Source: Bergeyella zoohelcum ATCC 43767 (lineage in GTDB: Bacteria; Bacteroidota; Bacteroidia; Flavobacteriales; Weeksellaceae). From it: a stretch of 64,000 nucleotides of DNA. Below the pieces are notes generated by a model. That model did no database searches. It was given only the letters and a program-made list of their open reading frames with translations, and was not told the DNA's origin. The stretch's first letter is position 1. Every line of letters begins with the position of its first letter. This document shows positions 1-64,000 of this stretch, piece after piece. Location of the stretch: NCBI RefSeq assembly GCF_000301075.1, contig NZ_JH932293.1:256417-320416 (forward strand). Direction: 5' to 3'. The position numbers and the translations under genes were made by a program.

Positions 1-277
1 TTTTATGCTCATCCACTTGATTCACATTCTTTTGAACCTCCTTTGTTTCTAATTTTGAATTATTTGTATAGTAGCTATTTCCTCCTGAGTAGTACAACAC
101 ATACTTTTTATTTTTCTTAGCATCTTCTAACAGTTGCTTTCTCAATTCTTCAGGAATGCTTTTAGGTATAGTCTTTTCCACATCTACCAACTCCTCATAT
201 TCTACTTTCAACACACTTTGAGCATTTAATAGCAATCCGCTTATAAATAACAGAAATAAACTCGCAATTTTTCTCAT
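1..277 (-). CDS. Secreted protein, N-terminal part (probable GLPGLI family), cut by the window edge
   Basis: An open frame starts with ATG at 277 and runs leftward off the window with no stop (92 codons seen). Residues 1-20 form a signal peptide (MRKIASLFLLFISGLLLNAQ). After it comes a VEYEE stretch, and around residue 60 a KKYVLYYSGGNSYY segment. Both resemble the opening of GLPGLI-family proteins, two complete members of which lie nearby. The diagnostic GLPG motif would lie outside the window, so the family call is inferred from the N-terminus only. It sits behind another small secreted-protein gene on the same strand and is separated from it by a hairpin terminator. Confidence 0.6.
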   Translation of the reverse strand, partial: MRKIASLFLLFISGLLLNAQSVLKVEYEELVDVEKTIPKSIPEELRKQLLEDAKKNKKYVLYYSGGNSYYTNNSKLETKEVQKNVNQVDEHK

Positions 278-301
278 AATAGCTATAATCATTTTTAAAA
301 T

Positions 302-333
302 ACACTCTATTTAAAAATGCTTAAACAGAGTGT
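302..333 (-). terminator. Hairpin terminator after the small secreted-protein gene
   Basis: A 13-bp stem (ACACTCT, one G-U pair on the minus strand, TTTAA) closes a six-base loop and is followed on the minus strand by ATTTT. It lies between the two minus-strand secreted-protein genes and probably ends the upstream one. Confidence 0.6.
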
Positions 334-419
334 AATATTTAGTTTAACAATCCCATTCCGCATAAATAGTATAATACTGAACAATCACCACATGTACAGC
401 CACACCATCTCTAACACCA

Positions 420-641
420 CTAACAGAAATAGTTCTTGTCCCTTCTTAAATAATAAAAGCATCGAGCTTCTAAAAACTTTTCCATTTCCTCTTTCGTATC
501 AAAACGAAAGGTCTCCACCTTAACAGGTGTTTTAGACACAAATTCTGCATCTAATTTTCTCTCTTGGTTCACTGGTAAGCCTTTGGCAAACCCTAAACCC
601 ACTCCTGTAAGCATCATAATGCTTAGTAAAAATTTTCTCAT
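420..641 (-). CDS. Small secreted protein, function unknown
   Basis: 73 codons. Residues 1-19 form a clear signal peptide (MRKFLLSIMMLTGVGLGFA), so the mature product is about 54 residues, charged, exported to the periplasm or outside. It ends in DKNYFC with a cysteine as the last residue and a second cysteine about 13 residues before it (EARCFYYLRR), so a disulfide between the two is possible. No family is recognised. The signal peptide, a following terminator at 302-333 and a neighbour of the same type support it as a real gene rather than a chance frame. Confidence 0.6.
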   Translation of the reverse strand: MRKFLLSIMMLTGVGLGFAKGLPVNQERKLDAEFVSKTPVKVETFRFDTKEEMEKFLEARCFYYLRRDKNYFC

Positions 642-715
642 AATAAATAAAATTTTAATTGTACGGCCAAATTAAATATTTTTTATGAATCTCACATGTT
701 TTTTTATTTTATTTC

Positions 716-797
716 GAACTCATCTTAATTTTTATTATGCTTAAAGTCCTTGAACTTTATACAATTTCAAAGCACTTTGACAAAGCATCCAAAACCA
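716..797 (-). repeat. Dispersed REP-like palindromic element, copy A
   Basis: Read on the minus strand it contains GCTTTGTCAAAGTGC, an imperfect palindrome around CTTTG-N-CAAAG, and ends in AAGATGAGTTC. It aligns over about 80 bases at roughly 70 percent identity by eye with 27415-27495, including the ATAATAAAAA run and the GA(T/C)GAGTTC end. Confidence 0.55.
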
Positions 798-968
798 TGA
801 AATTCATACACTCAACATTCTTTATCAACTCATTTATAGATTTTTAACAAAAAAACATTATTGTAACATTATACCCAATCTTTTTAATGGATATTTATCA
901 CCAAATAAGTCAACATAACTTCAAAGTAAAACAGTAGAAAATTTTACTCTTATTCTCACAAGAATGAT

Positions 969-976
969 TATCTTGC
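969..976 (+). promoter_or_regulatory. Probable -7 box of the M1 peptidase gene
   Basis: TATCTTGC, followed by AC. The same TATCTTGCAC string precedes the pantothenate kinase gene at 4473. It is one base short of the Bacteroidota -7 consensus TAnnTTTG and has no clear TTG partner upstream. Its position argues against the upstream ATG at 964 and for ATG 1009 as the start. Confidence 0.4.
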
Positions 977-1008
977 ACTTCCTTATTATCATATATTATA
1001 TATCCACT

Positions 1009-2853
1009 ATGAAAAATATTTTGAAAGCCCTTTTTTGTATCGGAGCCATGAGTGCTACACACGCTCAGAATACCACTTATTATCAGCAATTTGCAGACTA
1101 TAAAATGGAAATAGATGTAGATGCTAAAAACTATTCGTATAAGGGAAAACAACAGATAAAGTATAAAAACAATTCACCAGATACGCTTTCTGTAGCTTAT
1201 TTTCATCTGTATTGGAATGCCTTTAAACCGAATTCCATGATGGATCAGAATGTACAAAATAATGGCAAAGAGGGAGATAAAAGATTACAAAAAAATGGTG
1301 TTTCCCGCTTAGCTTCCATTCCTAAAAAAGAAGAAGGTGCCCAAAATATTAGATTCATTAAACAAGATGGTAAAAATCTCACATTCGAAGTACAAGAAAC
1401 CATCCTTAAAGTAAATTTAGCAAAACCCATTCTCCCTAATTCCTCTACCACTTTTGAAATGGAATGGGATGCGGTGATTCCTATGCAAATTCGCCGTGCT
1501 GGAAGAAATAACGCCGAAGGGGTAGAAATGACCATGACCCAATGGTATCCTAAAATTGCAGAATACGACTATGATGGATGGGCTACATTTGACTACCTGG
1601 GTAGAGAGTTCCACGCTCCTTTTGCTAATTTCGATGTGAAGATCAATATCGATAAAAACTATATCATCGGTGCAGGAGGCACCCTGGTAAACCGGAAACA
1701 CATGCCAGGATACAATACAACATCAACGGCAAAACCAGATGCGAAAGGAAAAATATCATGGCATTGGAAAGCAGAAAACATGCTAGATTTCGCTTGGGCG
1801 GCAGACCCTGATTTTACCGTAGAAACTACACAAGTGCCCGATGGACCAGAACTTTTCTTCGTATATCAAAAAACTGATAAAACCCAATATTGGGAACCTG
1901 CAAAAAAATATACCGTAGGATTTTTTGAGCTCATGAATCGCCAATTTGGGAAATATGTGTATCCGAGCTATGCCTTTGTACAAGGTGGCGATGGCGGAAT
2001 GGAATACGGCATGTGTACCATGATTTTGGGAGAAGCCAAATCTCTAGAAAGACTAGTAGGACTGATGTTTCACGAAGCTGCTCATAGCTGGTACCAACAG
2101 ATGCTCGCTACCAATGAGAGTATGAAACCTTGGCTAGATGAAGGGTTTACCAGCTATGCCGAAAGCCTAGCAATGTATGAACTTTTTGACGAAAAAAAGA
2201 CAGCACCTCACCCTTTCACTTCTACGATAGAAAATTATGTGAAATTTACCAAAACAGGAAGAGAAGTACCTGCAGTTTACCTTGCCGATCACCACAAAGA
2301 TGGCACCGCCTATACCTTTGCAAGCTATGTAAAAGGAGAACTCTTCCTCGTGCAGTTAGGCTATATTTTAGGTGAAGACCAACTGAGTAAACTCATGAAA
2401 ACCTACTACAATACTTGGAAATTAAAACATCCTAATAATAGAGATTTTATGCACCTTGCCCAAAAAATTTCAGGGATGGACTTGAAATGGTTTGAGCATT
2501 ATTGGATTAATACCACCAAGACCATTGATTATGCTGTAGGCTATATGGATGAAAAAGGTAAAAAATCCCAACTAACACTCTACAATCAAGGAGAAGTACC
2601 TATGCCGATAGACCTTACCGTTACGCTAAAGAATGGACAAAAGAAACATTACCATATCCCTACCAATCTTACTCGAGTTTGGAAATCCAAAGACCGCTTT
2701 GGAGCTTTTGAAACGGTAAGTTATTGGCCATTTACACAAAAAGAGTATCGCCTCGAATTGCCTTTTGCTAAATCAGAAATCGCCTCTGTGGAAATTGATA
2801 AATCCAAAAGATTGGCCGATGTGAATAGAGATAACAATGTACTGAATAACTAA
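1009..2853 (+). CDS. M1 family metallopeptidase (aminopeptidase N type), secreted
   Basis: 614 residues from ATG 1009. The in-frame ATG at 964 is rejected because it would hide the signal peptide MKNILKALFCIGAMSATHAQ and lies upstream of the likely transcription start. The zinc site is intact: HEAAH at 355-359 with the third ligand Glu at 378 (WLDEGF), exactly the HExxH-18-E spacing of the family. The exopeptidase motif appears as GGMEYG at 329-334. M1 enzymes release N-terminal residues from peptides. With a signal peptide this one would act in the periplasm or at the surface and could feed on peptides released by the dipeptidyl peptidase at 22.7 kb. The substrate preference cannot be read from the sequence. 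Confidence 0.92.
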   Translation: MKNILKALFCIGAMSATHAQNTTYYQQFADYKMEIDVDAKNYSYKGKQQIKYKNNSPDTLSVAYFHLYWNAFKPNSMMDQNVQNNGKEGDKRLQKNGVSRLASIPKKEEGAQNIRFIKQDGKNLTFEVQETILKVNLAKPILPNSSTTFEMEWDAVIPMQIRRAGRNNAEGVEMTMTQWYPKIAEYDYDGWATFDYLGREFHAPFANFDVKINIDKNYIIGAGGTLVNRKHMPGYNTTSTAKPDAKGKISWHWKAENMLDFAWAADPDFTVETTQVPDGPELFFVYQKTDKTQYWEPAKKYTVGFFELMNRQFGKYVYPSYAFVQGGDGGMEYGMCTMILGEAKSLERLVGLMFHEAAHSWYQQMLATNESMKPWLDEGFTSYAESLAMYELFDEKKTAPHPFTSTIENYVKFTKTGREVPAVYLADHHKDGTAYTFASYVKGELFLVQLGYILGEDQLSKLMKTYYNTWKLKHPNNRDFMHLAQKISGMDLKWFEHYWINTTKTIDYAVGYMDEKGKKSQLTLYNQGEVPMPIDLTVTLKNGQKKHYHIPTNLTRVWKSKDRFGAFETVSYWPFTQKEYRLELPFAKSEIASVEIDKSKRLADVNRDNNVLNN

Positions 2854-2896
2854 TAGCTAATGGCATATAGACAATAGTTTTTAATTAATTACAAAA

Positions 2897-3679
2897 ATGA
2901 AAAACTTAGTTATACTTATTTCATGCCTTATTAGTTCTTTTTTGCTTTCACAAGAAGCCATACGAATACAATATGTACTAAACTATCAACCCGACTCAAC
3001 GGATATAAAAAGTAAATCCCAAGAATTGATGTATTTGGATATTTTGCCGACTGAAAAAAAATCTTTTTTTCAAGCTCAAAATTTATATGCAAAAGATTCC
3101 ATTTTAGCTACCAATCCCAATGCACTTTTTGGACTTAGTAAACCAGCGTTCTCATATAGAGTTTATAAAAATCATCTGACCAATGAGCAAATGTTGTATG
3201 AAGCCAAAGGAGTCTATCGGTTTAAGATAAATGATTCTCCTACGCTTGAATGGAAAATAGACAAGGAAGCTAAAAAAGAAATTCTTGGATATTCTTGTCA
3301 ATTGGCAACAATGGACTTCAGAGGGCGTACTTATAGTGCTTGGTACACTACTGAACTTCCTTTTATAGATGGTCCCTATAAATTTTCTGGCTTACCTGGT
3401 GTAATTTTGGAAATGTATGATACCAAAAAGCAATATCATTTTTCAGCTTTTGCCATTGGTAAATTGAAGAAGTACAACGCTTATATTGATGATACAAAAT
3501 ACAAGGAATTATCAAGACAAGATTACATTAAGTTTCTTAACAATGCTAAGGAAAATCCATCTATTTTATTGAAAAATTCAGGAATTATGCTACCAGAAGA
3601 AGCCTATCAAAAATACAATAAAAGGGAATTAGAAAAAAATCGTAGAAAAAATAATCCTATAGAGTTGAAATATGATTAA
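2897..3679 (+). CDS. GLPGLI family protein, secreted
   Basis: 260 residues with an N-terminal signal peptide (MKNLVILISCLISSFLLSQ). The family signature reads YKFSGLPGVILEMYD, preceded by RGRTYSAWYTTELPF and a DGPY segment, all typical of this Bacteroidota-specific family. The biochemical role is not established. Members are often encoded near TonB-type outer-membrane beta-barrels. The coding sequence is visibly richer in A+T than the peptidase gene before it, as is the next gene. It follows the M1 gene by 43 bases in the same direction. Confidence 0.88.
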   Translation: MKNLVILISCLISSFLLSQEAIRIQYVLNYQPDSTDIKSKSQELMYLDILPTEKKSFFQAQNLYAKDSILATNPNALFGLSKPAFSYRVYKNHLTNEQMLYEAKGVYRFKINDSPTLEWKIDKEAKKEILGYSCQLATMDFRGRTYSAWYTTELPFIDGPYKFSGLPGVILEMYDTKKQYHFSAFAIGKLKKYNAYIDDTKYKELSRQDYIKFLNNAKENPSILLKNSGIMLPEEAYQKYNKRELEKNRRKNNPIELKYD

Positions 3680-3698
3680 TTGATTTAATTTTTCAAAA

Positions 3699-4463
3699 AT
3701 GAAAAACATTGGTATTATTGGCTGCGGTTGGCTAGGAGAAAGAATTGCCAAATGTTTGCAAAAGACCTACAAAATTTTTGCAACAACCACTTCTAAACAA
3801 AAACAGTTAGAAGCAATGGGCTATTATGTTACACCCATTGCTTTTTCTGATGATGAAACTCAGGATATAGAAATTTGGGAGGATTTAGAATTATTAGATG
3901 TAATTATTATTGCTGTTCCTTTTTCTAAAAAAGCCTCAAAACAGAATCTTCAAAATCGTGTTTCTAATATTTGTGCATTTATTCGTGGCTATGAAAAACA
4001 ACTATTTCTAATGAGTTCTATCGACATTTATCCACAAAAGGAAATAGAAATTACAGAAAAAAGTTTTGATGACGAAGATTTACAAACTAATTTACTATTC
4101 GTAGAAAAATGGGTCAGAAGCTATTTCCCACAGGTCCATTTGCTACGACTTGGAGGACTCATGGGGGACGACCGTTTTTTAAGCAAATACCATGTATCTC
4201 ATCCTTATCAAAGGGTAAATCATATTCATTATTCTGATGTTTCAGAAATTATTAAAATAATGATTAATAAAAACTTACATTCAAAAACCTATAATATCGT
4301 TGCTCCTCACCATCCTACTAAAAGAGTAATATTAAACAGACAAAAAAATGAACATTTCGAAATTTCAGAAGCGAGCGGAAGAATAATTTCATCAGAACTG
4401 ATGACTAAAGAACTTAGCTATCGTTTTATTATGCCGAATCCATTGGATTTTGATTTTCAATAG
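3699..4463 (+). CDS. Rossmann-fold NAD(P)-binding protein, YeeZ-like epimerase/dehydratase type
   Basis: 254 residues. It opens with a dinucleotide-binding loop, IGIIGCGWLGERIA (GxGxxG), as in YeeZ-type short-chain/extended SDR relatives. Later landmarks are LLRLGGLMGDDR and RVNHIHYSDV, the latter resembling the C-terminal substrate region of nucleotide-sugar epimerase-like proteins. No canonical YxxxK catalytic pair is obvious, so activity is uncertain. It follows the GLPGLI gene by 19 bases and shares its A+T-rich composition, suggesting co-transcription. The following coaX gene has its own promoter inside the last codons. Confidence 0.75.
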   Translation: MKNIGIIGCGWLGERIAKCLQKTYKIFATTTSKQKQLEAMGYYVTPIAFSDDETQDIEIWEDLELLDVIIIAVPFSKKASKQNLQNRVSNICAFIRGYEKQLFLMSSIDIYPQKEIEITEKSFDDEDLQTNLLFVEKWVRSYFPQVHLLRLGGLMGDDRFLSKYHVSHPYQRVNHIHYSDVSEIIKIMINKNLHSKTYNIVAPHHPTKRVILNRQKNEHFEISEASGRIISSELMTKELSYRFIMPNPLDFDFQ

Positions 4464-4480
4464 AATAATTGCTATCTTGC
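4450..4480 (+). promoter_or_regulatory. Probable promoter of the pantothenate kinase gene
   Basis: TTG at 4450-4452, a 20-base spacer, then TATCTTGC at 4473-4480. It partly overlaps the 3' end of the preceding gene and places the transcript start about 15 bases before ATG 4500. Confidence 0.5.
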
Positions 4481-4499
4481 ACCCCGAATTTTCAGGAAA

Positions 4500-5252
4500 A
4501 TGAAAACCATTGTCATCAATATAGGAAACACCAATATTCGTTTTGGATTATTTGAAGGAGAGGCCTGTACGCGTTCTTGGATTATTAATACCAAGCCGTA
4601 CAAAACCAGTGACGAACTCATCTTACAGTTTACCATGCTCTACCAAACCCATGGTATAGATGCTGCTACCATAGAGAAAGTAATTATCGGCTCGGTGGTG
4701 CCTCCGCTTACTCAAAGTGTACAAAGAGCCATGAAAAAAATCCACGGTTTCCTACCCGTTTTGGTGGATAGAGATACACCATCGCCCGTACGAAAAAAAT
4801 CCAAACAAATGGGAACGGATATTTATGCCAATTTAGTAGCGGCACATTTCCTATATCCGCATAAAAAGAAAATTATCCTTGATTTTGGCACTGCCCTTAC
4901 TGCAAGCTGTTTAGATGAAAGTGGAGATACACTAGGAGTAATTATAGCACCTGGCATCATTACTTCGCTCAATTCCCTTGTGGGGCAAACGGCTCAACTT
5001 CCTGAAATAGAACTGACCCAGCCGCCTTCCGTATTAGGAAATGACACCATTTCTTGTATGCAAAGTGGTATGGTCTATGGTTTCCTCGGTATGGTGGAAG
5101 GGTTCATAGATAGAATCAATGCAGAGGTGAATGACGATTGTTTTGTGGTGACTACGGGAGGCGTATCTCATGTCTATAAACCTTTAACCGAAAAAATTCA
5201 CATTGCCGATAAACTCCACACACTAAAAGGATTATTCTTTTTAGGAAAATAA
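4500..5252 (+). CDS. coaX: Type III pantothenate kinase
   Basis: 250 residues, the usual length. It phosphorylates pantothenate, the first step of coenzyme A synthesis, in the cytoplasm. The N-terminal nucleotide-binding motif is INIGNTNIRFG. Next come GTDIYANLVAAH near residue 103, ILDFGTALTA near 125, an IIAPGI segment (substrate pocket) and VVTTGG near the C-terminus, all in the family order. Two departures stand out. The usual Asp of the DxGNT motif is Asn 7 here, and the usual GxDR reads GTDI. The remaining motifs support a working kinase of this family. The gene ends 20 bases before a strong terminator. Confidence 0.88.
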   Translation: MKTIVINIGNTNIRFGLFEGEACTRSWIINTKPYKTSDELILQFTMLYQTHGIDAATIEKVIIGSVVPPLTQSVQRAMKKIHGFLPVLVDRDTPSPVRKKSKQMGTDIYANLVAAHFLYPHKKKIILDFGTALTASCLDESGDTLGVIIAPGIITSLNSLVGQTAQLPEIELTQPPSVLGNDTISCMQSGMVYGFLGMVEGFIDRINAEVNDDCFVVTTGGVSHVYKPLTEKIHIADKLHTLKGLFFLGK

Positions 5253-5272
5253 AGATACTACAAAACAAAAAT

Positions 5273-5306
5273 AAAAAGACCATTCCTCTGGAGGAATGGT
5301 CTTTTT
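5273..5306. terminator. Strong bidirectional terminator between coaX and the DUF3820 gene
   Basis: Perfect 16-base inverted repeat (AAAAAGACCATTCCTC and its complement) followed by ATTTTT, with an A-run at the other end. It suits the convergent gene ends on both sides. Confidence 0.85.
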
Positions 5307-5423
5307 ATTTTTAGAAATGAGGTGAGAGATTTAAAGTTTGAAATTGAACCAAAAGCCTTTTGCTAAAGGCTAATTGTCAAAAGCTAACCAGCAAATGCTC
5401 ACTTTTTTAGAAAATTTGAAAAA

Positions 5424-5472
5424 TGAGTATTTTTAATTTGGAGCACTTTGGCAAAATGCTGAAAACATCCAC
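5424..5472 (+). repeat. REP-like palindromic element, copy E, in a low-complexity intergenic tract
   Basis: Contains AGCACTTTGGCAAAATGCTGAAAAC, an imperfect palindrome around CTTTGGCAAA preceded by TTTTTAATTT. Upstream, at about 5350-5400, is a tract of repeated words (GCTAA, AAAGGC, CAAAAGCTAA) like those seen at 11.9, 14.1 and 59.6 kb. Confidence 0.45.
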
Positions 5473-5486
5473 CTTATGAGTTTCAC

Positions 5487-5702
5487 TTATATATTTCTTA
5501 TTTTTCTTAGTAAGTCTTCCAGTCCATTCAGTTTAATTTCATAAACGGTGGCCAACTGCATCCCTAATTTTCCCTGAGGAAAACCTCCATTTCTCTGAAA
5601 CCACTCCAAATAAGAAATCGGTAAATCAGCTAAAATAGTACCTTTATATTTCCCGAAAGGCATCTTTGCTTCACAAATTTCCTTTAAAATCTCTGGATTC
5701 AT
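5487..5702 (-). CDS. DUF3820 family protein
   Basis: 71 residues. The segment MPFGKYKGTILADLPISYLEWF is the family hallmark (a conserved PFGKYKG followed by an LP-x-x-YL-x-WF). The family is small, cytoplasmic and of unknown biochemical role. Some members in Proteobacteria are annotated as quorum-sensing-regulated virulence factors, which cannot be carried over here. It stands alone, convergent with coaX and 130 bases from the iron-sulfur gene upstream. Confidence 0.8.
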   Translation of the reverse strand: MNPEILKEICEAKMPFGKYKGTILADLPISYLEWFQRNGGFPQGKLGMQLATVYEIKLNGLEDLLRKIRNI

Positions 5703-5832
5703 TTTATTTGACTTAGAAAAAAGAAAAGTATCACACGCTACCTTTAGATTCCAAACTGCTCAGATAAAAGTCTCTGGCTTATATTGAGCGTAGCCAGAGC
5801 ATTAATCATCATTACAATAAATCCAAAAAAAT

Positions 5833-6612
5833 CTAAAGCTCTTCTGCTTCTGCAAGGAGTTCTGCGATGTCTTTTACGGCAACTTCATGTTCCTTGTTAA
5901 AATGTTTTACCCCGTCGGTCATCATTGTATTACAGAATGGACATCCCGTAGCGATGATGCTTGGTTGCTCTCCCAGTGCTTCCTCTGCCCTTTCTATATT
6001 AATATCTTTATTTCCTTTTTCTGGCTCTTTAAACATTTGAGAGCCTCCTGCACCGCAGCAAAGTCCATTTTTTTTGCATCGCTTCATTTCTACCAATTCT
6101 GCATCTAATTTTTGGAGCAATGCTCTTGGAGCTTCATATTCATCATTGGCTCTACCGAGGTAACATGGGTCATGGAAGGTAATTTTCCGTCCTTCAAATT
6201 TTCCTCCTTCTATCTTCAGCCTACCTTCTTCCATGAGCTGTTTCAAAAACTGTGTATGATGCATTACCTCATACTTACCGCCTAAACTAGGATATTCATT
6301 AGCAAGGGTATTAAAGCAATGAGGACAAGCCGTTACTATCTTTTTCACTTCATACGCATTAAGTACCTCAATATTGGTAAGTGCCATCATTTGGAATACG
6401 AATTCATTTCCAGCTCTTTTCGCGGGGTCTCCTGTACAAGATTCTTCTTGTCCTAATACAGCAAACTCTATCCCGATGCTATTTAAGATTTTACAAAAAG
6501 CACGAGTTATTTTTTTTGCTCTATCATCAAAACTTCCAGCACAACCTACCCAAAATAAAACTTCGGGTGATTTTCCTTCTGCGGCGTACTCCGCCATGGT
6601 TTTTATAGTCAT
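5833..6612 (-). CDS. Cysteine-rich (CCG-domain) iron-sulfur protein, HdrB/HdrD/GlpC-like
   Basis: 259 residues with two CCG-type half-sites. The first has GCAGSFDDR, SCTGDPAKRAG and ACPHCFNTL. The second has HDPCYLGR, CCGAGGSQMF and GCPFC. Such domains bind a non-cubane iron-sulfur centre in heterodisulfide reductase-like, glycolate/lactate/glycerol-3-phosphate oxidoreductase and DsrK-type electron-transfer complexes. It lies downstream of the membrane ferredoxin-type gene on the same strand and the two probably form one quinone-linked complex. The electron donor is not identifiable from this window. Confidence 0.85.
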   Translation of the reverse strand: MTIKTMAEYAAEGKSPEVLFWVGCAGSFDDRAKKITRAFCKILNSIGIEFAVLGQEESCTGDPAKRAGNEFVFQMMALTNIEVLNAYEVKKIVTACPHCFNTLANEYPSLGGKYEVMHHTQFLKQLMEEGRLKIEGGKFEGRKITFHDPCYLGRANDEYEAPRALLQKLDAELVEMKRCKKNGLCCGAGGSQMFKEPEKGNKDINIERAEEALGEQPSIIATGCPFCNTMMTDGVKHFNKEHEVAVKDIAELLAEAEEL

Positions 6613-6716
6613 ATGATTTTATTAATAATAAATGATGTTAAATAAAATTGCCATAAGTAGTAGGACTAAAAACGCTCTTCTTTTACACAATTATCAACTC
6701 ACAGGAACATCATTAG

Positions 6717-8054
6717 TTATTCATTTGCCCAGTTTAGTCGGTCTGCTTGGTTGTACTGCCAAGGTGCCGCATTATTTTCTATATTTTGGAACATCAGATT
6801 CCACTCTTGCGGTGCCGAAGATTCTTCCATCACCATATATTGTCTCAAACTGATAATGATGGACAGCGGGTCTATGAGTACTGGGCAAGCCTCTACACAT
6901 GCATTACATGAGGTACACGCCCTAAGTTCCTCTCTCTGAATATGGGTATCTATAAGGCTCTTACCATCTTCTACGAATTTTCCATTTTTATTAATATTCC
7001 TCCCTACTTCTTCTAGTCGGTCACGGGTATCCATCATAATTTTTCTTGGTGAGAGTTTTTTCCCCGTGATATTAGCGGGACAAACGGAAGTACATCTACC
7101 ACATTCGGTACAAGTGTATGCATTAAGAAGCTGCACTCTATTAAGATCAAACACATCCTTTGCACCAAACCTTTCAGGAACTGCATTAGGATCTGCTTCT
7201 GGTGGTGCAGCATAAGGGTCAGCGTTAGGGGCCATCATGAGCTTAATTTCCTTAGTGACTGCATCCAGATTTTCAAACTGCCCTTTCGGCTGAAGTTTTG
7301 CATACCAAGTGTTAGGAAATGCTAGTAAAATGTGTAAGTGTTTAGAGTAATACAGATAGTTAGCAAAAACCAATACCCCTATGATATGAAACCACCATGC
7401 ACCTCTTTCTAAGAAGGTAAGGACTGTGGCATCAAAATTAAACCACCCGAGCATCGGCATAAAGAGTATTTGGGAAATAGGGAAATGACCATGTGCGGCA
7501 TATACGCCTTTCGCTTGTAGTAGTGCATCAGATGCGTTCATGGTAAAGAACGCTACCATGAGTACATATTCTATGATGAGAATCACATTAGCATCATCTT
7601 TAGGCCATCCTAAAAGCTCCTTCATATTCAGCCTTTTAACATGGGCAATATTCCTACGGATAAAGAAGATAACCACCGCCACCATTACAAGAAGTGCCAT
7701 TATTTCTAGGGTAGCCGTAAGTGCATTGTACATCCATTCTGGGAGAATACTTGCTAATACTCTATGGGTACCGAAAATCCCATCAATGATGATTTCAATC
7801 ATCTCAATATTCACAATCATGAAGCCTACATAGACCAAGACATGAAGAAAACCAGCAATGGGTCTTGCCCCCATTTTACTTTGTCCCAATGCTACACTGC
7901 CCATCATTTTCCATCTTTCTGTGCGACGGTCTGAACGATGAATGGCTTTCCCCAGCATAATATTGCGATAAATTTCTTTTAGTCCCTTCGCGAAGAGACC
8001 AAAACCAACTATCAGCAGAATAAAAAATAGGATATTATCTAAATATTGCATCAC
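6717..8054 (-). CDS. Membrane-anchored 4Fe-4S protein (HdrC/DsrM-like fusion)
   Basis: 445 residues. The first roughly 250 contain about six hydrophobic helices with scattered histidines, similar to the gamma-subunit type quinone/haem module. The C-terminal part has two ferredoxin motifs, CTECGRCTSVCP and CTSCNACVEACP, each with CxxCxxCxxxCP spacing. This arrangement suggests transfer of electrons between the quinone pool and the adjacent CCG-domain protein. Pairs like this are widespread in Bacteroidota without an assigned physiological role. The gene follows the MlaD gene by 16 bases, so a shared transcript starting before MlaD is likely. Confidence 0.85.
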   Translation of the reverse strand: MMQYLDNILFFILLIVGFGLFAKGLKEIYRNIMLGKAIHRSDRRTERWKMMGSVALGQSKMGARPIAGFLHVLVYVGFMIVNIEMIEIIIDGIFGTHRVLASILPEWMYNALTATLEIMALLVMVAVVIFFIRRNIAHVKRLNMKELLGWPKDDANVILIIEYVLMVAFFTMNASDALLQAKGVYAAHGHFPISQILFMPMLGWFNFDATVLTFLERGAWWFHIIGVLVFANYLYYSKHLHILLAFPNTWYAKLQPKGQFENLDAVTKEIKLMMAPNADPYAAPPEADPNAVPERFGAKDVFDLNRVQLLNAYTCTECGRCTSVCPANITGKKLSPRKIMMDTRDRLEEVGRNINKNGKFVEDGKSLIDTHIQREELRACTSCNACVEACPVLIDPLSIIISLRQYMVMEESSAPQEWNLMFQNIENNAAPWQYNQADRLNWANE

Positions 8055-8070
8055 TTAAACTTATTAGCTA

Positions 8071-9018
8071 TTATTTTCCACTTTTACCGAAAACGGAAAT
8101 ATTCACATATCGTTTTGGATTTTCCTTAAAATCTTTCAAAAGTTCATTCAAACTTCGGGTAGATTCTTGAAGGTTATGATAAAGCTGTTCATCTTTCATC
8201 ACCTTTCCTAGGCTGCCTTCTCCTCTTTCTATAGAAGAAACTACTCCGTTAAGTTTCCCTATAGTGGCATCTAGTGAAGCTATGGTCTCATTGAGTTTTT
8301 GAGTATCAATGCTTTCCGCCAATTGTCCGTATTTTCCTACAGCAGCATTCGTAGTCAGCATCACTTTATCCGCGTTATCCAGCACTCTGTTCATCTTAGG
8401 GTGATTACTCGATATCAACGCATTAGCCTGATGAGCAGTAGTTTGAAGTGCTTTTGCTACTTGGTTAAGATTAATCAAAAGCATTGCAATTTCTCTTCTA
8501 TTCTGGTCATCAAAGATTTTATTGGCATTATTCCCCAAAGAATCTACGGTTTTCAGTACTTGTTTCAGCTGATCTGATATAGGGCCTACCTCGCCCCCCA
8601 AGCTTTCTAGCATAGAGCGTTTCACAGAGCTTTTCAGCATATCCCCATCTTGAGCAATAGGATCATCATACGCCGCATTAATTTTCAATATTTTAGAAGA
8701 CATAAAGCCAGGCTCGGTAATTTCTACAGTAGAGTTTTTAGAAAATTTAAAATCTGGATCCACCAATAATTTTACCAAAAAATAAATTTTCCCATTTTCT
8801 TCTGTTTTTGGAATGATTTCATCCACTTGTCCCACTTTCATCCCATTAATTTGCACTTCACTAGAACGCTTTAGTCCATCCACATTTTCATACTGAACCA
8901 AGTAAGTATTGTCCCTAGTAAACATATTTTTCCCTCTCATAAACTGAAACATCACTACAAATGCTACTATGGATAACACTGCAATAGCTCCTGCTTTTAA
9001 TTCTTTTGATATTTTCAT
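8071..9018 (-). CDS. MlaD family protein (MCE domain)
   Basis: 315 residues. One N-terminal transmembrane helix (AGAIAVLSIVAFVVMFQFM) is followed by an MCE domain around residues 37-120 (YLVQYENVDGLKRSSEVQINGMKVGQVDE, in two blocks). A long helical tail follows, rich in asparagine, with heptad-like spacing. MCE proteins form hexameric rings that shuttle phospholipids between inner and outer membranes with an MlaE permease and an MlaF ATPase. Those two genes lie together 5 kb away at 14.2 kb, so the transport system appears split. It heads the minus-strand run of three genes. Confidence 0.88.
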   Translation of the reverse strand: MKISKELKAGAIAVLSIVAFVVMFQFMRGKNMFTRDNTYLVQYENVDGLKRSSEVQINGMKVGQVDEIIPKTEENGKIYFLVKLLVDPDFKFSKNSTVEITEPGFMSSKILKINAAYDDPIAQDGDMLKSSVKRSMLESLGGEVGPISDQLKQVLKTVDSLGNNANKIFDDQNRREIAMLLINLNQVAKALQTTAHQANALISSNHPKMNRVLDNADKVMLTTNAAVGKYGQLAESIDTQKLNETIASLDATIGKLNGVVSSIERGEGSLGKVMKDEQLYHNLQESTRSLNELLKDFKENPKRYVNISVFGKSGK

Positions 9019-9040
9019 TATAAAATATTATTACAATAGG

Positions 9041-9048
9041 CAAATATA
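9041..9048 (-). promoter_or_regulatory. Probable -7 box for the mlaD-iron-sulfur gene run
   Basis: TATATTTG on the minus strand, an exact match to TAnnTTTG, 23 bases ahead of the MlaD start codon. A TTG partner at the right distance is not clear. Confidence 0.45.
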
Positions 9049-9313
9049 GGCATTTAATAGTTTTGACTAATTCTAAACAAAAGACTTGCACCTCCCCATG
9101 AATGTAAATTCCCCAAATTTAAACTTCCATTTTCTTACAGAACACTTGGAAACAAATAACTAATAATCATCTTTTTAAAAAAACAAAACAATATTTTTTA
9201 TATCTAAACTTCCTACAAAAACCATCATAATCATCATGAAGAAAAATGATAATTCAAAAATAATTTTGGAAAATAATGAAAACTAATCCTCTTTTGAATT
9301 TCAACAAATTAGC
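9049..9313. other. Intergenic stretch between divergent mlaD and pgi, no gene seen
   Basis: About 265 A+T-rich bases (the full gap between the two start codons is 350). A short ATCATAATCATCATGAAG run occurs near 9222-9241. Apart from the promoters at both ends nothing recognisable is present. Confidence 0.5.
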
Positions 9314-9345
9314 TTGTTATCACTTCAAAATATTTCGTATTTTTG
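9314..9345 (+). promoter_or_regulatory. Promoter of pgi-folD
   Basis: TTG at 9314-9316, a 21-base spacer and TATTTTTG at 9338-9345, matching the Bacteroidota primary-sigma consensus. Transcription would begin near 9351, downstream of the in-frame ATG at 9276, which supports ATG 9369 as the real start of pgi. Confidence 0.65.
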
Positions 9346-9368
9346 CCTTTTGGATTCAATATCTTTTT

Positions 9369-10991
9369 ATGCTTCCTAAAATCAACCCTACTACGCTTCC
9401 TGAATGGAAAGCCTTGGAAAATCATTATCGCAATAGGAATATTCACTTACGAGATTGCTTTCTGCAAGATGCTCATAGGTTTGAAAACTTTTCTATTACC
9501 ACCCCCAACTTCTTGTTTGACTTTAGTAAAAATTTGGTCAACAAAGAGACAATGACTTTGCTCATTAACTTAGCCAAAGCCTGTGAATTAGAATCTTGTA
9601 TAAAAGCCTACTTTGGGGGACAAATCATTAATGAGACTGAAGAAAGGGCTGTTTTTCATACCGCACTGAGAAGTACTGACCCTCGATTCACAGTAACAGG
9701 GGGGAAGCAGATGTATGCTGAGATTCAGCAGACTCTCCAAAAGATGAAAGCATTTAGCCGAAAAGTCATCCATGGAGAATACAAAGGCTATACTGGAAAA
9801 AAAATCACAGACATCGTTAATATCGGAATTGGTGGCTCAGACCTCGGCCCCAAAATGGCCACGGAAGCATTAAAAGATTTTTCTTCTGGGCTTCGTGTTC
9901 ACTTCGTTTCTAATATTGACTACAGTCAAATCCAATCGATTTTCGAGAAGATAAATCCTGAGCAAACCCTCTTCATCATTGCTTCCAAAACCTTTACCAC
10001 TCAAGAAACCATGACCAATGCCCATACTGCAAAAAACTGGTTTCTAAATCAAGGAGGCACAAAAGAGGATATCGCACAGCACTTTATCGCTATTTCTTGC
10101 CAACCCGAAGAAGTAGAAAAATTTGGAATTAAGGCAGAAAATAGATTTGAATTTTGGGACTGGGTAGGTGGAAGATTCAGTATGTGGTCAGCCATTGGCT
10201 TGAGTTTAATGCTAGGCATAGGACCAGAAAATTTTGAACAGCTACTTCGAGGGGCAGAAAATATAGACATCCATTTTCGTGAAACCGATTTTTCCCAAAA
10301 TATCCCCGTGATTATGGCTATGCTAGGCATTTGGTACAGAAATTTTCATCATGCAACTACGCACGCTGTGTTACCTTACGCCCAAAACCTTGACCTATTT
10401 CCTGATTACCTCCAGCAAGCCGATATGGAAAGTAACGGTAAATCTGTGGACAGAAATGGTGAAAAAGTAAATTATGCTACAGGCCCCATACTCTGGGGAA
10501 GAGCAGGAACGAATGGACAGCATGCCTTCTACCAGCTCATTCATCAGGGCACCACTTTAGTTCCGTCTGATTTCATTGGTTTTGTAAAATCTCATCACAC
10601 GGAAAGCACTCATCATGAAAAACTCATGGCGAATTTCTTTGCCCAAACCGAAGCATTGGCATTTGGGAAAGCAGAAAGAGAAGTTTGTAATGAAAGCACA
10701 AACACCAAACTCATTCCCCATAAAACACTTGAAGGCAACAAACCTACCAATACACTCCTTTTTCAAGAGCTTACGCCTTATACTTTAGGACAATTGGTGG
10801 CAATCTATGAACACAAAATTTTCGTTCAAGGGGCAATATGGAATATATTCTCGTTTGACCAATTCGGGGTGGAACTGGGAAAAGTTTTAGCCAATACCAT
10901 TTTAGACGAAATAAAAAACGAAAAAATAGGGCAACATGACAGCTCTACTAAAGGATTAATCAATTACTATATACAACATAAAAATCAATAA
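9369..10991 (+). CDS. pgi: Glucose-6-phosphate isomerase
   Basis: 540 residues from ATG 9369, close to the usual 545-550. It interconverts glucose-6-phosphate and fructose-6-phosphate in glycolysis and gluconeogenesis. Signature segments are VNIGIGGSDLGPKMA (sugar-phosphate loop), FIIASKTFTTQETMTN, DWVGGRFSMWSAIG, the catalytic-region GKSVDRNG, and FDQFGVELGK near the C-terminus. A longer frame from 9276 would add 31 residues without homology and would begin upstream of the promoter. The stop is one base ahead of folD's start, so the two are co-transcribed and perhaps translationally coupled. Confidence 0.97.
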   Translation: MLPKINPTTLPEWKALENHYRNRNIHLRDCFLQDAHRFENFSITTPNFLFDFSKNLVNKETMTLLINLAKACELESCIKAYFGGQIINETEERAVFHTALRSTDPRFTVTGGKQMYAEIQQTLQKMKAFSRKVIHGEYKGYTGKKITDIVNIGIGGSDLGPKMATEALKDFSSGLRVHFVSNIDYSQIQSIFEKINPEQTLFIIASKTFTTQETMTNAHTAKNWFLNQGGTKEDIAQHFIAISCQPEEVEKFGIKAENRFEFWDWVGGRFSMWSAIGLSLMLGIGPENFEQLLRGAENIDIHFRETDFSQNIPVIMAMLGIWYRNFHHATTHAVLPYAQNLDLFPDYLQQADMESNGKSVDRNGEKVNYATGPILWGRAGTNGQHAFYQLIHQGTTLVPSDFIGFVKSHHTESTHHEKLMANFFAQTEALAFGKAEREVCNESTNTKLIPHKTLEGNKPTNTLLFQELTPYTLGQLVAIYEHKIFVQGAIWNIFSFDQFGVELGKVLANTILDEIKNEKIGQHDSSTKGLINYYIQHKNQ

Positions 10992-10992
10992 C

Positions 10993-11868
10993 ATGGCAAC
11001 TATTTTAGACGGCGTAAAAACTTCTAAAGACATCAAAAACGAAATAAAAGAGGAGGTGCTCCGCATCACTCAATCTGGAAAAAGAGCCCCTCATTTGGCA
11101 GCGATTCTAGTAGGAGAAAATGGAGCAAGTAAAGCATATGTAAATTCAAAAGTAAAAGATTGTAAGGAAGTAGGTTTTGAGTCTACGCTCATCCGTATGC
11201 CCGAAACCACCACAGAAGAAGAACTTTTAGCTGAAATAAAAAAACTGAATGAACACGAAACTGTAGATGGCTTCATAGTACAGTTACCTCTACCTAAAGG
11301 GATTGACCAAGAAAAAATCATTAACGCCATAGACCCTACCAAAGATGTAGATGGCTTTCACCCTGAAAATTTCGGAAGAATGGCGTTAGAAATGGAAGCG
11401 TTTTTACCCGCTACTCCTTTCGGAATTATGGAACTTTTGAAGCGATATCATGTAGATACGAAAGGGAAAAACTGTGTGGTCATCGGGAGAAGCCGAATAG
11501 TAGGAAGACCGATGAGCATCCTGATGAGTAGCCGCGGCACCCCTGGTGATGCTACTGTAACAGTGGTACACAGCCACACCCCAAACATTGAAGAATATAC
11601 TAAAAATGCAGACATTGTAATTGCTGCTTTGGGCATTCCTCATTTCCTGAAAGGCGAAATGATTAAGGACGGAGCTGTAGTAATAGATGTAGGCATTACG
11701 CGTGTGGAAGATGATAGTCCAAAAGGCTATCACCTTGCGGGGGATGCAGACTATACCAGCTGCGAAGCAAAAGCTTCATGGATTACCCCTGTACCAGGAG
11801 GCGTAGGTCCTATGACCCGAGCGATGCTGATGCAAAATACCCTTTTGGCTTACTATAGAAGAAGTTAA
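10993..11868 (+). CDS. folD: Methylenetetrahydrofolate dehydrogenase / cyclohydrolase
   Basis: 291 residues. This bifunctional cytosolic enzyme converts 5,10-methylene-THF to 10-formyl-THF and supplies one-carbon units for purine and formyl-methionine synthesis. The active-site lysine region reads AYVNSKVKDCKEVG. The family motifs VDGFIVQLPLPKG, PTKDVDGFHPEN, VIGRSRIVGRPMS (NADP loop) and the C-terminal PVPGGVGPMTRAML are all intact. Start ATG follows pgi by one base. Confidence 0.97.
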   Translation: MATILDGVKTSKDIKNEIKEEVLRITQSGKRAPHLAAILVGENGASKAYVNSKVKDCKEVGFESTLIRMPETTTEEELLAEIKKLNEHETVDGFIVQLPLPKGIDQEKIINAIDPTKDVDGFHPENFGRMALEMEAFLPATPFGIMELLKRYHVDTKGKNCVVIGRSRIVGRPMSILMSSRGTPGDATVTVVHSHTPNIEEYTKNADIVIAALGIPHFLKGEMIKDGAVVIDVGITRVEDDSPKGYHLAGDADYTSCEAKASWITPVPGGVGPMTRAMLMQNTLLAYYRRS

Positions 11869-12008
11869 AAAGTTAAGAGTAAAGTTAGTAACCTTAACTA
11901 GTCACTGCTTTTAGCAACTTAAAAAGGGAGTGACCAATTGGCACCGATGATAGCAAATCGCTAACAGCCCAAAGCCTATATCTTTGGTGCTATCCTATAT
12001 ACCATTTT
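11869..12008 (+). other. Intergenic tract with repeated short words and the queE -7 box
   Basis: 140 bases. Words such as GTTAGTAACCTTAACTAGT, TTTTAGCAACT, GATAGCAAATCGCTAACAG recur in degenerate form, resembling the tracts at 5.35, 14.1 and 59.6 kb. TATCTTTG at 11979-11986 matches the -7 consensus for queE. No hairpin strong enough to call a terminator of folD was found. Confidence 0.45.
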
Positions 12009-12641
12009 ATGACAAAAACACAGAACAATACCGCACTAGAAAGCGGCGAAATGCTCCCCGTAATGGAGCATTTTTATACCATTCAAGGAGAAGGTGCATA
12101 TACAGGAACACCCGCCTACTTTATACGATTAGGAGGGTGTGATGTAGGCTGCCATTGGTGTGATGTAAAGGAAAGTTGGGACCCTAATATTCATCCTCTT
12201 CATAATGCTAGAGAGATAGCAGACATTGCTGCTTCTTATTCTAAGACCATCGTGCTGACCGGAGGAGAACCACTCATGTGGAACTTAGCCCCCCTCACTT
12301 CAAGACTTAAAGAGAAGGGCTGTAAAATTCACATCGAAACCTCAGGAGCATACCCTATGAGTGGGCATCTGGACTGGATAACACTCTCCCCTAAAAAAAC
12401 AGGACTCCCTTTAGAAGAAATTTACCAAAAAGCAAGTGAACTAAAAGTCATTATTTTTAATCAGCATGATTTTAAATTTGCCGAAGAACAGGCCGCTAAA
12501 GTAAATGAAAACTGCATGCTCTACATGCAAAGTGAATGGAGTAAAAGAGATAAGATGTACCCTGAAATAACGGACTATATCCTAAAAAATCCACAGTGGC
12601 GAGCTTCGGTACAAACGCATAAGTATCTGAACATACCATAA
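12009..12641 (+). CDS. queE: 7-carboxy-7-deazaguanine synthase (radical SAM)
   Basis: 210 residues. QueE converts 6-carboxytetrahydropterin to 7-carboxy-7-deazaguanine on the route to queuosine in tRNA. The SAM cluster is Cys44, Cys48 and Cys51 (GGCDVGCHWCD), the CxxxCxxC spacing. It is preceded by FYTIQGEGAYTG and followed by VLTGGEPLMW, both standard in the family. No other queuosine pathway gene lies in the window. The next gene begins 10 bases later, suggesting a shared transcript despite an unrelated function. Confidence 0.93.
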   Translation: MTKTQNNTALESGEMLPVMEHFYTIQGEGAYTGTPAYFIRLGGCDVGCHWCDVKESWDPNIHPLHNAREIADIAASYSKTIVLTGGEPLMWNLAPLTSRLKEKGCKIHIETSGAYPMSGHLDWITLSPKKTGLPLEEIYQKASELKVIIFNQHDFKFAEEQAAKVNENCMLYMQSEWSKRDKMYPEITDYILKNPQWRASVQTHKYLNIP

Positions 12642-12651
12642 AAAACTTAAT

Positions 12652-14025
12652 ATGCAAAAGCTCAGGTTTTCCAAATACCTCAAAATATTCATCATTGTAT
12701 TAGACTTGATGGTATTAGTGGCGTTGTTTGGGTTCTTTTCAGAATCCAAAGATTTGCTCACGGAAGACGTATGGAATGCTTGGGAAGAATTTATTTTCTA
12801 TTGTCTTTTTCTCTCGGGAATTTGGGTGTCCATCAGTGCACATACTCGGCTCTATGACATTCCCCGAAACCTTACCTACACTCTTTTTTTAGAAAGAATC
12901 ATTATTCACACATTTCTTTTTAGCGTAGGAGTAGTTTTTTTAGGAAAACTGAGGGGACAGTCTATTTTGGACACTGGGGGCATTGTCTTTGCACTGAGTC
13001 TTTCGGCCATCATCATCAGCGTAAAATCTTTTGTTTTCTTCCTATTAAAATACATTCGGAAATTAGGTATCAATCATAGGAATGCCATGTTTTTAGGCAA
13101 TGAAAATGAAGCACTCACCATATTAGAAAATACACTGAAAGAAAGAAAAGACTACGGTTACTATATCTATACTTTTTCTGATGCGATGAATCTGGATAAA
13201 CTGAAAGTTTTTTGGAAAGAAAAAGGTATCCATACTGTATTTCTACCAATGCAAAACTCAGGGCTGGACAGAGAAATGCGAAAACAAATTTTCAAAGCAG
13301 CGGAAAAGTATAAGGTAAAAATCACCTTAGTTCCCGAAGTGGATAAAAACAATTTTTCTCACTATGAGCTGAGCTATGTAGAGTCCATTCCTATTTTAGT
13401 AACTTCAAAACTCCCTTTAGAATACCTTTTCAATCGGCTTTTGAAGAGAATAATGGATATTTTTCTTTCTCTTATCGTTTTGATTTTTATTGGCACATGG
13501 CTTTTTCCAATCCTCGCTTTGATCATCTGGCTGGATAATAAAGGTCCTATTTTCTTTGTTCAAAAAAGATATGGCAAAAATCAGGAGGTTTTTTCCTGCT
13601 ACAAGTTCCGCACCATGGTGGTAAATCCGCATTCTGCCACATCGGTTACCCGAGAAAATGATGATAGAATCACCGCATTCGGGAAATTTTTAAGAAAAAT
13701 GAGCCTAGATGAGCTTCCCCAGTTCATCAATGTCTTTTTAGGGCAGATGTCCGTAGTAGGTCCAAGACCGCACATGCTTTTAGTGGATGACTATTACCGA
13801 AAAAAAATAGAACGATATGACTTCCGAAGCTGCATTAAACCAGGCATCACAGGACTGGCACAAGTAAACGGACTCCGTGGTGATAGTGGAGATATGAATA
13901 TTGAAATGAAAAAAAGGCTTCTGGCAGATGCTTTCTATATCAAAAATTGGAGTATCACATTAGATTTCATCATTATACTAAAAACCATCTATATTCTTTT
14001 CACTGGGGATAGTAAGGCAAGATAG
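12652..14025 (+). CDS. Polyprenyl-phosphate sugar-1-phosphate transferase (WcaJ/PglC-like, exopolysaccharide priming)
   Basis: 457 residues. About four N-terminal helices and a central soluble segment precede a fifth membrane segment near residue 265-290. The C-terminal bacterial sugar transferase domain follows, with IFFVQKRYGKNQEVFSCYKFRTM, RKMSLDELPQFINVFLGQMSVVGPRP and KPGITGLAQVNG, each block being a family hallmark. It moves a sugar-1-phosphate onto undecaprenyl phosphate at the inner membrane to start a polysaccharide or glycan repeat. The sugar is not predictable. No glycosyltransferase cluster adjoins it, though ManC is in the window at 41.3 kb. Confidence 0.9.
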   Translation: MQKLRFSKYLKIFIIVLDLMVLVALFGFFSESKDLLTEDVWNAWEEFIFYCLFLSGIWVSISAHTRLYDIPRNLTYTLFLERIIIHTFLFSVGVVFLGKLRGQSILDTGGIVFALSLSAIIISVKSFVFFLLKYIRKLGINHRNAMFLGNENEALTILENTLKERKDYGYYIYTFSDAMNLDKLKVFWKEKGIHTVFLPMQNSGLDREMRKQIFKAAEKYKVKITLVPEVDKNNFSHYELSYVESIPILVTSKLPLEYLFNRLLKRIMDIFLSLIVLIFIGTWLFPILALIIWLDNKGPIFFVQKRYGKNQEVFSCYKFRTMVVNPHSATSVTRENDDRITAFGKFLRKMSLDELPQFINVFLGQMSVVGPRPHMLLVDDYYRKKIERYDFRSCIKPGITGLAQVNGLRGDSGDMNIEMKKRLLADAFYIKNWSITLDFIIILKTIYILFTGDSKAR

Positions 14026-14224
14026 TGAGCTATGATTTTGTACGATATACAATGATTTTAGAAATTGGAGATGATATGTTAGAAATTAGAAGCTATTTGC
14101 CAACAGCTATACGCCAGAAGCTAAATGCCAATCGCTAAAAGCGGACTGCCTAATAATGAAAATCCTACAAAGATTTAGAAAAATTGATAAAAGCTGAAAA
14201 GATAAAAAATTGTAATTTTGCCCA
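14026..14224 (+). other. Intergenic tract of degenerate short repeats ending in the mlaE -7 box
   Basis: 199 bases. Repeated words at about 14055-14150 (TTAGAAATTAGAAGC, GCCAACAGCTA, GCCAGAAGCTAAATGCC, GCTAAAAGC) form a low-complexity array of GCTAA/GCCAA type. TAATTTTG at 14213-14220 is an exact TAnnTTTG match only four bases before the annotated mlaE start. Confidence 0.5.
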
Positions 14225-14977
14225 ATGACAAAAAAATTTTTAACCGCCCTAGGAGAGTATTTTTTACTCATGGGTAAGGCACTAAAAAAGCCCCAAAAGA
14301 TGTCGGTTTTTTGGAAGAGTTTTTCCAGAGAGCTTTATGATTTAGGGGTCAATTCTTTTGGGTTAGTCGTTTTTACTTCCATATTTGTAGGAGCGGTAGT
14401 AGCTATCCAAATGTTTAATAATTTTGATGCCTCTGCTTTTCCCATTCCACCTGCATTCGTAGGGTATGCCTCCAAAGCGGTACTCGTCCTTGAGTTTTCG
14501 CCTACCATTATCAGCTTGGTACTAGCAGGGAAAGTAGGGTCTTATATTGCATCGAGCATCGGAACCATGAGGGTATCAGAGCAAATCGATGCATTAGATA
14601 TTATGGGGGTAAATTCTTCTAATTTTTTGATTTTACCTAAAATTCTTGCTTGTGTAATTTTTAATCCCCTACTCATCGCACTCAGTATTGTAGTAGGCAT
14701 TATGGGAGGGTTTATGGCGGGAGAGCTGACAGGAAAATGGACTGTGGCAGATTTTACCACAGGTATCCAAATGTATATGCCTAATCTTTTCTACTATTAT
14801 GCTTTTACTAAGACGGTGGTCTTCGCTATTATCATTGCCACGGTACCTTCCTATTTCGGATATACGGTAAAAGGAGGTTCATTAGAAGTAGGAAGAGCCA
14901 GCACACAGGCGGTAGTATGGACCATGGTGTTCATCATCATTTCAGAATTAATATTAACACAAATTATCTTGGGCTAA
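14225..14977 (+). CDS. MlaE family lipid ABC transporter permease
   Basis: 250 residues with five to six membrane helices. Family landmarks are GLVVFTSIFVGAVVAIQ, LEFSPTIISLVLAGKVGSYIASSIGTMR and EQIDALDIMGVN, the last two being the most conserved part of MlaE permeases. It works with MlaF (next gene, overlapping by one base as TAATG) and an MCE protein such as the MlaD at 8.1 kb to move phospholipid across the envelope. The -7 box ends four bases before this ATG, so the message would be nearly leaderless. A later ATG at 14270 is a less likely start because LGEYFLLMGK before it fits the family. Confidence 0.92.
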   Translation: MTKKFLTALGEYFLLMGKALKKPQKMSVFWKSFSRELYDLGVNSFGLVVFTSIFVGAVVAIQMFNNFDASAFPIPPAFVGYASKAVLVLEFSPTIISLVLAGKVGSYIASSIGTMRVSEQIDALDIMGVNSSNFLILPKILACVIFNPLLIALSIVVGIMGGFMAGELTGKWTVADFTTGIQMYMPNLFYYYAFTKTVVFAIIIATVPSYFGYTVKGGSLEVGRASTQAVVWTMVFIIISELILTQIILG

Positions 14978-15777
14978 TGATAGAAGTAAAAGACCTTAAA
15001 AAGCAGTTTGGTGACCACCTCGTTCTCAAAGGAATTACTACCACTTTAGAAAGTGGAAAGGTAAACCTCATCATTGGACAGAGTGGCTCTGGAAAAACGG
15101 TTTTTCTAAAATCCTTGCTCAATGTCCATGAGCCCTCCTCTGGCACCATCCTTTTTGACGGAAGAGATATTACCAAAATGGGAAGAGATGAAAAACAAAA
15201 TCTAAGGGCAGAAATAGGAACCGTATTCCAAGGCGGTGCTTTGTTTGACTCCCTTACTGTAGCAGAAAATATTGCCTTTCCATTGGATATGTTTACCAGT
15301 CTTACGGCAGCCGAAAAAAAAGACCGTGTACAAGAAGTGATGGACAATGTCCACCTAGTCAATGCGGGAGATAAATTCCCTTCGGAAATCTCTGGGGGAA
15401 TGCAAAAGAGAGTGGCCATCGGTAGAGCCATTGTGAATAATCCTAAATACCTTTTCTGCGATGAGCCTAACTCTGGATTAGACCCTTATACCTCTAATGT
15501 CATTGATGATTTACTTTTAGAAGTTACCGAAAAATACAATACCACCACCATAGTGAATACACATGACATGAACTCCGTGATGACCATCGGTGAAAAGATA
15601 GTATATCTAAAAAACGGACTTCTAGAATGGGAAGGTGATAAAAGCAAAGTGATTACTGCGGAAAATGAAAATCTTATTGACTTCGTCTATTCCTCCGAAC
15701 TTTTTAAAGAACTAAGAGAATATTTCCTTAAAACCAATAAAACCGCTATAGAAAATGTAATTACTAAACCTGAATAA
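14977..15777 (+). CDS. MlaF family ABC transporter ATP-binding protein
   Basis: 266 residues from ATG 14977, whose first A is the last base of the mlaE stop codon. A longer frame from 14917 is only the mlaE 3' end read in another frame. Walker A is GQSGSGKT at 34-41, the signature is ISGGMQKRVAIGRAI, and Walker B is YLFCDEPNSGLDP followed by the switch histidine in VNTHDMNSV. These match the MlaF/Ttg2A type. It powers lipid transport through the MlaE permease at the inner membrane. A terminator follows the stop. Confidence 0.93.
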   Translation: MIEVKDLKKQFGDHLVLKGITTTLESGKVNLIIGQSGSGKTVFLKSLLNVHEPSSGTILFDGRDITKMGRDEKQNLRAEIGTVFQGGALFDSLTVAENIAFPLDMFTSLTAAEKKDRVQEVMDNVHLVNAGDKFPSEISGGMQKRVAIGRAIVNNPKYLFCDEPNSGLDPYTSNVIDDLLLEVTEKYNTTTIVNTHDMNSVMTIGEKIVYLKNGLLEWEGDKSKVITAENENLIDFVYSSELFKELREYFLKTNKTAIENVITKPE

Positions 15778-15782
15778 TAAAT

Positions 15783-15812
15783 AAATCCCTTTCTCATTTC
15801 AGAAAGGGATTT
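15783..15812 (+). terminator. Terminator of mlaE-mlaF
   Basis: 12-bp stem AAATCCCTTTCT with its complement, six-base loop, then a T run. Confidence 0.8.
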
Positions 15813-15866
15813 TTTAAGGTCTGAATATAAGAAGATATTAATAGCAACTTTTACCATAAATAAAAA

Positions 15867-15888
15867 AGCTACCTCTAAAAAGGCAGCT
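15867..15888 (-). terminator. Terminator of the GLPGLI-PLDc_N gene pair
   Basis: On the minus strand AGCTGCC pairs with GGTAGCT (one G-U pair) and is followed by TTTTTTATTT. It lies 25 bases downstream of the small membrane-protein gene. Confidence 0.7.
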
Positions 15889-15912
15889 CATCATATAAAG
15901 TGTTAAAAAAGT

Positions 15913-16140
15913 TTATACTTTTCTGAATCTAAATTTTCTTTGATGCTCAAGTGCTTTACGATAGCTCGGGTGAGTAATGATAAGAAGGGTTAGCAAACTT
16001 CCTGCTATGGGCATCATAAAAATCAATAGATACCAAAGTGATTTATAGGTATCTCTCCTATCCACCTGCTTAATTGCAAATACAATGAGTGCAATGGTCA
16101 AAAGCAATGCAAAACTTAAAAAAAGGGTATCTGCCATCAT
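15913..16140 (-). CDS. Small membrane protein, PLDc_N-like
   Basis: 75 residues with two hydrophobic helices (about 5-22 and 36-54) joined by a short charged loop, DRRDTYKSLWY, and a basic C-terminal tail (ALEHQRKFRFRKV). The pattern of a helix, a W-x-L-I loop, a proline-containing second helix and a short cationic end matches the phospholipase D-nuclease N-terminal domain found as a stand-alone protein in Bacteroidota. Function is unknown. It lies 16 bases downstream of the GLPGLI gene, so both are probably on one message. Confidence 0.65.
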   Translation of the reverse strand: MMADTLFLSFALLLTIALIVFAIKQVDRRDTYKSLWYLLIFMMPIAGSLLTLLIITHPSYRKALEHQRKFRFRKV

Positions 16141-16156
16141 CTTATTTTTTTTATTA

Positions 16157-17023
16157 TTATTCTATTTCTATCGGATTATCTACCGCAGCAAAGAAATCTT
16201 TCGCCATTTTTTCTTGATCTTTAATCATGTCTCCTACGGTTTTATCAGTCCCCGGAAGAGGCTGTTTCATCAGTTCTGGAGTCATATACGCTCTAAATTC
16301 ACCAAGTGGATCAGCCTTAAAATTCGCATAAGCCTTGTCAAATTTTTCCTTAGTAATTTCTACTACACTGGTACTCATCCCAAAACGAGATTGCATTTTC
16401 TGTGTATAGGAAAGTTCTTCCCATTTCGCGATGTTTTCATTTCCTTTCAGCTCCCAAGAATACTCTTTTTTGCTGTCTTCTATTTTTACAATAAGCCCTG
16501 GCAGTCCATGGAATTTATACGGTCCATCTTGGAAAGGAATATCCATGGTAAACCACGCTGTCCACTGTCTTCCCCCGAAATCCGTAGTGGCTTTCTGCAC
16601 GGCATACGCTCCTATTTTCGTTTTTTCGCTTTCCACCTTCCAATTGAGCTTCGTAGGAGATTGATAAGAAAATCTCTTATTACTGATATTATCCTGTACC
16701 GAAACCTCCATAGAAGGATATTTTTTTACTACTTTATAAGTAAATTTAGGCATCGTAATCGTTTTCATCAAGTCTTTGAAAACTCCTGTTTTTGTCATTT
16801 GCTCTACTTCTTGCTTGATAATAGAATCCTGTGCTCTAATGGTAAAATCTTCGTAAATAGATTTTTCTGTGGTAATATCCAGTGCGGTCATTATTTTTTC
16901 TCTTTTCTCCTCTGCCTTTTTGGGCTTAAAGGTGAGTTCATAGAAAAACCGATTGGCAGATTGCTGTGCAAATACCACCGAAGTCATTAAAATCGCTATA
17001 AAAACACCAATACTTTTTCTCAT
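16157..17023 (-). CDS. GLPGLI family protein, secreted
   Basis: 288 residues with a signal peptide (MRKSIGVFIAILMTSVVFAQ). The family core appears as FGGRQWTAWFTMDIPFQDGPY and KFHGLPGLIVKIED, the second containing the exact GLPGLI string. Unlike the copy at 2.9 kb its base composition resembles the surrounding housekeeping genes. The conserved antisense frame over it is a shadow. The role is unknown and no beta-barrel gene is adjacent. Confidence 0.9.
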   Translation of the reverse strand: MRKSIGVFIAILMTSVVFAQQSANRFFYELTFKPKKAEEKREKIMTALDITTEKSIYEDFTIRAQDSIIKQEVEQMTKTGVFKDLMKTITMPKFTYKVVKKYPSMEVSVQDNISNKRFSYQSPTKLNWKVESEKTKIGAYAVQKATTDFGGRQWTAWFTMDIPFQDGPYKFHGLPGLIVKIEDSKKEYSWELKGNENIAKWEELSYTQKMQSRFGMSTSVVEITKEKFDKAYANFKADPLGEFRAYMTPELMKQPLPGTDKTVGDMIKDQEKMAKDFFAAVDNPIEIE

Positions 17024-17115
17024 TTTTCTTAAAATTTTATGGTTTTATCCATTAGTCTAAAAGAATTTGTGTTTGTTACAAAAGAAATGTTTTTTTATTT
17101 GAAGACTTTCTTTTA

Positions 17116-19665
17116 TCACTTCGCTTTCTTTGGAAGAACGATATTCTGTTTTTGTACAGACGGATGGTCTTTAGGCTGAGCATCCGTAGGAATAATCGCC
17201 TTAGTTTCTTGTATCTGAGGTTGATTTTGAGTTTCAAAAAGATTCGTGGTATTTATTGGAGATTTCGGCGGAGTATTTTTCGAAGTCTCTTTATACTGTT
17301 GATGCTCTGGTTTTGGAGAAACTGTCTTTTTATCCAAATCACTTTTTAGATTTTTAAGCATCTCCGCCGCACGGATTCCTTCTAATGTTTTTTCATAATT
17401 GAGCACTATCTGCTGCAGTTGGAGTATCATCACCTCTTTACCATAAAGTTTACCTGCAAGATGGGCATTGAGCAAATGAAATTTAGGAATGAGAGCGTCA
17501 TTTTTAAACTGCATCAATGCGTTTTCCACCACCATTCGGCTTTCCTCAAAATGGGCTTGTTCATACATGAAATACGCTTTTGCATACTCATGCTCTGCTT
17601 GTACAGAGGATTTCACAAAATTAGAATTTCTAGGATTTCTGGCATACTCTGCGTACGCCGTATGCGGATAATCTTTAAGTAAAATGATTTTTGCCTTTTC
17701 AGCGGCTTGAGGATTATGCTCGAAATTCATTGAGAAAATTTGGAATAATGCTTGGAGCATCACTTTCTCTTCGGGTTGTTTTTCAATGAGCCCATAGAGA
17801 GTCTTGGTGGCTAAAGGAATATCATTAAACGCATCTCTAAAAAGGGTACCGAGGTTTAGTTCTGCCTCATCTCTTTCTTTTTTCAGCCGGTCTATTTCTT
17901 TCAAAGAATTAGGAATTTGCTCAGTATAGAAAGCGGGTTCAAAACGCCTTGGATTGGCTTCAGAAGTTTGTCCTAAAGCCTGATTTCTCACCTCCTCTAC
18001 ACTGGATGTTCTTTTAGAAAATCGCCAATTATCTGCCAAAGCCCTATCTCCCCACAGCTGTTTAAAATCCGAGATTCCTCGTGCCACGGTGCTGGCATTA
18101 GCAAAATAAAATTTACCACTTGGATTTCCAAAATCTTGAAACGCATTTCCGCTGCTTCCAAAAATAGAATTTAGCCCAAAATCACCATCTTGGAATCCAC
18201 TTTGTCTTTCTGCTATGCGTCTTTTCCTTTCTTCCTCTTCCTCCTTGGCTTTCAGCTTTGCAATATGCTGATTAAAAAACGCTATTTGCTCTGCCTTAGA
18301 CATTTTTGTAAGTGCAAGAATACTATCATTTCTCTTGATAAGATAATAATTATCAGATACTTTCTTAATATCTTCCGCTTGTTTTTGCACTTCCTTTTTA
18401 GTAGGTTCATAGGTCATGGCAGCCACTGCAGAATCATAGTAAATTCCTGCACGGATATAGTCATCTTCCTCTAAAAAACTTTTACCTATTTCATAATAGC
18501 TCAGTCCTTTTATATGGGTATCGGTCGCCTTTTCTTTCACCGAAGCGAAAAAGAAATCACGGGCTTCCTTTTTCTTATCTGCACGAAGTGCCAAAAGCCC
18601 TTTGGCATAGAGAAATTCATTTTTTCTAGAGGCATAAGTTCCTTTTTTACTGAGATGGTCTAAATATTTCAGGGTTTCTGCATAATTGTTTTTAGCGTTA
18701 AAAGTTTTAGCAATTTCTATTTGAGATTTTACTTCAAATTCAAAATCAGAAGCGAGGTCATACGCTTTTTGGAAGCTCTCCCGAGCCATAGGCAATTGGT
18801 TTTCACTGAGCAAAATTTGCCCTTTAAGAAATGCTATTCTACTTTTAATTTTATTATTTTTATTGAGGTCAAAAGCTGTAGAGAGTAGGTCTATGGCTTC
18901 TTTGTTTTGATGGTTTTTTAATAAGTTTTCACCATAATAGATAGTCATCAATGCCATATCTTCAGGATGAAGCGGTTCTTTCCTTAGTGCTTCAAATATC
19001 TTATTCGCTCTAGCATAGTCTCCTATATTAGAATACGCAAGTCCCTGATACACTTTCCCCAAACCTATTCTTTTATGTTTAGGAAATCTTTTATTCATCA
19101 TATTAATAGCATCTAGTGCCTTAAAATTTTCCTCCATATAGATTCTCGCCTTAATGAGGATGATGTAGGCATCAAAAATGACTTTATTTTTCTCTTGCTC
19201 CTCTCGAATTACAGAAAACTTATCTATGGTTTTTAACGCCTTCGCCTCAGCAATTTCTAGCATAGTGGTCTTTTTCGATGAAGGAGGTGCCTGTTCAGCA
19301 TCTTTTCTGATACCTCTCTCGGATTTACTTTTTCTATTTCGGGAGGGAGGAGTAGAAGGCGGAGTTTTATTTCCCAGTCCAAATATATCTCCAAAAGGAT
19401 TTTCATCTACGGGAGGTAAGTTATTTCCTTGCTCATCTACTGGTTTTTTCTCGTAAGGAAAAATAGCGATATAAGGGGCATAAAAATTATCTTTATGCTG
19501 GGCAAGTCTGCTGTTTATTTCTTCTTCTAATGCTTGATCGGCATTAAAAAGCGTGTTGTACTGAGCAGAAAACCCTTTCATAAAACGCCCTCGCTTCTCG
19601 GGTCTCTTGGAGACACAAGCCATAAGTAATACTGCCGTACATATATAGATGAAACTTTTTTTCAT
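17116..19665 (-). CDS. TPR lipoprotein, PorW/SprE-like type IX secretion component
   Basis: 849 residues from ATG 19665. The longer frame to 19746 would bury the lipoprotein signal. The lipobox is LLMAC at about 14-18. The segment RGRFMKGFSAQYNTLFNADQ right after it is characteristic of PorW/SprE proteins, which associate with the type IX secretion machinery on the periplasmic side and are needed for gliding or gingipain secretion in model species. TPR-like helices run from about 190 to 480 and again in the last third. The C-terminal 80 residues are a low-complexity K/P/Q/T tail. No other T9SS gene is in the window, so the assignment rests on this protein alone. Confidence 0.78.
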   Translation of the reverse strand: MKKSFIYICTAVLLMACVSKRPEKRGRFMKGFSAQYNTLFNADQALEEEINSRLAQHKDNFYAPYIAIFPYEKKPVDEQGNNLPPVDENPFGDIFGLGNKTPPSTPPSRNRKSKSERGIRKDAEQAPPSSKKTTMLEIAEAKALKTIDKFSVIREEQEKNKVIFDAYIILIKARIYMEENFKALDAINMMNKRFPKHKRIGLGKVYQGLAYSNIGDYARANKIFEALRKEPLHPEDMALMTIYYGENLLKNHQNKEAIDLLSTAFDLNKNNKIKSRIAFLKGQILLSENQLPMARESFQKAYDLASDFEFEVKSQIEIAKTFNAKNNYAETLKYLDHLSKKGTYASRKNEFLYAKGLLALRADKKKEARDFFFASVKEKATDTHIKGLSYYEIGKSFLEEDDYIRAGIYYDSAVAAMTYEPTKKEVQKQAEDIKKVSDNYYLIKRNDSILALTKMSKAEQIAFFNQHIAKLKAKEEEEERKRRIAERQSGFQDGDFGLNSIFGSSGNAFQDFGNPSGKFYFANASTVARGISDFKQLWGDRALADNWRFSKRTSSVEEVRNQALGQTSEANPRRFEPAFYTEQIPNSLKEIDRLKKERDEAELNLGTLFRDAFNDIPLATKTLYGLIEKQPEEKVMLQALFQIFSMNFEHNPQAAEKAKIILLKDYPHTAYAEYARNPRNSNFVKSSVQAEHEYAKAYFMYEQAHFEESRMVVENALMQFKNDALIPKFHLLNAHLAGKLYGKEVMILQLQQIVLNYEKTLEGIRAAEMLKNLKSDLDKKTVSPKPEHQQYKETSKNTPPKSPINTTNLFETQNQPQIQETKAIIPTDAQPKDHPSVQKQNIVLPKKAK

Positions 19666-19764
19666 TAATTTTTTATTATACTTACTCCCAATTATTTCAG
19701 TTTTCTGAAAAAACTGGGTAAACACAATCCATGAGTAAAAGTACAATTTTTTTTGGATATCGTT

Positions 19765-20331
19765 TTATTTTTGTTTCTTCCATTCTGATAAATGCGAATA
19801 CAAAAGATGCGTAGGAAGCCCCATAATGGTATAATAACTTCCTTTAATCTGAGTAATTTTGGCCAAACCGAACCAATCCTGAATACCATAGCTGCCCGCC
19901 TTATCTAAAGGCTGACCCTCACGGATATAATGCCTAATTTCCTCATCTGAAAGCGGTGCTACCGTTACTTCTGCCCTATCGGTTTGCACGATGGATTGTT
20001 CCTGAGTTCTCAAACAGATGGCGGTATCTACAAAGTGAGTATTTCCACTTAGCTTTTTCAGCATAAGAAAAGCCTCTTGTTCATCTTTAGGTTTACCCAG
20101 CACTTCATCATCTACAATGACCACCGTATCCGAAGTAATGAGTATTTCATTTGCTTTCAAATCTTTGTATGCTGAATTTTTGAGTGCTGCCAAATATTCG
20201 GCCACCGCTTCCGAAGGGATATTTTCAGGATATATCTCTTCACAATCTATCTTTACCGTTTCAAAATCAAACTCCAACTGATGAAGCAATTCTTTTCTCC
20301 TCGGAGAATTAGAGCCTAATAAAATTTTCAT
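19765..20331 (-). CDS. maf: Maf family nucleotide pyrophosphatase
   Basis: 189 residues from ATG 20331 (MKILLGSNSPRRKELL). The frame open to 20367 adds 12 residues without family similarity. GSNSPRRKELL is the Maf signature, followed by ILITSDTVVIVDDEVLGKP and the C-terminal SYGIQDWFGLAKITQIKGSYY block. These proteins hydrolyse modified or canonical NTPs to the monophosphate. The gene follows a KdsC-like gene by 45 bases and is the last of a three-gene run with the DUF2520 protein. Confidence 0.93.
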   Translation of the reverse strand: MKILLGSNSPRRKELLHQLEFDFETVKIDCEEIYPENIPSEAVAEYLAALKNSAYKDLKANEILITSDTVVIVDDEVLGKPKDEQEAFLMLKKLSGNTHFVDTAICLRTQEQSIVQTDRAEVTVAPLSDEEIRHYIREGQPLDKAGSYGIQDWFGLAKITQIKGSYYTIMGLPTHLLYSHLSEWKKQK

Positions 20332-20376
20332 TTTTTTTCTTGTAGAAATTAATCCAATGAATACCAATTGCTAAAA

Positions 20377-20895
20377 TTAAACACTCCTCGTTTCGTCTAT
20401 TTCCCATTTGCCTTGGATTTTCAGCACTTGTTCTATAACATCTCTCACTGCTCCTTTTCCTCCTGAAATGGGAGAAATATAGTCCACAATGGCTTTAACT
20501 TCCTGAACGGCATTGGGCGGACAAGTAGCAATTCCTGAACGCTGAAGAATACCCATATCTGGCAAATCATCTCCCATAGTGAGAATTTCTGCATCTTCTA
20601 AGCTGTACTTTTGTTTAAAATCTTCATAATCAATACACTTGTCAGAGGATTTAGGGTAATAGTCTTCTATCCCTAAATAATGTATTCTATGTTTCACCAT
20701 CGGGTCATCCCCCCCCGTAATCACACCTATTTTATAGCCTTCCTTGAGGGCTTTCACTACGGCATAACCGTCTAATACATTCATCACCCTGCACATCTGC
20801 TCATTGGGTAGAAGCAAAATGCTGCCATCAGTAAACACGCCATCTACATCAAAGATAAAGGCTTTTATATGTTTTAATCTCTGTTTGTAACTCAT
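20377..20895 (-). CDS. HAD-family 3-deoxy-manno-octulosonate 8-phosphate phosphatase (KdsC-like)
   Basis: 172 residues, the length of cap-less HAD type C0 phosphatases. The catalytic DxD is Asp16 and Asp18 in FIFDVDGVFTDGS. VITGGDDPMVKHR is motif II, and TMGDDLPDMGIL supplies the metal-binding aspartates. KdsC makes Kdo for the lipopolysaccharide inner core. Relatives act on other nonulosonate or N-acylneuraminate phosphates, so substrate is a family-level inference. It lies 14 bases after the DUF2520 gene. Confidence 0.85.
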   Translation of the reverse strand: MSYKQRLKHIKAFIFDVDGVFTDGSILLLPNEQMCRVMNVLDGYAVVKALKEGYKIGVITGGDDPMVKHRIHYLGIEDYYPKSSDKCIDYEDFKQKYSLEDAEILTMGDDLPDMGILQRSGIATCPPNAVQEVKAIVDYISPISGGKGAVRDVIEQVLKIQGKWEIDETRSV

Positions 20896-20909
20896 TATTA
20901 TTCTATCTT

Positions 20910-21665
20910 TTATGATTTATACATTTCTATAATACTCTCTGTAAGGAGCTGATAAATTTCTTTCGGTCTTCCCGCGAGTGTATTGAGCTGCTGCTCTATT
21001 ACAGGCATATCGTTTCTTATCGCAGGGCCTGTTTGGGCATCTTTAGGCGATAGGGTTTTAATTTTATCCACCGTCTCAAAAATGAGCGGATGAAGATATT
21101 CAAAAGGAATATCATTCTGCTGGCAAATATTTTCTGCCAAGGTGAAAAGATGATTGGTAAAGTTACAAGCAAACACGGCGGATAAATGAAGCTGCCTGCG
21201 TGTATTTTCATCTGCATACATCACTTTTGGCGAGAGAAGAGATGCCCACTGCATTACCCGCTCTGCATCCTCTTGTTTTTCAGTTTCTACAAAAAATGGT
21301 ATCTCCTGATAGTTCAGCGTTTTTCTCTTAGAAAAAGTTTGTAAAGGATATAGCACTCCACGCTGAAAACCCTCGGGAATTTCTTGATACGACACCGAGC
21401 CTGCCGTGTGTAGCACCCACGCTTTTTTATTGGGAATCTTTTGGGCACATTCTTGTATCGCGTTATCTTTCACCGCAACAATATAGATATCTGCATTTTC
21501 TATTTTTTCCCAATTGGTACAAATGGGAAAACCCGTTGCCGCATGAATTTCTTGTAAAGCTTCATGATTTCTCCCCAAAACTTGCACCAAGGGTACATCG
21601 TTTTGATGAAATGCCTTTGCTAAATGGTACGCCACATTTCCAGAGCCTATTAATACTATTTTCAT
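20910..21665 (-). CDS. Rossmann-like and DUF2520 domain protein
   Basis: 251 residues. An N-terminal dinucleotide loop, IVLIGSGNVAYHLAKAF, resembles pyrroline-5-carboxylate reductase and F420-oxidoreductase types. The C-terminal half is the DUF2520 helical domain, with LHLSAVFACNFTNHLF and a DAQTGPAIRND segment that are highly conserved in the family. It probably is an NAD(P)-dependent oxidoreductase with unknown substrate. In many Bacteroidota the same order, DUF2520 then KdsC then Maf, is seen, so the grouping is likely functional or at least co-transcribed. Confidence 0.88.
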   Translation of the reverse strand: MKIVLIGSGNVAYHLAKAFHQNDVPLVQVLGRNHEALQEIHAATGFPICTNWEKIENADIYIVAVKDNAIQECAQKIPNKKAWVLHTAGSVSYQEIPEGFQRGVLYPLQTFSKRKTLNYQEIPFFVETEKQEDAERVMQWASLLSPKVMYADENTRRQLHLSAVFACNFTNHLFTLAENICQQNDIPFEYLHPLIFETVDKIKTLSPKDAQTGPAIRNDMPVIEQQLNTLAGRPKEIYQLLTESIIEMYKS

Positions 21666-21737
21666 AATTTACGATTTTAATTGCACCATGATGAATGTAT
21701 CATGTACAATGAAAATTTTCCCAACAAAACCCACGGG

Positions 21738-22223
21738 CTAATTGCCCACCGCCTGTTGTAATTTCTCTACAAATCTTTCCGCAGCAGGACATATCGGAAT
21801 ATTTTTCAGCATAATTACATTGATTTGATAGATCTTCTTTCTGTCCGTATGCGGATATTCCCTACACGCCTTAGGACGCACTTCATAAATGGAACAATAG
21901 TTCTCTGCATCCAAAAAAGGACATGGTAGCGTCTTAAAAACCTTATCATTATCCTCATCTAGCCTAAGGTATTTCGCCTCAAAGTCCGCAGCTTTCATCC
22001 TAAGAAACTTAGAGATTCTTTCTATGTCTTTCTCCACGAAAAGCGGCCCTGTGGTTTTACAGCAATTGGCACAGCTCAGACAATCAATTTCCTCAAAAAC
22101 CGCATCGTGTGTATCCTGAACCAAATAATCCAAATTTTTGGGAGGCTTTTTTTTGAGTTGTTCTAAGAATTTCCTTGCATCTACAGCAGGAGAAATACTT
22201 TTCTTTCGTTTATGATTTGCCAT
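21738..22223 (-). CDS. YkgJ family cysteine cluster protein
   Basis: 161 residues. The conserved cysteines are CLSCANCCKTTG, CPFLDAENYCSIYEVRPKACREYP and a late CPAAERF, the spacing of the CxxCC...C...C...C metal-binding cluster. Residues 1-30 are basic. The family is thought to bind zinc or an iron-sulfur centre, with no defined reaction. It follows the META gene by six bases on the same strand. Confidence 0.88.
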   Translation of the reverse strand: MANHKRKKSISPAVDARKFLEQLKKKPPKNLDYLVQDTHDAVFEEIDCLSCANCCKTTGPLFVEKDIERISKFLRMKAADFEAKYLRLDEDNDKVFKTLPCPFLDAENYCSIYEVRPKACREYPHTDRKKIYQINVIMLKNIPICPAAERFVEKLQQAVGN

Positions 22224-22229
22224 TCTTAA

Positions 22230-22643
22230 TTATGATTCATGAACCACAAAAAGCAACTCTTTACTGCTTTGGGTTTGGATGACTAAGTATTTTCCGTGAA
22301 GAATATAAGATTTACCTTCTTTAAAATAAGCGATGAGCTGCTCTTCTATTTCTTTTTCCCTTCCCTCGCATTCATTTTCGGGAATGCTCATTTTTGCTAC
22401 CTTAAAAATCCCTTTCTTAGAGAACTGAGCCATCATCTGCAATTCATTACAGCCTGTATGCAATATAGGATTTCGGGCATCCGTAACATCCAATACGATG
22501 GTGCTTTGAACCAATTCTTGCTTCGTGTAATTGGGCATCTGAATGAGTGTCCATTTCGCATTCAGTGGCTGAGGCTTGGGTTTAAAAACAGTCATTGAAC
22601 TCAGAATAATGGCTGAAAAACAAAGTAAAAATAACCTTTTCAT
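22230..22643 (-). CDS. META domain (HslJ-like) exported protein
   Basis: 137 residues from ATG 22643 (MKRLFLLCFSAIILSS), which gives a signal peptide. The frame open to 22679 is rejected since it overlaps the promoter. Domain features are NAKWTLIQMPN at the start, LHTGCNELQMMAQF in the middle and an ECEGREKEIEEQLIAYF stretch, as in HslJ/META proteins, a family linked loosely to heat-shock or novobiocin resistance in E. coli. The role here is unknown. Confidence 0.75.
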   Translation of the reverse strand: MKRLFLLCFSAIILSSMTVFKPKPQPLNAKWTLIQMPNYTKQELVQSTIVLDVTDARNPILHTGCNELQMMAQFSKKGIFKVAKMSIPENECEGREKEIEEQLIAYFKEGKSYILHGKYLVIQTQSSKELLFVVHES

Positions 22644-22665
22644 CGTGTTTTCGGTTTTATTCTCC

Positions 22666-22699
22666 CAAAAATACGGCAAAAATGAGTAAATTGCACCAA
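22666..22699 (-). promoter_or_regulatory. Promoter of the META-ykgJ pair
   Basis: On the minus strand TTG (22697-22699), a 23-base spacer and TATTTTTG (22666-22673). It places the start of transcription about 15 bases before ATG 22643. Confidence 0.55.
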
Positions 22700-22712
22700 A
22701 ATTTATAGCTTT

Positions 22713-24854
22713 ATGAAAAGAATTTTTCTACTCGCTACTTTCTTAATGAGTTTTCTCTCCGTGAAAGCCGATGAAGGAATGTGGCTACTTACCATGATTA
22801 AACGCCTAAAAGGACAAGATTTACAGAAAAAAGGGCTGAAACTTACGCCTGAAGAAATTTACTCTGTAAATCAATCTAGTTTAAAAGATGCCATCGTGCA
22901 GTTCGGAAGAGGATGTACGGGAGAAATAGTATCCAGAGAGGGGCTACTATTTACCAATCATCACTGTGGATATGGAAATATTGCGGCACTTTCTACGCCA
23001 GAGAAAGACCATCTTACCAATGGCTTTTGGGCAATGAACAAAAAAGAAGAAATTCCAGCAAAGGGACTTCATGTAAGATTCTTGGTAAGAATGGGGGATG
23101 CCACCGAAAGAATCAATGCGAAACTCCATAATGGGATGAGCGAAAAAGAAAGAAAAGCCATCATAGACGCTGAGTTTAAAGCCATAGAAATAGAAAATGC
23201 TGAAAATGGAAAATATGCCGTAGTAGTAAAAGATTTTTTCAATGGAAACGAGTTTTACTATTTCGTATATCAGGATTTTAAAGATGTAAGATTAGTAGGT
23301 ACCCCACCGAATGCATTAGGAAAATATGGAGGCGATACCGATAACTGGGAATGGCCGAGACATACCGCAGATTTTGCCGTATTCAGAGTCTATACCGATG
23401 CGAATGGAAATCCAGCAGAATATTCTCCTAACAATATTCCGATGAAGCCTAAGCACCACCTTCCTATCTCCTTAAAATCATACAAACCAGGAGACTTTAC
23501 CATGATTATGGGCTACCCAGGAAGAACCAATAGATACCTTACTTCTTACGGAATTTCACAGTTGGTAGATAGAGATTATCCAGGATGGGTAGAAGCGTCT
23601 AAAACTGCCATGGATGTAATGAAAAAATACATGGACAGAGATCTGGCTACCAAACTGAACTATGCTTCGCAATACGCTTCTGTGGCCAACTACTGGAAAA
23701 ATAGACAAGGTACCATAGAATCGGTTAAGAAAAATGGAACTATTCAAGACAAAGAAAAAGTAGAGCAACATTTCCAAGCATGGGCAAACCAAAAACAAAA
23801 TAAAGAAATGTATGGCGAGGTATTATCCAATATCAAAAACTATTACTTCCAAACTTCGGATAGAAGCATAGAAAGAAATTATGCCGCTCAGCTTTCCAGA
23901 AATGCAAAATACCTAGCGTACGCAAATACTTTAGGAACACTTTTCAATCAATACATGGCAGAAAATAGTGCCACTAAAAAAGCGAACATGAAGAAAACGC
24001 TTACGGAAAGAATCCATACCATGTATGAAAAGTTCAATCCCCAGCTGGAACAAGAAATGCTCCAAGTAATGGTACAGCTCTACCGCGATAAAGTAAGAAA
24101 TTCAGCAGCAGCCACCGCCTTCCAAACCATTAATCCACAGCTTTTAGGAGAAGTAGCAAGGAATTCTATCTTTGCCAACCAACAATCGGTAATGAACTTC
24201 CTAAACCAGCCGAACCAAAAAAAGCTCAGCCAAGATCCTCTCTACAAAATCGCATATAAATTTGCTGAAAACGCTCCTGCTCTGAATAAAAAATTGGCAG
24301 AAAATGATGAGGCATTTGCTAAAAACAATAGACTCTTCTTTGATGGACTGAGAAAGGCAAACACGGATAAAACCTACTATCCAGATGCAAGCTCTACTAT
24401 GAGAATTACCTTCGGAAATGTAGATGTACTCCCTATCCGAAATGATAGAGAATACCACGGGGTGAAAGAAAAAGATAACTATATCACCATCATAGACGCC
24501 ATGGTAGCGAAGCATAAGCCAGGAAACGAAGAATTTGAACTCCCTCAAAGATTCTTAGACATGGCAAGAGCGAAAGACTTCGGTCAGTATGCAGATGAAA
24601 ATGGAAACCTTCCTATCAACTTCCTTTCAGACAACGACATCACAGGTGGAAACTCTGGTTCACCGATTATGAATGGCAAAGGAGAACTGATGGGGCTTGC
24701 ATTTGATGGAAATTCTGAAGCCCTCTCTGGAGATATCGTCTTCGAAGAAAAATGGCAAAAAACCATCAATGTAGATTCCAGATTTGTCCTTTGGATTATT
24801 GATAAATACGCCGGAGCAGGACACCTCCTTAACGAGATGACCATTGTAAAATAA
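22713..24854 (+). CDS. S46 family dipeptidyl peptidase, DPP7 type
   Basis: 713 residues with signal peptide MKRIFLLATFLMSFLSVKA. It removes dipeptides from the N-termini of peptides in the periplasm. The triad region is intact: His in TNHHCGYGN (83-84), Asp 220 in WPRHTADFA, and Ser 648 in GGNSGSP. The residue 18 positions after the nucleophile is Gly 666 (FDGNSEALSGDI). In this family Gly at that site marks DPP7 enzymes with a preference for hydrophobic residues, while Arg marks the acidic-specific DPP11, so DPP7 type is inferred. A terminator follows directly. Confidence 0.93.
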   Translation: MKRIFLLATFLMSFLSVKADEGMWLLTMIKRLKGQDLQKKGLKLTPEEIYSVNQSSLKDAIVQFGRGCTGEIVSREGLLFTNHHCGYGNIAALSTPEKDHLTNGFWAMNKKEEIPAKGLHVRFLVRMGDATERINAKLHNGMSEKERKAIIDAEFKAIEIENAENGKYAVVVKDFFNGNEFYYFVYQDFKDVRLVGTPPNALGKYGGDTDNWEWPRHTADFAVFRVYTDANGNPAEYSPNNIPMKPKHHLPISLKSYKPGDFTMIMGYPGRTNRYLTSYGISQLVDRDYPGWVEASKTAMDVMKKYMDRDLATKLNYASQYASVANYWKNRQGTIESVKKNGTIQDKEKVEQHFQAWANQKQNKEMYGEVLSNIKNYYFQTSDRSIERNYAAQLSRNAKYLAYANTLGTLFNQYMAENSATKKANMKKTLTERIHTMYEKFNPQLEQEMLQVMVQLYRDKVRNSAAATAFQTINPQLLGEVARNSIFANQQSVMNFLNQPNQKKLSQDPLYKIAYKFAENAPALNKKLAENDEAFAKNNRLFFDGLRKANTDKTYYPDASSTMRITFGNVDVLPIRNDREYHGVKEKDNYITIIDAMVAKHKPGNEEFELPQRFLDMARAKDFGQYADENGNLPINFLSDNDITGGNSGSPIMNGKGELMGLAFDGNSEALSGDIVFEEKWQKTINVDSRFVLWIIDKYAGAGHLLNEMTIVK

Positions 24855-24860
24855 AAATAG

Positions 24861-24880
24861 AAGCCGCTGAAAAGCGGCTT
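24861..24880 (+). terminator. Terminator after the dipeptidyl peptidase gene
   Basis: AAGCCGCT, GAAA tetraloop, AGCGGCTT, then TGTTATAT. The stem is strong and the U-tract poor. Confidence 0.7.
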
Positions 24881-25048
24881 TGTTATATACCTCAAACTCT
24901 CTATACATTATTTATTTGTTTTTCTATTATTTTTATACCAACCATTATTTATAAAAATAAATCTGGTTTATATTAAATATCAAAGATTTTTTTATCACAC
25001 TATATAAAACATTTATATTAGGCAAAACTTTATAATCCAAATATAAAT

Positions 25049-27283
25049 ATGCAAGAAAAAAAATCACTTCAATCTATAAAAGAACTTTTTAATAGCAGGA
25101 ATTACACAGATATTATTGAACAACAAGAACAAATCAACATGAGGTCTAATTCCGAAGAATTATATCTATTAGGTAAATCTTATTTCAAAATAAAAAACTT
25201 TAAAGAAGCAATTTTATGCTTTGAAAAAATAGGCAATAAAAAATCTAACTATTGGTTAGGTGTTTGTAAATTCTGGAATGATGATAGCGATAGTGCCTTG
25301 ATAATATTTACTTCTATAGAAAAGGAATATAATGATAATAATATAATTATCGGAGACAATATTAGTATTAACGATATTTATTACGGAATAGCAAGATGTT
25401 ATTTAAACAATAAAGAATTTAAAAAATCAATTGAATACTTCAATAAAATTAAAGATAACAACCATGATATTCAGAAAAAATTCTTATTAAAAAACGAACA
25501 ATCATACGGAGAATATTATAATCCAAACTACGGAATAGGTAGATGTTACTACGAGTTAGCGATATTAGAAGAAAAGAAAAAATTCACGGATGATAAATCT
25601 AGTATAAAAGAAAATTATAACTCACTTGCAAAAAAGCATTTTGAGGAAAGTATTATTGATGTGTATTTCATATTCATGTACTCTGAATTCATTTACAATC
25701 AAAATTCTGTCTTTAATTTAAACTTAGATTCAGAAAAGCAGCACTATTATGAAACCTGTTTAAAAGATGAAGTATATGACTTTATCAAGTATCGTTCGGA
25801 TAGATTCTTTAGGAAAAAGAGAGGAAGCAATTTTAAAAAACCTAACTTTGAAAATGATTTTTATACTAAATTTCATCATGAAAAAACCCTACTTTTACTA
25901 GAAGATACTATCTACTCTTACTATTATCTAGCAAAATGCAATATTAGGAGTTCAAATAGCATCATTGCATTTGAATGTGTCAATGAAATTTTAGAAATAA
26001 TAAATTCCAATATATTCAATAATTTGACACAAACCAAACATTTTCAAATATTTTCTCCCTTAGTAAAAGATTTATTTGAAAATATTAGCATAAATAAAAG
26101 CCTATTAGGTTTAATCATTTCAAAATACGACACTCCATTAAACTTAGACAAGCACAAAAAATATATTAATATTTTTGAAAAAAAATTTAATTCCTTTTTC
26201 GATCAATATTATAAACAAAAATCAAATGAAATAATATCTTTTTTGCAAAATAAAAGCATAGATATTAAAAACTTAGAAAGCTCTGATAATTGGAATTATT
26301 GTATTAATATTTTATCATATCTAAAAATTGATTATTTAGATATTTTAAATATTCCTCTCGCACATTATACAAGCTCAAAAGTATGTTCAATATTATTTGA
26401 TTTAGAAAAAGAAAACTATCATACAAACTCAAAGGATAAAAAAGAAATTTTAAGTAACAACAATCTAAGAATGTGGACTTCTAATTATATGAATGACCCA
26501 ATGGAAGGAAAAAATTTACTAGAAGTTATTGGTCATCAAGATTTAGAATTAGACAATATAATTCCTTTCAGTGAAAAAAATGCCTTTTTCACATCTCTCA
26601 CAACAAGAATAAATGATTTAAATCAATTTAGACTTTATGGGAAAGAAGATGGAGTAGAATCATCCGGCTGTTGCCTTGTTTTCAACAACTTAGGAAATAA
26701 AAATAATTATTTCAATCTGAAAACACAAAGTTTTGAAATTGAAAATAAGCTAAACGACCCATTATATCAAGTCGCTTATATCGTTTATTATGACCAATAT
26801 ACAGAAGAAAATGAATTAATGATACCATTAGATGATAAAGAAAGAAAATTTGGAGTTTATTTAAAACCTCTTAGAGGTAATATTACTAGCTTATGGCATC
26901 AAAAAAAATTAGAAAAACTTTCCAACAACTTAAATAAATTAAAAAACGAATGTAAAGATAAGAGCATCGATAATATAAAAGATATTATAGAGTATATTAG
27001 ATATCTATTTAAAAATTTTGCTTTTAAAGACGAAGATGAAATAAGAGTAATCACTTTGGAAAAATATGATTCTAATAGAGTAAAAAATTGTGAATATACG
27101 GGAAAACTATATGTTCCTATTGATAATTTATTAAAATATATTGATACCATTATTCTAGGATCAAACTTTGAAAAAACTTCCAACAAAAAAAATATGGAAA
27201 CTTTTTATTATAAATTAAAAAAGAAAAAAGATAATATTAACATCATTAAATCCTCATTACCTTATGTTTCTACCACCTCCTAA
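25049..27283 (+). CDS. TPR-repeat protein with C-terminal DUF2971-like domain
   Basis: 744 residues, no signal peptide or membrane segment. Residues about 1-150 hold TPR-like helix pairs (SEELYLLGKSYFKIKNFKEA, then similar units). A lysine- and asparagine-rich helical stretch runs to about 430. The C-terminal 300 residues match the DUF2971 pattern: LAHYTSS at 437-443, LRMWTSNYMNDPMEG ending at 487, FFTSL at 513-517, FRLYG at 527-531, SGCCLVFNN near 540-548, and TIILGSNFE near the end. DUF2971 has no proven activity. The gene is much more A+T-rich than its neighbours, has no recognisable partner, and sits between convergent conserved genes, which suggests acquisition by transfer. A defence or stress role is only a guess. 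Confidence 0.75.
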   Translation: MQEKKSLQSIKELFNSRNYTDIIEQQEQINMRSNSEELYLLGKSYFKIKNFKEAILCFEKIGNKKSNYWLGVCKFWNDDSDSALIIFTSIEKEYNDNNIIIGDNISINDIYYGIARCYLNNKEFKKSIEYFNKIKDNNHDIQKKFLLKNEQSYGEYYNPNYGIGRCYYELAILEEKKKFTDDKSSIKENYNSLAKKHFEESIIDVYFIFMYSEFIYNQNSVFNLNLDSEKQHYYETCLKDEVYDFIKYRSDRFFRKKRGSNFKKPNFENDFYTKFHHEKTLLLLEDTIYSYYYLAKCNIRSSNSIIAFECVNEILEIINSNIFNNLTQTKHFQIFSPLVKDLFENISINKSLLGLIISKYDTPLNLDKHKKYINIFEKKFNSFFDQYYKQKSNEIISFLQNKSIDIKNLESSDNWNYCINILSYLKIDYLDILNIPLAHYTSSKVCSILFDLEKENYHTNSKDKKEILSNNNLRMWTSNYMNDPMEGKNLLEVIGHQDLELDNIIPFSEKNAFFTSLTTRINDLNQFRLYGKEDGVESSGCCLVFNNLGNKNNYFNLKTQSFEIENKLNDPLYQVAYIVYYDQYTEENELMIPLDDKERKFGVYLKPLRGNITSLWHQKKLEKLSNNLNKLKNECKDKSIDNIKDIIEYIRYLFKNFAFKDEDEIRVITLEKYDSNRVKNCEYTGKLYVPIDNLLKYIDTIILGSNFEKTSNKKNMETFYYKLKKKKDNINIIKSSLPYVSTTS

Positions 27284-27414
27284 ACAAAGAAGTAATTTTA
27301 CCTTTGTTAATTTAATATATTTATTAGAAACATTTAAATCTACACTACAACTCAATGATAATGGATAAAATAATCCATTTTATCAATAATTACATATATT
27401 TAACAATGTCCATT

Positions 27415-27495
27415 TTTGATACTTTGGCAAAGTATTTTGAAACCGTTTTTAATACTCAGAAAATTAAAGCAAAATAAAAAGCCGAGACGAGTTCA
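27415..27495 (+). repeat. REP-like palindromic element, copy B
   Basis: ATACTTTGGCAAAGTAT at 27420-27436 is a perfect 8-bp inverted repeat around one central G. It is followed by TTTGAAACCGTTTTTAATACTCAG, an A-rich run and GCCGAGACGAGTTC. Copies A (716-797, minus) and C (28341-28396) align with different parts of it. Confidence 0.6.
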
Positions 27496-27626
27496 TTGTA
27501 TAATGTACTCAGTACAAAGTATAATGACGGAAATTAGAGGTTAGAATTGGGAAATTAGAAGGTCATCCCCCATCCCCCAAAAGCTTCCTGCCTCTTATTT
27601 TTATTTTCCATAAGCAAAGGATTCTG

Positions 27627-27665
27627 TATCAGAAAAAAGTCAAGACGAGTTTTATATAATGAATT
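27627..27665 (+). repeat. REP-like element, partial copy D
   Basis: Shares AAAAAGTCAAGACGAGTTTTATATAATG with AAAAAGCCGAGACGAGTTCATTGTATAATG of copy B, 150 bases upstream (words split here: AGACGAGTT and ATAATG are the identical cores). The palindromic head is missing. Confidence 0.45.
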
Positions 27666-27715
27666 TATATTTTTCATTATTGTTATGCTTTTTTGAAAAT
27701 AACATAAGAATAAAT

Positions 27716-27745
27716 TTGAATATTTGAAAATATTGCGTATATTTG
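27716..27745 (+). promoter_or_regulatory. Promoter of the small membrane-protein gene
   Basis: TTG at 27716-27718, 19-base spacer, TATATTTG at 27738-27745: a full match to the Bacteroidota consensus. It predicts a leader of about 120 bases before ATG 27872. Confidence 0.65.
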
Positions 27746-27871
27746 AGCATCGTAGAACATTTTAAAAATATGCTTCTAAAATATCATTGTTAATAGCTGG
27801 AAGGTTTTATGGTACATGAGAATGTTGCGAGGTTATCTTAAAGTTGTAGGTTGTTAAAAAATAACTTAAAA

Positions 27872-28216
27872 ATGGATACAATCTTTTTTTCTAAATACAA
27901 AAAAATAATAATTCTAATAATTTCATTTATCGGAATGATTTATTTTGGATATACTTGGTTAAGCAAAGTATATAATAACTTGGGTTATGACTATTTGGAA
28001 AACAAAATAGGGCAATTTACTTTTTTTGTTTTTACTATGGTGTTTATTTATAAAACACTAACACTTTTTAATCACGAAAAATATTTTAGAGCATTCTTAA
28101 TTTTTGCATTCATATTTATAATATTTTTTTATTATAAGACGGGTATTTTTTCACTTTCTGGAATAATAGTCGTAATTTTTTCATCACTGTATATTATGTT
28201 AAAAAAATATTTGTAG
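27872..28216 (+). CDS. Small integral membrane protein, function unknown
   Basis: 114 residues from ATG 27872; an upstream TTG at 27851 is unlikely. Four hydrophobic segments are visible (about 10-30, 45-62, 72-88 and 92-108), joined by short charged turns (SKVYNNLGYDYLENK, LFNHEKYFRA) with a lysine-rich C-terminus. No family is recognised. Own promoter upstream and a hairpin downstream support it as an independent gene. It shares the high A+T content of the DUF2971 gene and lies in the same island. Confidence 0.6.
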   Translation: MDTIFFSKYKKIIILIISFIGMIYFGYTWLSKVYNNLGYDYLENKIGQFTFFVFTMVFIYKTLTLFNHEKYFRAFLIFAFIFIIFFYYKTGIFSLSGIIVVIFSSLYIMLKKYL

Positions 28217-28226
28217 TTATTTTTGT

Positions 28227-28250
28227 GAGACTGTCTTTTTGGGTAGTCTC
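28227..28250 (+). terminator. Terminator of the small membrane-protein gene
   Basis: GAGACT and AGTCTC flank a 12-base loop and are followed by seven T residues. Confidence 0.65.
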
Positions 28251-28340
28251 TTTTTTTCGGAGTACGGTAGGAGCAAAAAATCAGATAATATTTTTCTAAG
28301 AAATTCCCATTTCACCTTAATATTTGATTTTTACATGTTG

Positions 28341-28396
28341 TGAGTAATTTGAAATCGTTTTAAGACTCAGGCAATTCAAACAAAATAAAAACAGCC
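28341..28396 (+). repeat. REP-like element, copy C (tail part)
   Basis: TTTGAAATCGTTTTAAGACTCAG, then AATTCAAACAAAATAAAAACAGCC in sequence, matches the middle and A-rich tail of copy B (TTTGAAACCGTTTTTAATACTCAG and so on) with few changes. It abuts the mfd terminator. Confidence 0.5.
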
Positions 28397-28426
28397 ACTC
28401 TATTCTTATGCTAACAGAGTAACTGT
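28391..28426 (-). terminator. Terminator of mfd
   Basis: On the minus strand a 14-bp stem, fully paired if three G-U pairs are allowed (ACAGTTACTCTGTT with AATAGAGTGGCTGT), eight-base loop, then TTTTTATTTTG. It lies 60 bases past the mfd stop. Confidence 0.7.
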
Positions 28427-28487
28427 CCTTATAAGAATACCAGGGCGTTCTGGTAAAAAGAGTAAATCCTTTAACCTAAGGAGAATA

Positions 28488-31400
28488 CTACCTCTGGCTG
28501 ATAGTCTCCAGCAAGGCATTCACAGCCTCTACGCTTTCCACCTGCTCTTTTCTTAGCATCAATTGATTCCCCTCTTTGGTAGATTTTTCTTTCAGTTGAG
28601 CAGCGGTAGGGTTTTGGCTTAGGTAATTAATGATATTCCTAAACTGCTCACTTTGGTAAAATTTATCCTGCGGGTTACTCGGGAAATAACCTAGAAATAC
28701 GCCTTTTTTCATCACTATTTTCTCAAAGCCTATTTCCGCCGCCAGCCATTTCAGCTCCACGGATTTTAATAAATTAATTGCCTCTTCTGGCATCGCTCCA
28801 AAGCGGTCTTCTAATTCATTGCCAAAGCGTTGCAAATCTTGTTCATTCTGAATTTCGGCCAATTTTTGATACAAGCTCAATCGTTCCTCTATGCTGGAAA
28901 TATAGTCATCTGGCAACATAAGTTCGAGGTCCGTATCGATATTCACCTCTTTGGTAGATTTAAAGAGCTTTTTACGGTCTTCTTTATCTTCAAAAAGCGT
29001 ATCAAAATCCTCCTCGTGTTGTAATTCCTCTAAAGCTTCTTGCATTATTTTTTGGTACGCTTCAAATCCCATTTCATTAATAAAGCCACTCTGCTCACCC
29101 CCTAACAAATCCCCTGCACCACGAATTTCAAGGTCTTTCATCGCAATTTGGAATCCACTTCCTAAATCTGAGAATTGCTCTATCGCTTCCAATCTTTTTC
29201 TGGCGTCAGAAGTCATCATATCATAAGGCGGGGTAATGAGATAGCAAAAAGCCTTTCTATTGCTTCTCCCCACGCGTCCACGCATCTGGTGGAGGTCTGC
29301 CATTCCGAATTTCTGTGCATCATTAATAAAAATAGTATTGGCATTGGGTACATCCACACCACTTTCCACAATGGTGGTAGAAACCAGTACATCATACTTC
29401 CCTTCCATGAAGTCTAAAATACGCTCCTCCAGTTCTTTGCCGTCCATCTGCCCGTGTCCCGTAATGACCCTCGCATCAGGAACCAATCTCTGAATAAGCC
29501 CCGCCATTTCCTTTAGGTTTTCAATTCTATTGTTAACGAAATACACCTGCCCATCGCGTTGGATTTCATAAGAAATAGCATCACGAATGACCTCTTCATT
29601 AAAGCCTATCAACTGTGTTTCTACGGGTTGTCGGTTCGGTGGTGGTGTTTTAATCACGGACAAATCTCTGGCTGCCATGAGGGAAAACTGTAAAGTCCTA
29701 GGAATAGGTGTTGCCGTAAGGGTAAGCGTATCAATATTCGATTTCAAAGTTTTTAATTTATCTTTTACTGAAACACCAAATTTATGCTCTTCATCAATGA
29801 TAAGAAGCCCTAAATCTTTAAACTTCACCTTATCTGAAACCAGCTGATGCGTTCCTATCACAATGTCTAAATTTCCACTTTCTAATCGTTCCAAAGTTTC
29901 CTTTTTTTGCTTGGCTGTCCGAAAACGATTGAGATAAGAGATATTGACCGGAAAATCTTTCAGTCTTTCCTGAAAACTCCTATAATGCTGAAAAGCCAAG
30001 ATGGTGGTAGGTACCAAAACTGCCACTTGTTTTCCATCGGTTACTGCTTTAAAAGCCGCCCGAATAGCTACCTCTGTCTTTCCAAAACCTACATCTCCAC
30101 ATACCAGTCTATCCATGATGGTTTCTGCCTCCATGTCCTTCTTCACATCGGCAGTGGCTTTCTCTTGGTCAGGAGTATCTTCGTAGAGAAAACTCGCTTC
30201 CAACTCATTTTGTAGGTAAGTATCTGGAGTAAAGGCAAAACCTTTGGCTGTTTTTCTCTTAGCATAAAGTTTTATCAGGTCAAAAGCAATCTGCTTTACT
30301 TTAGCCTTCGTCTTTTGCTTTAAATTTTTCCATGCGGGTGAACCGAGTTTAGATAAGGTGATTTCCTTACCATCGGGGCCATTATATTTGGAAATTTTAT
30401 GTAGTGCATGAATACTCACATACAGCAGATCTCCATTTTTATAAGTGAGCTTAAAACATTCTTGTACTTTTCCATCATTATTCACCTTTACCAGCCCCAT
30501 AAACTTCCCAATGCCGTGGTCTATATGCGTAATATAATCTCCTACCTTTAAGGACATCAAATCCTTTAAAGTCAGCTGCTCCGATTTTGCAAAAGCATTC
30601 TTTGCCTTATATCTTTGGTATCTATCAAAAATCTGATGATCTGTATACACTACATTTTTAGTTTCAGCATCGATAAACCCAGCATGAAGAGAAGATTTAA
30701 AGTTGGAAATATGAAGTTTAAAACTTGAAGTTTCTTCGCTTTCTGTTTCTTGCAACGAATTAAAAATCTCCTCTAATCTTTCTTTTTGTTTTTCGGTGGA
30801 AAAAGAAATCCAGATACTATAGCCCTCTTTCTGTTTGTTCTGTAAATCCTCCATGAGCATTTCAAAATTCTTATGAAAACTAGGCTGAGGCGTCTGAAAA
30901 AAATCTAAAACCATAGGCTTAAGAGATGCCATAGGCTGTGGTGAAAAGTCCAGTGTTTTAAACTGATGATAGCTTTTAAAAAAATCCACATCCGAGAGGA
31001 AGAGTTCCTCTGGCTTTTGATGCTTAATGGCTTCATTCAGGGTTAGAAATTGATTTTCAGATTTTTGGTAAAATCTTTGGAGTCCTTCTAAAGAGAGGTA
31101 GGCATTTTTGGTGATGATGAGTGCATCTTTGGGCAATAGCTCTAATAAGGCCTCCTTGGTACCTTGTACGGCATAATTCATATTAGATACCAATTGTAAT
31201 GCTTCCACTTTTTCTATAGAAAGCTGTGTTTCAATATCAAAAGTTTTAATACTCTCTACCTCATTACCGAAAAATGAGATGCGGTAAGGTTTTTCATTGG
31301 CATAAGAAAAGACATCTACTATCCCTCCCCGAACGGCAAATTCTCCAGGTTCTGAAACGAAATCCGTACGGTGAAATTGAAATTGATGCAAAAGCTCTTC

Positions 31401-31877
31401 GGTGAAATCAAAATCTAATTGATCCCCCACTTTTATTTCATGAGTAATCGCTTTAAAATCTTCTTTTTTAAGCACCTTCTCACTCAATGCTGTATAATGG
31501 GCTACGATACATTTGGGGGATTTATCGGCATTCAATCGGTTAATTACTTCCGTTCTTAATACCAAATTGGCATTTTGTGTTCGCTCTATTTGGTAAGGTT
31601 CTAAATGGGTAGCGGGGAGATACAATACGCTTTTTTCTCCCAAAAGCTCTTCCATTTCAGTAGTAATATAGTGAGCATCTTCCTTATCGTCGGTGATAAA
31701 AAGTATGGTTTTTTGATGAACAATAAAGTATTCCGCGGCTACCAAAGATGCTGCTGAACCCGCAAATCCTTTTACTGTGATATGATTATTTTCCTCTAAC
31801 GCCTCAAAAATTCGTTCTCCAAAATTCTTTTTTAATAAATAAGGCAAAAATTCCTGCTGTATCGTTTGTAAACCCAT
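28488..31877 (-). CDS. mfd: Transcription-repair coupling factor
   Basis: 1129 residues, close to the usual 1150. It releases RNA polymerase stalled at DNA lesions and recruits UvrA. The N-terminal UvrB-like part includes GGIVDVFSYANEKPYRISFFG. The RNA-polymerase-interacting CarD-like domain is at about 470-540 (VGDYITHIDHGIGKFMGL). The RecG-like helicase core has GDVGFGKTEVA (Walker A), IIDEEHKFGV (DEEH box), LTATPIPRTL and QMRGRVGRSNRKAFCYL. A C-terminal TRCF domain ends the protein. All motifs look functional. It has its own promoter with an unusual leader hairpin. Confidence 0.97.
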   Translation of the reverse strand: MGLQTIQQEFLPYLLKKNFGERIFEALEENNHITVKGFAGSAASLVAAEYFIVHQKTILFITDDKEDAHYITTEMEELLGEKSVLYLPATHLEPYQIERTQNANLVLRTEVINRLNADKSPKCIVAHYTALSEKVLKKEDFKAITHEIKVGDQLDFDFTEELLHQFQFHRTDFVSEPGEFAVRGGIVDVFSYANEKPYRISFFGNEVESIKTFDIETQLSIEKVEALQLVSNMNYAVQGTKEALLELLPKDALIITKNAYLSLEGLQRFYQKSENQFLTLNEAIKHQKPEELFLSDVDFFKSYHQFKTLDFSPQPMASLKPMVLDFFQTPQPSFHKNFEMLMEDLQNKQKEGYSIWISFSTEKQKERLEEIFNSLQETESEETSSFKLHISNFKSSLHAGFIDAETKNVVYTDHQIFDRYQRYKAKNAFAKSEQLTLKDLMSLKVGDYITHIDHGIGKFMGLVKVNNDGKVQECFKLTYKNGDLLYVSIHALHKISKYNGPDGKEITLSKLGSPAWKNLKQKTKAKVKQIAFDLIKLYAKRKTAKGFAFTPDTYLQNELEASFLYEDTPDQEKATADVKKDMEAETIMDRLVCGDVGFGKTEVAIRAAFKAVTDGKQVAVLVPTTILAFQHYRSFQERLKDFPVNISYLNRFRTAKQKKETLERLESGNLDIVIGTHQLVSDKVKFKDLGLLIIDEEHKFGVSVKDKLKTLKSNIDTLTLTATPIPRTLQFSLMAARDLSVIKTPPPNRQPVETQLIGFNEEVIRDAISYEIQRDGQVYFVNNRIENLKEMAGLIQRLVPDARVITGHGQMDGKELEERILDFMEGKYDVLVSTTIVESGVDVPNANTIFINDAQKFGMADLHQMRGRVGRSNRKAFCYLITPPYDMMTSDARKRLEAIEQFSDLGSGFQIAMKDLEIRGAGDLLGGEQSGFINEMGFEAYQKIMQEALEELQHEEDFDTLFEDKEDRKKLFKSTKEVNIDTDLELMLPDDYISSIEERLSLYQKLAEIQNEQDLQRFGNELEDRFGAMPEEAINLLKSVELKWLAAEIGFEKIVMKKGVFLGYFPSNPQDKFYQSEQFRNIINYLSQNPTAAQLKEKSTKEGNQLMLRKEQVESVEAVNALLETISQR

Positions 31878-31946
31878 GTTTGTTGTTAATCCAATTATAG
31901 ATAAAGTTTCTTTTTCTTAATCCTCTAATTTATTAATGCACAAAAG

Positions 31947-31970
31947 CGATTTCGGGACTTTCCGAAATCG
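31947..31970 (-). promoter_or_regulatory. Hairpin at the 5' end of the predicted mfd leader
   Basis: CGATTTCGG and CCGAAATCG form a perfect 9-bp stem with a six-base loop. It begins only about 11 bases downstream of the mfd -7 box and is followed on the minus strand by CTTTTG. It could stabilise the message, act as an attenuator, or be a remnant terminator. Confidence 0.5.
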
Positions 31971-31981
31971 TTACTCTTGGG

Positions 31982-32011
31982 CAAAGGTAAGTTATTATTT
32001 CAGGTTTTCAA
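31982..32011 (-). promoter_or_regulatory. Promoter of mfd
   Basis: On the minus strand TTG (32009-32011), 19-base spacer, TACCTTTG (31982-31989): full consensus. The predicted leader is about 100 bases. Confidence 0.65.
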
Positions 32012-32040
32012 TAGAACATCCTCCTTGAAAATAAAAAAAA

Positions 32041-32060
32041 CAGCACTCCACATGGCACTG
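32041..32060 (-). terminator. Terminator of the endonuclease/phosphatase-fold gene
   Basis: On the minus strand CAGTGC pairs with GTGCTG (two G-U pairs), followed by eight T residues (32033-32040). It separates this gene from mfd. Confidence 0.55.
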
Positions 32061-32075
32061 GTTTTACTTTCCAAA

Positions 32076-33263
32076 TTAATTTTCTCTTTGTATCACCACA
32101 AAGGCAGGAAAATGGTCACTATATCCGCCTGTAAAAGTATCCCCTACCCAAGAGCGGAAAGGATAGCCTTTATAATTTCCTTCTTTATTAATCAAATATT
32201 TAGGTGCAAAAACTTCCGTTTTCCAAATAGAGTATTCTTTACTTACGCCTTTCTGAATAAGATTGGGTGTTACGATAATCTGGTCAAATAGGTTAGGTGC
32301 ATCTTGGTAAGCCAGAGAAGCCACACCTTTCTTAAACAAAGGATACATAAGATTCACGAAAGGTTTTTCTGGAGTTACTTTTTCTTTGCTTTCAGCAGCT
32401 CCTAGATGATTTAGCATACTTTTGTTCACAGGGTCATCATTAAAATCTCCCATGGCAAAAATCTTGGTATTAGCATCTTGAGCTAAGATTTTTTCCATCT
32501 CCTCCCTCAGAGCTTTTGCTGAGGCGTTTCTCTTAGGAGCAGAGGCTACTTCGCCACCTCTTCTTGAAGGCCAGTGATTCATTAAGAAAGCTACTCTCTC
32601 ATTATCTAAATAGCCTACTACCACTAAAATATCACGCGTATATTCTCTTTTTCCTGAGCTTCCATAGACCACTACTTCTCTTTTATATGATTTGCTGGGT
32701 GAGAATCTTCTTTTTTGGTAAATCAATGCCACATCTATTCCTCTATAATCAAAAGAGTTAAAATGCACTATACCATAATCATACCTTGCCAATGCAGGTT
32801 GCTTAATGAGATCTTCCACCACCTGACGGTTTTCCACCTCAATGAGTCCAGCAATGGTAGGAGCAGTTTTAGTGTACTGAGCCCCCATTTCAGAAATCAC
32901 TTTGGCGGAGTTGGCAAGTTTTTTCTGATAGATTTCATAGGTATAATTCTTAGAACTTTTTGGGGTAAACTCATGAGAACCGCCTTGTTTTCTCACTACT
33001 TTTTTTCCTTTCAGGCTTTCATTATTCCATACTCCCATATAGTTTTCCTCCGTTACGGGAAGATATTTGAGGGAATCCAAAGGCACACTACGATGGAAAG
33101 CAGGATTAGAGAAATCTTTTGTCCCATCAATATAGTCCGCTGATTGGATGGTATCCCAAAGGTTTTCCACATTCATAAATCCAATGGTAGCTGCACGAAC
33201 TTGCTTTTGTCCATAATAGCTATTCATCAATAAAACAGCAAAAAGCAACCCGATTTTTTTCAT
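32076..33263 (-). CDS. Endonuclease/exonuclease/phosphatase family protein, secreted
   Basis: 395 residues with a signal peptide (MKKIGLLFAVLLMNSYYGQ). Fold landmarks are IGFMNVENLWD (metal-binding Asn/Glu of the first strand), TIAGLIEVENRQVV (Glu), FLMNHWPSRRGGE (His), FAMGDFNDDP (Asp/Asn) and a terminal GYSDHFPAFV (Asp-His pair), so all catalytic residues of the DNase I-like superfamily are present. Substrate could be extracellular nucleic acid or a phosphoester. In flavobacteria such secreted proteins often serve nutrient scavenging, an inference only. Confidence 0.88.
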   Translation of the reverse strand: MKKIGLLFAVLLMNSYYGQKQVRAATIGFMNVENLWDTIQSADYIDGTKDFSNPAFHRSVPLDSLKYLPVTEENYMGVWNNESLKGKKVVRKQGGSHEFTPKSSKNYTYEIYQKKLANSAKVISEMGAQYTKTAPTIAGLIEVENRQVVEDLIKQPALARYDYGIVHFNSFDYRGIDVALIYQKRRFSPSKSYKREVVVYGSSGKREYTRDILVVVGYLDNERVAFLMNHWPSRRGGEVASAPKRNASAKALREEMEKILAQDANTKIFAMGDFNDDPVNKSMLNHLGAAESKEKVTPEKPFVNLMYPLFKKGVASLAYQDAPNLFDQIIVTPNLIQKGVSKEYSIWKTEVFAPKYLINKEGNYKGYPFRSWVGDTFTGGYSDHFPAFVVIQREN

Positions 33264-33331
33264 ATTTCAAAAGTATTTTATGGTGCAAATATGAGAAAAT
33301 TATCCTAAAAAACTGCACTTACAAATGGAAT

Positions 33332-34291
33332 TTAAGATTTCCCCATTATACGCTTTAGTTTATTTTTCGATAGGAAATAGAATAAAAAATGAGCGATAAA
33401 AAGCATTATTAAGTCTTCATATAGAGAGCAATAGGAAGACAATCGGTTAGCGATTAAAACGAATATTAAAATCATTATACCGATGCCCTTAAATAAATCA
33501 TTTCTGAAAAATATAAACCTCATCCAAAACAACAAAGGAAGTGTAAACAGAAAATAAAAAACATTCCATACATATCCTTTGGATAAATACAGAATGGATA
33601 AAACAAAAGACGGAATAATAATGTATAAATAATTTAAAATATTGTATTTTAGCAGATTAAGAAGAATATCTCCTGCTTTCATTTTAGAAAATTTATAAAA
33701 ATATAGACTTTCTTTTGTGCCGTATATCTGAAGAATCAAAAAGTAAACGATGCATAACCCAGCAAAATGCAATCCCTCATTATGATGATGAATTCCTTGA
33801 TACTGAATAAATAAAGAAAATACCAAAATAAAATACTCTAAAGGTTTAGTTCTGATATGCGTATTCCACAAAGGGTCAAAAACATGAAATAAACGGATGG
33901 CATGAATACTTATTTTTCTAAAGCATAAAATGAATGGAAAAATTAAACCACCTCCCAGCACCATCGTAAAATGAAATGGATACACCCATAACCAATACAG
34001 CAACAAAGGAAAATTACAAATAAGAACATCTAAAGCTATGAGTAAATGTGTCCTGCGGTAACCTATTTGTTTTTTTAATAATGAATAATCATTTCTTTGT
34101 AAAACATTTATACTCTGTGTGATAAAAATGAAATAAATACATTCTGTTTTGTATGTCATTTCACTAGTAAATAGATAATACAATCCCATACCATATAACC
34201 CCAGTAAAATATACAGCCTGCTTTCATCATCATAGGTTAATTTCCTATACCTATTGAGGTAGATAAGGTGCAATAAATGGAATATTCTCAT
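33332..34291 (-). CDS. Membrane protein, probable permease of a two-gene ABC transporter
   Basis: 319 residues with roughly eight to ten hydrophobic helices in an A+T-rich, Phe/Leu/Ile/Tyr-rich sequence. No conserved motif is recognised and the family is unclear. Its start overlaps the stop of the ATPase gene by four bases (ATGA), the usual arrangement for an ABC-2-type ATPase with its permease, which is the basis of the assignment. Base composition is visibly lower in G+C than mfd or the beta-barrel gene either side. Confidence 0.6.
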   Translation of the reverse strand: MRIFHLLHLIYLNRYRKLTYDDESRLYILLGLYGMGLYYLFTSEMTYKTECIYFIFITQSINVLQRNDYSLLKKQIGYRRTHLLIALDVLICNFPLLLYWLWVYPFHFTMVLGGGLIFPFILCFRKISIHAIRLFHVFDPLWNTHIRTKPLEYFILVFSLFIQYQGIHHHNEGLHFAGLCIVYFLILQIYGTKESLYFYKFSKMKAGDILLNLLKYNILNYLYIIIPSFVLSILYLSKGYVWNVFYFLFTLPLLFWMRFIFFRNDLFKGIGIMILIFVLIANRLSSYCSLYEDLIMLFIAHFLFYFLSKNKLKRIMGKS

Positions 34292-34920
34292 GGTTTTTCA
34301 AAGTAACTTTTCAGAGCAACATTTTTATCAAAATGAGTAATACTGCCATTAGAAATTATAAATTTTTCATCCAAATAAGGTTCTATCACTTCAATAATAT
34401 GGGACGAAATAAAAACAATATTATCTTTTGAAAGGGCGATAATTTTTTCTAAAATGAGATAATTAGACTCTATATCAAGTCCATTGAAAGGCTCATCAAA
34501 AATATACAGCTTATAATCATCAAATTGTAAAACGGCATTCATATACGCCTTTTTTCGAGTTCCCGTAGAGCACTCTTTTAATAGTTTATTTTTTTCTATT
34601 TCAAATATTGTATTCCCTTTTGATTTTTTTCCAATGATGGAATAAGAATAAAAATCATAAAATTCAGCAGTAGTCAAATACTCGTACACAAAAGGCTCCG
34701 TGGGAACAAATGCTATATCCGATGGTGAAAGTTCTTCCCCATGATACAAAACGCTTCCCTTACGCTTTATGGTATCACATAAGGCCTTAAAAAAAGTGGT
34801 TTTTCCTGCTCCATTTTTTCCAAAAAAGCCATACAAACCCGATTTTTGAATAGCAATACGAATATCAGACAATATATTTTTATTCCTATAACGAATATTT
34901 TGTAACTCAATATGTAGCAT
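34288..34920 (-). CDS. ABC transporter ATP-binding protein
   Basis: 210 residues, a short ATPase. Walker A is GKNGAGKTT at 34-42, Walker B is LYIFDEPFNGLD near 138-149, and the switch His lies in FISSHIIEV. The signature motif is altered: CSTGTRKKAYM in place of LSGGQ, as in some small ABC-2 exporters. It is coupled by overlap to the membrane-protein gene downstream. Substrate unknown; neither export of a peptide nor of a lipid can be told apart here. It begins just after the terminator of the upstream beta-barrel gene, so it is a separate unit. Confidence 0.85.
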   Translation of the reverse strand: MLHIELQNIRYRNKNILSDIRIAIQKSGLYGFFGKNGAGKTTFFKALCDTIKRKGSVLYHGEELSPSDIAFVPTEPFVYEYLTTAEFYDFYSYSIIGKKSKGNTIFEIEKNKLLKECSTGTRKKAYMNAVLQFDDYKLYIFDEPFNGLDIESNYLILEKIIALSKDNIVFISSHIIEVIEPYLDEKFIISNGSITHFDKNVALKSYFEKP

Positions 34921-34948
34921 TTTTTGTATTGATTTACTGATTGTAAAA

Positions 34949-34971
34949 AAGCTGTCTAAAAAAGACAGCTT
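34949..34971 (-). terminator. Terminator of the outer-membrane receptor gene
   Basis: Perfect 9-bp stem AAGCTGTCT with its complement, five-base loop, then on the minus strand a run of T. It ends seven bases past the receptor stop. Confidence 0.8.
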
Positions 34972-34977
34972 CTTTCT

Positions 34978-37671
34978 TTATTTAAAATTAAATTTTACGC
35001 TGAGCATTACTTGGCTCGGACGGATATTTATTCTGGACACCGTGGTAGAATAGGCACCGTCAAAGATGGTTTCAAAGACATTTTTATTGGCAATATTGAG
35101 CCATTTTAGCTCGAAATCCACTTTTCTTTTTGTCCATGCAAACTGATAAGTCAAATCAAAAAAACCATTTTTAAAAGCCATTCCTGCCTGTTCGGTATTG
35201 ATTTGATCCCAATTGAATGCCACAGAATGTCCATCCCATGGGAAAACGGTAGCGGTAAATCCATGGTGATACCCTTTATTTTGGGTAGAAAGATTTTGTC
35301 TATTATTTTTAGACCAAATCAAGCTAAAATTATAATCTAAAGTCAGCCATGAGAAATAAGCATTGCTCAGTTTCATTCCTGCTCTTTGTTGAGTATTTTT
35401 ATTTTCAAAATATTCATTGTTCAAATAATTATCCGAAACGGAAGATGAATTCCTGAAATTCACTGCCAGATTAGATTTGAATTTAGGAAAGTACTTCCCC
35501 ACTTCTGCACTTTGGGAATGAGAAAGCGTACTATTATCCTTTTCCAAATAAGAAATTACACTATACCCTGTATTGTTATTAAAAGGATTAGAAATAAGAT
35601 TGGAAATCATTTTAGAGACATTGTAATTTACATTAAAAAATAAATTGTTCAATGGATTTCTGTATTCTATTCTGGCTCCACCATTTCTAGAGAATCTTTG
35701 CAAAAGTGGATTTTGGGTGTCCATATGTCCTATAGACTGTGCATTGCTCATGATATACCCTGCGTAAAGCATAGAAGCATTGGCAAAAGAATTCCCCATA
35801 CTTCCGAAAACCCTTGCTTTCCAGAATGAAGCGAATTCATACTGAATGAACGCGGAAGGCTCAAAGGTAGTTTTGCTAAAATCTTTGTTCAGCCCACGCA
35901 GAGGATCTTCAGCAAAGATATTATTCATCTTAACAGGCACATTGATGTGCATAGAAAGGGCACTGGATTTATAATTAATCCCCAGCTGGGCGTAAGGCTG
36001 ATTATTAATGAAAACCATTTCATTATCAAAATTTTGCCCGAAAGGTCGGTAACCATTGCCATTGTCTCCCAAAAGGTGTGCATCAATGCCGTTTCGGGTA
36101 TAGTTATGCCCTAGTTCTGGCGTGAAAGTCCATCCTCTGTAGCTAAATCCTAATGACGCAGAATGATTGGTCTCAAAAGTATTAGAGCGGAAATATTGCC
36201 AAAGTTGTCGCTCTGTCCCGAAGAGATTATTCATCATATTATCAGGGAAGAACACATAGTTTCCCGAAGTGATAAAAAGGTCTTGTTGGTCTTTTTGGTA
36301 ACTGATATAAGACATTACATTCAGCATTTTTTCCTTTATCGGAATGATGGTACTCAGGGAGTTTTGCACAGAAACCGTAGGCGATTCTAAAGCCTGTGCA
36401 GCGTTTCTCTGTGGCGTAGCTTCCAATGGGTTATTAAAAAAGGTAATGGCTCTATCGGCATTCCAAAACTTACTGAATGAAGTAGTATTTTTGAAAAATC
36501 CTTTTTTAGCGTTTTTGGTAAAGATGAGTTCTGCTTTGGCTTTATTGGTATAGAAATTATTGCTAATTTTCCTTTCGGAGAGGGTGTTATTCACATCTTT
36601 AAACCTCGTTTGCACTTCAGACGCTCTTTCCACTGCGTTATTGGTATAGCTGGCAATGGCTTTCATTTCCCATTCTTTATTTTTAAAAGGGTTAATGAGT
36701 ATATTTCCAGAGAGATAGTGTACATTATTAAAAAGATATCTCTTTTCGGGTAAATTAGGCGTAGCCGCATTTTCTACACTCACCCACTTATCTTGTGTGG
36801 CATTACTTCTTCGTCCTTCCCAGCGGATACCCATCGCGAAAAGTCCCCCTTCGCTTTCCACCATTTCCCCCATATTATTGGTTTTGTAATTCAGAAGCCA
36901 CTGTATTTTTTTGCTAAAGAACATTGGGGTGAGTTTTACATTCCAAAGGGCGGGATCTGCTATTCCAGAGCCTACTTCTCCCCTTCCCGTCATGGTAACT
37001 CTATTTTTAAGCCTAATGTTAATCGCTGCTTGTTCCGTAGGAACTTTTCCTTGAAGAATTTTCACAGGCTGATGACTTTCCATCACTTCCACTTTTGCCA
37101 CAGCATCTTTGGGTAATGAATTATTTACCACACCATAGCCTCCTTCCATAAGATCTTTATCTTCTACATAAAATTTGGAAATCGGCTGACCTTGGTAGAG
37201 GATAGAACCGTCTTTATTCACCTCAAAGCCAGGCATTCTTTTCAGTACATCAGAAAGGGTACGGTCATTTTTAGTATCAAAGGACTTAAGGTCATAGGCA
37301 ATGGTATCTCCCCTTTTGGTAATCAATTTTGATTTGATGATGACCTCCTTAATTTCAGTGACCTCAGAGGAAAGTGAAAAATTGAGATTTTGAGTATCAT
37401 TTTTAATCTTTTTAGTTTGTGATTTATGGTTAAAGGCTTTCACCTGTACGCTGATATCGGTAGCATCCGTAGTAAAAGTAATTTTATAATTTCCCTTTGC
37501 ATCGGTAATGCCATAAGAAATAATGGCATCTTTCCCTGCTTCTTCCAGTGTTACAGAAGCACTGGGAATAGGAGCACCACTGGCATTGGTTACTTTACCC
37601 GAAAGTGTTTTCTGTGCCGAAAGCACAACAGAAAAAAGAATGGAAAAAAAAAGTGTAAATCTGTATGTCAT
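34978..37671 (-). CDS. Outer-membrane beta-barrel protein, TonB-dependent receptor-like
   Basis: 897 residues with signal peptide MTYRFTLFFSILFSVVLSAQ. Next comes a carboxypeptidase-regulatory-like domain (KTLSGKVTNASGAPIPSASV, to about residue 105), then a plug-like domain with LSDVLKRMPGFEVNKDGSI and a KFYVEDKDLMEGGYG stretch, and from about 240 a long barrel with alternating aromatic strands, ending in VMLSVKFNFK as expected for an outer-membrane barrel. This is the outer membrane beta-barrel family that often pairs with GLPGLI genes. Here no GLPGLI gene adjoins it. Ligand unknown. Confidence 0.87.
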   Translation of the reverse strand: MTYRFTLFFSILFSVVLSAQKTLSGKVTNASGAPIPSASVTLEEAGKDAIISYGITDAKGNYKITFTTDATDISVQVKAFNHKSQTKKIKNDTQNLNFSLSSEVTEIKEVIIKSKLITKRGDTIAYDLKSFDTKNDRTLSDVLKRMPGFEVNKDGSILYQGQPISKFYVEDKDLMEGGYGVVNNSLPKDAVAKVEVMESHQPVKILQGKVPTEQAAINIRLKNRVTMTGRGEVGSGIADPALWNVKLTPMFFSKKIQWLLNYKTNNMGEMVESEGGLFAMGIRWEGRRSNATQDKWVSVENAATPNLPEKRYLFNNVHYLSGNILINPFKNKEWEMKAIASYTNNAVERASEVQTRFKDVNNTLSERKISNNFYTNKAKAELIFTKNAKKGFFKNTTSFSKFWNADRAITFFNNPLEATPQRNAAQALESPTVSVQNSLSTIIPIKEKMLNVMSYISYQKDQQDLFITSGNYVFFPDNMMNNLFGTERQLWQYFRSNTFETNHSASLGFSYRGWTFTPELGHNYTRNGIDAHLLGDNGNGYRPFGQNFDNEMVFINNQPYAQLGINYKSSALSMHINVPVKMNNIFAEDPLRGLNKDFSKTTFEPSAFIQYEFASFWKARVFGSMGNSFANASMLYAGYIMSNAQSIGHMDTQNPLLQRFSRNGGARIEYRNPLNNLFFNVNYNVSKMISNLISNPFNNNTGYSVISYLEKDNSTLSHSQSAEVGKYFPKFKSNLAVNFRNSSSVSDNYLNNEYFENKNTQQRAGMKLSNAYFSWLTLDYNFSLIWSKNNRQNLSTQNKGYHHGFTATVFPWDGHSVAFNWDQINTEQAGMAFKNGFFDLTYQFAWTKRKVDFELKWLNIANKNVFETIFDGAYSTTVSRINIRPSQVMLSVKFNFK

Positions 37672-37716
37672 GATACGGTTTTTAGTGGATGAGTAGCTAT
37701 AAATTTCAAATTGTTA

Positions 37717-37724
37717 CAAACATA
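37717..37724 (-). promoter_or_regulatory. Probable -7 box of the outer-membrane receptor gene
   Basis: TATGTTTG on the minus strand, a TAnnTTTG match 46 bases before the start codon. No clear TTG partner. It faces the promoter of the phosphomutase gene across about 45 bases. Confidence 0.4.
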
Positions 37725-37769
37725 CGAATCTTCTACCCATCCGACTTAAATAATAACAATGTTTTTTCC

Positions 37770-37777
37770 TAATTTTG
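37770..37777 (+). promoter_or_regulatory. Probable -7 box of the phosphomutase gene
   Basis: TAATTTTG, 26 bases before ATG 37804. It lies within the upstream-extended frame from 37759, so that extension is unlikely to be translated. Confidence 0.45.
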
Positions 37778-37803
37778 TGGAAACATTCATATCCAATAAC
37801 TTT

Positions 37804-39192
37804 ATGGCACTTATAAAATCTATTTCAGGAATTCGAGGAACCATTGGCGGGAAAGTAAATGACAATCTTACGCCTTTAGATGTGGTAAAATTCACTTCTG
37901 CATTCGGCTCATGGCTTCAGAATAATAAAAATAAAAAAGATTTAACCTTAGTCATCGGGCGTGATGCTAGAATTTCTGGACAAATGGTCTCTTCACTGGT
38001 GACCGCTACCCTACAAGGCTTGGGCATCCATGTCATAGATTTAGGGCTTTCTACCACTCCTACAGTGGAAGTAATGGTTCCTGAACTAAATGCCGATGGA
38101 GGCATCATCCTTACCGCTTCTCATAATCCCAAACAGTGGAATGCACTCAAACTGCTTAATGAGAAAGGAGAATTTATCAACGGAAAAGACGGAGCAGAGG
38201 TTTTGGCTTTAGCGGAAAGTGAAGATTTTAATTATGCCGAAGTAGATGACCTAGGCAAATATGAAACAAGAAATGACGGCTTTGATATCCATATTAAAAA
38301 AATCCTCCACCTACCTATGGTAGATGCCGATGCCGTAAAGGCAAAAAAATTCAAAGTAGTTTTAGATGCGGTCAATTCTACAGGCGGAATTTCTATCCCT
38401 CCACTTTTGGAAAAATTGGGCTGTGAAGTCATTCCTTTGTATTGCGAACCAAACGGACAATTTCCACACAATCCTGAGCCTCTCAAAGAGCACCTTATCG
38501 ATATTTGCGAACTGGTGAAAAAAGAAAATGCAGACCTCGGCATCGTGGTAGATCCCGATGTGGATAGATTGGCACTCATCGATGAAAAAGGAGAAATGTT
38601 CGGGGAAGAATACACTTTGGTAGCCGTGGCAGACTATCTTTTGAACCATAAAAAAGGTATTGCCATTTCTAATTTATCTTCCAGTAGAGCTTTAAGAGAT
38701 GTAGCACAATCCTTAGGTTCTGAATATTTTGCCAGTGCCGTGGGAGAGGTGAATGTGGTAACGCTGATGAAGGAAAAAAATGCAGTCATCGGTGGGGAAG
38801 GTAATGGTGGTATCATCTATCCAGATTTGCATTACGGAAGAGATTCTTTGGTAGGAATTGCACTGTTTTTAACGCATCTGGCAAAGAAAAATATGACCGT
38901 TTCTGAACTGAGAGCGTCTTATCCTGCTTATTTTATGGGCAAAAAGAAAATAGAATTAACCCCAGAAATCAATGTGGATACGCTCTTAGAAAAAGTACAA
39001 ACGAATTATCATAATGAAGAAATTTCTACCGTAGATGGAGTAAAGATAGATTTTGCCGAAAACTGGGTACATCTAAGAAAATCTAATACAGAGCCTATCA
39101 TCCGTATCTATACCGAAGCCAAGTCTCAAGAAGAAGCCGATGCTTTAGCAGATAGGTTCATATCAGAGATGAAGGCAATAGCTGGAATCTAA
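37804..39192 (+). CDS. glmM: Phosphoglucosamine mutase / phosphomannomutase family protein
   Basis: 462 residues from ATG 37804. The active-site phosphoserine loop is GIILTASHNPKQWNALK. GIRGTIGG opens the protein, the metal-binding loop reads GIVVDPDVDRLAL, the sugar-binding loop is GGEGNGGIIYP, and the phosphate-binding C-terminal loop contains RKSNTEPIIRIY. Enzymes of this type make glucosamine-1-phosphate for peptidoglycan and lipopolysaccharide, or mannose-1-phosphate for nucleotide sugars. Family membership is secure. The sub-type is uncertain, and the presence of ManC at 41.3 kb keeps the phosphomannomutase role open. Confidence 0.85.
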   Translation: MALIKSISGIRGTIGGKVNDNLTPLDVVKFTSAFGSWLQNNKNKKDLTLVIGRDARISGQMVSSLVTATLQGLGIHVIDLGLSTTPTVEVMVPELNADGGIILTASHNPKQWNALKLLNEKGEFINGKDGAEVLALAESEDFNYAEVDDLGKYETRNDGFDIHIKKILHLPMVDADAVKAKKFKVVLDAVNSTGGISIPPLLEKLGCEVIPLYCEPNGQFPHNPEPLKEHLIDICELVKKENADLGIVVDPDVDRLALIDEKGEMFGEEYTLVAVADYLLNHKKGIAISNLSSSRALRDVAQSLGSEYFASAVGEVNVVTLMKEKNAVIGGEGNGGIIYPDLHYGRDSLVGIALFLTHLAKKNMTVSELRASYPAYFMGKKKIELTPEINVDTLLEKVQTNYHNEEISTVDGVKIDFAENWVHLRKSNTEPIIRIYTEAKSQEEADALADRFISEMKAIAGI

Positions 39193-39205
39193 TCCCCCTT
39201 AAATT

Positions 39206-39236
39206 TTGGCAAGATTTTTATATTTAAGTACATTTG
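39206..39236 (+). promoter_or_regulatory. Promoter of rseP
   Basis: TTG at 39206-39208, 20-base spacer, TACATTTG at 39229-39236, a full consensus match 20 bases before the start codon. Confidence 0.65.
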
Positions 39237-39255
39237 CAAATTAATATTTTAGTAC

Positions 39256-40617
39256 ATGGAATTAGCATTGCAGATTGCACAATTTATTCTTTCTATCTCT
39301 ATCTTAGTGGTTCTTCATGAACTGGGGCATTTCTTACCTGCCAAGTGGTTCAAAACCAAGGTAGAAAAATTTTACCTCTTTTTTGACCCTTACTTTTCTT
39401 TGATTAAAAAGAAAATAGGCGAAACAGAATACGGCATCGGGTGGTTACCTTTTGGCGGATATGTAAAAATTGCGGGTATGGTAGATGAAAGCATGGATAA
39501 AGACCAACTCAAATCTGAACCTCAGCCGTGGGAGTTCAGATCAAAACCTGCTTGGCAAAGACTCATCATCATGCTAGGTGGAGTTACGGTAAACTTCTTT
39601 TTGGCATGGCTCATCTTCTCTGCATTGAGTTTTAATAACGGTGAAACTTATACAGACCTTAGAAAATTTGAAAACGGTATAAGCGTTACCGAAGCAGGAA
39701 AAAAATTAGGCTTTCAAAATGGTGACCAACTATTAAAAGTAGATGGCAAAGAAGTTACCCGATTAGAAAACGCCTCTTTAGATATCCTATTTTCAGATGA
39801 AGCCACCGTAATGAGAAATGGTAAAGAAATCACATTCCCCATTAATGAAGATGGTGTAGCCGAGATTATTAAACAAAGAGAAACCAAGCTATACCTCTTG
39901 CCAAGAAATAAAGGCATTATCATTGATAGCCTCGTTTCTGCCACTGCTAAAAATTCAGGATTAACCAAAAACGATGAAGTACTTGCAGTAAATGGACAGC
40001 CTGTACACTACTATGATGAGTTTTCTTCTTTGGTACATGCCAATAGTGGTAAAACTATTTCATTAGATGTAAAAAGAGATGGAAAAACAGTGAATATTAC
40101 AGAAGTGTTAGTAGATGAAAATGGGAAAATAGGTCTTACTATGAAAAGCCTTTTGAAAGACATATCCCACTATCGTACACATGAAAATTATTCCTTTTTT
40201 CAAGCAATCCCAAGAGGCTTAGAAAGAACTTTCGCATCACTCACTACCCAAGTAAAACAGTTTAAAATCATTTTTAACTCCAAAACACAAGGCTATAAAC
40301 AAGTAGGAGGGCCTATTGCCATTGTGAAAATGATGCCTGTGGAAAAAGGTGAAAAAGGCGAAATGAGCATTAACTGGACGGCATTTTGGACTTTCACCGC
40401 AATGTTCTCCGTATGGCTAGCATTTTTAAATTTGCTTCCTATACCAGGGCTTGATGGCGGTCATGTAGTATTTACACTATGGGAGATGCTTAGAGGAAAA
40501 CCTGCACCACAAAAAGTATTAGAGAATGCCCAGATGATAGGTATGATTTTCTTACTTGGACTTATGCTCCTCATCTTCGGGAATGATATATTTAAAGTTT
40601 TAACCAATAAGCTTTAA
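39256..40617 (+). CDS. rseP: RIP metalloprotease, site-2 protease
   Basis: 453 residues, the length of RseP. Zinc site HELGH at 21-25 in the first membrane helix and the third ligand region NLLPIPGLDGGHVVF in the C-terminal helix pair. Two PDZ-like domains sit between (GFQNGDQLLKVDGKEV and GLTKNDEVLAVNGQPV mark their starts). It cleaves membrane-spanning anti-sigma factors or leftover signal peptides within the inner membrane. No sigma/anti-sigma pair is in the window. It has its own promoter and terminator, so it is a single-gene unit. Confidence 0.95.
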   Translation: MELALQIAQFILSISILVVLHELGHFLPAKWFKTKVEKFYLFFDPYFSLIKKKIGETEYGIGWLPFGGYVKIAGMVDESMDKDQLKSEPQPWEFRSKPAWQRLIIMLGGVTVNFFLAWLIFSALSFNNGETYTDLRKFENGISVTEAGKKLGFQNGDQLLKVDGKEVTRLENASLDILFSDEATVMRNGKEITFPINEDGVAEIIKQRETKLYLLPRNKGIIIDSLVSATAKNSGLTKNDEVLAVNGQPVHYYDEFSSLVHANSGKTISLDVKRDGKTVNITEVLVDENGKIGLTMKSLLKDISHYRTHENYSFFQAIPRGLERTFASLTTQVKQFKIIFNSKTQGYKQVGGPIAIVKMMPVEKGEKGEMSINWTAFWTFTAMFSVWLAFLNLLPIPGLDGGHVVFTLWEMLRGKPAPQKVLENAQMIGMIFLLGLMLLIFGNDIFKVLTNKL

Positions 40618-40633
40618 GCAAAATCCATCATAG

Positions 40634-40658
40634 AAAACTCTTCCACAAGAAGAGTTTT
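40634..40658 (+). terminator. Terminator of rseP
   Basis: AAAACTCTTC and GAAGAGTTTT form a 10-bp stem around five bases, followed by TCTATTTTT. Confidence 0.8.
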
Positions 40659-40702
40659 TCTATTTTTAAAAATACTTGCATCATTTAAGAATCACTTCCG
40701 AT

Positions 40703-41293
40703 ATGGATAAACTATTTGCCTACTTACCTGATAACGCCCTCTCTTTCATCCAAAAATGGAGCAATGGTTTTAAAGTAAAAATTACCATTACCCGAGATAG
40801 AAGTTCTAAATTGGGAGATTACCATAAAGACCAACAAGGAACACATCAGATTACCATTAATCATAATCTTAAACCAGAACTTTTTTTCTTCGTGCTTACC
40901 CATGAGCTGGCTCACCTCCTCGCTTTTGAACATTTTGGCAGAAAAATCCCTCCACATGGTGTCCACTGGAAAACCGTTTATAGAAACATGCTTTTAGAAA
41001 GCATCCATATTTATTCCTCAGATTTACAACCTTATATACTCACTTATGCAAAGAATCCTAAAGCCAATTTCAATGCATTTACACCACTGGTAAAATATTT
41101 TTCTAAAACAAAAATGCACGATGGCGAGGTTCTTGTAGAGCAACTGACACCCGAAAGCCTATTTATGTATCGCGGAGAAATGTATCTTATGGTAGGAAAA
41201 CTTAGGAAAAACTATCTTTGCATACAGCAAGGGTCACTAAAAAAATATACATTTAACCCCATGGCCTCGGTAGTAAAAATAGAAAATTCATGA
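40703..41293 (+). CDS. SprT-like zinc-binding protein
   Basis: 196 residues from ATG 40703; a TTG at 40676 is less likely. The metal site HELAH is at 67-71 with a following histidine in PPHGVHWK, the SprT/SPRTN HExxH...H arrangement. Eukaryotic SPRTN cleaves DNA-protein crosslinks, but bacterial SprT-like proteins lack proven function. The C-terminal half (EQLTPESLFMYRGEMYLM) has no zinc-ribbon cysteines like those of E. coli SprT. Its stop overlaps the next gene start by four bases (ATGA). Confidence 0.82.
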   Translation: MDKLFAYLPDNALSFIQKWSNGFKVKITITRDRSSKLGDYHKDQQGTHQITINHNLKPELFFFVLTHELAHLLAFEHFGRKIPPHGVHWKTVYRNMLLESIHIYSSDLQPYILTYAKNPKANFNAFTPLVKYFSKTKMHDGEVLVEQLTPESLFMYRGEMYLMVGKLRKNYLCIQQGSLKKYTFNPMASVVKIENS

Positions 41294-42375
41294 ATTACAA
41301 TAAAAATCAATACTGCGTCATCATGGCAGGAGGGGTAGGCAGCCGCTTTTGGCCGTTTAGCACCCAAAAATTCCCAAAACAATTTCAAGACATCTTAGGC
41401 ACTGGACAAACCATGCTCCAGCAGACTTTTGAAAGAATCCGTAAAGTAATCGCCCCAGAAAATATCTTCGTCATTACCAATAAGGATTTTATAGAAATCA
41501 CGGAAAGCCAACTTCCTGATATTCCAAAAAGCAATATCGTGGGAGAACCGATGATGAAAAATACCGCAGCATGTAACCTATACATGGCAAGTAAAATTCA
41601 TGCCCTCAACCCGGAGGCTACAATGGTGGTACTCCCTGCAGATCACCTCATCTTAAAAGAAGACGCCTTCGTGGAAAAAATGCAACTGGCACTCAATATT
41701 GCTTCAAAAAACGATTATCTCATCACCCTGGGCATTACTCCTACTCGGCCTGACACTGGCTATGGATACATTCAGTTCGAAAAAGAAGAAAATCAAAATA
41801 TATTCAAAGTAAAAAACTTTACAGAAAAACCCGACCTCGAATTTGCAAAAGTATTTTTAGAAAGTGGTGATTTCTTATGGAATGCAGGCATGTTTATTTG
41901 GAATACAAAAACCATTCTTCATGCTTTCCAAACGCATCTCCCAGAAATGATAGAGCAATTCAGTGCTTGTGAGTATAATAATGACGGAGAAAAGGAATGT
42001 ATAGAAATCATCTATCCGAAGGTAACCAAAATATCGGTGGACAATGGCATCTTAGAAAAAGCAGAAAATGTATTCGTTATTCCTGCAGATTTAGGATGGA
42101 GCGATTTAGGAACTTGGACTTCGGTATATGAAAATGCAGAGAAAAACACTGAAAATAATACCTTGAACACTAAGTACGGATTGGTATATCAATCTGAAGG
42201 AAATATCATCCGTTTACAAAATGAGAAAAAAGCCATTGTAGTTTCAGGGCTCCAAGATTATATTGTGGTAGATACAGATAATGCACTCCTCATTTGCCCA
42301 AGAAATGAAGACCAAAGAATCAAAGAATTCGTTCAAGACTTAAAGGGCATCCGAAACGGAAATCATTTTTTGTAG
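41290..42375 (+). CDS. manC: Mannose-1-phosphate guanylyltransferase
   Basis: 361 residues, the length of the single-domain type without the isomerase part. Nucleotide-binding signature VIMAGGVGSRFWPFST, metal and substrate sites VVLPADHLI and the TEKPD loop (NFTEKPDLEFA), followed by FLWNAGMFIWN and DLGWSDLGTWTS, all typical of GDP-mannose pyrophosphorylases. It makes GDP-mannose for surface polysaccharides or glycoproteins. The gene overlaps the SprT-like gene by four bases, so translation is probably coupled though the functions seem unrelated. Confidence 0.94.
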   Translation: MNYNKNQYCVIMAGGVGSRFWPFSTQKFPKQFQDILGTGQTMLQQTFERIRKVIAPENIFVITNKDFIEITESQLPDIPKSNIVGEPMMKNTAACNLYMASKIHALNPEATMVVLPADHLILKEDAFVEKMQLALNIASKNDYLITLGITPTRPDTGYGYIQFEKEENQNIFKVKNFTEKPDLEFAKVFLESGDFLWNAGMFIWNTKTILHAFQTHLPEMIEQFSACEYNNDGEKECIEIIYPKVTKISVDNGILEKAENVFVIPADLGWSDLGTWTSVYENAEKNTENNTLNTKYGLVYQSEGNIIRLQNEKKAIVVSGLQDYIVVDTDNALLICPRNEDQRIKEFVQDLKGIRNGNHFL

Positions 42376-42458
42376 AAAAAACCCATTAGAAAACGATGAG
42401 TTGAATATCGATTCATTGGTAAACCATCAGTTGAAATAAAGTTTAAAATAATAATACA

Positions 42459-43175
42459 ATGCGAAATCCATGGATATTTACTGCCTTTATGATGCTTTCT
42501 GCATTGTTTTATGGGCAAGAAAAAAAAGTAGAAATAAAAAATAGTGAACAGATTTTCGGTGGGATTTTCCCTAATGAAACTGTAACAGGCTATAAAATTG
42601 TTTCTAAGAAATATGCCAATGAAAAAATCCTAAAATCTAAAGGAGATTTTTTTCATTTTCCACAGTTTAAAGGGATTAAATTCAACCCATCAGATGACCA
42701 TTATTTCTACATCGCCTATCAACGAGGAAACGAGGTAGTTTATATTACAGACCTCGCTGCTCTCTCCGCTTTTATGGGAACAATAAATTCCCCTCAAGAA
42801 GCCGTACTTTTAGCGATGAGCAAAGGTTATTTCCCTGATTTTGAACATCATCATTTTGCGGGAAACTATGAAATGAAAAATGGCGAATATCATTTTGAAC
42901 TCAGTAAAGTAACCTCAGAACAATGCCCTTATGCAAAAAATAATTTCCTGCTATCGGTGAATTCTTCTACCCAAGAAGTCAAAGAACTGAAAGACATCTC
43001 TAGGTACTTTGTTATCTATCATAAAGACTGTACCAATCATCCCCTCACCGCAGAAGTGGAAAAACAAATGGAGGAAGTAAAACGACAGCGAGAACAAAAA
43101 GCCAAAGAACAAAAGGAAATCAATGCCAAAATGGAAAAAAGAATCAGAAAAATCCAAAGAAAGCATAATCGTTAA
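42459..43175 (+). CDS. Exported protein with charged coiled-coil tail, function unknown
   Basis: 238 residues. Signal peptide MRNPWIFTAFMMLSALFYGQ, then a compact domain (about 25-190) with two cysteines (QCPYAKNN and HKDCTNH) that could form a disulfide. The last 45 residues are a strongly charged helix (EVEKQMEEVKRQREQKAKEQ and on) that would form a coiled coil. No family recognised. It is followed within eight bases by the SGNH hydrolase gene and probably shares its transcript, so a periplasmic partnership with that cell-envelope enzyme is conceivable. Confidence 0.7.
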   Translation: MRNPWIFTAFMMLSALFYGQEKKVEIKNSEQIFGGIFPNETVTGYKIVSKKYANEKILKSKGDFFHFPQFKGIKFNPSDDHYFYIAYQRGNEVVYITDLAALSAFMGTINSPQEAVLLAMSKGYFPDFEHHHFAGNYEMKNGEYHFELSKVTSEQCPYAKNNFLLSVNSSTQEVKELKDISRYFVIYHKDCTNHPLTAEVEKQMEEVKRQREQKAKEQKEINAKMEKRIRKIQRKHNR

Positions 43176-43182
43176 TAAAAAA

Positions 43183-44484
43183 ATGAAGAATAATCTTATT
43201 GCATTAGGTGCTTTCTTCTCCATTGTAGGAAATGCACAGACCATAAAAAATACGGAATCATTATCACCTTTCGCAGAAAGTATTAAAAATCAAAATAAAG
43301 TAACGCAAATTCTTTTCATAGGAGATTCGCACACTCAGGCAGGAAATATAACGGACTATCTCAGAGCACAGTTCCAGACGCATTATGGCAATGCAGGAAG
43401 AGGTCTAGTTTTCCCTTACCCTATTGGAAACACCAATGGGGCGAATGATTTTTCTGCCATTTCCAGTACTAAGTGGGATGTTTTCAGATTGGTTCATGAG
43501 CAAGACATCTACCCACAGCTAGGAGCATCAGGATTCGTAATAGGCAACCAATCTCCCGCGATGATAGAGATAGCACTGGACAATGATACATTTAATCATG
43601 TAACCATTTTCAGCGACCCTAAAATGATAGGGAAAGAAATAGCGTTTTTTACTGCTCCGCTTTCTTTGAGTCATTTCGTACGCAAATCTACCCAGCGAGT
43701 GAATTATCAAATCCAAGAGGGAGACACCTACCCTGAACTTGCCTCTATGTTTAATACTACTACCACCCAGCTTAAAGCAATCAATGGAGCATCTGTCATG
43801 AATCCTAAGCCTGGAGCATGGATAAAAGCAGACCAAGTTTCTGTACACTATAATACTGATTTCGAAAACAGTACTCAATCTATTCTAAAAACCAATTTAA
43901 AAGAAGAGATTACTCCCATTCAGCTTCCGCTGCTTACCCGAAAAATGCTTTTAAAAACCTACGCTAATGACAATTATTTTTATGGCTTCCACTTCTCTAA
44001 CGGGCAAAACGGCGTGATTTTTAACTCCGTAGGCGTAAATGGAGCTACCTATGCTGATTTCTTAAAACATCCTATACAATTTCGGCAACTAAAAAGCCTC
44101 CATCCTGATTTATTGGCCATCGCACTGGGAACCAACGAAGGGGTAAGCAAAATCACAGAAGAAGAGTTTAAGAAAAATGCCATGGACCTAATCCGTCTTT
44201 GGAAATCTTCTAATAAAAACCTTCCTATTCTTCTCATTACCCCCACGGATAATACCATGAACGCCACCAAAACGAAGCTAGTAGCTCAATGGATAGTAGA
44301 TATTGCTAAGGAAAATAATATCGCCTACCTCCACCTTTATGAAGAAATGGGTGGTGCGGGTTATTTTAAAAAAGCACTCGCCAGAAAAGTAGCCAATAAA
44401 GACGGTGTGCATCTGTTAAAATCAGGATATGAAGAACAAGCTCAGGTAATTTGGAATGCTTTTCAAAACTATTTAAAAAAATAA
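43183..44484 (+). CDS. SGNH/GDSL-type hydrolase with internal LysM-like segment
   Basis: 433 residues from ATG 43183 (signal peptide MKNNLIALGAFFSIVGNAQ); the longer frame from 43123 overlaps the previous gene. Catalytic blocks are in the SGNH order: GDSHTQ at 47-52 with Ser 49, a Gly/Asn block GTNEG at 316-320, and DGVHL at 407-411 with Asp 407 and His 410. Between the first two blocks, at about 174-217, YQIQEGDTYPELASMFNTTTTQ and a terminal NPKPGAWI segment look like a LysM repeat, which binds peptidoglycan sugars. This suggests a periplasmic O-acetyl esterase or transferase acting on the cell wall. The substrate is inferred, not shown. Confidence 0.8.
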   Translation: MKNNLIALGAFFSIVGNAQTIKNTESLSPFAESIKNQNKVTQILFIGDSHTQAGNITDYLRAQFQTHYGNAGRGLVFPYPIGNTNGANDFSAISSTKWDVFRLVHEQDIYPQLGASGFVIGNQSPAMIEIALDNDTFNHVTIFSDPKMIGKEIAFFTAPLSLSHFVRKSTQRVNYQIQEGDTYPELASMFNTTTTQLKAINGASVMNPKPGAWIKADQVSVHYNTDFENSTQSILKTNLKEEITPIQLPLLTRKMLLKTYANDNYFYGFHFSNGQNGVIFNSVGVNGATYADFLKHPIQFRQLKSLHPDLLAIALGTNEGVSKITEEEFKKNAMDLIRLWKSSNKNLPILLITPTDNTMNATKTKLVAQWIVDIAKENNIAYLHLYEEMGGAGYFKKALARKVANKDGVHLLKSGYEEQAQVIWNAFQNYLKK

Positions 44485-44521
44485 TCCCGAGAAAAAAGTG
44501 TTTTTTACTTGTCAATTTGTG

Positions 44522-44529
44522 TACCTTTG
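44522..44529 (+). promoter_or_regulatory. Probable -7 box of the TPR gene
   Basis: TACCTTTG, an exact TAnnTTTG match 35 bases before the proposed TTG start. The -33 region is T-rich without a clean TTG at the usual spacing. Confidence 0.5.
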
Positions 44530-44563
44530 TCGCAAATTCTTTACCTTTAAATAAAATTTACTT

Positions 44564-45913
44564 TTGGAAGATTTTTTTGAAAATGAACTCATTAAAAAGT
44601 TCGAGGACATGATAGAAAACCATGATGAACTGTATTTCGATTCCGAAGAAATAGAGCAGATCATCGTTTATTACCTGGAACTAGGAGACATTTCCTATGC
44701 TGAAAGAGCCGTACACCACGGCCTGAGCATACACCCTAATTCTATAGACATCAAAATCAAATATTTAGAGGTACTTTTAGAATTAGAAGATTATACCACA
44801 GCAAGAAAACTCATTAACGAACTGCAAGAAAATTCCCAAGAAAGCACTGATTTTTTAGTGTGCTGTGCAAAATATTATTCTAATCTAGGCAATTCTAAAA
44901 AAGCTATTGCCCTCTGCGAAAAAGCATTACAGCTGGGGGAAGAGCTAGATTTTCTCCACAATTTCATCGCTGATGAATGCGTAAACATAGGAGAGCCTTT
45001 CCGTGCACTCAGCCATTACCAAAAAGCACTTCATGAAGACCCCGAAGACGATTATGCCCTAGAAAACTGTATGCGTTGTTTTGCAGAACTGAAAAAGCCT
45101 AAAGATGCACTCCTTTTTCTCAATGACTACTTAGACCGTTTTCCTTATTCTGAAACTGCATGGTATGAAATGGGACAATTTTATTTCAATAGGAAAGAAT
45201 ATAAAAAGGCCATTAACGCATTTGATTATCTTCTGGCAATCAATTCTAATGCGGTAGGCGTTTATACCAATAAAGCTACCTGCTATGAAGCTCTGAAAGA
45301 CTATGAAAAAGCCATAGAAATTTATGAAGAAGTACTGGAAATAGAATTTACCAAAGCATACACCTACCACCGCATAGGACTCTGCTACAGAGCTTTAAAC
45401 AAACCTATCATTGCTCTAAAATATTTTCAAAAATCTCTGATAGAAGACCCACAGTATTATCCTGCCATGATGGAGCAAAGCTTTGTGTACGAAGCACTCC
45501 ACGCTATGGAAGAGGCACTCCATTTTGCCAAAGAAGCTACGATGCTGAATGAGGGCAATCTAGAATACCAAAAAAGATTGGCTTACCTCTACATAGAGCG
45601 AAGCCGTTTTGACGAAGGTGCCATCTGCCTGAAAAAAATAGTAGATGCGGAACCTAACCGATTTTACAACTGGTATGCCTACATAGAAGTGCTGATGCTT
45701 TTAGAGGAATACGAAGAAGCTATCCGTACGCTTTCCATCGGACTAAAAAGACACAAAAGAGCAGAACTGTACTATCAACTGAGCCATTGTCACTTTCAGC
45801 TGAACCAAAACCAATTGGCACAAGAAGCCCTTCAGAAAGCCATAGCATTAGACGAATCACTGATGGGAGAGATGCAAAAAAAATACCCCTCTATACGAGA
45901 GAAAAAAAACTAA
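44564..45913 (+). CDS. TPR-repeat protein, cytoplasmic
   Basis: 449 residues if begun at TTG 44564 (MEDFFENELIKKFEDM). The first ATG in frame would trim about ten residues of the first helix, so the TTG start is preferred. No signal peptide. The protein is almost entirely TPR helices, at least nine repeats, e.g. NSKKAIALCEKALQLG, EPFRALSHYQKALHEDP, EYKKAINAFDYLLAIN and DYEKAIEIYEEVLEI. It should be a protein-interaction scaffold with no catalytic domain. It is well conserved in composition with its neighbours. Function unknown. Confidence 0.82.
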   Translation: MEDFFENELIKKFEDMIENHDELYFDSEEIEQIIVYYLELGDISYAERAVHHGLSIHPNSIDIKIKYLEVLLELEDYTTARKLINELQENSQESTDFLVCCAKYYSNLGNSKKAIALCEKALQLGEELDFLHNFIADECVNIGEPFRALSHYQKALHEDPEDDYALENCMRCFAELKKPKDALLFLNDYLDRFPYSETAWYEMGQFYFNRKEYKKAINAFDYLLAINSNAVGVYTNKATCYEALKDYEKAIEIYEEVLEIEFTKAYTYHRIGLCYRALNKPIIALKYFQKSLIEDPQYYPAMMEQSFVYEALHAMEEALHFAKEATMLNEGNLEYQKRLAYLYIERSRFDEGAICLKKIVDAEPNRFYNWYAYIEVLMLLEEYEEAIRTLSIGLKRHKRAELYYQLSHCHFQLNQNQLAQEALQKAIALDESLMGEMQKKYPSIREKKN

Positions 45914-45946
45914 AATTTTAGTGATTTCCTAAAAATATCATCCCTC

Positions 45947-46486
45947 ATGGAAACTAAGAAATTAAAACTCGAAGAATTAGGAAGAATAGACATAGAAGCG
46001 TTTAAAGAGCGAGAAAAAATTCCAGTTATCGTTGTTTTAGATAATATCAGAAGCATGCATAATGTAGGTGCTTTTTTCCGTACAGCAGATGCTTTTATCA
46101 TGGAAAAAATCATCCTTTGTGGCATCACCCCTACGCCTCCACATAGAGAAATTCATAAAGCGGCATTAGGAGCTACTGAGAGTGTAAACTGGGAATACCA
46201 TAAAACCATCTCTGAAACCCTGAATACACTGAAATCCGAAGGCTATGCTATCACAGGAATAGAACAAACAAATAATAGTATTGCCATGAATCAATTTCCA
46301 ATAGACACAAAGAAGAAATACGCATTGGTATTTGGCAACGAGGTAGATGGACTCTCAGATGAAGCACTGAATAGCTATGATTCCTTTATTGAAATTCCAC
46401 AGCTGGGCACCAAACACTCCCTCAATGTTTCGGTGTGTGGCGGTATAGTCATGTATCATTTTTTTGATGGTTTTATGAAGAAATAG
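45947..46486 (+). CDS. SpoU/TrmH family RNA 2'-O-methyltransferase
   Basis: 179 residues, a short stand-alone SPOUT domain. Motif 1 is VLDNIRSMHNVGAFFRTADA, motif 2 is YALVFGNEVDGLSDEAL and motif 3 is EIPQLGTKHSLNVSVCGGIVMYHF, which together form the trefoil-knot SAM site. It methylates a tRNA or rRNA ribose; the exact site cannot be assigned because the short form is shared by several sub-families. Follows the TPR gene by 33 bases. Confidence 0.9.
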   Translation: METKKLKLEELGRIDIEAFKEREKIPVIVVLDNIRSMHNVGAFFRTADAFIMEKIILCGITPTPPHREIHKAALGATESVNWEYHKTISETLNTLKSEGYAITGIEQTNNSIAMNQFPIDTKKKYALVFGNEVDGLSDEALNSYDSFIEIPQLGTKHSLNVSVCGGIVMYHFFDGFMKK

Positions 46487-46542
46487 TATTTTATACTATG
46501 CTTTTTATCTCTTTTTGAAAAATTCTTTCCTATCTTAGCCCT

Positions 46543-47196
46543 ATGTTTGTACAAGAGTATATTACCAAAGATTATCCTACCTTTTCACTTCAGGACGAAA
46601 TTCGGAATGCCTTTTTTGCTGCTTCAGAATTCGGGTTTACACACATTATCGTGGAAGAAAATGGAGACTTTATAGGTATGATTCCTCGGGAATGTTTAGT
46701 AGAAAATGAATCGGGAAGTATAGAGCAGTTGAAACCTTATTTGGAAAAATTTGCTCTTTTAGAAGAAACGCAGATTTGGGATACCATCAAGCTGTTTCAT
46801 ACTTTTAATACCAATATCATTCCTGTGATTTCAATGCAAGAAAAGTATTTGGGCTATGTGGATTATACCGATATTTTTCATGAGTTTGCTGGCTACCCTC
46901 TTTTTTCAGAGAATGGGGCTATACTTACTATACAGACCCAGTCTTTATATTATTCGTTTTCAGAAATTTCCCAAATCGTGGAAAGCAACCAAGCAAAGAT
47001 ATACGGATGTTTTATCAGCGAAATCAATGATGAAAACATTCATATCACACTGAAAATAAGTAGTGAAAACCTTAGCTCCATCGGAGAAACCTTTGAAAGG
47101 TACGGCTATACCATCATTCAGAAATATTATCATGATGAAAAATCTGAATTAATAAAAGACCGTTTTGCCTTTTTCCAAAAATACCTTGAAATATAA
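46543..47196 (+). CDS. CBS-domain protein
   Basis: 217 residues. Two CBS-like repeats fill about 1-120: YPTFSLQDEIRNAFFAASEF with HIIVEENGDFIGMIP, then TQIWDTIKLFHTFNTNIIPVI with YLGYVDYTDIF. The C-terminal 95 residues look like an ACT-like regulatory fold (ENIHITLKISSENLSSIGET). Such proteins sense adenine nucleotides or small molecules. The gene precedes NAD kinase by four bases, so a role linked to nucleotide-cofactor balance is plausible but unproven. Confidence 0.8.
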   Translation: MFVQEYITKDYPTFSLQDEIRNAFFAASEFGFTHIIVEENGDFIGMIPRECLVENESGSIEQLKPYLEKFALLEETQIWDTIKLFHTFNTNIIPVISMQEKYLGYVDYTDIFHEFAGYPLFSENGAILTIQTQSLYYSFSEISQIVESNQAKIYGCFISEINDENIHITLKISSENLSSIGETFERYGYTIIQKYYHDEKSELIKDRFAFFQKYLEI

Positions 47197-47200
47197 TATT

Positions 47201-48070
47201 ATGAAAGTTGCCATCTATACCCAAAAACAAGACTTAGATACCTTTTTGTACCTCAGCAAATTCATCTCTGAACTTGCCATGAGAAATATAGAATGTGTAC
47301 TGGAGGAGGAAACCTCTACCAAGCTACAATTTTCTAAAAAATTTAATACTTTCAAAAATAAAGAAGAACTTCAAAAAGAAGGTGTAGATTTCTTTTTTTC
47401 CTTTGGTGGGGATGGTACTATTCTCAACGCTTTAATTTTCATTCAAGATTTAGAAATTCCTGTCATTGGCGTGAATACGGGAAGGCTAGGATTTTTGGCC
47501 AGTTTCAGTAAAGAAGAAATTTTTAACAATATAGATCATATACTGCATGGGGATTTAGTAGAAAGCAAACGCTCGGTAATAGAAGTTTGTAGCACGAATA
47601 AAAAAAGTATTGATTTCCCTTATGCCCTGAATGACCTCTGCATTACCAGAAAACAAACCACTGCTATGATTACCATAGACACCTACATTGATAATGATTT
47701 TCTTACGGTATTTTGGGCAGATGGACTTATCATCTCTACTCCTACAGGCTCTACCGCCTATTCTCTCAGCTGTGGAGGTCCTATCATAGCACCTACCAAT
47801 GATAATTTTGTGCTTTCCCCTATCGCTCCGCACAATCTCAATGTAAGACCTATCGTATTAAAAGATGATGTAGAAATTAAACTGAAAGTGGAAAGCAGAG
47901 TGCCTGAATATTCGCTCTCCTTGGATAGCCGGCTGTATGATATGACCATCGGTGATGAACTCATCATCCGTAAAGCTCCTTTTTCCCTCAGGTTACTCTT
48001 CCCAAAGGAAATTAATTTCTATGCTACCCTTAGAGAAAAACTTCTTTGGGGCAAAGACAAAAGAAACTAA
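47201..48070 (+). CDS. nadK: NAD kinase
   Basis: 289 residues from ATG 47201. It phosphorylates NAD to NADP in the cytoplasm. The phosphate-donor loop is GGDGT at 69-73 (FFSFGGDGTILNAL). The second family motif is PTGSTAYSLSCGGPI, followed by a conserved LSPIAPHNLNVRPIV segment. The upstream TTG at 47165 lies inside the CBS gene and is rejected. Only six bases separate its stop from that of mutS on the other strand, with no terminator hairpin between. Confidence 0.95.
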   Translation: MKVAIYTQKQDLDTFLYLSKFISELAMRNIECVLEEETSTKLQFSKKFNTFKNKEELQKEGVDFFFSFGGDGTILNALIFIQDLEIPVIGVNTGRLGFLASFSKEEIFNNIDHILHGDLVESKRSVIEVCSTNKKSIDFPYALNDLCITRKQTTAMITIDTYIDNDFLTVFWADGLIISTPTGSTAYSLSCGGPIIAPTNDNFVLSPIAPHNLNVRPIVLKDDVEIKLKVESRVPEYSLSLDSRLYDMTIGDELIIRKAPFSLRLLFPKEINFYATLREKLLWGKDKRN

Positions 48071-48076
48071 GCCCTT

Positions 48077-50653
48077 TTACCTGCCTATCATATTCTTAAT
48101 GGCATGGAGCTTCATCATCGCCTCTATCGGGGTAAGGGTATTGATGTCTATTTTCTCCAATTCATCCCGAATGGCTTCCAGCACGGGATCATCCAATTGG
48201 AAAAAGGAAAGCTGAATATTTTCCTCGGTAAGTTTTTTTACTTTTTTATTCTCTTTTTGGGTACGGTTGCCCTCTAGTACTTTCAGTATTTCACTTGCTC
48301 TATGGATGACCTGTGAAGGCATCCCTGCTAATTTTGCCACATGGATACCAAAGCTATGTTCACTGCCCCCAGGAACTAGTTTTCTGAGGAAAATAATAGT
48401 ACCTTTATTTTCCTGAATACTCACATGGAAATTCTTAATTCGCTCAAAAGTTACCGCCATTTCATTCAGCTCATGATAATGCGTAGCAAAGAGGGTTTTG
48501 GCTTTGGTAGGATGCTGATGTAAGTACTCCGCTATTGCCCAAGCAATGGAAACACCGTCATAAGTGGAAGTACCTCTACCTATTTCATCTAGAAGGATAA
48601 GACTTCTATCAGAAATATTATTAAGAATATTCGCTGCCTCATTCATCTCTACCATAAATGTAGATTCTCCTGCGGAAATATTATCAGACGCTCCTACACG
48701 GGTAAAAATTTTGTCCAAAACGCCTATTTCTGCATGCTGAGCCGGGACATAACTCCCCATCTGAGCCAAAAGAGCTACAAGTGCTACTTGCCTCAGTAAA
48801 GCGGATTTACCTGCCATATTAGGACCCGTAACCATGATGATTTGCTGCTGCTCTCGGTCTAAAAAAATGTCATTAGGAATGTATTTTTCTCCTAGAGGCA
48901 AGCATTTTTCTATGATAGGATGTCTTGCCGCCTTGAGGTGAAGCTCATAGCTTTCATTAATCATCGGTTTAGTATATCCCTCGGTAATGGCTAATTCTGA
49001 AAGGCTGGTACCGATGTCTATCTGTGCAATGATATGTGAATTGCTCTGAATGATATCAATAAAATTAAGCGTATGCTGAGCTACTGCCCTATAGAGTTCT
49101 TGTTCTAATACCGCTATTCTATCTTCTGCACCTAGAATTTGGTTTTCGTATTTTTTGAGTTCCTCAGTGATGTATCTTTCAGCACTTACCAGCGTTTGTT
49201 TTCTAATCCATTCTTCTGGCACTTTATCCTTATGCGTATTCCTTACCTCGATATAATAGCCAAAAACATTATTAAAATCTATCTTTAATGAAGAAATGCC
49301 TGTTCTCTCTATTTCTCTTTGGCACATTTCTTCTAAAAATCCTTTACCATTCTGCTGCAAAGCCCTTAGTTCATCCAGCTCTTGGGAAACTCCTGCACAG
49401 ATTACATTCCCTTTATGGAGATGTACTGGGAGTTCAGGGTTGAGATGCGTATCCAAATAGTCAATTAATTCGCTTAAATCAGATAACGGCTCTACCCATG
49501 CTGGGATATCATGGTAATCTAAAAGTAAAGTTCTGATATGCTGAATATTCCTAAGGCTTTCCCTGAGGTTTCCAAAGTCTTTCGGATGGAGTTTTTCTGC
49601 CGCTAATTTCCCTACCAATCGGTCTAAATCTGAAATGGCACTAAGAAATTGCTGTACTTGATGCGTAACATCAGAATGATGATAAAAAAACTCTACCAAC
49701 GCCTGTCTTCTTTGGATTTCAGAAGCCACTTTGAGTGGTAATATGATTCTTCGCCTCAGCATTCTCCCCCCCATAGGAGTCTTGGTATGATCAATAATAT
49801 TAATAAGGCTTTTTCCATCAGGATGATTGGGAGAAAGGATTTCTAAATTTCTGAGCGTAAACGCATCCATCATCAAAAAATCATCTTGAGGAATCTTTTT
49901 TACCTGTGTGATATGAGAGAGTAAACTGTGATGTGTGTCTTCCACCAAATAAGCAAAAATAGCTCCCGATGCGGTAATAGCAAGTGGCATCTGCTCTATT
50001 CCAAAACCTTTGAGCGAATTGGTTTTAAAATGCTGCGTAAGTTTTTCATAGCCAAAAGAGAATTGAAACGCCCAGTCTTCTAATTTAAACAAATTTTTAT
50101 GCTGGAGTGCGTATGGTAACTGTGTACTTCTCTGATATAAAATTTCACTAGGCTCAAAGGTAGAGACAATATGAAGCAAATGCTCTGGAGTGCCTTCAGA
50201 AACCATAAACTCTCCAGTAGAAACATCTACCATGGCTATACCGTATTTCCCTTTTTCATGATGTACAGAAAGGAGAAAATTATTTTTCTTAGAATTAAGA
50301 ACTTGGTCATTAAAGGTAACCCCTGGCGTAACCAGCTCTGTAACCCCTCTTTTCACGATGCCCTTCACCGATTTAGGGTCTTCCAATTGGTCACAAATTG
50401 CTACCCGAAGTCCTGCTCTCACTAATTTGGGGAGATAAGAATCAATAGAATGATGAGGAAAACCCGCCAATTCCAAATTATCACTCCCATTATTTCTTTT
50501 GGTAAGGGTAATTCCTAAAATCTGTGCTGTTTTTATGGCGTCTTGACCGAAAGTTTCATAAAAATCTCCTACACGAAAGAGCAATATCGCATCAGGATAT
50601 TTGGCTTTTATCGTATTGTATTGCTTCATCAGTGGAGTTTCTTTCTTTGCCAT
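48077..50653 (-). CDS. mutS: DNA mismatch repair protein
   Basis: 858 residues from ATG 50653 (an ATG at 50659 would add two). The mismatch-reading motif is LLFRVGDFYETFGQDA near residue 25 (the F-x-E wedge). The ATPase has GPNMAGKSALLRQVAL (Walker A), LILLDEIGRGTSTYDG (Walker B) and TLFATHYHEL. A helix-hinge region and a C-terminal dimerisation helix (PIEAMMKLHAIKNMIG) complete it. It recognises mispairs and recruits MutL. The -7 box at 50681-50688 excludes the longer frame to 50683. Confidence 0.97.
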   Translation of the reverse strand: MAKKETPLMKQYNTIKAKYPDAILLFRVGDFYETFGQDAIKTAQILGITLTKRNNGSDNLELAGFPHHSIDSYLPKLVRAGLRVAICDQLEDPKSVKGIVKRGVTELVTPGVTFNDQVLNSKKNNFLLSVHHEKGKYGIAMVDVSTGEFMVSEGTPEHLLHIVSTFEPSEILYQRSTQLPYALQHKNLFKLEDWAFQFSFGYEKLTQHFKTNSLKGFGIEQMPLAITASGAIFAYLVEDTHHSLLSHITQVKKIPQDDFLMMDAFTLRNLEILSPNHPDGKSLINIIDHTKTPMGGRMLRRRIILPLKVASEIQRRQALVEFFYHHSDVTHQVQQFLSAISDLDRLVGKLAAEKLHPKDFGNLRESLRNIQHIRTLLLDYHDIPAWVEPLSDLSELIDYLDTHLNPELPVHLHKGNVICAGVSQELDELRALQQNGKGFLEEMCQREIERTGISSLKIDFNNVFGYYIEVRNTHKDKVPEEWIRKQTLVSAERYITEELKKYENQILGAEDRIAVLEQELYRAVAQHTLNFIDIIQSNSHIIAQIDIGTSLSELAITEGYTKPMINESYELHLKAARHPIIEKCLPLGEKYIPNDIFLDREQQQIIMVTGPNMAGKSALLRQVALVALLAQMGSYVPAQHAEIGVLDKIFTRVGASDNISAGESTFMVEMNEAANILNNISDRSLILLDEIGRGTSTYDGVSIAWAIAEYLHQHPTKAKTLFATHYHELNEMAVTFERIKNFHVSIQENKGTIIFLRKLVPGGSEHSFGIHVAKLAGMPSQVIHRASEILKVLEGNRTQKENKKVKKLTEENIQLSFFQLDDPVLEAIRDELEKIDINTLTPIEAMMKLHAIKNMIGR

Positions 50654-50680
50654 TGCCATAATTTCTAAAAAAATCAACCA

Positions 50681-50688
50681 CAAAAATA
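50681..50688 (-). promoter_or_regulatory. Probable -7 box of mutS
   Basis: TATTTTTG on the minus strand, 28 bases before ATG 50653. The -33 area is T-rich. Confidence 0.45.
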
Positions 50689-50724
50689 CGAATAATGAAT
50701 GGAAAAAAGTGGAAAATACCGTTA

Positions 50725-51096
50725 TTACGAAACCGTAAATGCCTCAAATGCCTCTTCTATATGAAGAATCTCAAAGCTCCCATCTTCCTTCTTCACCATA
50801 GAGATAATATCAAAACGAACTTCCTTTTCTAGCTCTTTCTCTGTTACATAATGATTTGCTGCCTGAAGCAAAAGCCTTTTCTTCTTGATGTTCACCGCTT
50901 CATAAGGCTCCATAAAATGAGCATCGCTTCGTGCTTTCACTTCGGTAATCACCAGCAAATCTCCTATTTCTGAGATAATATCCAGCTCTGCTTTCTGAAA
51001 ACGGTAATTTCTTTCTATGATGACATGCCCTTTCTCTGACAGATATTTCACCGCCACCTCTTCTGCTGCCTTACCAAAATCATTATGACTTGCCAT
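50725..51096 (-). CDS. YraN family protein (UPF0102)
   Basis: 123 residues, the full family length. GKAAEEVAVKYLSEKGH opens the nuclease-like fold, and AELDIISEIGDLLVITEVKAR carries the Asp/Glu-x-Lys pair of the restriction-endonuclease-like superfamily. The family has been suspected of nuclease activity at Holliday or flap structures without firm proof. It follows the LD-carboxypeptidase gene by four bases. Confidence 0.92.
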   Translation of the reverse strand: MASHNDFGKAAEEVAVKYLSEKGHVIIERNYRFQKAELDIISEIGDLLVITEVKARSDAHFMEPYEAVNIKKKRLLLQAANHYVTEKELEKEVRFDIISMVKKEDGSFEILHIEEAFEAFTVS

Positions 51097-51100
51097 AGTT

Positions 51101-52051
51101 TTAAATGTTCAGTGTATGTAAATGCACCTTTTCATCTACCTTAAGATGCACCGTACTCCCTATAATCAAAGGTAAATTATGATAAATATGCCCATTGGGA
51201 AAACCGAAAGCTACTGGAAAATGATATTTTCTTATTTTCTCCTCAATGAGCTGATACGCCTTGGGGTCAAAACTTTCGTCATAGTGCGGATTATCTTTTT
51301 CATTTCCCATATTAATCATTCCTCCGATGATGAGCCCTGAAATTTCGTCAAATACCTCTGCTAACTCTAAGGAGGTAAGCATCCTATCCAAAGCATAAAA
51401 ATTTTCACCAATATCCTCTATGAAGAGGATATTATTTCTGAATTTCACCGAATAACGAGTGCCTAAAAGGGCATAAATCATCGCCAAATTACCACCCACC
51501 AAGTTGCCCATTGCTTCTCCAGTTCTATTCAGTACATGCCCTTCTATTTCATAGACGGGAAGATGTCCTTCTAAAATATTAAAAACCTCTGCATAACTCT
51601 GCTCTGAAACACCGAAAGAAGAAGTTTTTATGGTTTGCCCATGAATAGATGCTATTTTTTTCTTGAAAAAGTAGCTTTGAAGCACTGTGTTATCAGAATA
51701 GCCGATGTACCACTTCGGATTTTTCTGGAAAGATTTGATATCTAATTCATACAATAAATGCTGGCACCCATAGCCTCCTCTACTTGCCCAGATGGCTTTT
51801 ATTTCCTCATCCTGAATCGCCCAATTGATATCTGCTATTCTCTCACTTTCAGTACCCGAATAGAGATAACCATGCTCATGATTGCCTAGTGCATTTTGCC
51901 CAAGAACAGGTATATAGCCTCTTTCTTCTATCAATGAAATGGTATGCCTAAGCTGCTCCTCTTCCACGGCTCCTGCGGGGGAAATAATTGCTATTTTATC
52001 CCCTTTTTCCAAAGTCTTTGGACGAATCATCATGGTATTATTTTTCATCAT
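51101..52051 (-). CDS. LD-carboxypeptidase (S66 family)
   Basis: 316 residues. It trims the terminal D-alanine from muropeptide tetrapeptides in peptidoglycan recycling. The nucleophile elbow is WYIGYSDNTVLQ (Ser), the Glu lies in ILFIEDIGENFY and the His in FGFPNGHIYH, the Ser-Glu-His triad of LdcA. IISPAGAVEEEQ and WASRGGYGCQ are further landmarks. No signal peptide, so a cytoplasmic recycling enzyme. Several ATGs crowd the start; ATG 52051 overlaps the end of the LysE gene by 14 bases, and ATG 52030 would avoid it. Confidence 0.93.
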   Translation of the reverse strand: MMKNNTMMIRPKTLEKGDKIAIISPAGAVEEEQLRHTISLIEERGYIPVLGQNALGNHEHGYLYSGTESERIADINWAIQDEEIKAIWASRGGYGCQHLLYELDIKSFQKNPKWYIGYSDNTVLQSYFFKKKIASIHGQTIKTSSFGVSEQSYAEVFNILEGHLPVYEIEGHVLNRTGEAMGNLVGGNLAMIYALLGTRYSVKFRNNILFIEDIGENFYALDRMLTSLELAEVFDEISGLIIGGMINMGNEKDNPHYDESFDPKAYQLIEEKIRKYHFPVAFGFPNGHIYHNLPLIIGSTVHLKVDEKVHLHTLNI

Positions 52052-52724
52052 CTATTTTTATGGTTTGGTTTTCTGCCTCTTCTAATCTTTTATCAAAGGA
52101 ATTAAACTTTGCAAAACTTTGCATAAATATAAATACGCTGAATATTAATAAAATAACCCCTACCCCTTTTCTTATTTGGTTGGTCAATCTTTGGGTAAGT
52201 TTATCGTGAAATTGTTTTGCCAAAAATATTTTACAAAGATCTATAGAAAGATAAGTACCAATAACAATGCTGATGTAAAGAACAAAATTATTAAAATTAG
52301 GATACTGATTCCTTACAGAAATAACTGTAACCAACCAAAACAATAATACTCCGATATTCAGAATATTAAAAAGAAAACCATTCACAAAAGTTTTAAAATA
52401 ATTCTGACTGATGATTTTCTTCTCATTAGAAATGTGCATTTGTGTTTTAGAAAGCATCATATAAATACCATACACAAAAATAATGAGTGCTGTAATCTTA
52501 TAAAAACCAGGATATTCACTGATGAGCTGTACAATATCTGAACTGGCATAATAAGAAGCAATAATACATACAACATCAGCACAAACCACCCCAAGGTCTA
52601 ATGCCAAAGCATGTCTAGAGCCTCTAGAAAAACTGGTTTCTATAAGTAAGAAAAACACGGGACCTATGAAAACAAGGCTCAGCATAACACCTACAAATAT
52701 GGCTGAAAAAATGAGTTCTAACAT
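52038..52724 (-). CDS. LysE family transporter
   Basis: 228 residues with six hydrophobic segments. The first helix pair contains GVMLSLVFIGPVFFLLIETSFSRG, the conserved GP-x-x-x-x-L-x-x-x-x-x-RG pattern of LysE/RhtB exporters. Such proteins export amino acids. A charged C-terminal tail (RLEEAENQTIKIDDEK) is unlike most members. Its 3' end overlaps the carboxypeptidase gene, implying translational coupling in an operon of LysE, LdcA and YraN. Confidence 0.85.
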   Translation of the reverse strand: MLELIFSAIFVGVMLSLVFIGPVFFLLIETSFSRGSRHALALDLGVVCADVVCIIASYYASSDIVQLISEYPGFYKITALIIFVYGIYMMLSKTQMHISNEKKIISQNYFKTFVNGFLFNILNIGVLLFWLVTVISVRNQYPNFNNFVLYISIVIGTYLSIDLCKIFLAKQFHDKLTQRLTNQIRKGVGVILLIFSVFIFMQSFAKFNSFDKRLEEAENQTIKIDDEK

Positions 52725-52763
52725 CTGATTTATCTCTTATACTTCTTTAATCTATTTTTTTTG

Positions 52764-52771
52764 CAAATGTA
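52764..52771 (-). promoter_or_regulatory. Probable -7 box of the lysE-ldcA-yraN run
   Basis: TACATTTG on the minus strand, 39 bases before the start codon, matching TAnnTTTG; no well-spaced TTG. Confidence 0.4.
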
Positions 52772-52825
52772 AAGATACAAAAATTCAAACTATGGTAATC
52801 GGGTGGATTTTCCCTCACGGATAAA

Positions 52826-52870
52826 AGAAGTGTTTTCAAAACGCGAAAGTAGTAAATTAAAAACACTATT
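52826..52870 (-). repeat. REP-like palindromic element, copy F
   Basis: GTGTTTTCAAAACGC is an imperfect palindrome. The complementary strand reads TTTTTAATTTACTACTTTCG then GTTTTGAAAACA, close to the TTTTTAATTTGGAGCACTTTGG and CTGAAAACA of copy E at 5.43 kb. It is the most diverged copy. Confidence 0.35.
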
Positions 52871-52882
52871 TTTTCCTTTCAG

Positions 52883-52910
52883 TTGCTTTTAAAACAATTT
52901 TGTAATTTTG
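52883..52910 (+). promoter_or_regulatory. Promoter of the Uma2-mnmG genes
   Basis: TTG at 52883-52885, 17-base spacer, TAATTTTG at 52903-52910. The predicted leader is about 95 bases long. Confidence 0.55.
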
Positions 52911-53009
52911 TGAAAATTTAGGAAAATAAGCCATTCTCCTAAAATCACCGCTTATTTACAAGAATTATTAAAACAAATCCAACATCAAAATATATAAATC
53001 ATATCTATT

Positions 53010-53597
53010 ATGAAAAAAATAACAGACATCAATCAATTAGATTTGAACAAAATATATTCTTATGCCGATTACCTCCTCTGGAAATTCGAGGAAAGAATAG
53101 AGCTGATAAAAGGTAGAATTTTCAGAATGTCTCCTGCTCCCAGTAGAAAACATCAGGATATTTCGGGAAATATTTATAGGAAACTTTTTTTTTCGTTCAA
53201 TAGACAACCGTGTAAATTGTATTACGCTCCATTCGATGTAAGATTCCCAAAAGAAAGCACCGATAATAAGACCATATATACCGTAGTACAGCCAGACATT
53301 TGCATCATCTGCGATGAAAATAAGCTGGATGATAAAGGCTGCATAGGTGCTCCTGACCTCATTGTGGAAATCCTCTCTCCAGGAAATTCAAAAAAAGAAC
53401 TCAAAAATAAGTTTGAACTCTACGAAGAATATGGCGTAAAAGAATATTGGATAGTGAATCCACTAGATGAGGTAGTCTATGTACATACTTTAGAAAATGG
53501 AAAATACAAGGGAGCATTCCCTATCACAGATGATTATATTCACTCGGAAGTTTTTCCAGAAGTGAAAATCCATACCGATGAAGTTTTTAAAACATAA
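53010..53597 (+). CDS. Uma2 family (DUF820) endonuclease-like protein
   Basis: 195 residues. The restriction-endonuclease-like core shows RIELIKGRIFRMSPAPSRKHQ, VQPDICIICDENKLD (the PD motif) and GAPDLIVEILSPGNSKKELKNKF (ExK-like pair), then KEYWIVNP. The fold is PD-(D/E)XK, as in Uma2 proteins that abound in cyanobacteria and appear singly in Bacteroidota. Target and role are unknown. No antitoxin-like or mobile gene adjoins it. It probably shares a transcript with mnmG, 35 bases downstream. Confidence 0.87.
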   Translation: MKKITDINQLDLNKIYSYADYLLWKFEERIELIKGRIFRMSPAPSRKHQDISGNIYRKLFFSFNRQPCKLYYAPFDVRFPKESTDNKTIYTVVQPDICIICDENKLDDKGCIGAPDLIVEILSPGNSKKELKNKFELYEEYGVKEYWIVNPLDEVVYVHTLENGKYKGAFPITDDYIHSEVFPEVKIHTDEVFKT

Positions 53598-53632
53598 AAA
53601 CAACTTTTAATTGACAACTTTTTGACGATACT

Positions 53633-55495
53633 ATGACAAACGAAATATACGATGTAATCGTAGTAGGGGCAGGACACGCAGGAAACGAAGCTGCTGCGGC
53701 TGCCGCCAATCTAGGCTCTAAAACACTCCTAGTTACCATGAATATGGAAACCATAGGGAAGATGAGCTGTAACCCTGCAATGGGCGGAATAGCTAAAGGA
53801 CAAATCGTAAGGGAAATTGACGCACTCGGAGGCTATTCGGGAATTATCGCGGATACATCTGCCATACAGTTTAAGATGCTCAATCTCTCCAAAGGTCCTG
53901 CCATGTGGTCCCCCAGAACACAAAACGACCGTATGCTCTTCGCTGAGGAGTGGCGATTGGCTTTAGAAAATACACCCAACTTGGATTTTTTCCAAGACAT
54001 GGTCAAGGAACTTATTATTGAAAATAATAAAGTTACTGGAGTCATCACCTCTATCGGTGTAAAATTCCGTGCGAAATCTGTGATTTTAACCAATGGCACT
54101 TTTCTTAATGGGCTCATCCACATCGGAGAAAAGCAGCTCGGTGGTGGTAGAATGGGCGAACCGAAAGCCTTTGGTATTACCGAGCAACTGGTTTCTTTAG
54201 GTTTTGAAGCGGGGCGAATGAAAACAGGAACCCCTGTGCGTGTAGATGGCAGAACCATTGATTTCTCCAAAATGGAAGAACAAAAAGGAGATGAAAATCC
54301 ACAGAAATTCTCCTATTTAGACACACCGAAACTCACGCATCAGCGTTCATGCTACATCACCTATACCAATGAAACGGTACACGACATCCTCCGCGAAGGC
54401 TTTGACAGAAGCCCCATGTTTAACGGAACCATCCAAAGTCTCGGTCCAAGATATTGCCCAAGTATTGAGGACAAAATTAACCGATTTGCAGAAAGAAATA
54501 GACACCAAATTTTTGCCGAACCCGAAGGGTGGAAAACCATAGAATATTATATCAATGGTTTTAGTTCATCATTACCTGAAGATATCCAGATTAAAGCCCT
54601 TCAGCAAATTCCAGGCTTTGAAAACGCAAGAGTATTCCGCCCAGGTTATGCTATTGAGTATGACTACTTTCCACCTACCCAGCTCAAGCATACCTTGGAA
54701 ACCAAATTAATAGAGAATTTGTATTTCGCTGGGCAAATTAATGGTACTACGGGATATGAAGAAGCTGGAGGACAAGGCATCATTGCAGGAATCAACGCCC
54801 ACCTAAAAGTCCACGGTAAAGAACCGTTTCTTTTAAGCCGAGATGAGGCTTATATAGGTGTTTTGATAGACGATTTAATCACCAAAGGTACAGAAGAACC
54901 CTACCGAATGTTTACCTCTCGTGCAGAGTACAGATTGCTCTTGAGACAAGACAATGCCGATATCCGTTTGACAGAGAAATCTCATAAGATAGGTTTAGCA
55001 ACAGATGAACGACTGAAAAAAGTGGAAGAAAAAATCCATCAGAGCCAAGAACTAGAAAATTTTCTTAGAGAAACTTCTCTGAAACCACATCAGATTAATC
55101 CTATTTTAGAGGAAATGGAATCTAACCCCGTAGATCAGGCATACAGAGCTTCCCAATTTCTTACCCGCCCGAATATCACACTCAGCACTTTGGACAAATT
55201 AGAAAAGATTAAGGAAGTCAGCACTCAATATTCTGATGAAGTAAGGGAACAAGCAGAAATTAACATCAAATACAAAGGCTATATAGAAAAGGAAAAAGAG
55301 AATGTAGCCAAGCTCCAGCGGTTAGAAAATATAAAAATCCCTGAAGATTTTGATTTTACCAAAATTGCCAGTCTCTCTGCCGAAGCCAAACAAAAACTCA
55401 ATCTTATTCAACCCAAAACTATTGCCCAAGCGAGTAGAATTTCTGGTGTTTCTCCTGCAGATATTAATGTGCTATTGATATTTTTGGGTAGATAA
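53633..55495 (+). CDS. mnmG: tRNA uridine-5-carboxymethylaminomethyl modification enzyme, FAD subunit
   Basis: 620 residues, the family length. The FAD loop is VVGAGHAGNEAAAAAA at the start, and MSCNPAMGGIAKGQIVREIDALGG is the highly conserved second block. NGTFLNGLIHIGEKQLGGGR, GTPVRVDGRT, TGYEEAGGQGIIAGINA and the C-terminal GYIEKEKENVAKL follow. With MnmE it installs the cmnm5 group on U34 of several tRNAs. A terminator separates it from the convergent gene at 55.6 kb. Confidence 0.97.
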   Translation: MTNEIYDVIVVGAGHAGNEAAAAAANLGSKTLLVTMNMETIGKMSCNPAMGGIAKGQIVREIDALGGYSGIIADTSAIQFKMLNLSKGPAMWSPRTQNDRMLFAEEWRLALENTPNLDFFQDMVKELIIENNKVTGVITSIGVKFRAKSVILTNGTFLNGLIHIGEKQLGGGRMGEPKAFGITEQLVSLGFEAGRMKTGTPVRVDGRTIDFSKMEEQKGDENPQKFSYLDTPKLTHQRSCYITYTNETVHDILREGFDRSPMFNGTIQSLGPRYCPSIEDKINRFAERNRHQIFAEPEGWKTIEYYINGFSSSLPEDIQIKALQQIPGFENARVFRPGYAIEYDYFPPTQLKHTLETKLIENLYFAGQINGTTGYEEAGGQGIIAGINAHLKVHGKEPFLLSRDEAYIGVLIDDLITKGTEEPYRMFTSRAEYRLLLRQDNADIRLTEKSHKIGLATDERLKKVEEKIHQSQELENFLRETSLKPHQINPILEEMESNPVDQAYRASQFLTRPNITLSTLDKLEKIKEVSTQYSDEVREQAEINIKYKGYIEKEKENVAKLQRLENIKIPEDFDFTKIASLSAEAKQKLNLIQPKTIAQASRISGVSPADINVLLIFLGR

Positions 55496-55499
55496 ACGA

Positions 55500-55535
55500 A
55501 AATCCTCCCCGATTCATACGCATCGAGGAGGATTT
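55500..55535. terminator. Terminator between mnmG and the convergent phosphorylase-like gene
   Basis: AAATCCTCC and GGAGGATTT close an interior CGAT/ATCG helix. Convergent position suits a two-way terminator, though the T tracts are short. Confidence 0.65.
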
Positions 55536-55571
55536 CTACAATATTGTACTCATAAACATTAATAAAAAACC

Positions 55572-57242
55572 TTATCTTAACCCCAATATTTTCTCTAATA
55601 TTCTATGTGTAATCATATAGGTAGGCTTTACTCCCGTAAGTCCTAAACCTCCTGATGAGAGTGTACTTCCCGTCTCCAGCGGATTATCAGAGGCGTAATA
55701 GGCATAGCACACGAATAAATCTGGTGAGATATGATTTCTGATTTTACTTGCCACCTGAATGGCTTTTTGGTAATGAGCACCTTCCATCTCTAGCCCTACC
55801 GCTTTCCATGAAGTGTTCATGAAGTAAGATAAGATGTCTTTATTTTGGAGCGATGTTCCCAGTACAGTAACCATAGCCCCTTGATAGGCTTTAATGGTAT
55901 CATCCTGAAAATCATCTAATGAAAGGGCATTTTCAAAAACATAATTATCTGCTGTTCCTTCAAAAATATGTGCCGTAGGAATCATAATATCTCCCTTTTT
56001 TCCTGTGAGAATTCCCGCTTTCCCCATAATGGAAATAGATTTCACATTCATAGGAATGGTTTCATCTCCTATGGTATAGGGTCTCAAGAGTTCATCCATA
56101 ATTTCATACGCTTGTTCTCCAAAAGCATAATCAAAGACCAAAATTACGGCATCCTCTGGATAATGGGCTTGTGCAAAAGGCGTATGCTGAAGCTGGGTTT
56201 TCTTAAGGTCAATAATTTGAAAATCTATATTGCTTCCGCTTTTATCCTTCACATAAATCAGCCCTTCTTTTTCTGAATGGGTTAATATTTTTTCTTGGAG
56301 AGATTTATCGTTACTTATTTTTTCATACAGTGCATAGTCTATTGTATCTGTACACTTTACCCCCAATGCAGCATTTCCATAGAGCATATTTTTCACGGAA
56401 TGCATATTGGCAGAAATAATGTGGAGCGGTCTGAGGTGGAGCTGATGTTCATACAGGGTTTGCCTTACTTTCTCTGCCCATCTTTCTCCGAAGAGATGAT
56501 GCCCCACTCTTTCTCTGAGAATAGCACTAAAATACACCTCTCTTTCACGAATTTCGAGATGGTCATCTAAACTTACTTTTCCAAGGTAATAGATTACTTT
56601 AAACAGTCGGTCTGGGTCTGAGTCTGTACCAAACTTCTGATGTGCATCTAATACTTCATCAAAAGTTCTTCCCAATATAGACGAAAGATGAATCAGTGCT
56701 ACTTCTCTTTCCTTTTGATTAAGCTGAGCTTTCCCTGTAGCCACTTCTTTCACCATATTCCACGCTCTGCTCGGTTTATAGTCATCGTCATGATCGTATG
56801 CTATCTCTCTTATTTTATCCGCTTCTATATACAAGAATGTAAGATGAGTAAGGATATCATAAATTTCTGACCTGCCGAGCAGCACCTCTATATTCATCTG
56901 GTGTTCATCTATTCTGTAGCAAATTCTCCTTCTTTTCTTCGGAACAATGGCTGTAAAGTTTCCTTTATCAAATCCTTCATCTGATGTAAGATGAATGAAT
57001 GCCGTTTGCTCTATTCCCTCTGGTAATCGGTCAAGGACATAGAGTAAACCATCCAATTCTACTTTTCCAGATACATTCATGGAACCATAAATTTCTGGCG
57101 AAATAATTTTTAGCAATGAGCGAAGACTCTCTCCAGACACTCCCGATGGCTTAAAAAAACCTCTGTAAAAGAGATGTCTCATAGATACATAAATCCTCTC
57201 TATGGCTTCTGTAGTAATACGAGCTCTATTTTTTTCCTTCAT
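55572..57242 (-). CDS. DUF6909-type protein with nucleoside phosphorylase-like C-terminal half
   Basis: 556 residues, no signal peptide. The N-terminal 250 residues are helical with charged stretches (YVSMRHLFYRGFFKPSG near 13-29) and match nothing I recognise. The C-terminal half recalls the PNP/UDP phosphorylase fold: SISIMGKAGILTGKKGDIMI with a following PTAHIFEG, then VGLEMEGAHYQKAIQVA, where EMEG is the nucleoside-binding Met-Glu motif. It stands downstream of apt (same strand, terminator between). The name DUF6909 comes from memory of flavobacterial annotations and is tentative. Activity on nucleosides is inferred. Confidence 0.65.
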   Translation of the reverse strand: MKEKNRARITTEAIERIYVSMRHLFYRGFFKPSGVSGESLRSLLKIISPEIYGSMNVSGKVELDGLLYVLDRLPEGIEQTAFIHLTSDEGFDKGNFTAIVPKKRRRICYRIDEHQMNIEVLLGRSEIYDILTHLTFLYIEADKIREIAYDHDDDYKPSRAWNMVKEVATGKAQLNQKEREVALIHLSSILGRTFDEVLDAHQKFGTDSDPDRLFKVIYYLGKVSLDDHLEIREREVYFSAILRERVGHHLFGERWAEKVRQTLYEHQLHLRPLHIISANMHSVKNMLYGNAALGVKCTDTIDYALYEKISNDKSLQEKILTHSEKEGLIYVKDKSGSNIDFQIIDLKKTQLQHTPFAQAHYPEDAVILVFDYAFGEQAYEIMDELLRPYTIGDETIPMNVKSISIMGKAGILTGKKGDIMIPTAHIFEGTADNYVFENALSLDDFQDDTIKAYQGAMVTVLGTSLQNKDILSYFMNTSWKAVGLEMEGAHYQKAIQVASKIRNHISPDLFVCYAYYASDNPLETGSTLSSGGLGLTGVKPTYMITHRILEKILGLR

Positions 57243-57342
57243 ATCTTATTTTTTACATTAAACAAACTTTATTAAAAATTAAAAGGGGGCAAAGATAATC
57301 ATTTATTTATAAATGGAAATATTTTGGAAATTGGCATACAAA

Positions 57343-57372
57343 AAATGCAGCCCCCAAAAAGACACTGCATTT
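57343..57372 (-). terminator. Terminator of the lipoprotein-apt pair
   Basis: On the minus strand AAATGCAG pairs with CTGCATTT around a 14-base loop, followed by TTTTGT. It lies 48 bases past the apt stop and ahead of the phosphorylase-like gene. Confidence 0.6.
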
Positions 57373-57420
57373 ATCATTTACACAATAGTTAATCTTCTAT
57401 AAATCATGATTTTCACTTCT

Positions 57421-57954
57421 CTAATACCCTGTTAATGAAAGCAGTTCCACCTCCTCTTTTTTGAGTTTTCCTCTGCCCTGAAGTTCAAAAAGTTCTATCA
57501 AAAAACTATATTGAGCCACAATACCTCCCTGTTTCTCTATAAGGTGAGTAGCAGCTGCTGCCGTTCCTCCCGTAGCCAATAAATCATCATGGATTAACAC
57601 GCGTTGCCCGGGCTGTATTTGCCCCTCACGCATTTCTATCTCTGCCGTGCCGTATTCTAAAGCATAAGATTGCCCGATGACTGGCGGCGGCAGCTTCCCT
57701 TTTTTCCTTACTAAAACAAAAGGGACATTCAGTTCCGCAGCGATGCTTACCCCAAAAAGGTAGCCTCTACTTTCTAAACCACAAACTACATCTACCTTCC
57801 CTCTACTGAAATCTGCAAAAGCTTTTACCACTTTTTTATAAAGTTCTGGGTTTAAAAACAAAGGGGATATGTCTTTAAACTGAACCCCTGCAATGGGAAA
57901 ATCAGGGATATTTTCTATTGTCTGATCTATTTGTTTTGCTAATTGATTTTTCAT
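57421..57954 (-). CDS. apt: Adenine phosphoribosyltransferase
   Basis: 177 residues, the usual length. It salvages adenine to AMP using PRPP in the cytoplasm. The PRPP loop is VLIHDDLLATGGTAAAA, the N-terminal block PIAGVQFKDISPLF, and the base-binding region GLESRGYLFG and VRKKGKLPPP, all in family order. Its start lies two bases after the stop of the lipoprotein gene upstream, so the two are co-transcribed. Confidence 0.96.
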   Translation of the reverse strand: MKNQLAKQIDQTIENIPDFPIAGVQFKDISPLFLNPELYKKVVKAFADFSRGKVDVVCGLESRGYLFGVSIAAELNVPFVLVRKKGKLPPPVIGQSYALEYGTAEIEMREGQIQPGQRVLIHDDLLATGGTAAAATHLIEKQGGIVAQYSFLIELFELQGRGKLKKEEVELLSLTGY

Positions 57955-57956
57955 TT

Positions 57957-59093
57957 TTACAAGCTATAACTTACTATTTTCCACTCTCCATTTATATTTT
58001 TTAGACCGAATGAAGCATTTACGGTAATGGTATTTCCATTTTTGTCCACCACATCATAAGTAGCGTTCACTGTGGCTCTATCCTCTTTATTATTCTTCTC
58101 AGTGATATTTTTTATACTGATACTCTTTACATTCCCGAATCCTGAATTAGGATTAGAAAAATGATCATAAGACCCCCATGCAGGGTTATTAGAAGCATCA
58201 AAAGCCGCTCTTAAGTTTTGATTCCCTACATGATTAAGAAACTTCTGCACGGCAACCTTAGGCTGTTGCTTGTGCTGTACATGAGAGTTCTCTGATGATG
58301 ACTCATCATCAAAATTTTCGTCTTCATCTACTATTACCTCTTGCTTTTCCACAATGGGTCTTAGGGCTTTCATATTCACTGGCTCACCTATTTTTACCAT
58401 TTTTAATTTTCGGTTTTTGGTATTTACCTGTACATGAATATCTATTTTACCATCTACTATTTTATCTTCTGACAGTGCAGAATAAGCAAGCGTGAAACCT
58501 CTGAAATGGTGGTCCTGCATTATGTTTTTAGCCGTATATATTTTCTGCCCACCACTTACAATTTCCAGCGTAGTTTCCAGTGTAGCCCCTTCAAAAGTGA
58601 TGGGATTTCCCTGTGCATCCGTTAGTTTTGGAATAATTTGGATAGATTTTACCCCTACAAGGCTATCTCTAGCCGCCACTTTCGTATGAATAGCGAGTTT
58701 TTCAGCTTCTACATCACTCGGGTCTTTTTCTGTAAGATCTGTACTATCTTCGAATATTTTCATATTCCCAAGGGAAGGTGGTGCCGTACTCTTCCACTCT
58801 ATGCCTTCTTTTTGAGCGATGGTGTCTGCCATGGTAAAAATTTCTTCGGCAGTTTTACCCTGAAGCAGTTTTGCCATAGCGGTAAGCTCCTCTCTATCAT
58901 TTTCACCTTCCACACCGAATTTCTTTATGATGTACAATGCTTCATTAAACTTCACTTGTTGTAGAGTAGAAAGCTGGGAAGCAATATCATTAGTGGAGTT
59001 TTGAAATGCCTTTAAAGAACTGCCATCTACTTTCGTTTTTTTACATGCTACTAGCAGTGTAGCAATGAGAAAAAGGGTAAAAATTTTTTTCAT
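57957..59093 (-). CDS. Lipoprotein, DUF6694-like N-terminus and NTF2-like C-terminus
   Basis: 378 residues. Lipobox LLVAC at 13-17 of a signal peptide MKKIFTLFLIATLLVACKK. An N-terminal helical segment (FQNSTNDIASQLSTLQQ, KFNEALYIIKKFG) recalls the small DUF6694 lipoprotein family. A beta-rich middle (about 140-240) follows, then an acidic Glu/Asp/Ser linker near 255-275 (VDEDENFDDESSSENS). The last 100 residues resemble an NTF2-like domain ending in NINGEWKIVSYSL. Likely anchored to the periplasmic side of a membrane. Role unknown; the tight link to apt looks like positional, not functional, coupling. Confidence 0.7.
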   Translation of the reverse strand: MKKIFTLFLIATLLVACKKTKVDGSSLKAFQNSTNDIASQLSTLQQVKFNEALYIIKKFGVEGENDREELTAMAKLLQGKTAEEIFTMADTIAQKEGIEWKSTAPPSLGNMKIFEDSTDLTEKDPSDVEAEKLAIHTKVAARDSLVGVKSIQIIPKLTDAQGNPITFEGATLETTLEIVSGGQKIYTAKNIMQDHHFRGFTLAYSALSEDKIVDGKIDIHVQVNTKNRKLKMVKIGEPVNMKALRPIVEKQEVIVDEDENFDDESSSENSHVQHKQQPKVAVQKFLNHVGNQNLRAAFDASNNPAWGSYDHFSNPNSGFGNVKSISIKNITEKNNKEDRATVNATYDVVDKNGNTITVNASFGLKNINGEWKIVSYSL

Positions 59094-59151
59094 ATCTAAT
59101 CATTTGATACAAAAATATAAAAATTCGCAATAATGGTATTGATATCTTTAA

Positions 59152-59478
59152 CTATCTCAATGATTTTCTTTGGGACAAACTTGCCACCACATTATAACTC
59201 ATGAAAACCACACAAAATTTAATGAGTGCCAAAAGGGTGTTTTCTGAGTCAAAAAACAATGTACCCACCACTTGTACAGCGATAATCCCCACCAATGAGA
59301 TAAGTAATTTTTTAGAAAGTTTCCACTCTGGTCTATCTACAAAATACGCTAAAGCGTACGCTAAACCTAGCACAGCACTAAAAAAAAGCTCTATAGTGAT
59401 ATGACCATAGCCAATAATCCATCGATTGACCACAAAGCCCAATCCGAAACCAATGATAAAAAACAACCCTGTTTTCAT
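59152..59478 (-). CDS. Small membrane protein, function unknown
   Basis: 108 residues from ATG 59478 (MKTGLFFIIGFGLGFVVNRW). The frame is open to 59526, but the promoter at 59494-59526 makes the shorter start the better one. Four hydrophobic helices are visible: about 4-19, 25-45, 53-72 and 78-96. The second helix is followed by VDRPEWKLSKK. No family recognised. It is a one-gene unit between the lipoprotein gene and the divergent icmF. Confidence 0.6.
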   Translation of the reverse strand: MKTGLFFIIGFGLGFVVNRWIIGYGHITIELFFSAVLGLAYALAYFVDRPEWKLSKKLLISLVGIIAVQVVGTLFFDSENTLLALIKFCVVFMSYNVVASLSQRKSLR

Positions 59479-59493
59479 CCCCTTTTTTGAGGC

Positions 59494-59527
59494 CAAAATT
59501 ACGGCTTTTCTAAAAATAATATACAAA
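59494..59527 (-). promoter_or_regulatory. Promoter of the small membrane-protein gene at 59.2 kb
   Basis: On the minus strand TTTG (59524-59527), 22-base spacer, TAATTTTG (59494-59501). Transcription would begin about ten bases before ATG 59478. Confidence 0.55.
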
Positions 59528-59661
59528 TCACAATGAAGATTAAGAAGTAAAAGCCCATCTGCCTATATCTTACACTGAAAACTTGAAACTACAAGTCTAA
59601 TTTTCAATTGCTAAAAACCCTCAGCTTCCTGCTCTCTATCCACCGATTGAAATCAAATTGC

Positions 59662-59669
59662 TATATTTG
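59662..59669 (+). promoter_or_regulatory. Probable -7 box of icmF
   Basis: TATATTTG, an exact TAnnTTTG match 28 bases before ATG 59697. Upstream lies a short low-complexity tract (59545-59640) of the kind seen at 14.1 kb. No cobalamin riboswitch is visible. Confidence 0.45.
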
Positions 59670-59696
59670 AAATCTCATAAAATAAAACAAAATAGA

Positions 59697-62600
59697 ATGG
59701 ATAATCAAAAATACCAACCTCAAAATAAAGTGAGAGTGGTTACCGCCGCTGCACTTTTTGATGGGCACGATGCAGCCATCAACATCATGCGAAGAATCAT
59801 TCAAGCCACGGGCTGTGAGGTCATTCACCTCGGACATGATAAATCCGCAGAGGAAGTGGTAAATACCGCAATTCAGGAGGATGCTAATGCCATTGCCCTG
59901 ACTTCTTACCAAGGGGGACATAATGAATATTTTAAATACATTCATGACCTTTTGAAAGAAAAAGGAGCACCACAAATCCGTATTTTCGGTGGCGGTGGTG
60001 GCGTGATTTTACCCGAAGAAATTAAAGACCTTATGGATTACGGCATTACCCGCATTTATTCTCCAGATGACGGCAGAGCCTTAGGACTTCAGGGAATGAT
60101 TAATGATTTGATACAAAAATCAGATTTTGCTACAGGAAAGCATATTGAGGTAGAAGACATTGACCGTATTTCTTTTGATGATGCCAAATCCATTTCGGAA
60201 GTAATTTCGGCAGTAGAAAATTTCTCCGAAGAAAAACAAGAACTTGTCCAAGCCATTGCTCAAAAAGCCGCCCATAAGCACATTCCTATCATCGGGATTA
60301 CAGGAACAGGAGGGGCTGGGAAATCATCTCTCACAGACGAACTGGTAAGAAGGTTTCTTCGTGCCAATCCCAATAAAAAAATGGCCATTATTTCCATTGA
60401 TCCTTCTAAAAAGAAAACAGGTGGAGCCCTATTAGGAGATAGAATCCGAATGAATGCCATTCATGACCCTAGAGTCTATATGCGTTCCATGGCAACCCGT
60501 GAAAATAATGTTTCCATATCTCCATACATTCACTCGGCACTCAATGTACTGAAACTCGCCACGCCTGATGTGATCATCATTGAAACCTCGGGCATCGGGC
60601 AAAGCGGCTCTGAAATTACTGAAATAGCCGATGTTTCTCTCTATGTGATGACCCCTGAATATGGAGCTTCTACCCAGTTGGAAAAAATAGACATGCTCGA
60701 TTATGCAGACCTCATTGCCCTCAATAAATCTGATAAAAGAGGTGCTTTAGATGCCCTTCAAGCCGTAAGAAAACAGTACCAAAGAAACCATAACCTCTTC
60801 GAAGAAGGACTGGACAAAATGCCCGTTTTCGCTACCAAAGCAAGCCAGTTTAATGACTGGGGAACCACGGAGCTTTACAATAGACTCATCGATAAGGTGA
60901 ATGCTCAATTTGAAAACCTGAAACTGGCTAACTACATTGAGCAAAATGTATCCGAAGAAGCCACCATCATTCCTCCTAAAAGAGTACGATACCTTTCAGA
61001 AATCGTGGAAAATAATCATCAGTATGATCAGTGGGTGAAAAAACAAGCCGAACTGGCAAGAAAACTGTATCATATCCATGGTATAAAAAACATCATCGCC
61101 TCAAATGAAAATTTAGATACCGAATATCAAAAAATAGAAAAAGAGCTCTCTCAAGAAAATATAGATTTTCTCCAAAATTGGGCATCTACCAAAGAACAAC
61201 TTTCCAATGATTCTTTTTCTTATTTCGTGAGAGGAAAAGAAATTAAAGTGAATACCAAAACCGAAAGCCTTTCTCACCTAAAAATACCCAAAATCGCGTT
61301 ACCGAAATACCATGATTGGGGAGACCTCATCCAATGGAAAGGACAAGAAAACTTGCCTGGCCATTTCCCTTACACTGCGGGTATCTACCCATTTAAGAGA
61401 ACAGGGGAAGACCCCACGCGTATGTTTGCCGGAGAGGGTGGGCCAGAGAGAACAAATAGAAGATTCCACTATGTCTCTTCAGAAATGCCCGCCAAAAGAC
61501 TTTCTACCGCTTTTGATTCGGTAACACTCTATGGTCAAGACCCTGCTCTACCTCCTGATATTTATGGAAAAATAGGAAATGCAGGAGTTTCCATCGCTAC
61601 TCTGGACGATGCTAAAAAGCTCTACTCTGGCTTTGACCTCATCCATGCCATGACTTCAGTCTCTATGACCATCAATGGGCCTGCTCCTATGCTACTGGCA
61701 TTTTTCATGAATGCCGCTATTGACCAAAATGTAGAAAAATACATTGAAGAACATCAACTTTGGGATAAGGTAGAGCAGAAACTGAAGGAGAAATTTGATG
61801 ACAAAAACTTACCAAGACCACAATACCACGGAGAACTTCCCGCTTCTAATAACGGCTTAGGACTAAAACTTTTAGGCATCACAGGAGACGAAATAGTACC
61901 CGAAGAAGTGTATGCAAAAATTAAGGCAGAGACCATTGCCAGCGTGAGAGGTACCGTACAAGCGGATATTCTCAAGGAAGACCAAGCACAAAACACCTGT
62001 ATCTTCTCTACAGAATTTGCCCTGAGACTGATGGGTGATGTTCAGGAATATTTTATCCAAAATAAAGTAAGAAATTTCTATTCGGTTTCCATTTCAGGCT
62101 ACCATATTGCCGAAGCAGGAGCTAACCCGATATCCCAACTGGCATTCACACTAGCCAATGGCTTTACCTATGTGGAATATTACCTCAGTAGAGGCATGAA
62201 TATCAATGATTTTGCACCCAACCTCTCTTTCTTTTTCTCCAATGGCATTGACCCAGAATATGCCGTTATCGGTAGAGTAGCGAGAAGAATTTGGGCAAAG
62301 GCTATGAAAACAAAATACGGAGCCGATGAGCGAAGCCAAATGCTGAAATACCATATCCAAACCTCTGGACGCTCCCTTCATGCTCAGGAAATTGATTTCA
62401 ATGATATCCGAACCACACTCCAAGCCTTGTACGCAATTTATGATAACTGCAACTCTCTACATACCAATGCCTATGACGAAGCCATCACTACACCTACCGA
62501 GGAATCGGTGAGAAGAGCTATGGCGATTCAGCTCATCATCAACAAGGAGCTCGGGTTGGCAAAAAATGAAAATCCGCTCCAAGGGGCTTTCATCATCGAA

Positions 62601-63047
62601 GAGCTTACGGATTTGGTGGAAGAAGCCGTCTATGCAGAATTTGACAAAATCACAGAAAGAGGTGGTGTACTGGGTGCTATGGAAACCATGTACCAGCGTT
62701 CTAAAATTCAGGAGGAAAGCATGCACTATGAATGGCTAAAACATACGGGAGAATATCCTATCATTGGGGTAAATACCTTTTTGGGGAAAGATGGCTCTCC
62801 TACTGTATTACCAGGGGAAGTCATCCGCTCTACCGAGGAAGAAAAACAACAGCAGATACAAAATCTTAGCGTTTTCCAGAAGGTGAACGAGCAGAAATCC
62901 GAAGAACTACTGAAAGTATTACAATTGGCCGCCATTAACCAAGAAAATCTTTTCGAAGTCATGATGGAAGCGGTAAAACATTGCTCCCTCGGGCAAATTA
63001 CCAATGCCCTCTTTGAAGTAGGTGGTAAATACCGAAGAAATATGTAA
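59697..63047 (+). CDS. icmF: Fused isobutyryl-CoA mutase with GTPase chaperone domain
   Basis: 1116 residues from ATG 59697. Domain order is diagnostic of IcmF. A B12-binding domain comes first ([15 protein letters not shown] with the cobalt-ligand histidine in DGHD, then FGGGGGVI). Next is a MeaB-type G-protein domain with [16 protein letters not shown] (P-loop), [12 protein letters not shown] and LNKSDKRG. The C-terminal substrate-binding barrel has [19 protein letters not shown] and TFASS-like loops. It interconverts isobutyryl-CoA and n-butyryl-CoA or related branched acyl-CoAs, while the G domain loads and protects adenosylcobalamin. Complete, single-gene unit. Confidence 0.94.
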
Positions 63048-63169
63048 AAGCATCATGGAATTATCCTCTTCGTATGCATATGAAATGACGCTCAATTGTA
63101 AAAAAAATTGTATTTTTACCGATATTTTTTAGTTCAACTATTTAAAATAAACATTATAAACAAAAAATT

Positions 63170-64000
63170 ATGAGCAGAAAATTCCCAGCAGGTGTTGCCA
63201 CAGGAGCTTTGGTAACAGAAATTTTCGATTATGCTAAAGAAAATAAATTTGCACTTCCAGCAGTTAATGTAGTAGGTTCTAGTACCGTAAATGCTACAAT
63301 GGAAACGGCAGCTAAACTCAATGCACCCGTAATTATTCAGTTTTCTAATGGGGGGGCTGCTTTTAATGCAGGTAAAGGTTTGAGCAATGACGCTCAGAAA
63401 TCAGCAATCCTCGGGGGTATCGCTGGTGCGAAGCATATCCACGAATTAGCAGAAGCCTACGGAGCTACCGTAATTCTTCATACAGACCACTGTGCGAAGA
63501 AACTTCTTCCTTGGATAGATGGCTTACTAGATGCCAGCGAAGCATTTTATAAACAAACAGGAAAGTCTCTTTACTCATCGCACATGCTTGACCTTTCCGA
63601 AGAGCCATTGGTAGAAAATATGGACATCTCTTGCCAATATTTTGAAAGAATGGCAAAAATGGGAATGACCCTTGAAATAGAGCTTGGAATCACTGGGGGA
63701 GAAGAAGATGGTGTAGATAATAGTGATGTAGATTCTTCTAAACTATACACTCAGCCTGAAGAGGTAGCATACGCATATGAGAGACTGAAAGCCATTTCTG
63801 ATAATTTTACCATTGCAGCTGCTTTCGGAAATGTACACGGTGTGTACAAGCCAGGAAATGTGAAACTTACACCTAAGATTTTAGATAACTCTCAAAAATT
63901 CGTACAAGAAAAATTCGGAACGGGTATAAAACCTATTAACTTCGTATTCCACGGTGGCTCTGGTTCTTCACTAGAAGAAATCCGTGAGGCAATAGACTAT
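63170..64000 (+). CDS. fbaA: Class II fructose-bisphosphate aldolase, N-terminal part, cut by the window edge
   Basis: ATG 63170 opens 277 codons with no stop before the end; the family has about 355 residues. It cleaves fructose-1,6-bisphosphate to glyceraldehyde-3-phosphate and dihydroxyacetone phosphate. Zinc-ligand and catalytic blocks are visible: ILHTDHCAKK (His, Asp), MTLEIELGITGGEEDG (Glu), AAFGNVHGVYKPGN (His) and VFHGGSGSS (His). The GGEEDGVDN insertion marks the long E. coli FbaA-like class IIA. With pgi in the same window it belongs to glycolysis and gluconeogenesis. Confidence 0.95.
   Translation, partial: MSRKFPAGVATGALVTEIFDYAKENKFALPAVNVVGSSTVNATMETAAKLNAPVIIQFSNGGAAFNAGKGLSNDAQKSAILGGIAGAKHIHELAEAYGATVILHTDHCAKKLLPWIDGLLDASEAFYKQTGKSLYSSHMLDLSEEPLVENMDISCQYFERMAKMGMTLEIELGITGGEEDGVDNSDVDSSKLYTQPEEVAYAYERLKAISDNFTIAAAFGNVHGVYKPGNVKLTPKILDNSQKFVQEKFGTGIKPINFVFHGGSGSSLEEIREAIDY

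Follow-up and report, generated by a model that had tools for sequence, protein, structure and literature searches.

ADP-ribosylglycohydrolase (ARG)-centred systems are predicted to undo or counter viral ADP-ribosylation (Iyer et al. 2022, PMC9503650), and the text of that study contains no occurrence of DUF2971. Minimal mobile elements of Neisseria, in turn, are single genes between conserved housekeeping genes that are exchanged by flanking recombination (PMC3898611). Here, we describe a TPR-DUF2971 gene of Bergeyella zoohelcum ATCC 43767 that can be compared to both. Distant relatives of this gene (loci L006, L041, L042, and L068) resemble ARG-centred systems in lying in operons with Nudix, ARG, phosphatase, vWA, NADAR, Macro, or KptA genes, whereas the gene analyzed here is solo. 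Like the neisserial elements, it is a single gene among housekeeping genes that is apparently swapped via flanking recombination, a likeness that derives from polA-adjacent copies in three Neisseria and in Ottowia and not from the dpp7-mfd site in B. zoohelcum. We tentatively read it, with confidence somewhat short of even, as a horizontally moving single-gene cassette that would combine a TPR sensor with a C-terminal effector domain using NAD or ADP-ribose. The features of the locus are as follows; the window is the whole analyzed stretch of 64,000 nt, in which all further coordinates are counted.

NZ_JH932293.1 256,417-320,416, forward strand: source stretch, B. zoohelcum ATCC 43767, assembly GCF_000301075.1, 64,000 nt
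22713-24854, plus strand: dpp7-type gene, left flank
24861-24880, no strand: terminator-like stem 3' of the dpp7-type gene, left edge (stem search)
25049-27283, plus strand: TPR-DUF2971 gene, 744 aa, 24.1% GC, intact (ORF, Pfam, relatives)
25049-26278, plus strand: putative TPR-type sensor part, residues 1-410, all-helical (Pfam, AlphaFold2), 15-22% identical to near kin
26279-27280, plus strand: DUF2971-superfamily C-domain, residues 411-744 (alignment of 47 sequences, domain model)
27304-27675, no strand: dispersed intergenic repeats, native, at least two types (genome-wide matches)
27872-28216, plus strand: small hydrophobic membrane protein, 114 aa (ORF list, relatives)
28227-28250, plus strand: terminator-like stem 3' of the small ORF (stem search)
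28343-28391, no strand: additional copy of a dispersed repeat (repeat matches)
28385-28432: terminator-like stem near the mfd end (stem search)
28488-31877, minus strand: mfd, right flank, convergent with the dpp7-type gene

The first-pass annotation had assigned TPR repeats and DUF2971 to the large protein. Pfam confirmed the repeats and placed them in the N-part only (TPR_6, E 9e-10). The DUF2971 call was also right, although it can be reached only through a relative: neither the window protein nor its C-domain attains the Pfam gathering cut-off of PF11185 (DUF2971), but the C-domain matches L104 at E 2e-17, and L104 itself is PF11185-positive (23.3 bits, cut-off 22). The C-domain is likewise related to L047 (E 7e-18). 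It is homologous to PF11185-positive proteins along its entire length, aligning with them end to end and sharing the motifs HYT, NDP.EG, R.YGK, and E.E.R. PF11185 is matched by 31 of the 47 aligned relatives. As relatives at E ~1e-17 score on this profile, the window protein can be placed in DUF2971 at superfamily level by transitive homology, from which it differs by its N-terminal TPR array and the missing direct match. NCBIfam gave no direct match for the window protein, and a PDB sequence search returned TPRs or noise only. The full-length AlphaFold2 model is all-helical with mixed confidence in residues 1-410 and confident, with a mixed alpha/beta fold, in the C-domain. Because Foldseek with this model retrieved only TPR proteins, the C-domain was modelled alone (pLDDT 84.5, pTM 0.85).

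Although identity to the window protein is only 19-45% among the 47 aligned sequences, 12 positions are fixed (N482, D483, E486, L524, R528, Y530, G540, Y577, K655, E662, E664, and R666). Ten of these residues are polar (N, D, E, R, Y, or K), and the 12 together look like a putative active site. The isolated C-domain model had DarT of M. tuberculosis as its top Foldseek match among 350,542 PDB chains, a match that falls short of significance (E 0.45, prob 0.12, TM 0.22/0.30). The C-domain resembles DarT and other ADP-ribosyltransferases in this top fold match and in having a conserved E.E motif in the later part of its sequence, but differs from them at profile level: hhalign found no similarity between the C-domain profile and 12 DarT sequences (probability 0.1%). 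Solved structures had no match to the C-domain profile, and Foldseek had none among viral models. A Tox-ART-HYD1 match of one relative (E 0.009) was rejected as noise because similar scores came from seven other, unrelated families with a single member each. The B. zoohelcum genome itself carries two DarT-family (PF14487) genes (G000:C1:1663333-1663959, L113; G000:C1:968406-968972, L124); genes of this family occur in only 19 of 198 sampled genomes.

The link to ADP-ribose comes from gene neighbourhoods. In L006, L041, L042, and L068, which represent three lineages (L006 and L041 belong to the same genus), a distant TPR-DUF2971 gene lies within ~100 bp of ADP-ribose/NAD genes. KptA, Macro, NADAR, or PRPP synthetase genes are next door, ARG/DraG, Sir2, and NAMPT genes are found in the same run, and these co-oriented runs further include Nudix, vWA, and phosphatase genes. 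In L041, the TPR-DUF2971 relative even forms one ORF with a Macro domain. An ADP-ribosylglycohydrolase with adjacent partners is present in L006, L041, and L042 but not at the window gene, and the 64-kb window encodes no member of the tested set of ADP-ribose seed proteins. The operon setting applies to only 4 of ~33 distant relatives. The near kin lie outside such operons except for L072, where nadV/NAMPT ends 9 bp upstream, which could be chance. Gene context, with weak support from the fold, thus suggests that the C-domain may be an ADP-ribosyltransferase.

In the proposed mechanism, the TPR array would sense a cue, such as a protein of phage or other foreign origin or a cell component that has been damaged, and would switch on the C-domain. 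The C-domain would be an NAD+- or ADP-ribose-using enzyme, most likely ADP-ribosyltransferase- or NADase-like, and the activated effector would halt cell growth. A distant version of the gene, present in some Bacteroidota, might act within ADP-ribose-removal or NAD-salvage operons. Given the ADP-ribose-processing genes around its distant relatives, the window gene probably encodes an effector that depends on NAD and would serve in stress or anti-phage responses. It is unlikely, though worth stating, that the DUF2971 family as a whole comprises unrecognised NAD+-dependent ADP-ribosyltransferase-like effectors and that the TPR-DUF2971 gene is an immune cassette of one gene, with a sensor shaped by repeat turnover, that spreads across phyla by transformation through the mouth microbiota.

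A sensor-effector conflict gene could also be built on a different chemistry, with DUF2971 as a nuclease or another nucleotide-handling fold and the ADP-ribose context as an incidental feature of a few lineages. All evidence from mobility, repeats, and conservation applies equally to this alternative, which further agrees with the lack of a significant fold match to known enzymes and with the absence of ADP-ribose neighbours from most relatives. The genes beside two relatives point in the same direction: L064 has Lamassu LmuB and a TIR gene nearby, and on the 61.7-kb viral contig L104, the neighbours of the TPR-DUF2971 gene include a type II methyltransferase, a GHKL ATPase, and PDC-S60. However, neither Pfam nor PADLOC yielded a profile match to a nuclease or other enzyme, and the link to ADP-ribose operons recurs in three lineages and includes the Macro fusion. 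We give a different chemistry a probability clearly below even. The first-pass annotation would count homologues near known defence or mobile genes as support for its possible stress or anti-phage role; clear defence neighbours occur only at L064 and L104, with no recurrent defence system among 133 neighbours of relatives. PADLOC had no match at E 1 for the TPR-DUF2971 protein or the small membrane protein. As a separate observation, an S46 peptidase gene of Flavobacterium suaedae (L057:4285-6462), 36% identical to the dpp7-type gene of the window, precedes a distant TPR-DUF2971 gene; this shared neighbour is probably due to chance, as the TPR-DUF2971 genes of the window and L057 sit in distant clades.

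The two parts of the protein diverge at different rates. Identity between the window protein and its near kin is 15-22% in the N-part vs. 36-45% in the C-domain, and N-part length ranges from 189 to 511 aa in kin with an unbroken N-part. The N-part of L086 contains 5.0 copies of a 162-bp tandem unit and that of L079 contains 6.1 copies of a 165-bp unit, 86-88% alike and corresponding to near-identical repeats of 54-55 residues; the window gene has no near-identical tandem array in its N-part. The same disparity is seen in DNA of a pair of A. segnis copies, with 81.5% identity and 156 gap columns in the N-part vs. 90.2% and 12 gap columns in the C-domain. Copies L074, L090, and L096 carry frame-breaking lesions, while L075 was left out of this count because a run of N lies inside its gene. 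We infer from the fast N-part, the repeat arrays, and the broken copies a pattern of accessory conflict genes. This pattern bears on the idea that the protein is a non-toxic accessory of ADP-ribose repair or salvage, recognising or processing ADP-ribosylated molecules, with solo copies serving cell maintenance. Such a role is favoured by the operon partners, most of which serve de-modification or salvage (ARG/DraG, NADAR, Macro, KptA, NAMPT), and by the published prediction that ARG-centred systems undo viral ADP-ribosylation (PMC9503650), but solo copies occur sporadically, are mobile, and in some cases are broken, and their repeat part evolves fast, so that conflict fits better than upkeep. 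A repair or salvage accessory of this kind is improbable.

In B. zoohelcum, the gene lies in an A+T-rich segment between two convergent genes. The sharp contrast in composition between 24881-28390 and its flanks, as first annotated, was reproduced in 500-bp windows (GC 0.21-0.28 over 24750-28499, flanks mostly 0.35-0.45), and the convergent flanking genes and terminator-like stems at the segment borders, the intergenic repeat copies, and a small membrane protein are present as well. The reading of the segment as a single cargo island is nevertheless not supported. Intergenic DNA across the window already has a GC of 0.30, so the low-GC spacers are ordinary and the outlier is the TPR-DUF2971 gene, whose GC of 0.241 (GC3 0.211) is ~3.5 SD below the mean of the window genes (mean 0.373, SD 0.038, n = 45 genes of ≥150 aa). 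At least 39 other sites of the genome match the spacer 27284-27871, with at least two repeat types represented, and the repeat DNA of this spacer is thus native; a 34-nt repeat pair is located at 27447 and 28358. Dozens of copies of the dispersed repeats of 27304-27675 and 28343-28391 exist genome-wide. Relatives of the small ORF were found in 3 of 149 other genomes of the family; at the two loci read, in two other genera (L132, L133), they lie directly 3' of a lipoprotein gene. This lipoprotein partner is absent from the window, where the membrane protein alone was kept. As its relatives follow a lipoprotein gene, the small ORF was rejected as a partner of the TPR gene and is a passenger unrelated to it; its absence beside near kin was judged from the ORF list, with tblastn covering early loci only. 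The view of a conserved dpp7-mfd gap as an insertion site for cargo was not upheld either: none of the 29 relatives examined, all from other genera, has dpp7 less than 1.5 kb away from mfd. No tRNA genes were found in the 64-kb window and no integrase-like ORF was seen in 24881-28390, i.e., the segment has neither hallmark of an integrative element.

Of the recent acquisition suggested for the whole segment, acquisition as such is supported for the TPR-DUF2971 gene and not for an island as a unit. A full-length homologue was found in none of the 299 family genomes, and weak partial matches alone were found, e.g., a domain in G172 with 26% identity. Single-sequence scans of genome contigs and viral contigs gave no match, whereas alignment-based scans found relatives, with 60 loci in 84,980 genomes; plasmid and phage collections had no match. 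The near clade comprises 13 genes, with C-domains 36-45% identical to that of the window protein, from Neisseria (4), Conchiformibius, Ottowia, Pelistega, Otariodibacter, Aggregatibacter (2), Volucribacter, Glaesserella, and Capnocytophaga cynodegmi. These genera are associated with animals or the mouth. The nearest kin are thus Proteobacteria and Capnocytophaga, i.e., members of other families and phyla. The gene tree mixes bacterial classes and families and groups Pasteurellaceae with Neisseria, as in the forks of Otariodibacter, Neisseria, and Glaesserella (support 97/96) and of Neisseria, Aggregatibacter, and Ottowia (support 96/98); the window sequence is on a long branch and its exact position is unsure. 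GC of the gene is below that of its flanks in every host, by 4-23 points. The lack of a full-length homologue in the family, the distant nearest kin, the conflict between gene and species tree, and the low GC across hosts support horizontal acquisition as a single gene. Judged from these comparisons of gene sequences, the gene passes between animal and mouth bacteria of different phyla. An ordinary lineage-specific gene that became A+T-rich by coding drift would agree with the intact frame and the native spacers, but is very improbable given the absence of a full-length copy from 299 family genomes, the kin in other families and phyla, and the low GC in all hosts.

The likely route of transfer is best seen outside the family. 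At three Neisseria loci, the TPR-DUF2971 gene is located directly 3' of polA. In Ottowia (L096), pieces of a Neisseria-type polA 3'-end are found on both sides of the gene (5824-6323 and 8867-9010), the upstream piece being 82-87% identical at the amino acid level to polA of N. sicca (L086), while the Ottowia gene has 76-78% DNA identity to the N. sicca copy. As read from their sequence, these polA pieces are the visible remains of an inter-family transfer. DNA uptake sequences are close to several copies of the gene, including one neisserial uptake sequence beside the gene and polA pieces of L096. By analogy to minimal mobile elements, the pattern of the Neisseria and Ottowia copies agrees with an exchange that involves transformation and recombination in the flanks.

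No activity is known for the DUF2971 domain, which is scarcely named in the literature searched. The recurring link to ADP-ribose operons, the fusion to a Macro domain, and the enzyme-like invariant residues suggest a concrete and testable activity for this domain. Exchange across phyla among mouth and animal bacteria, combined with a putative sensor built from repeats, would make this gene a handy case for studying how members of the microbiota share single genes.
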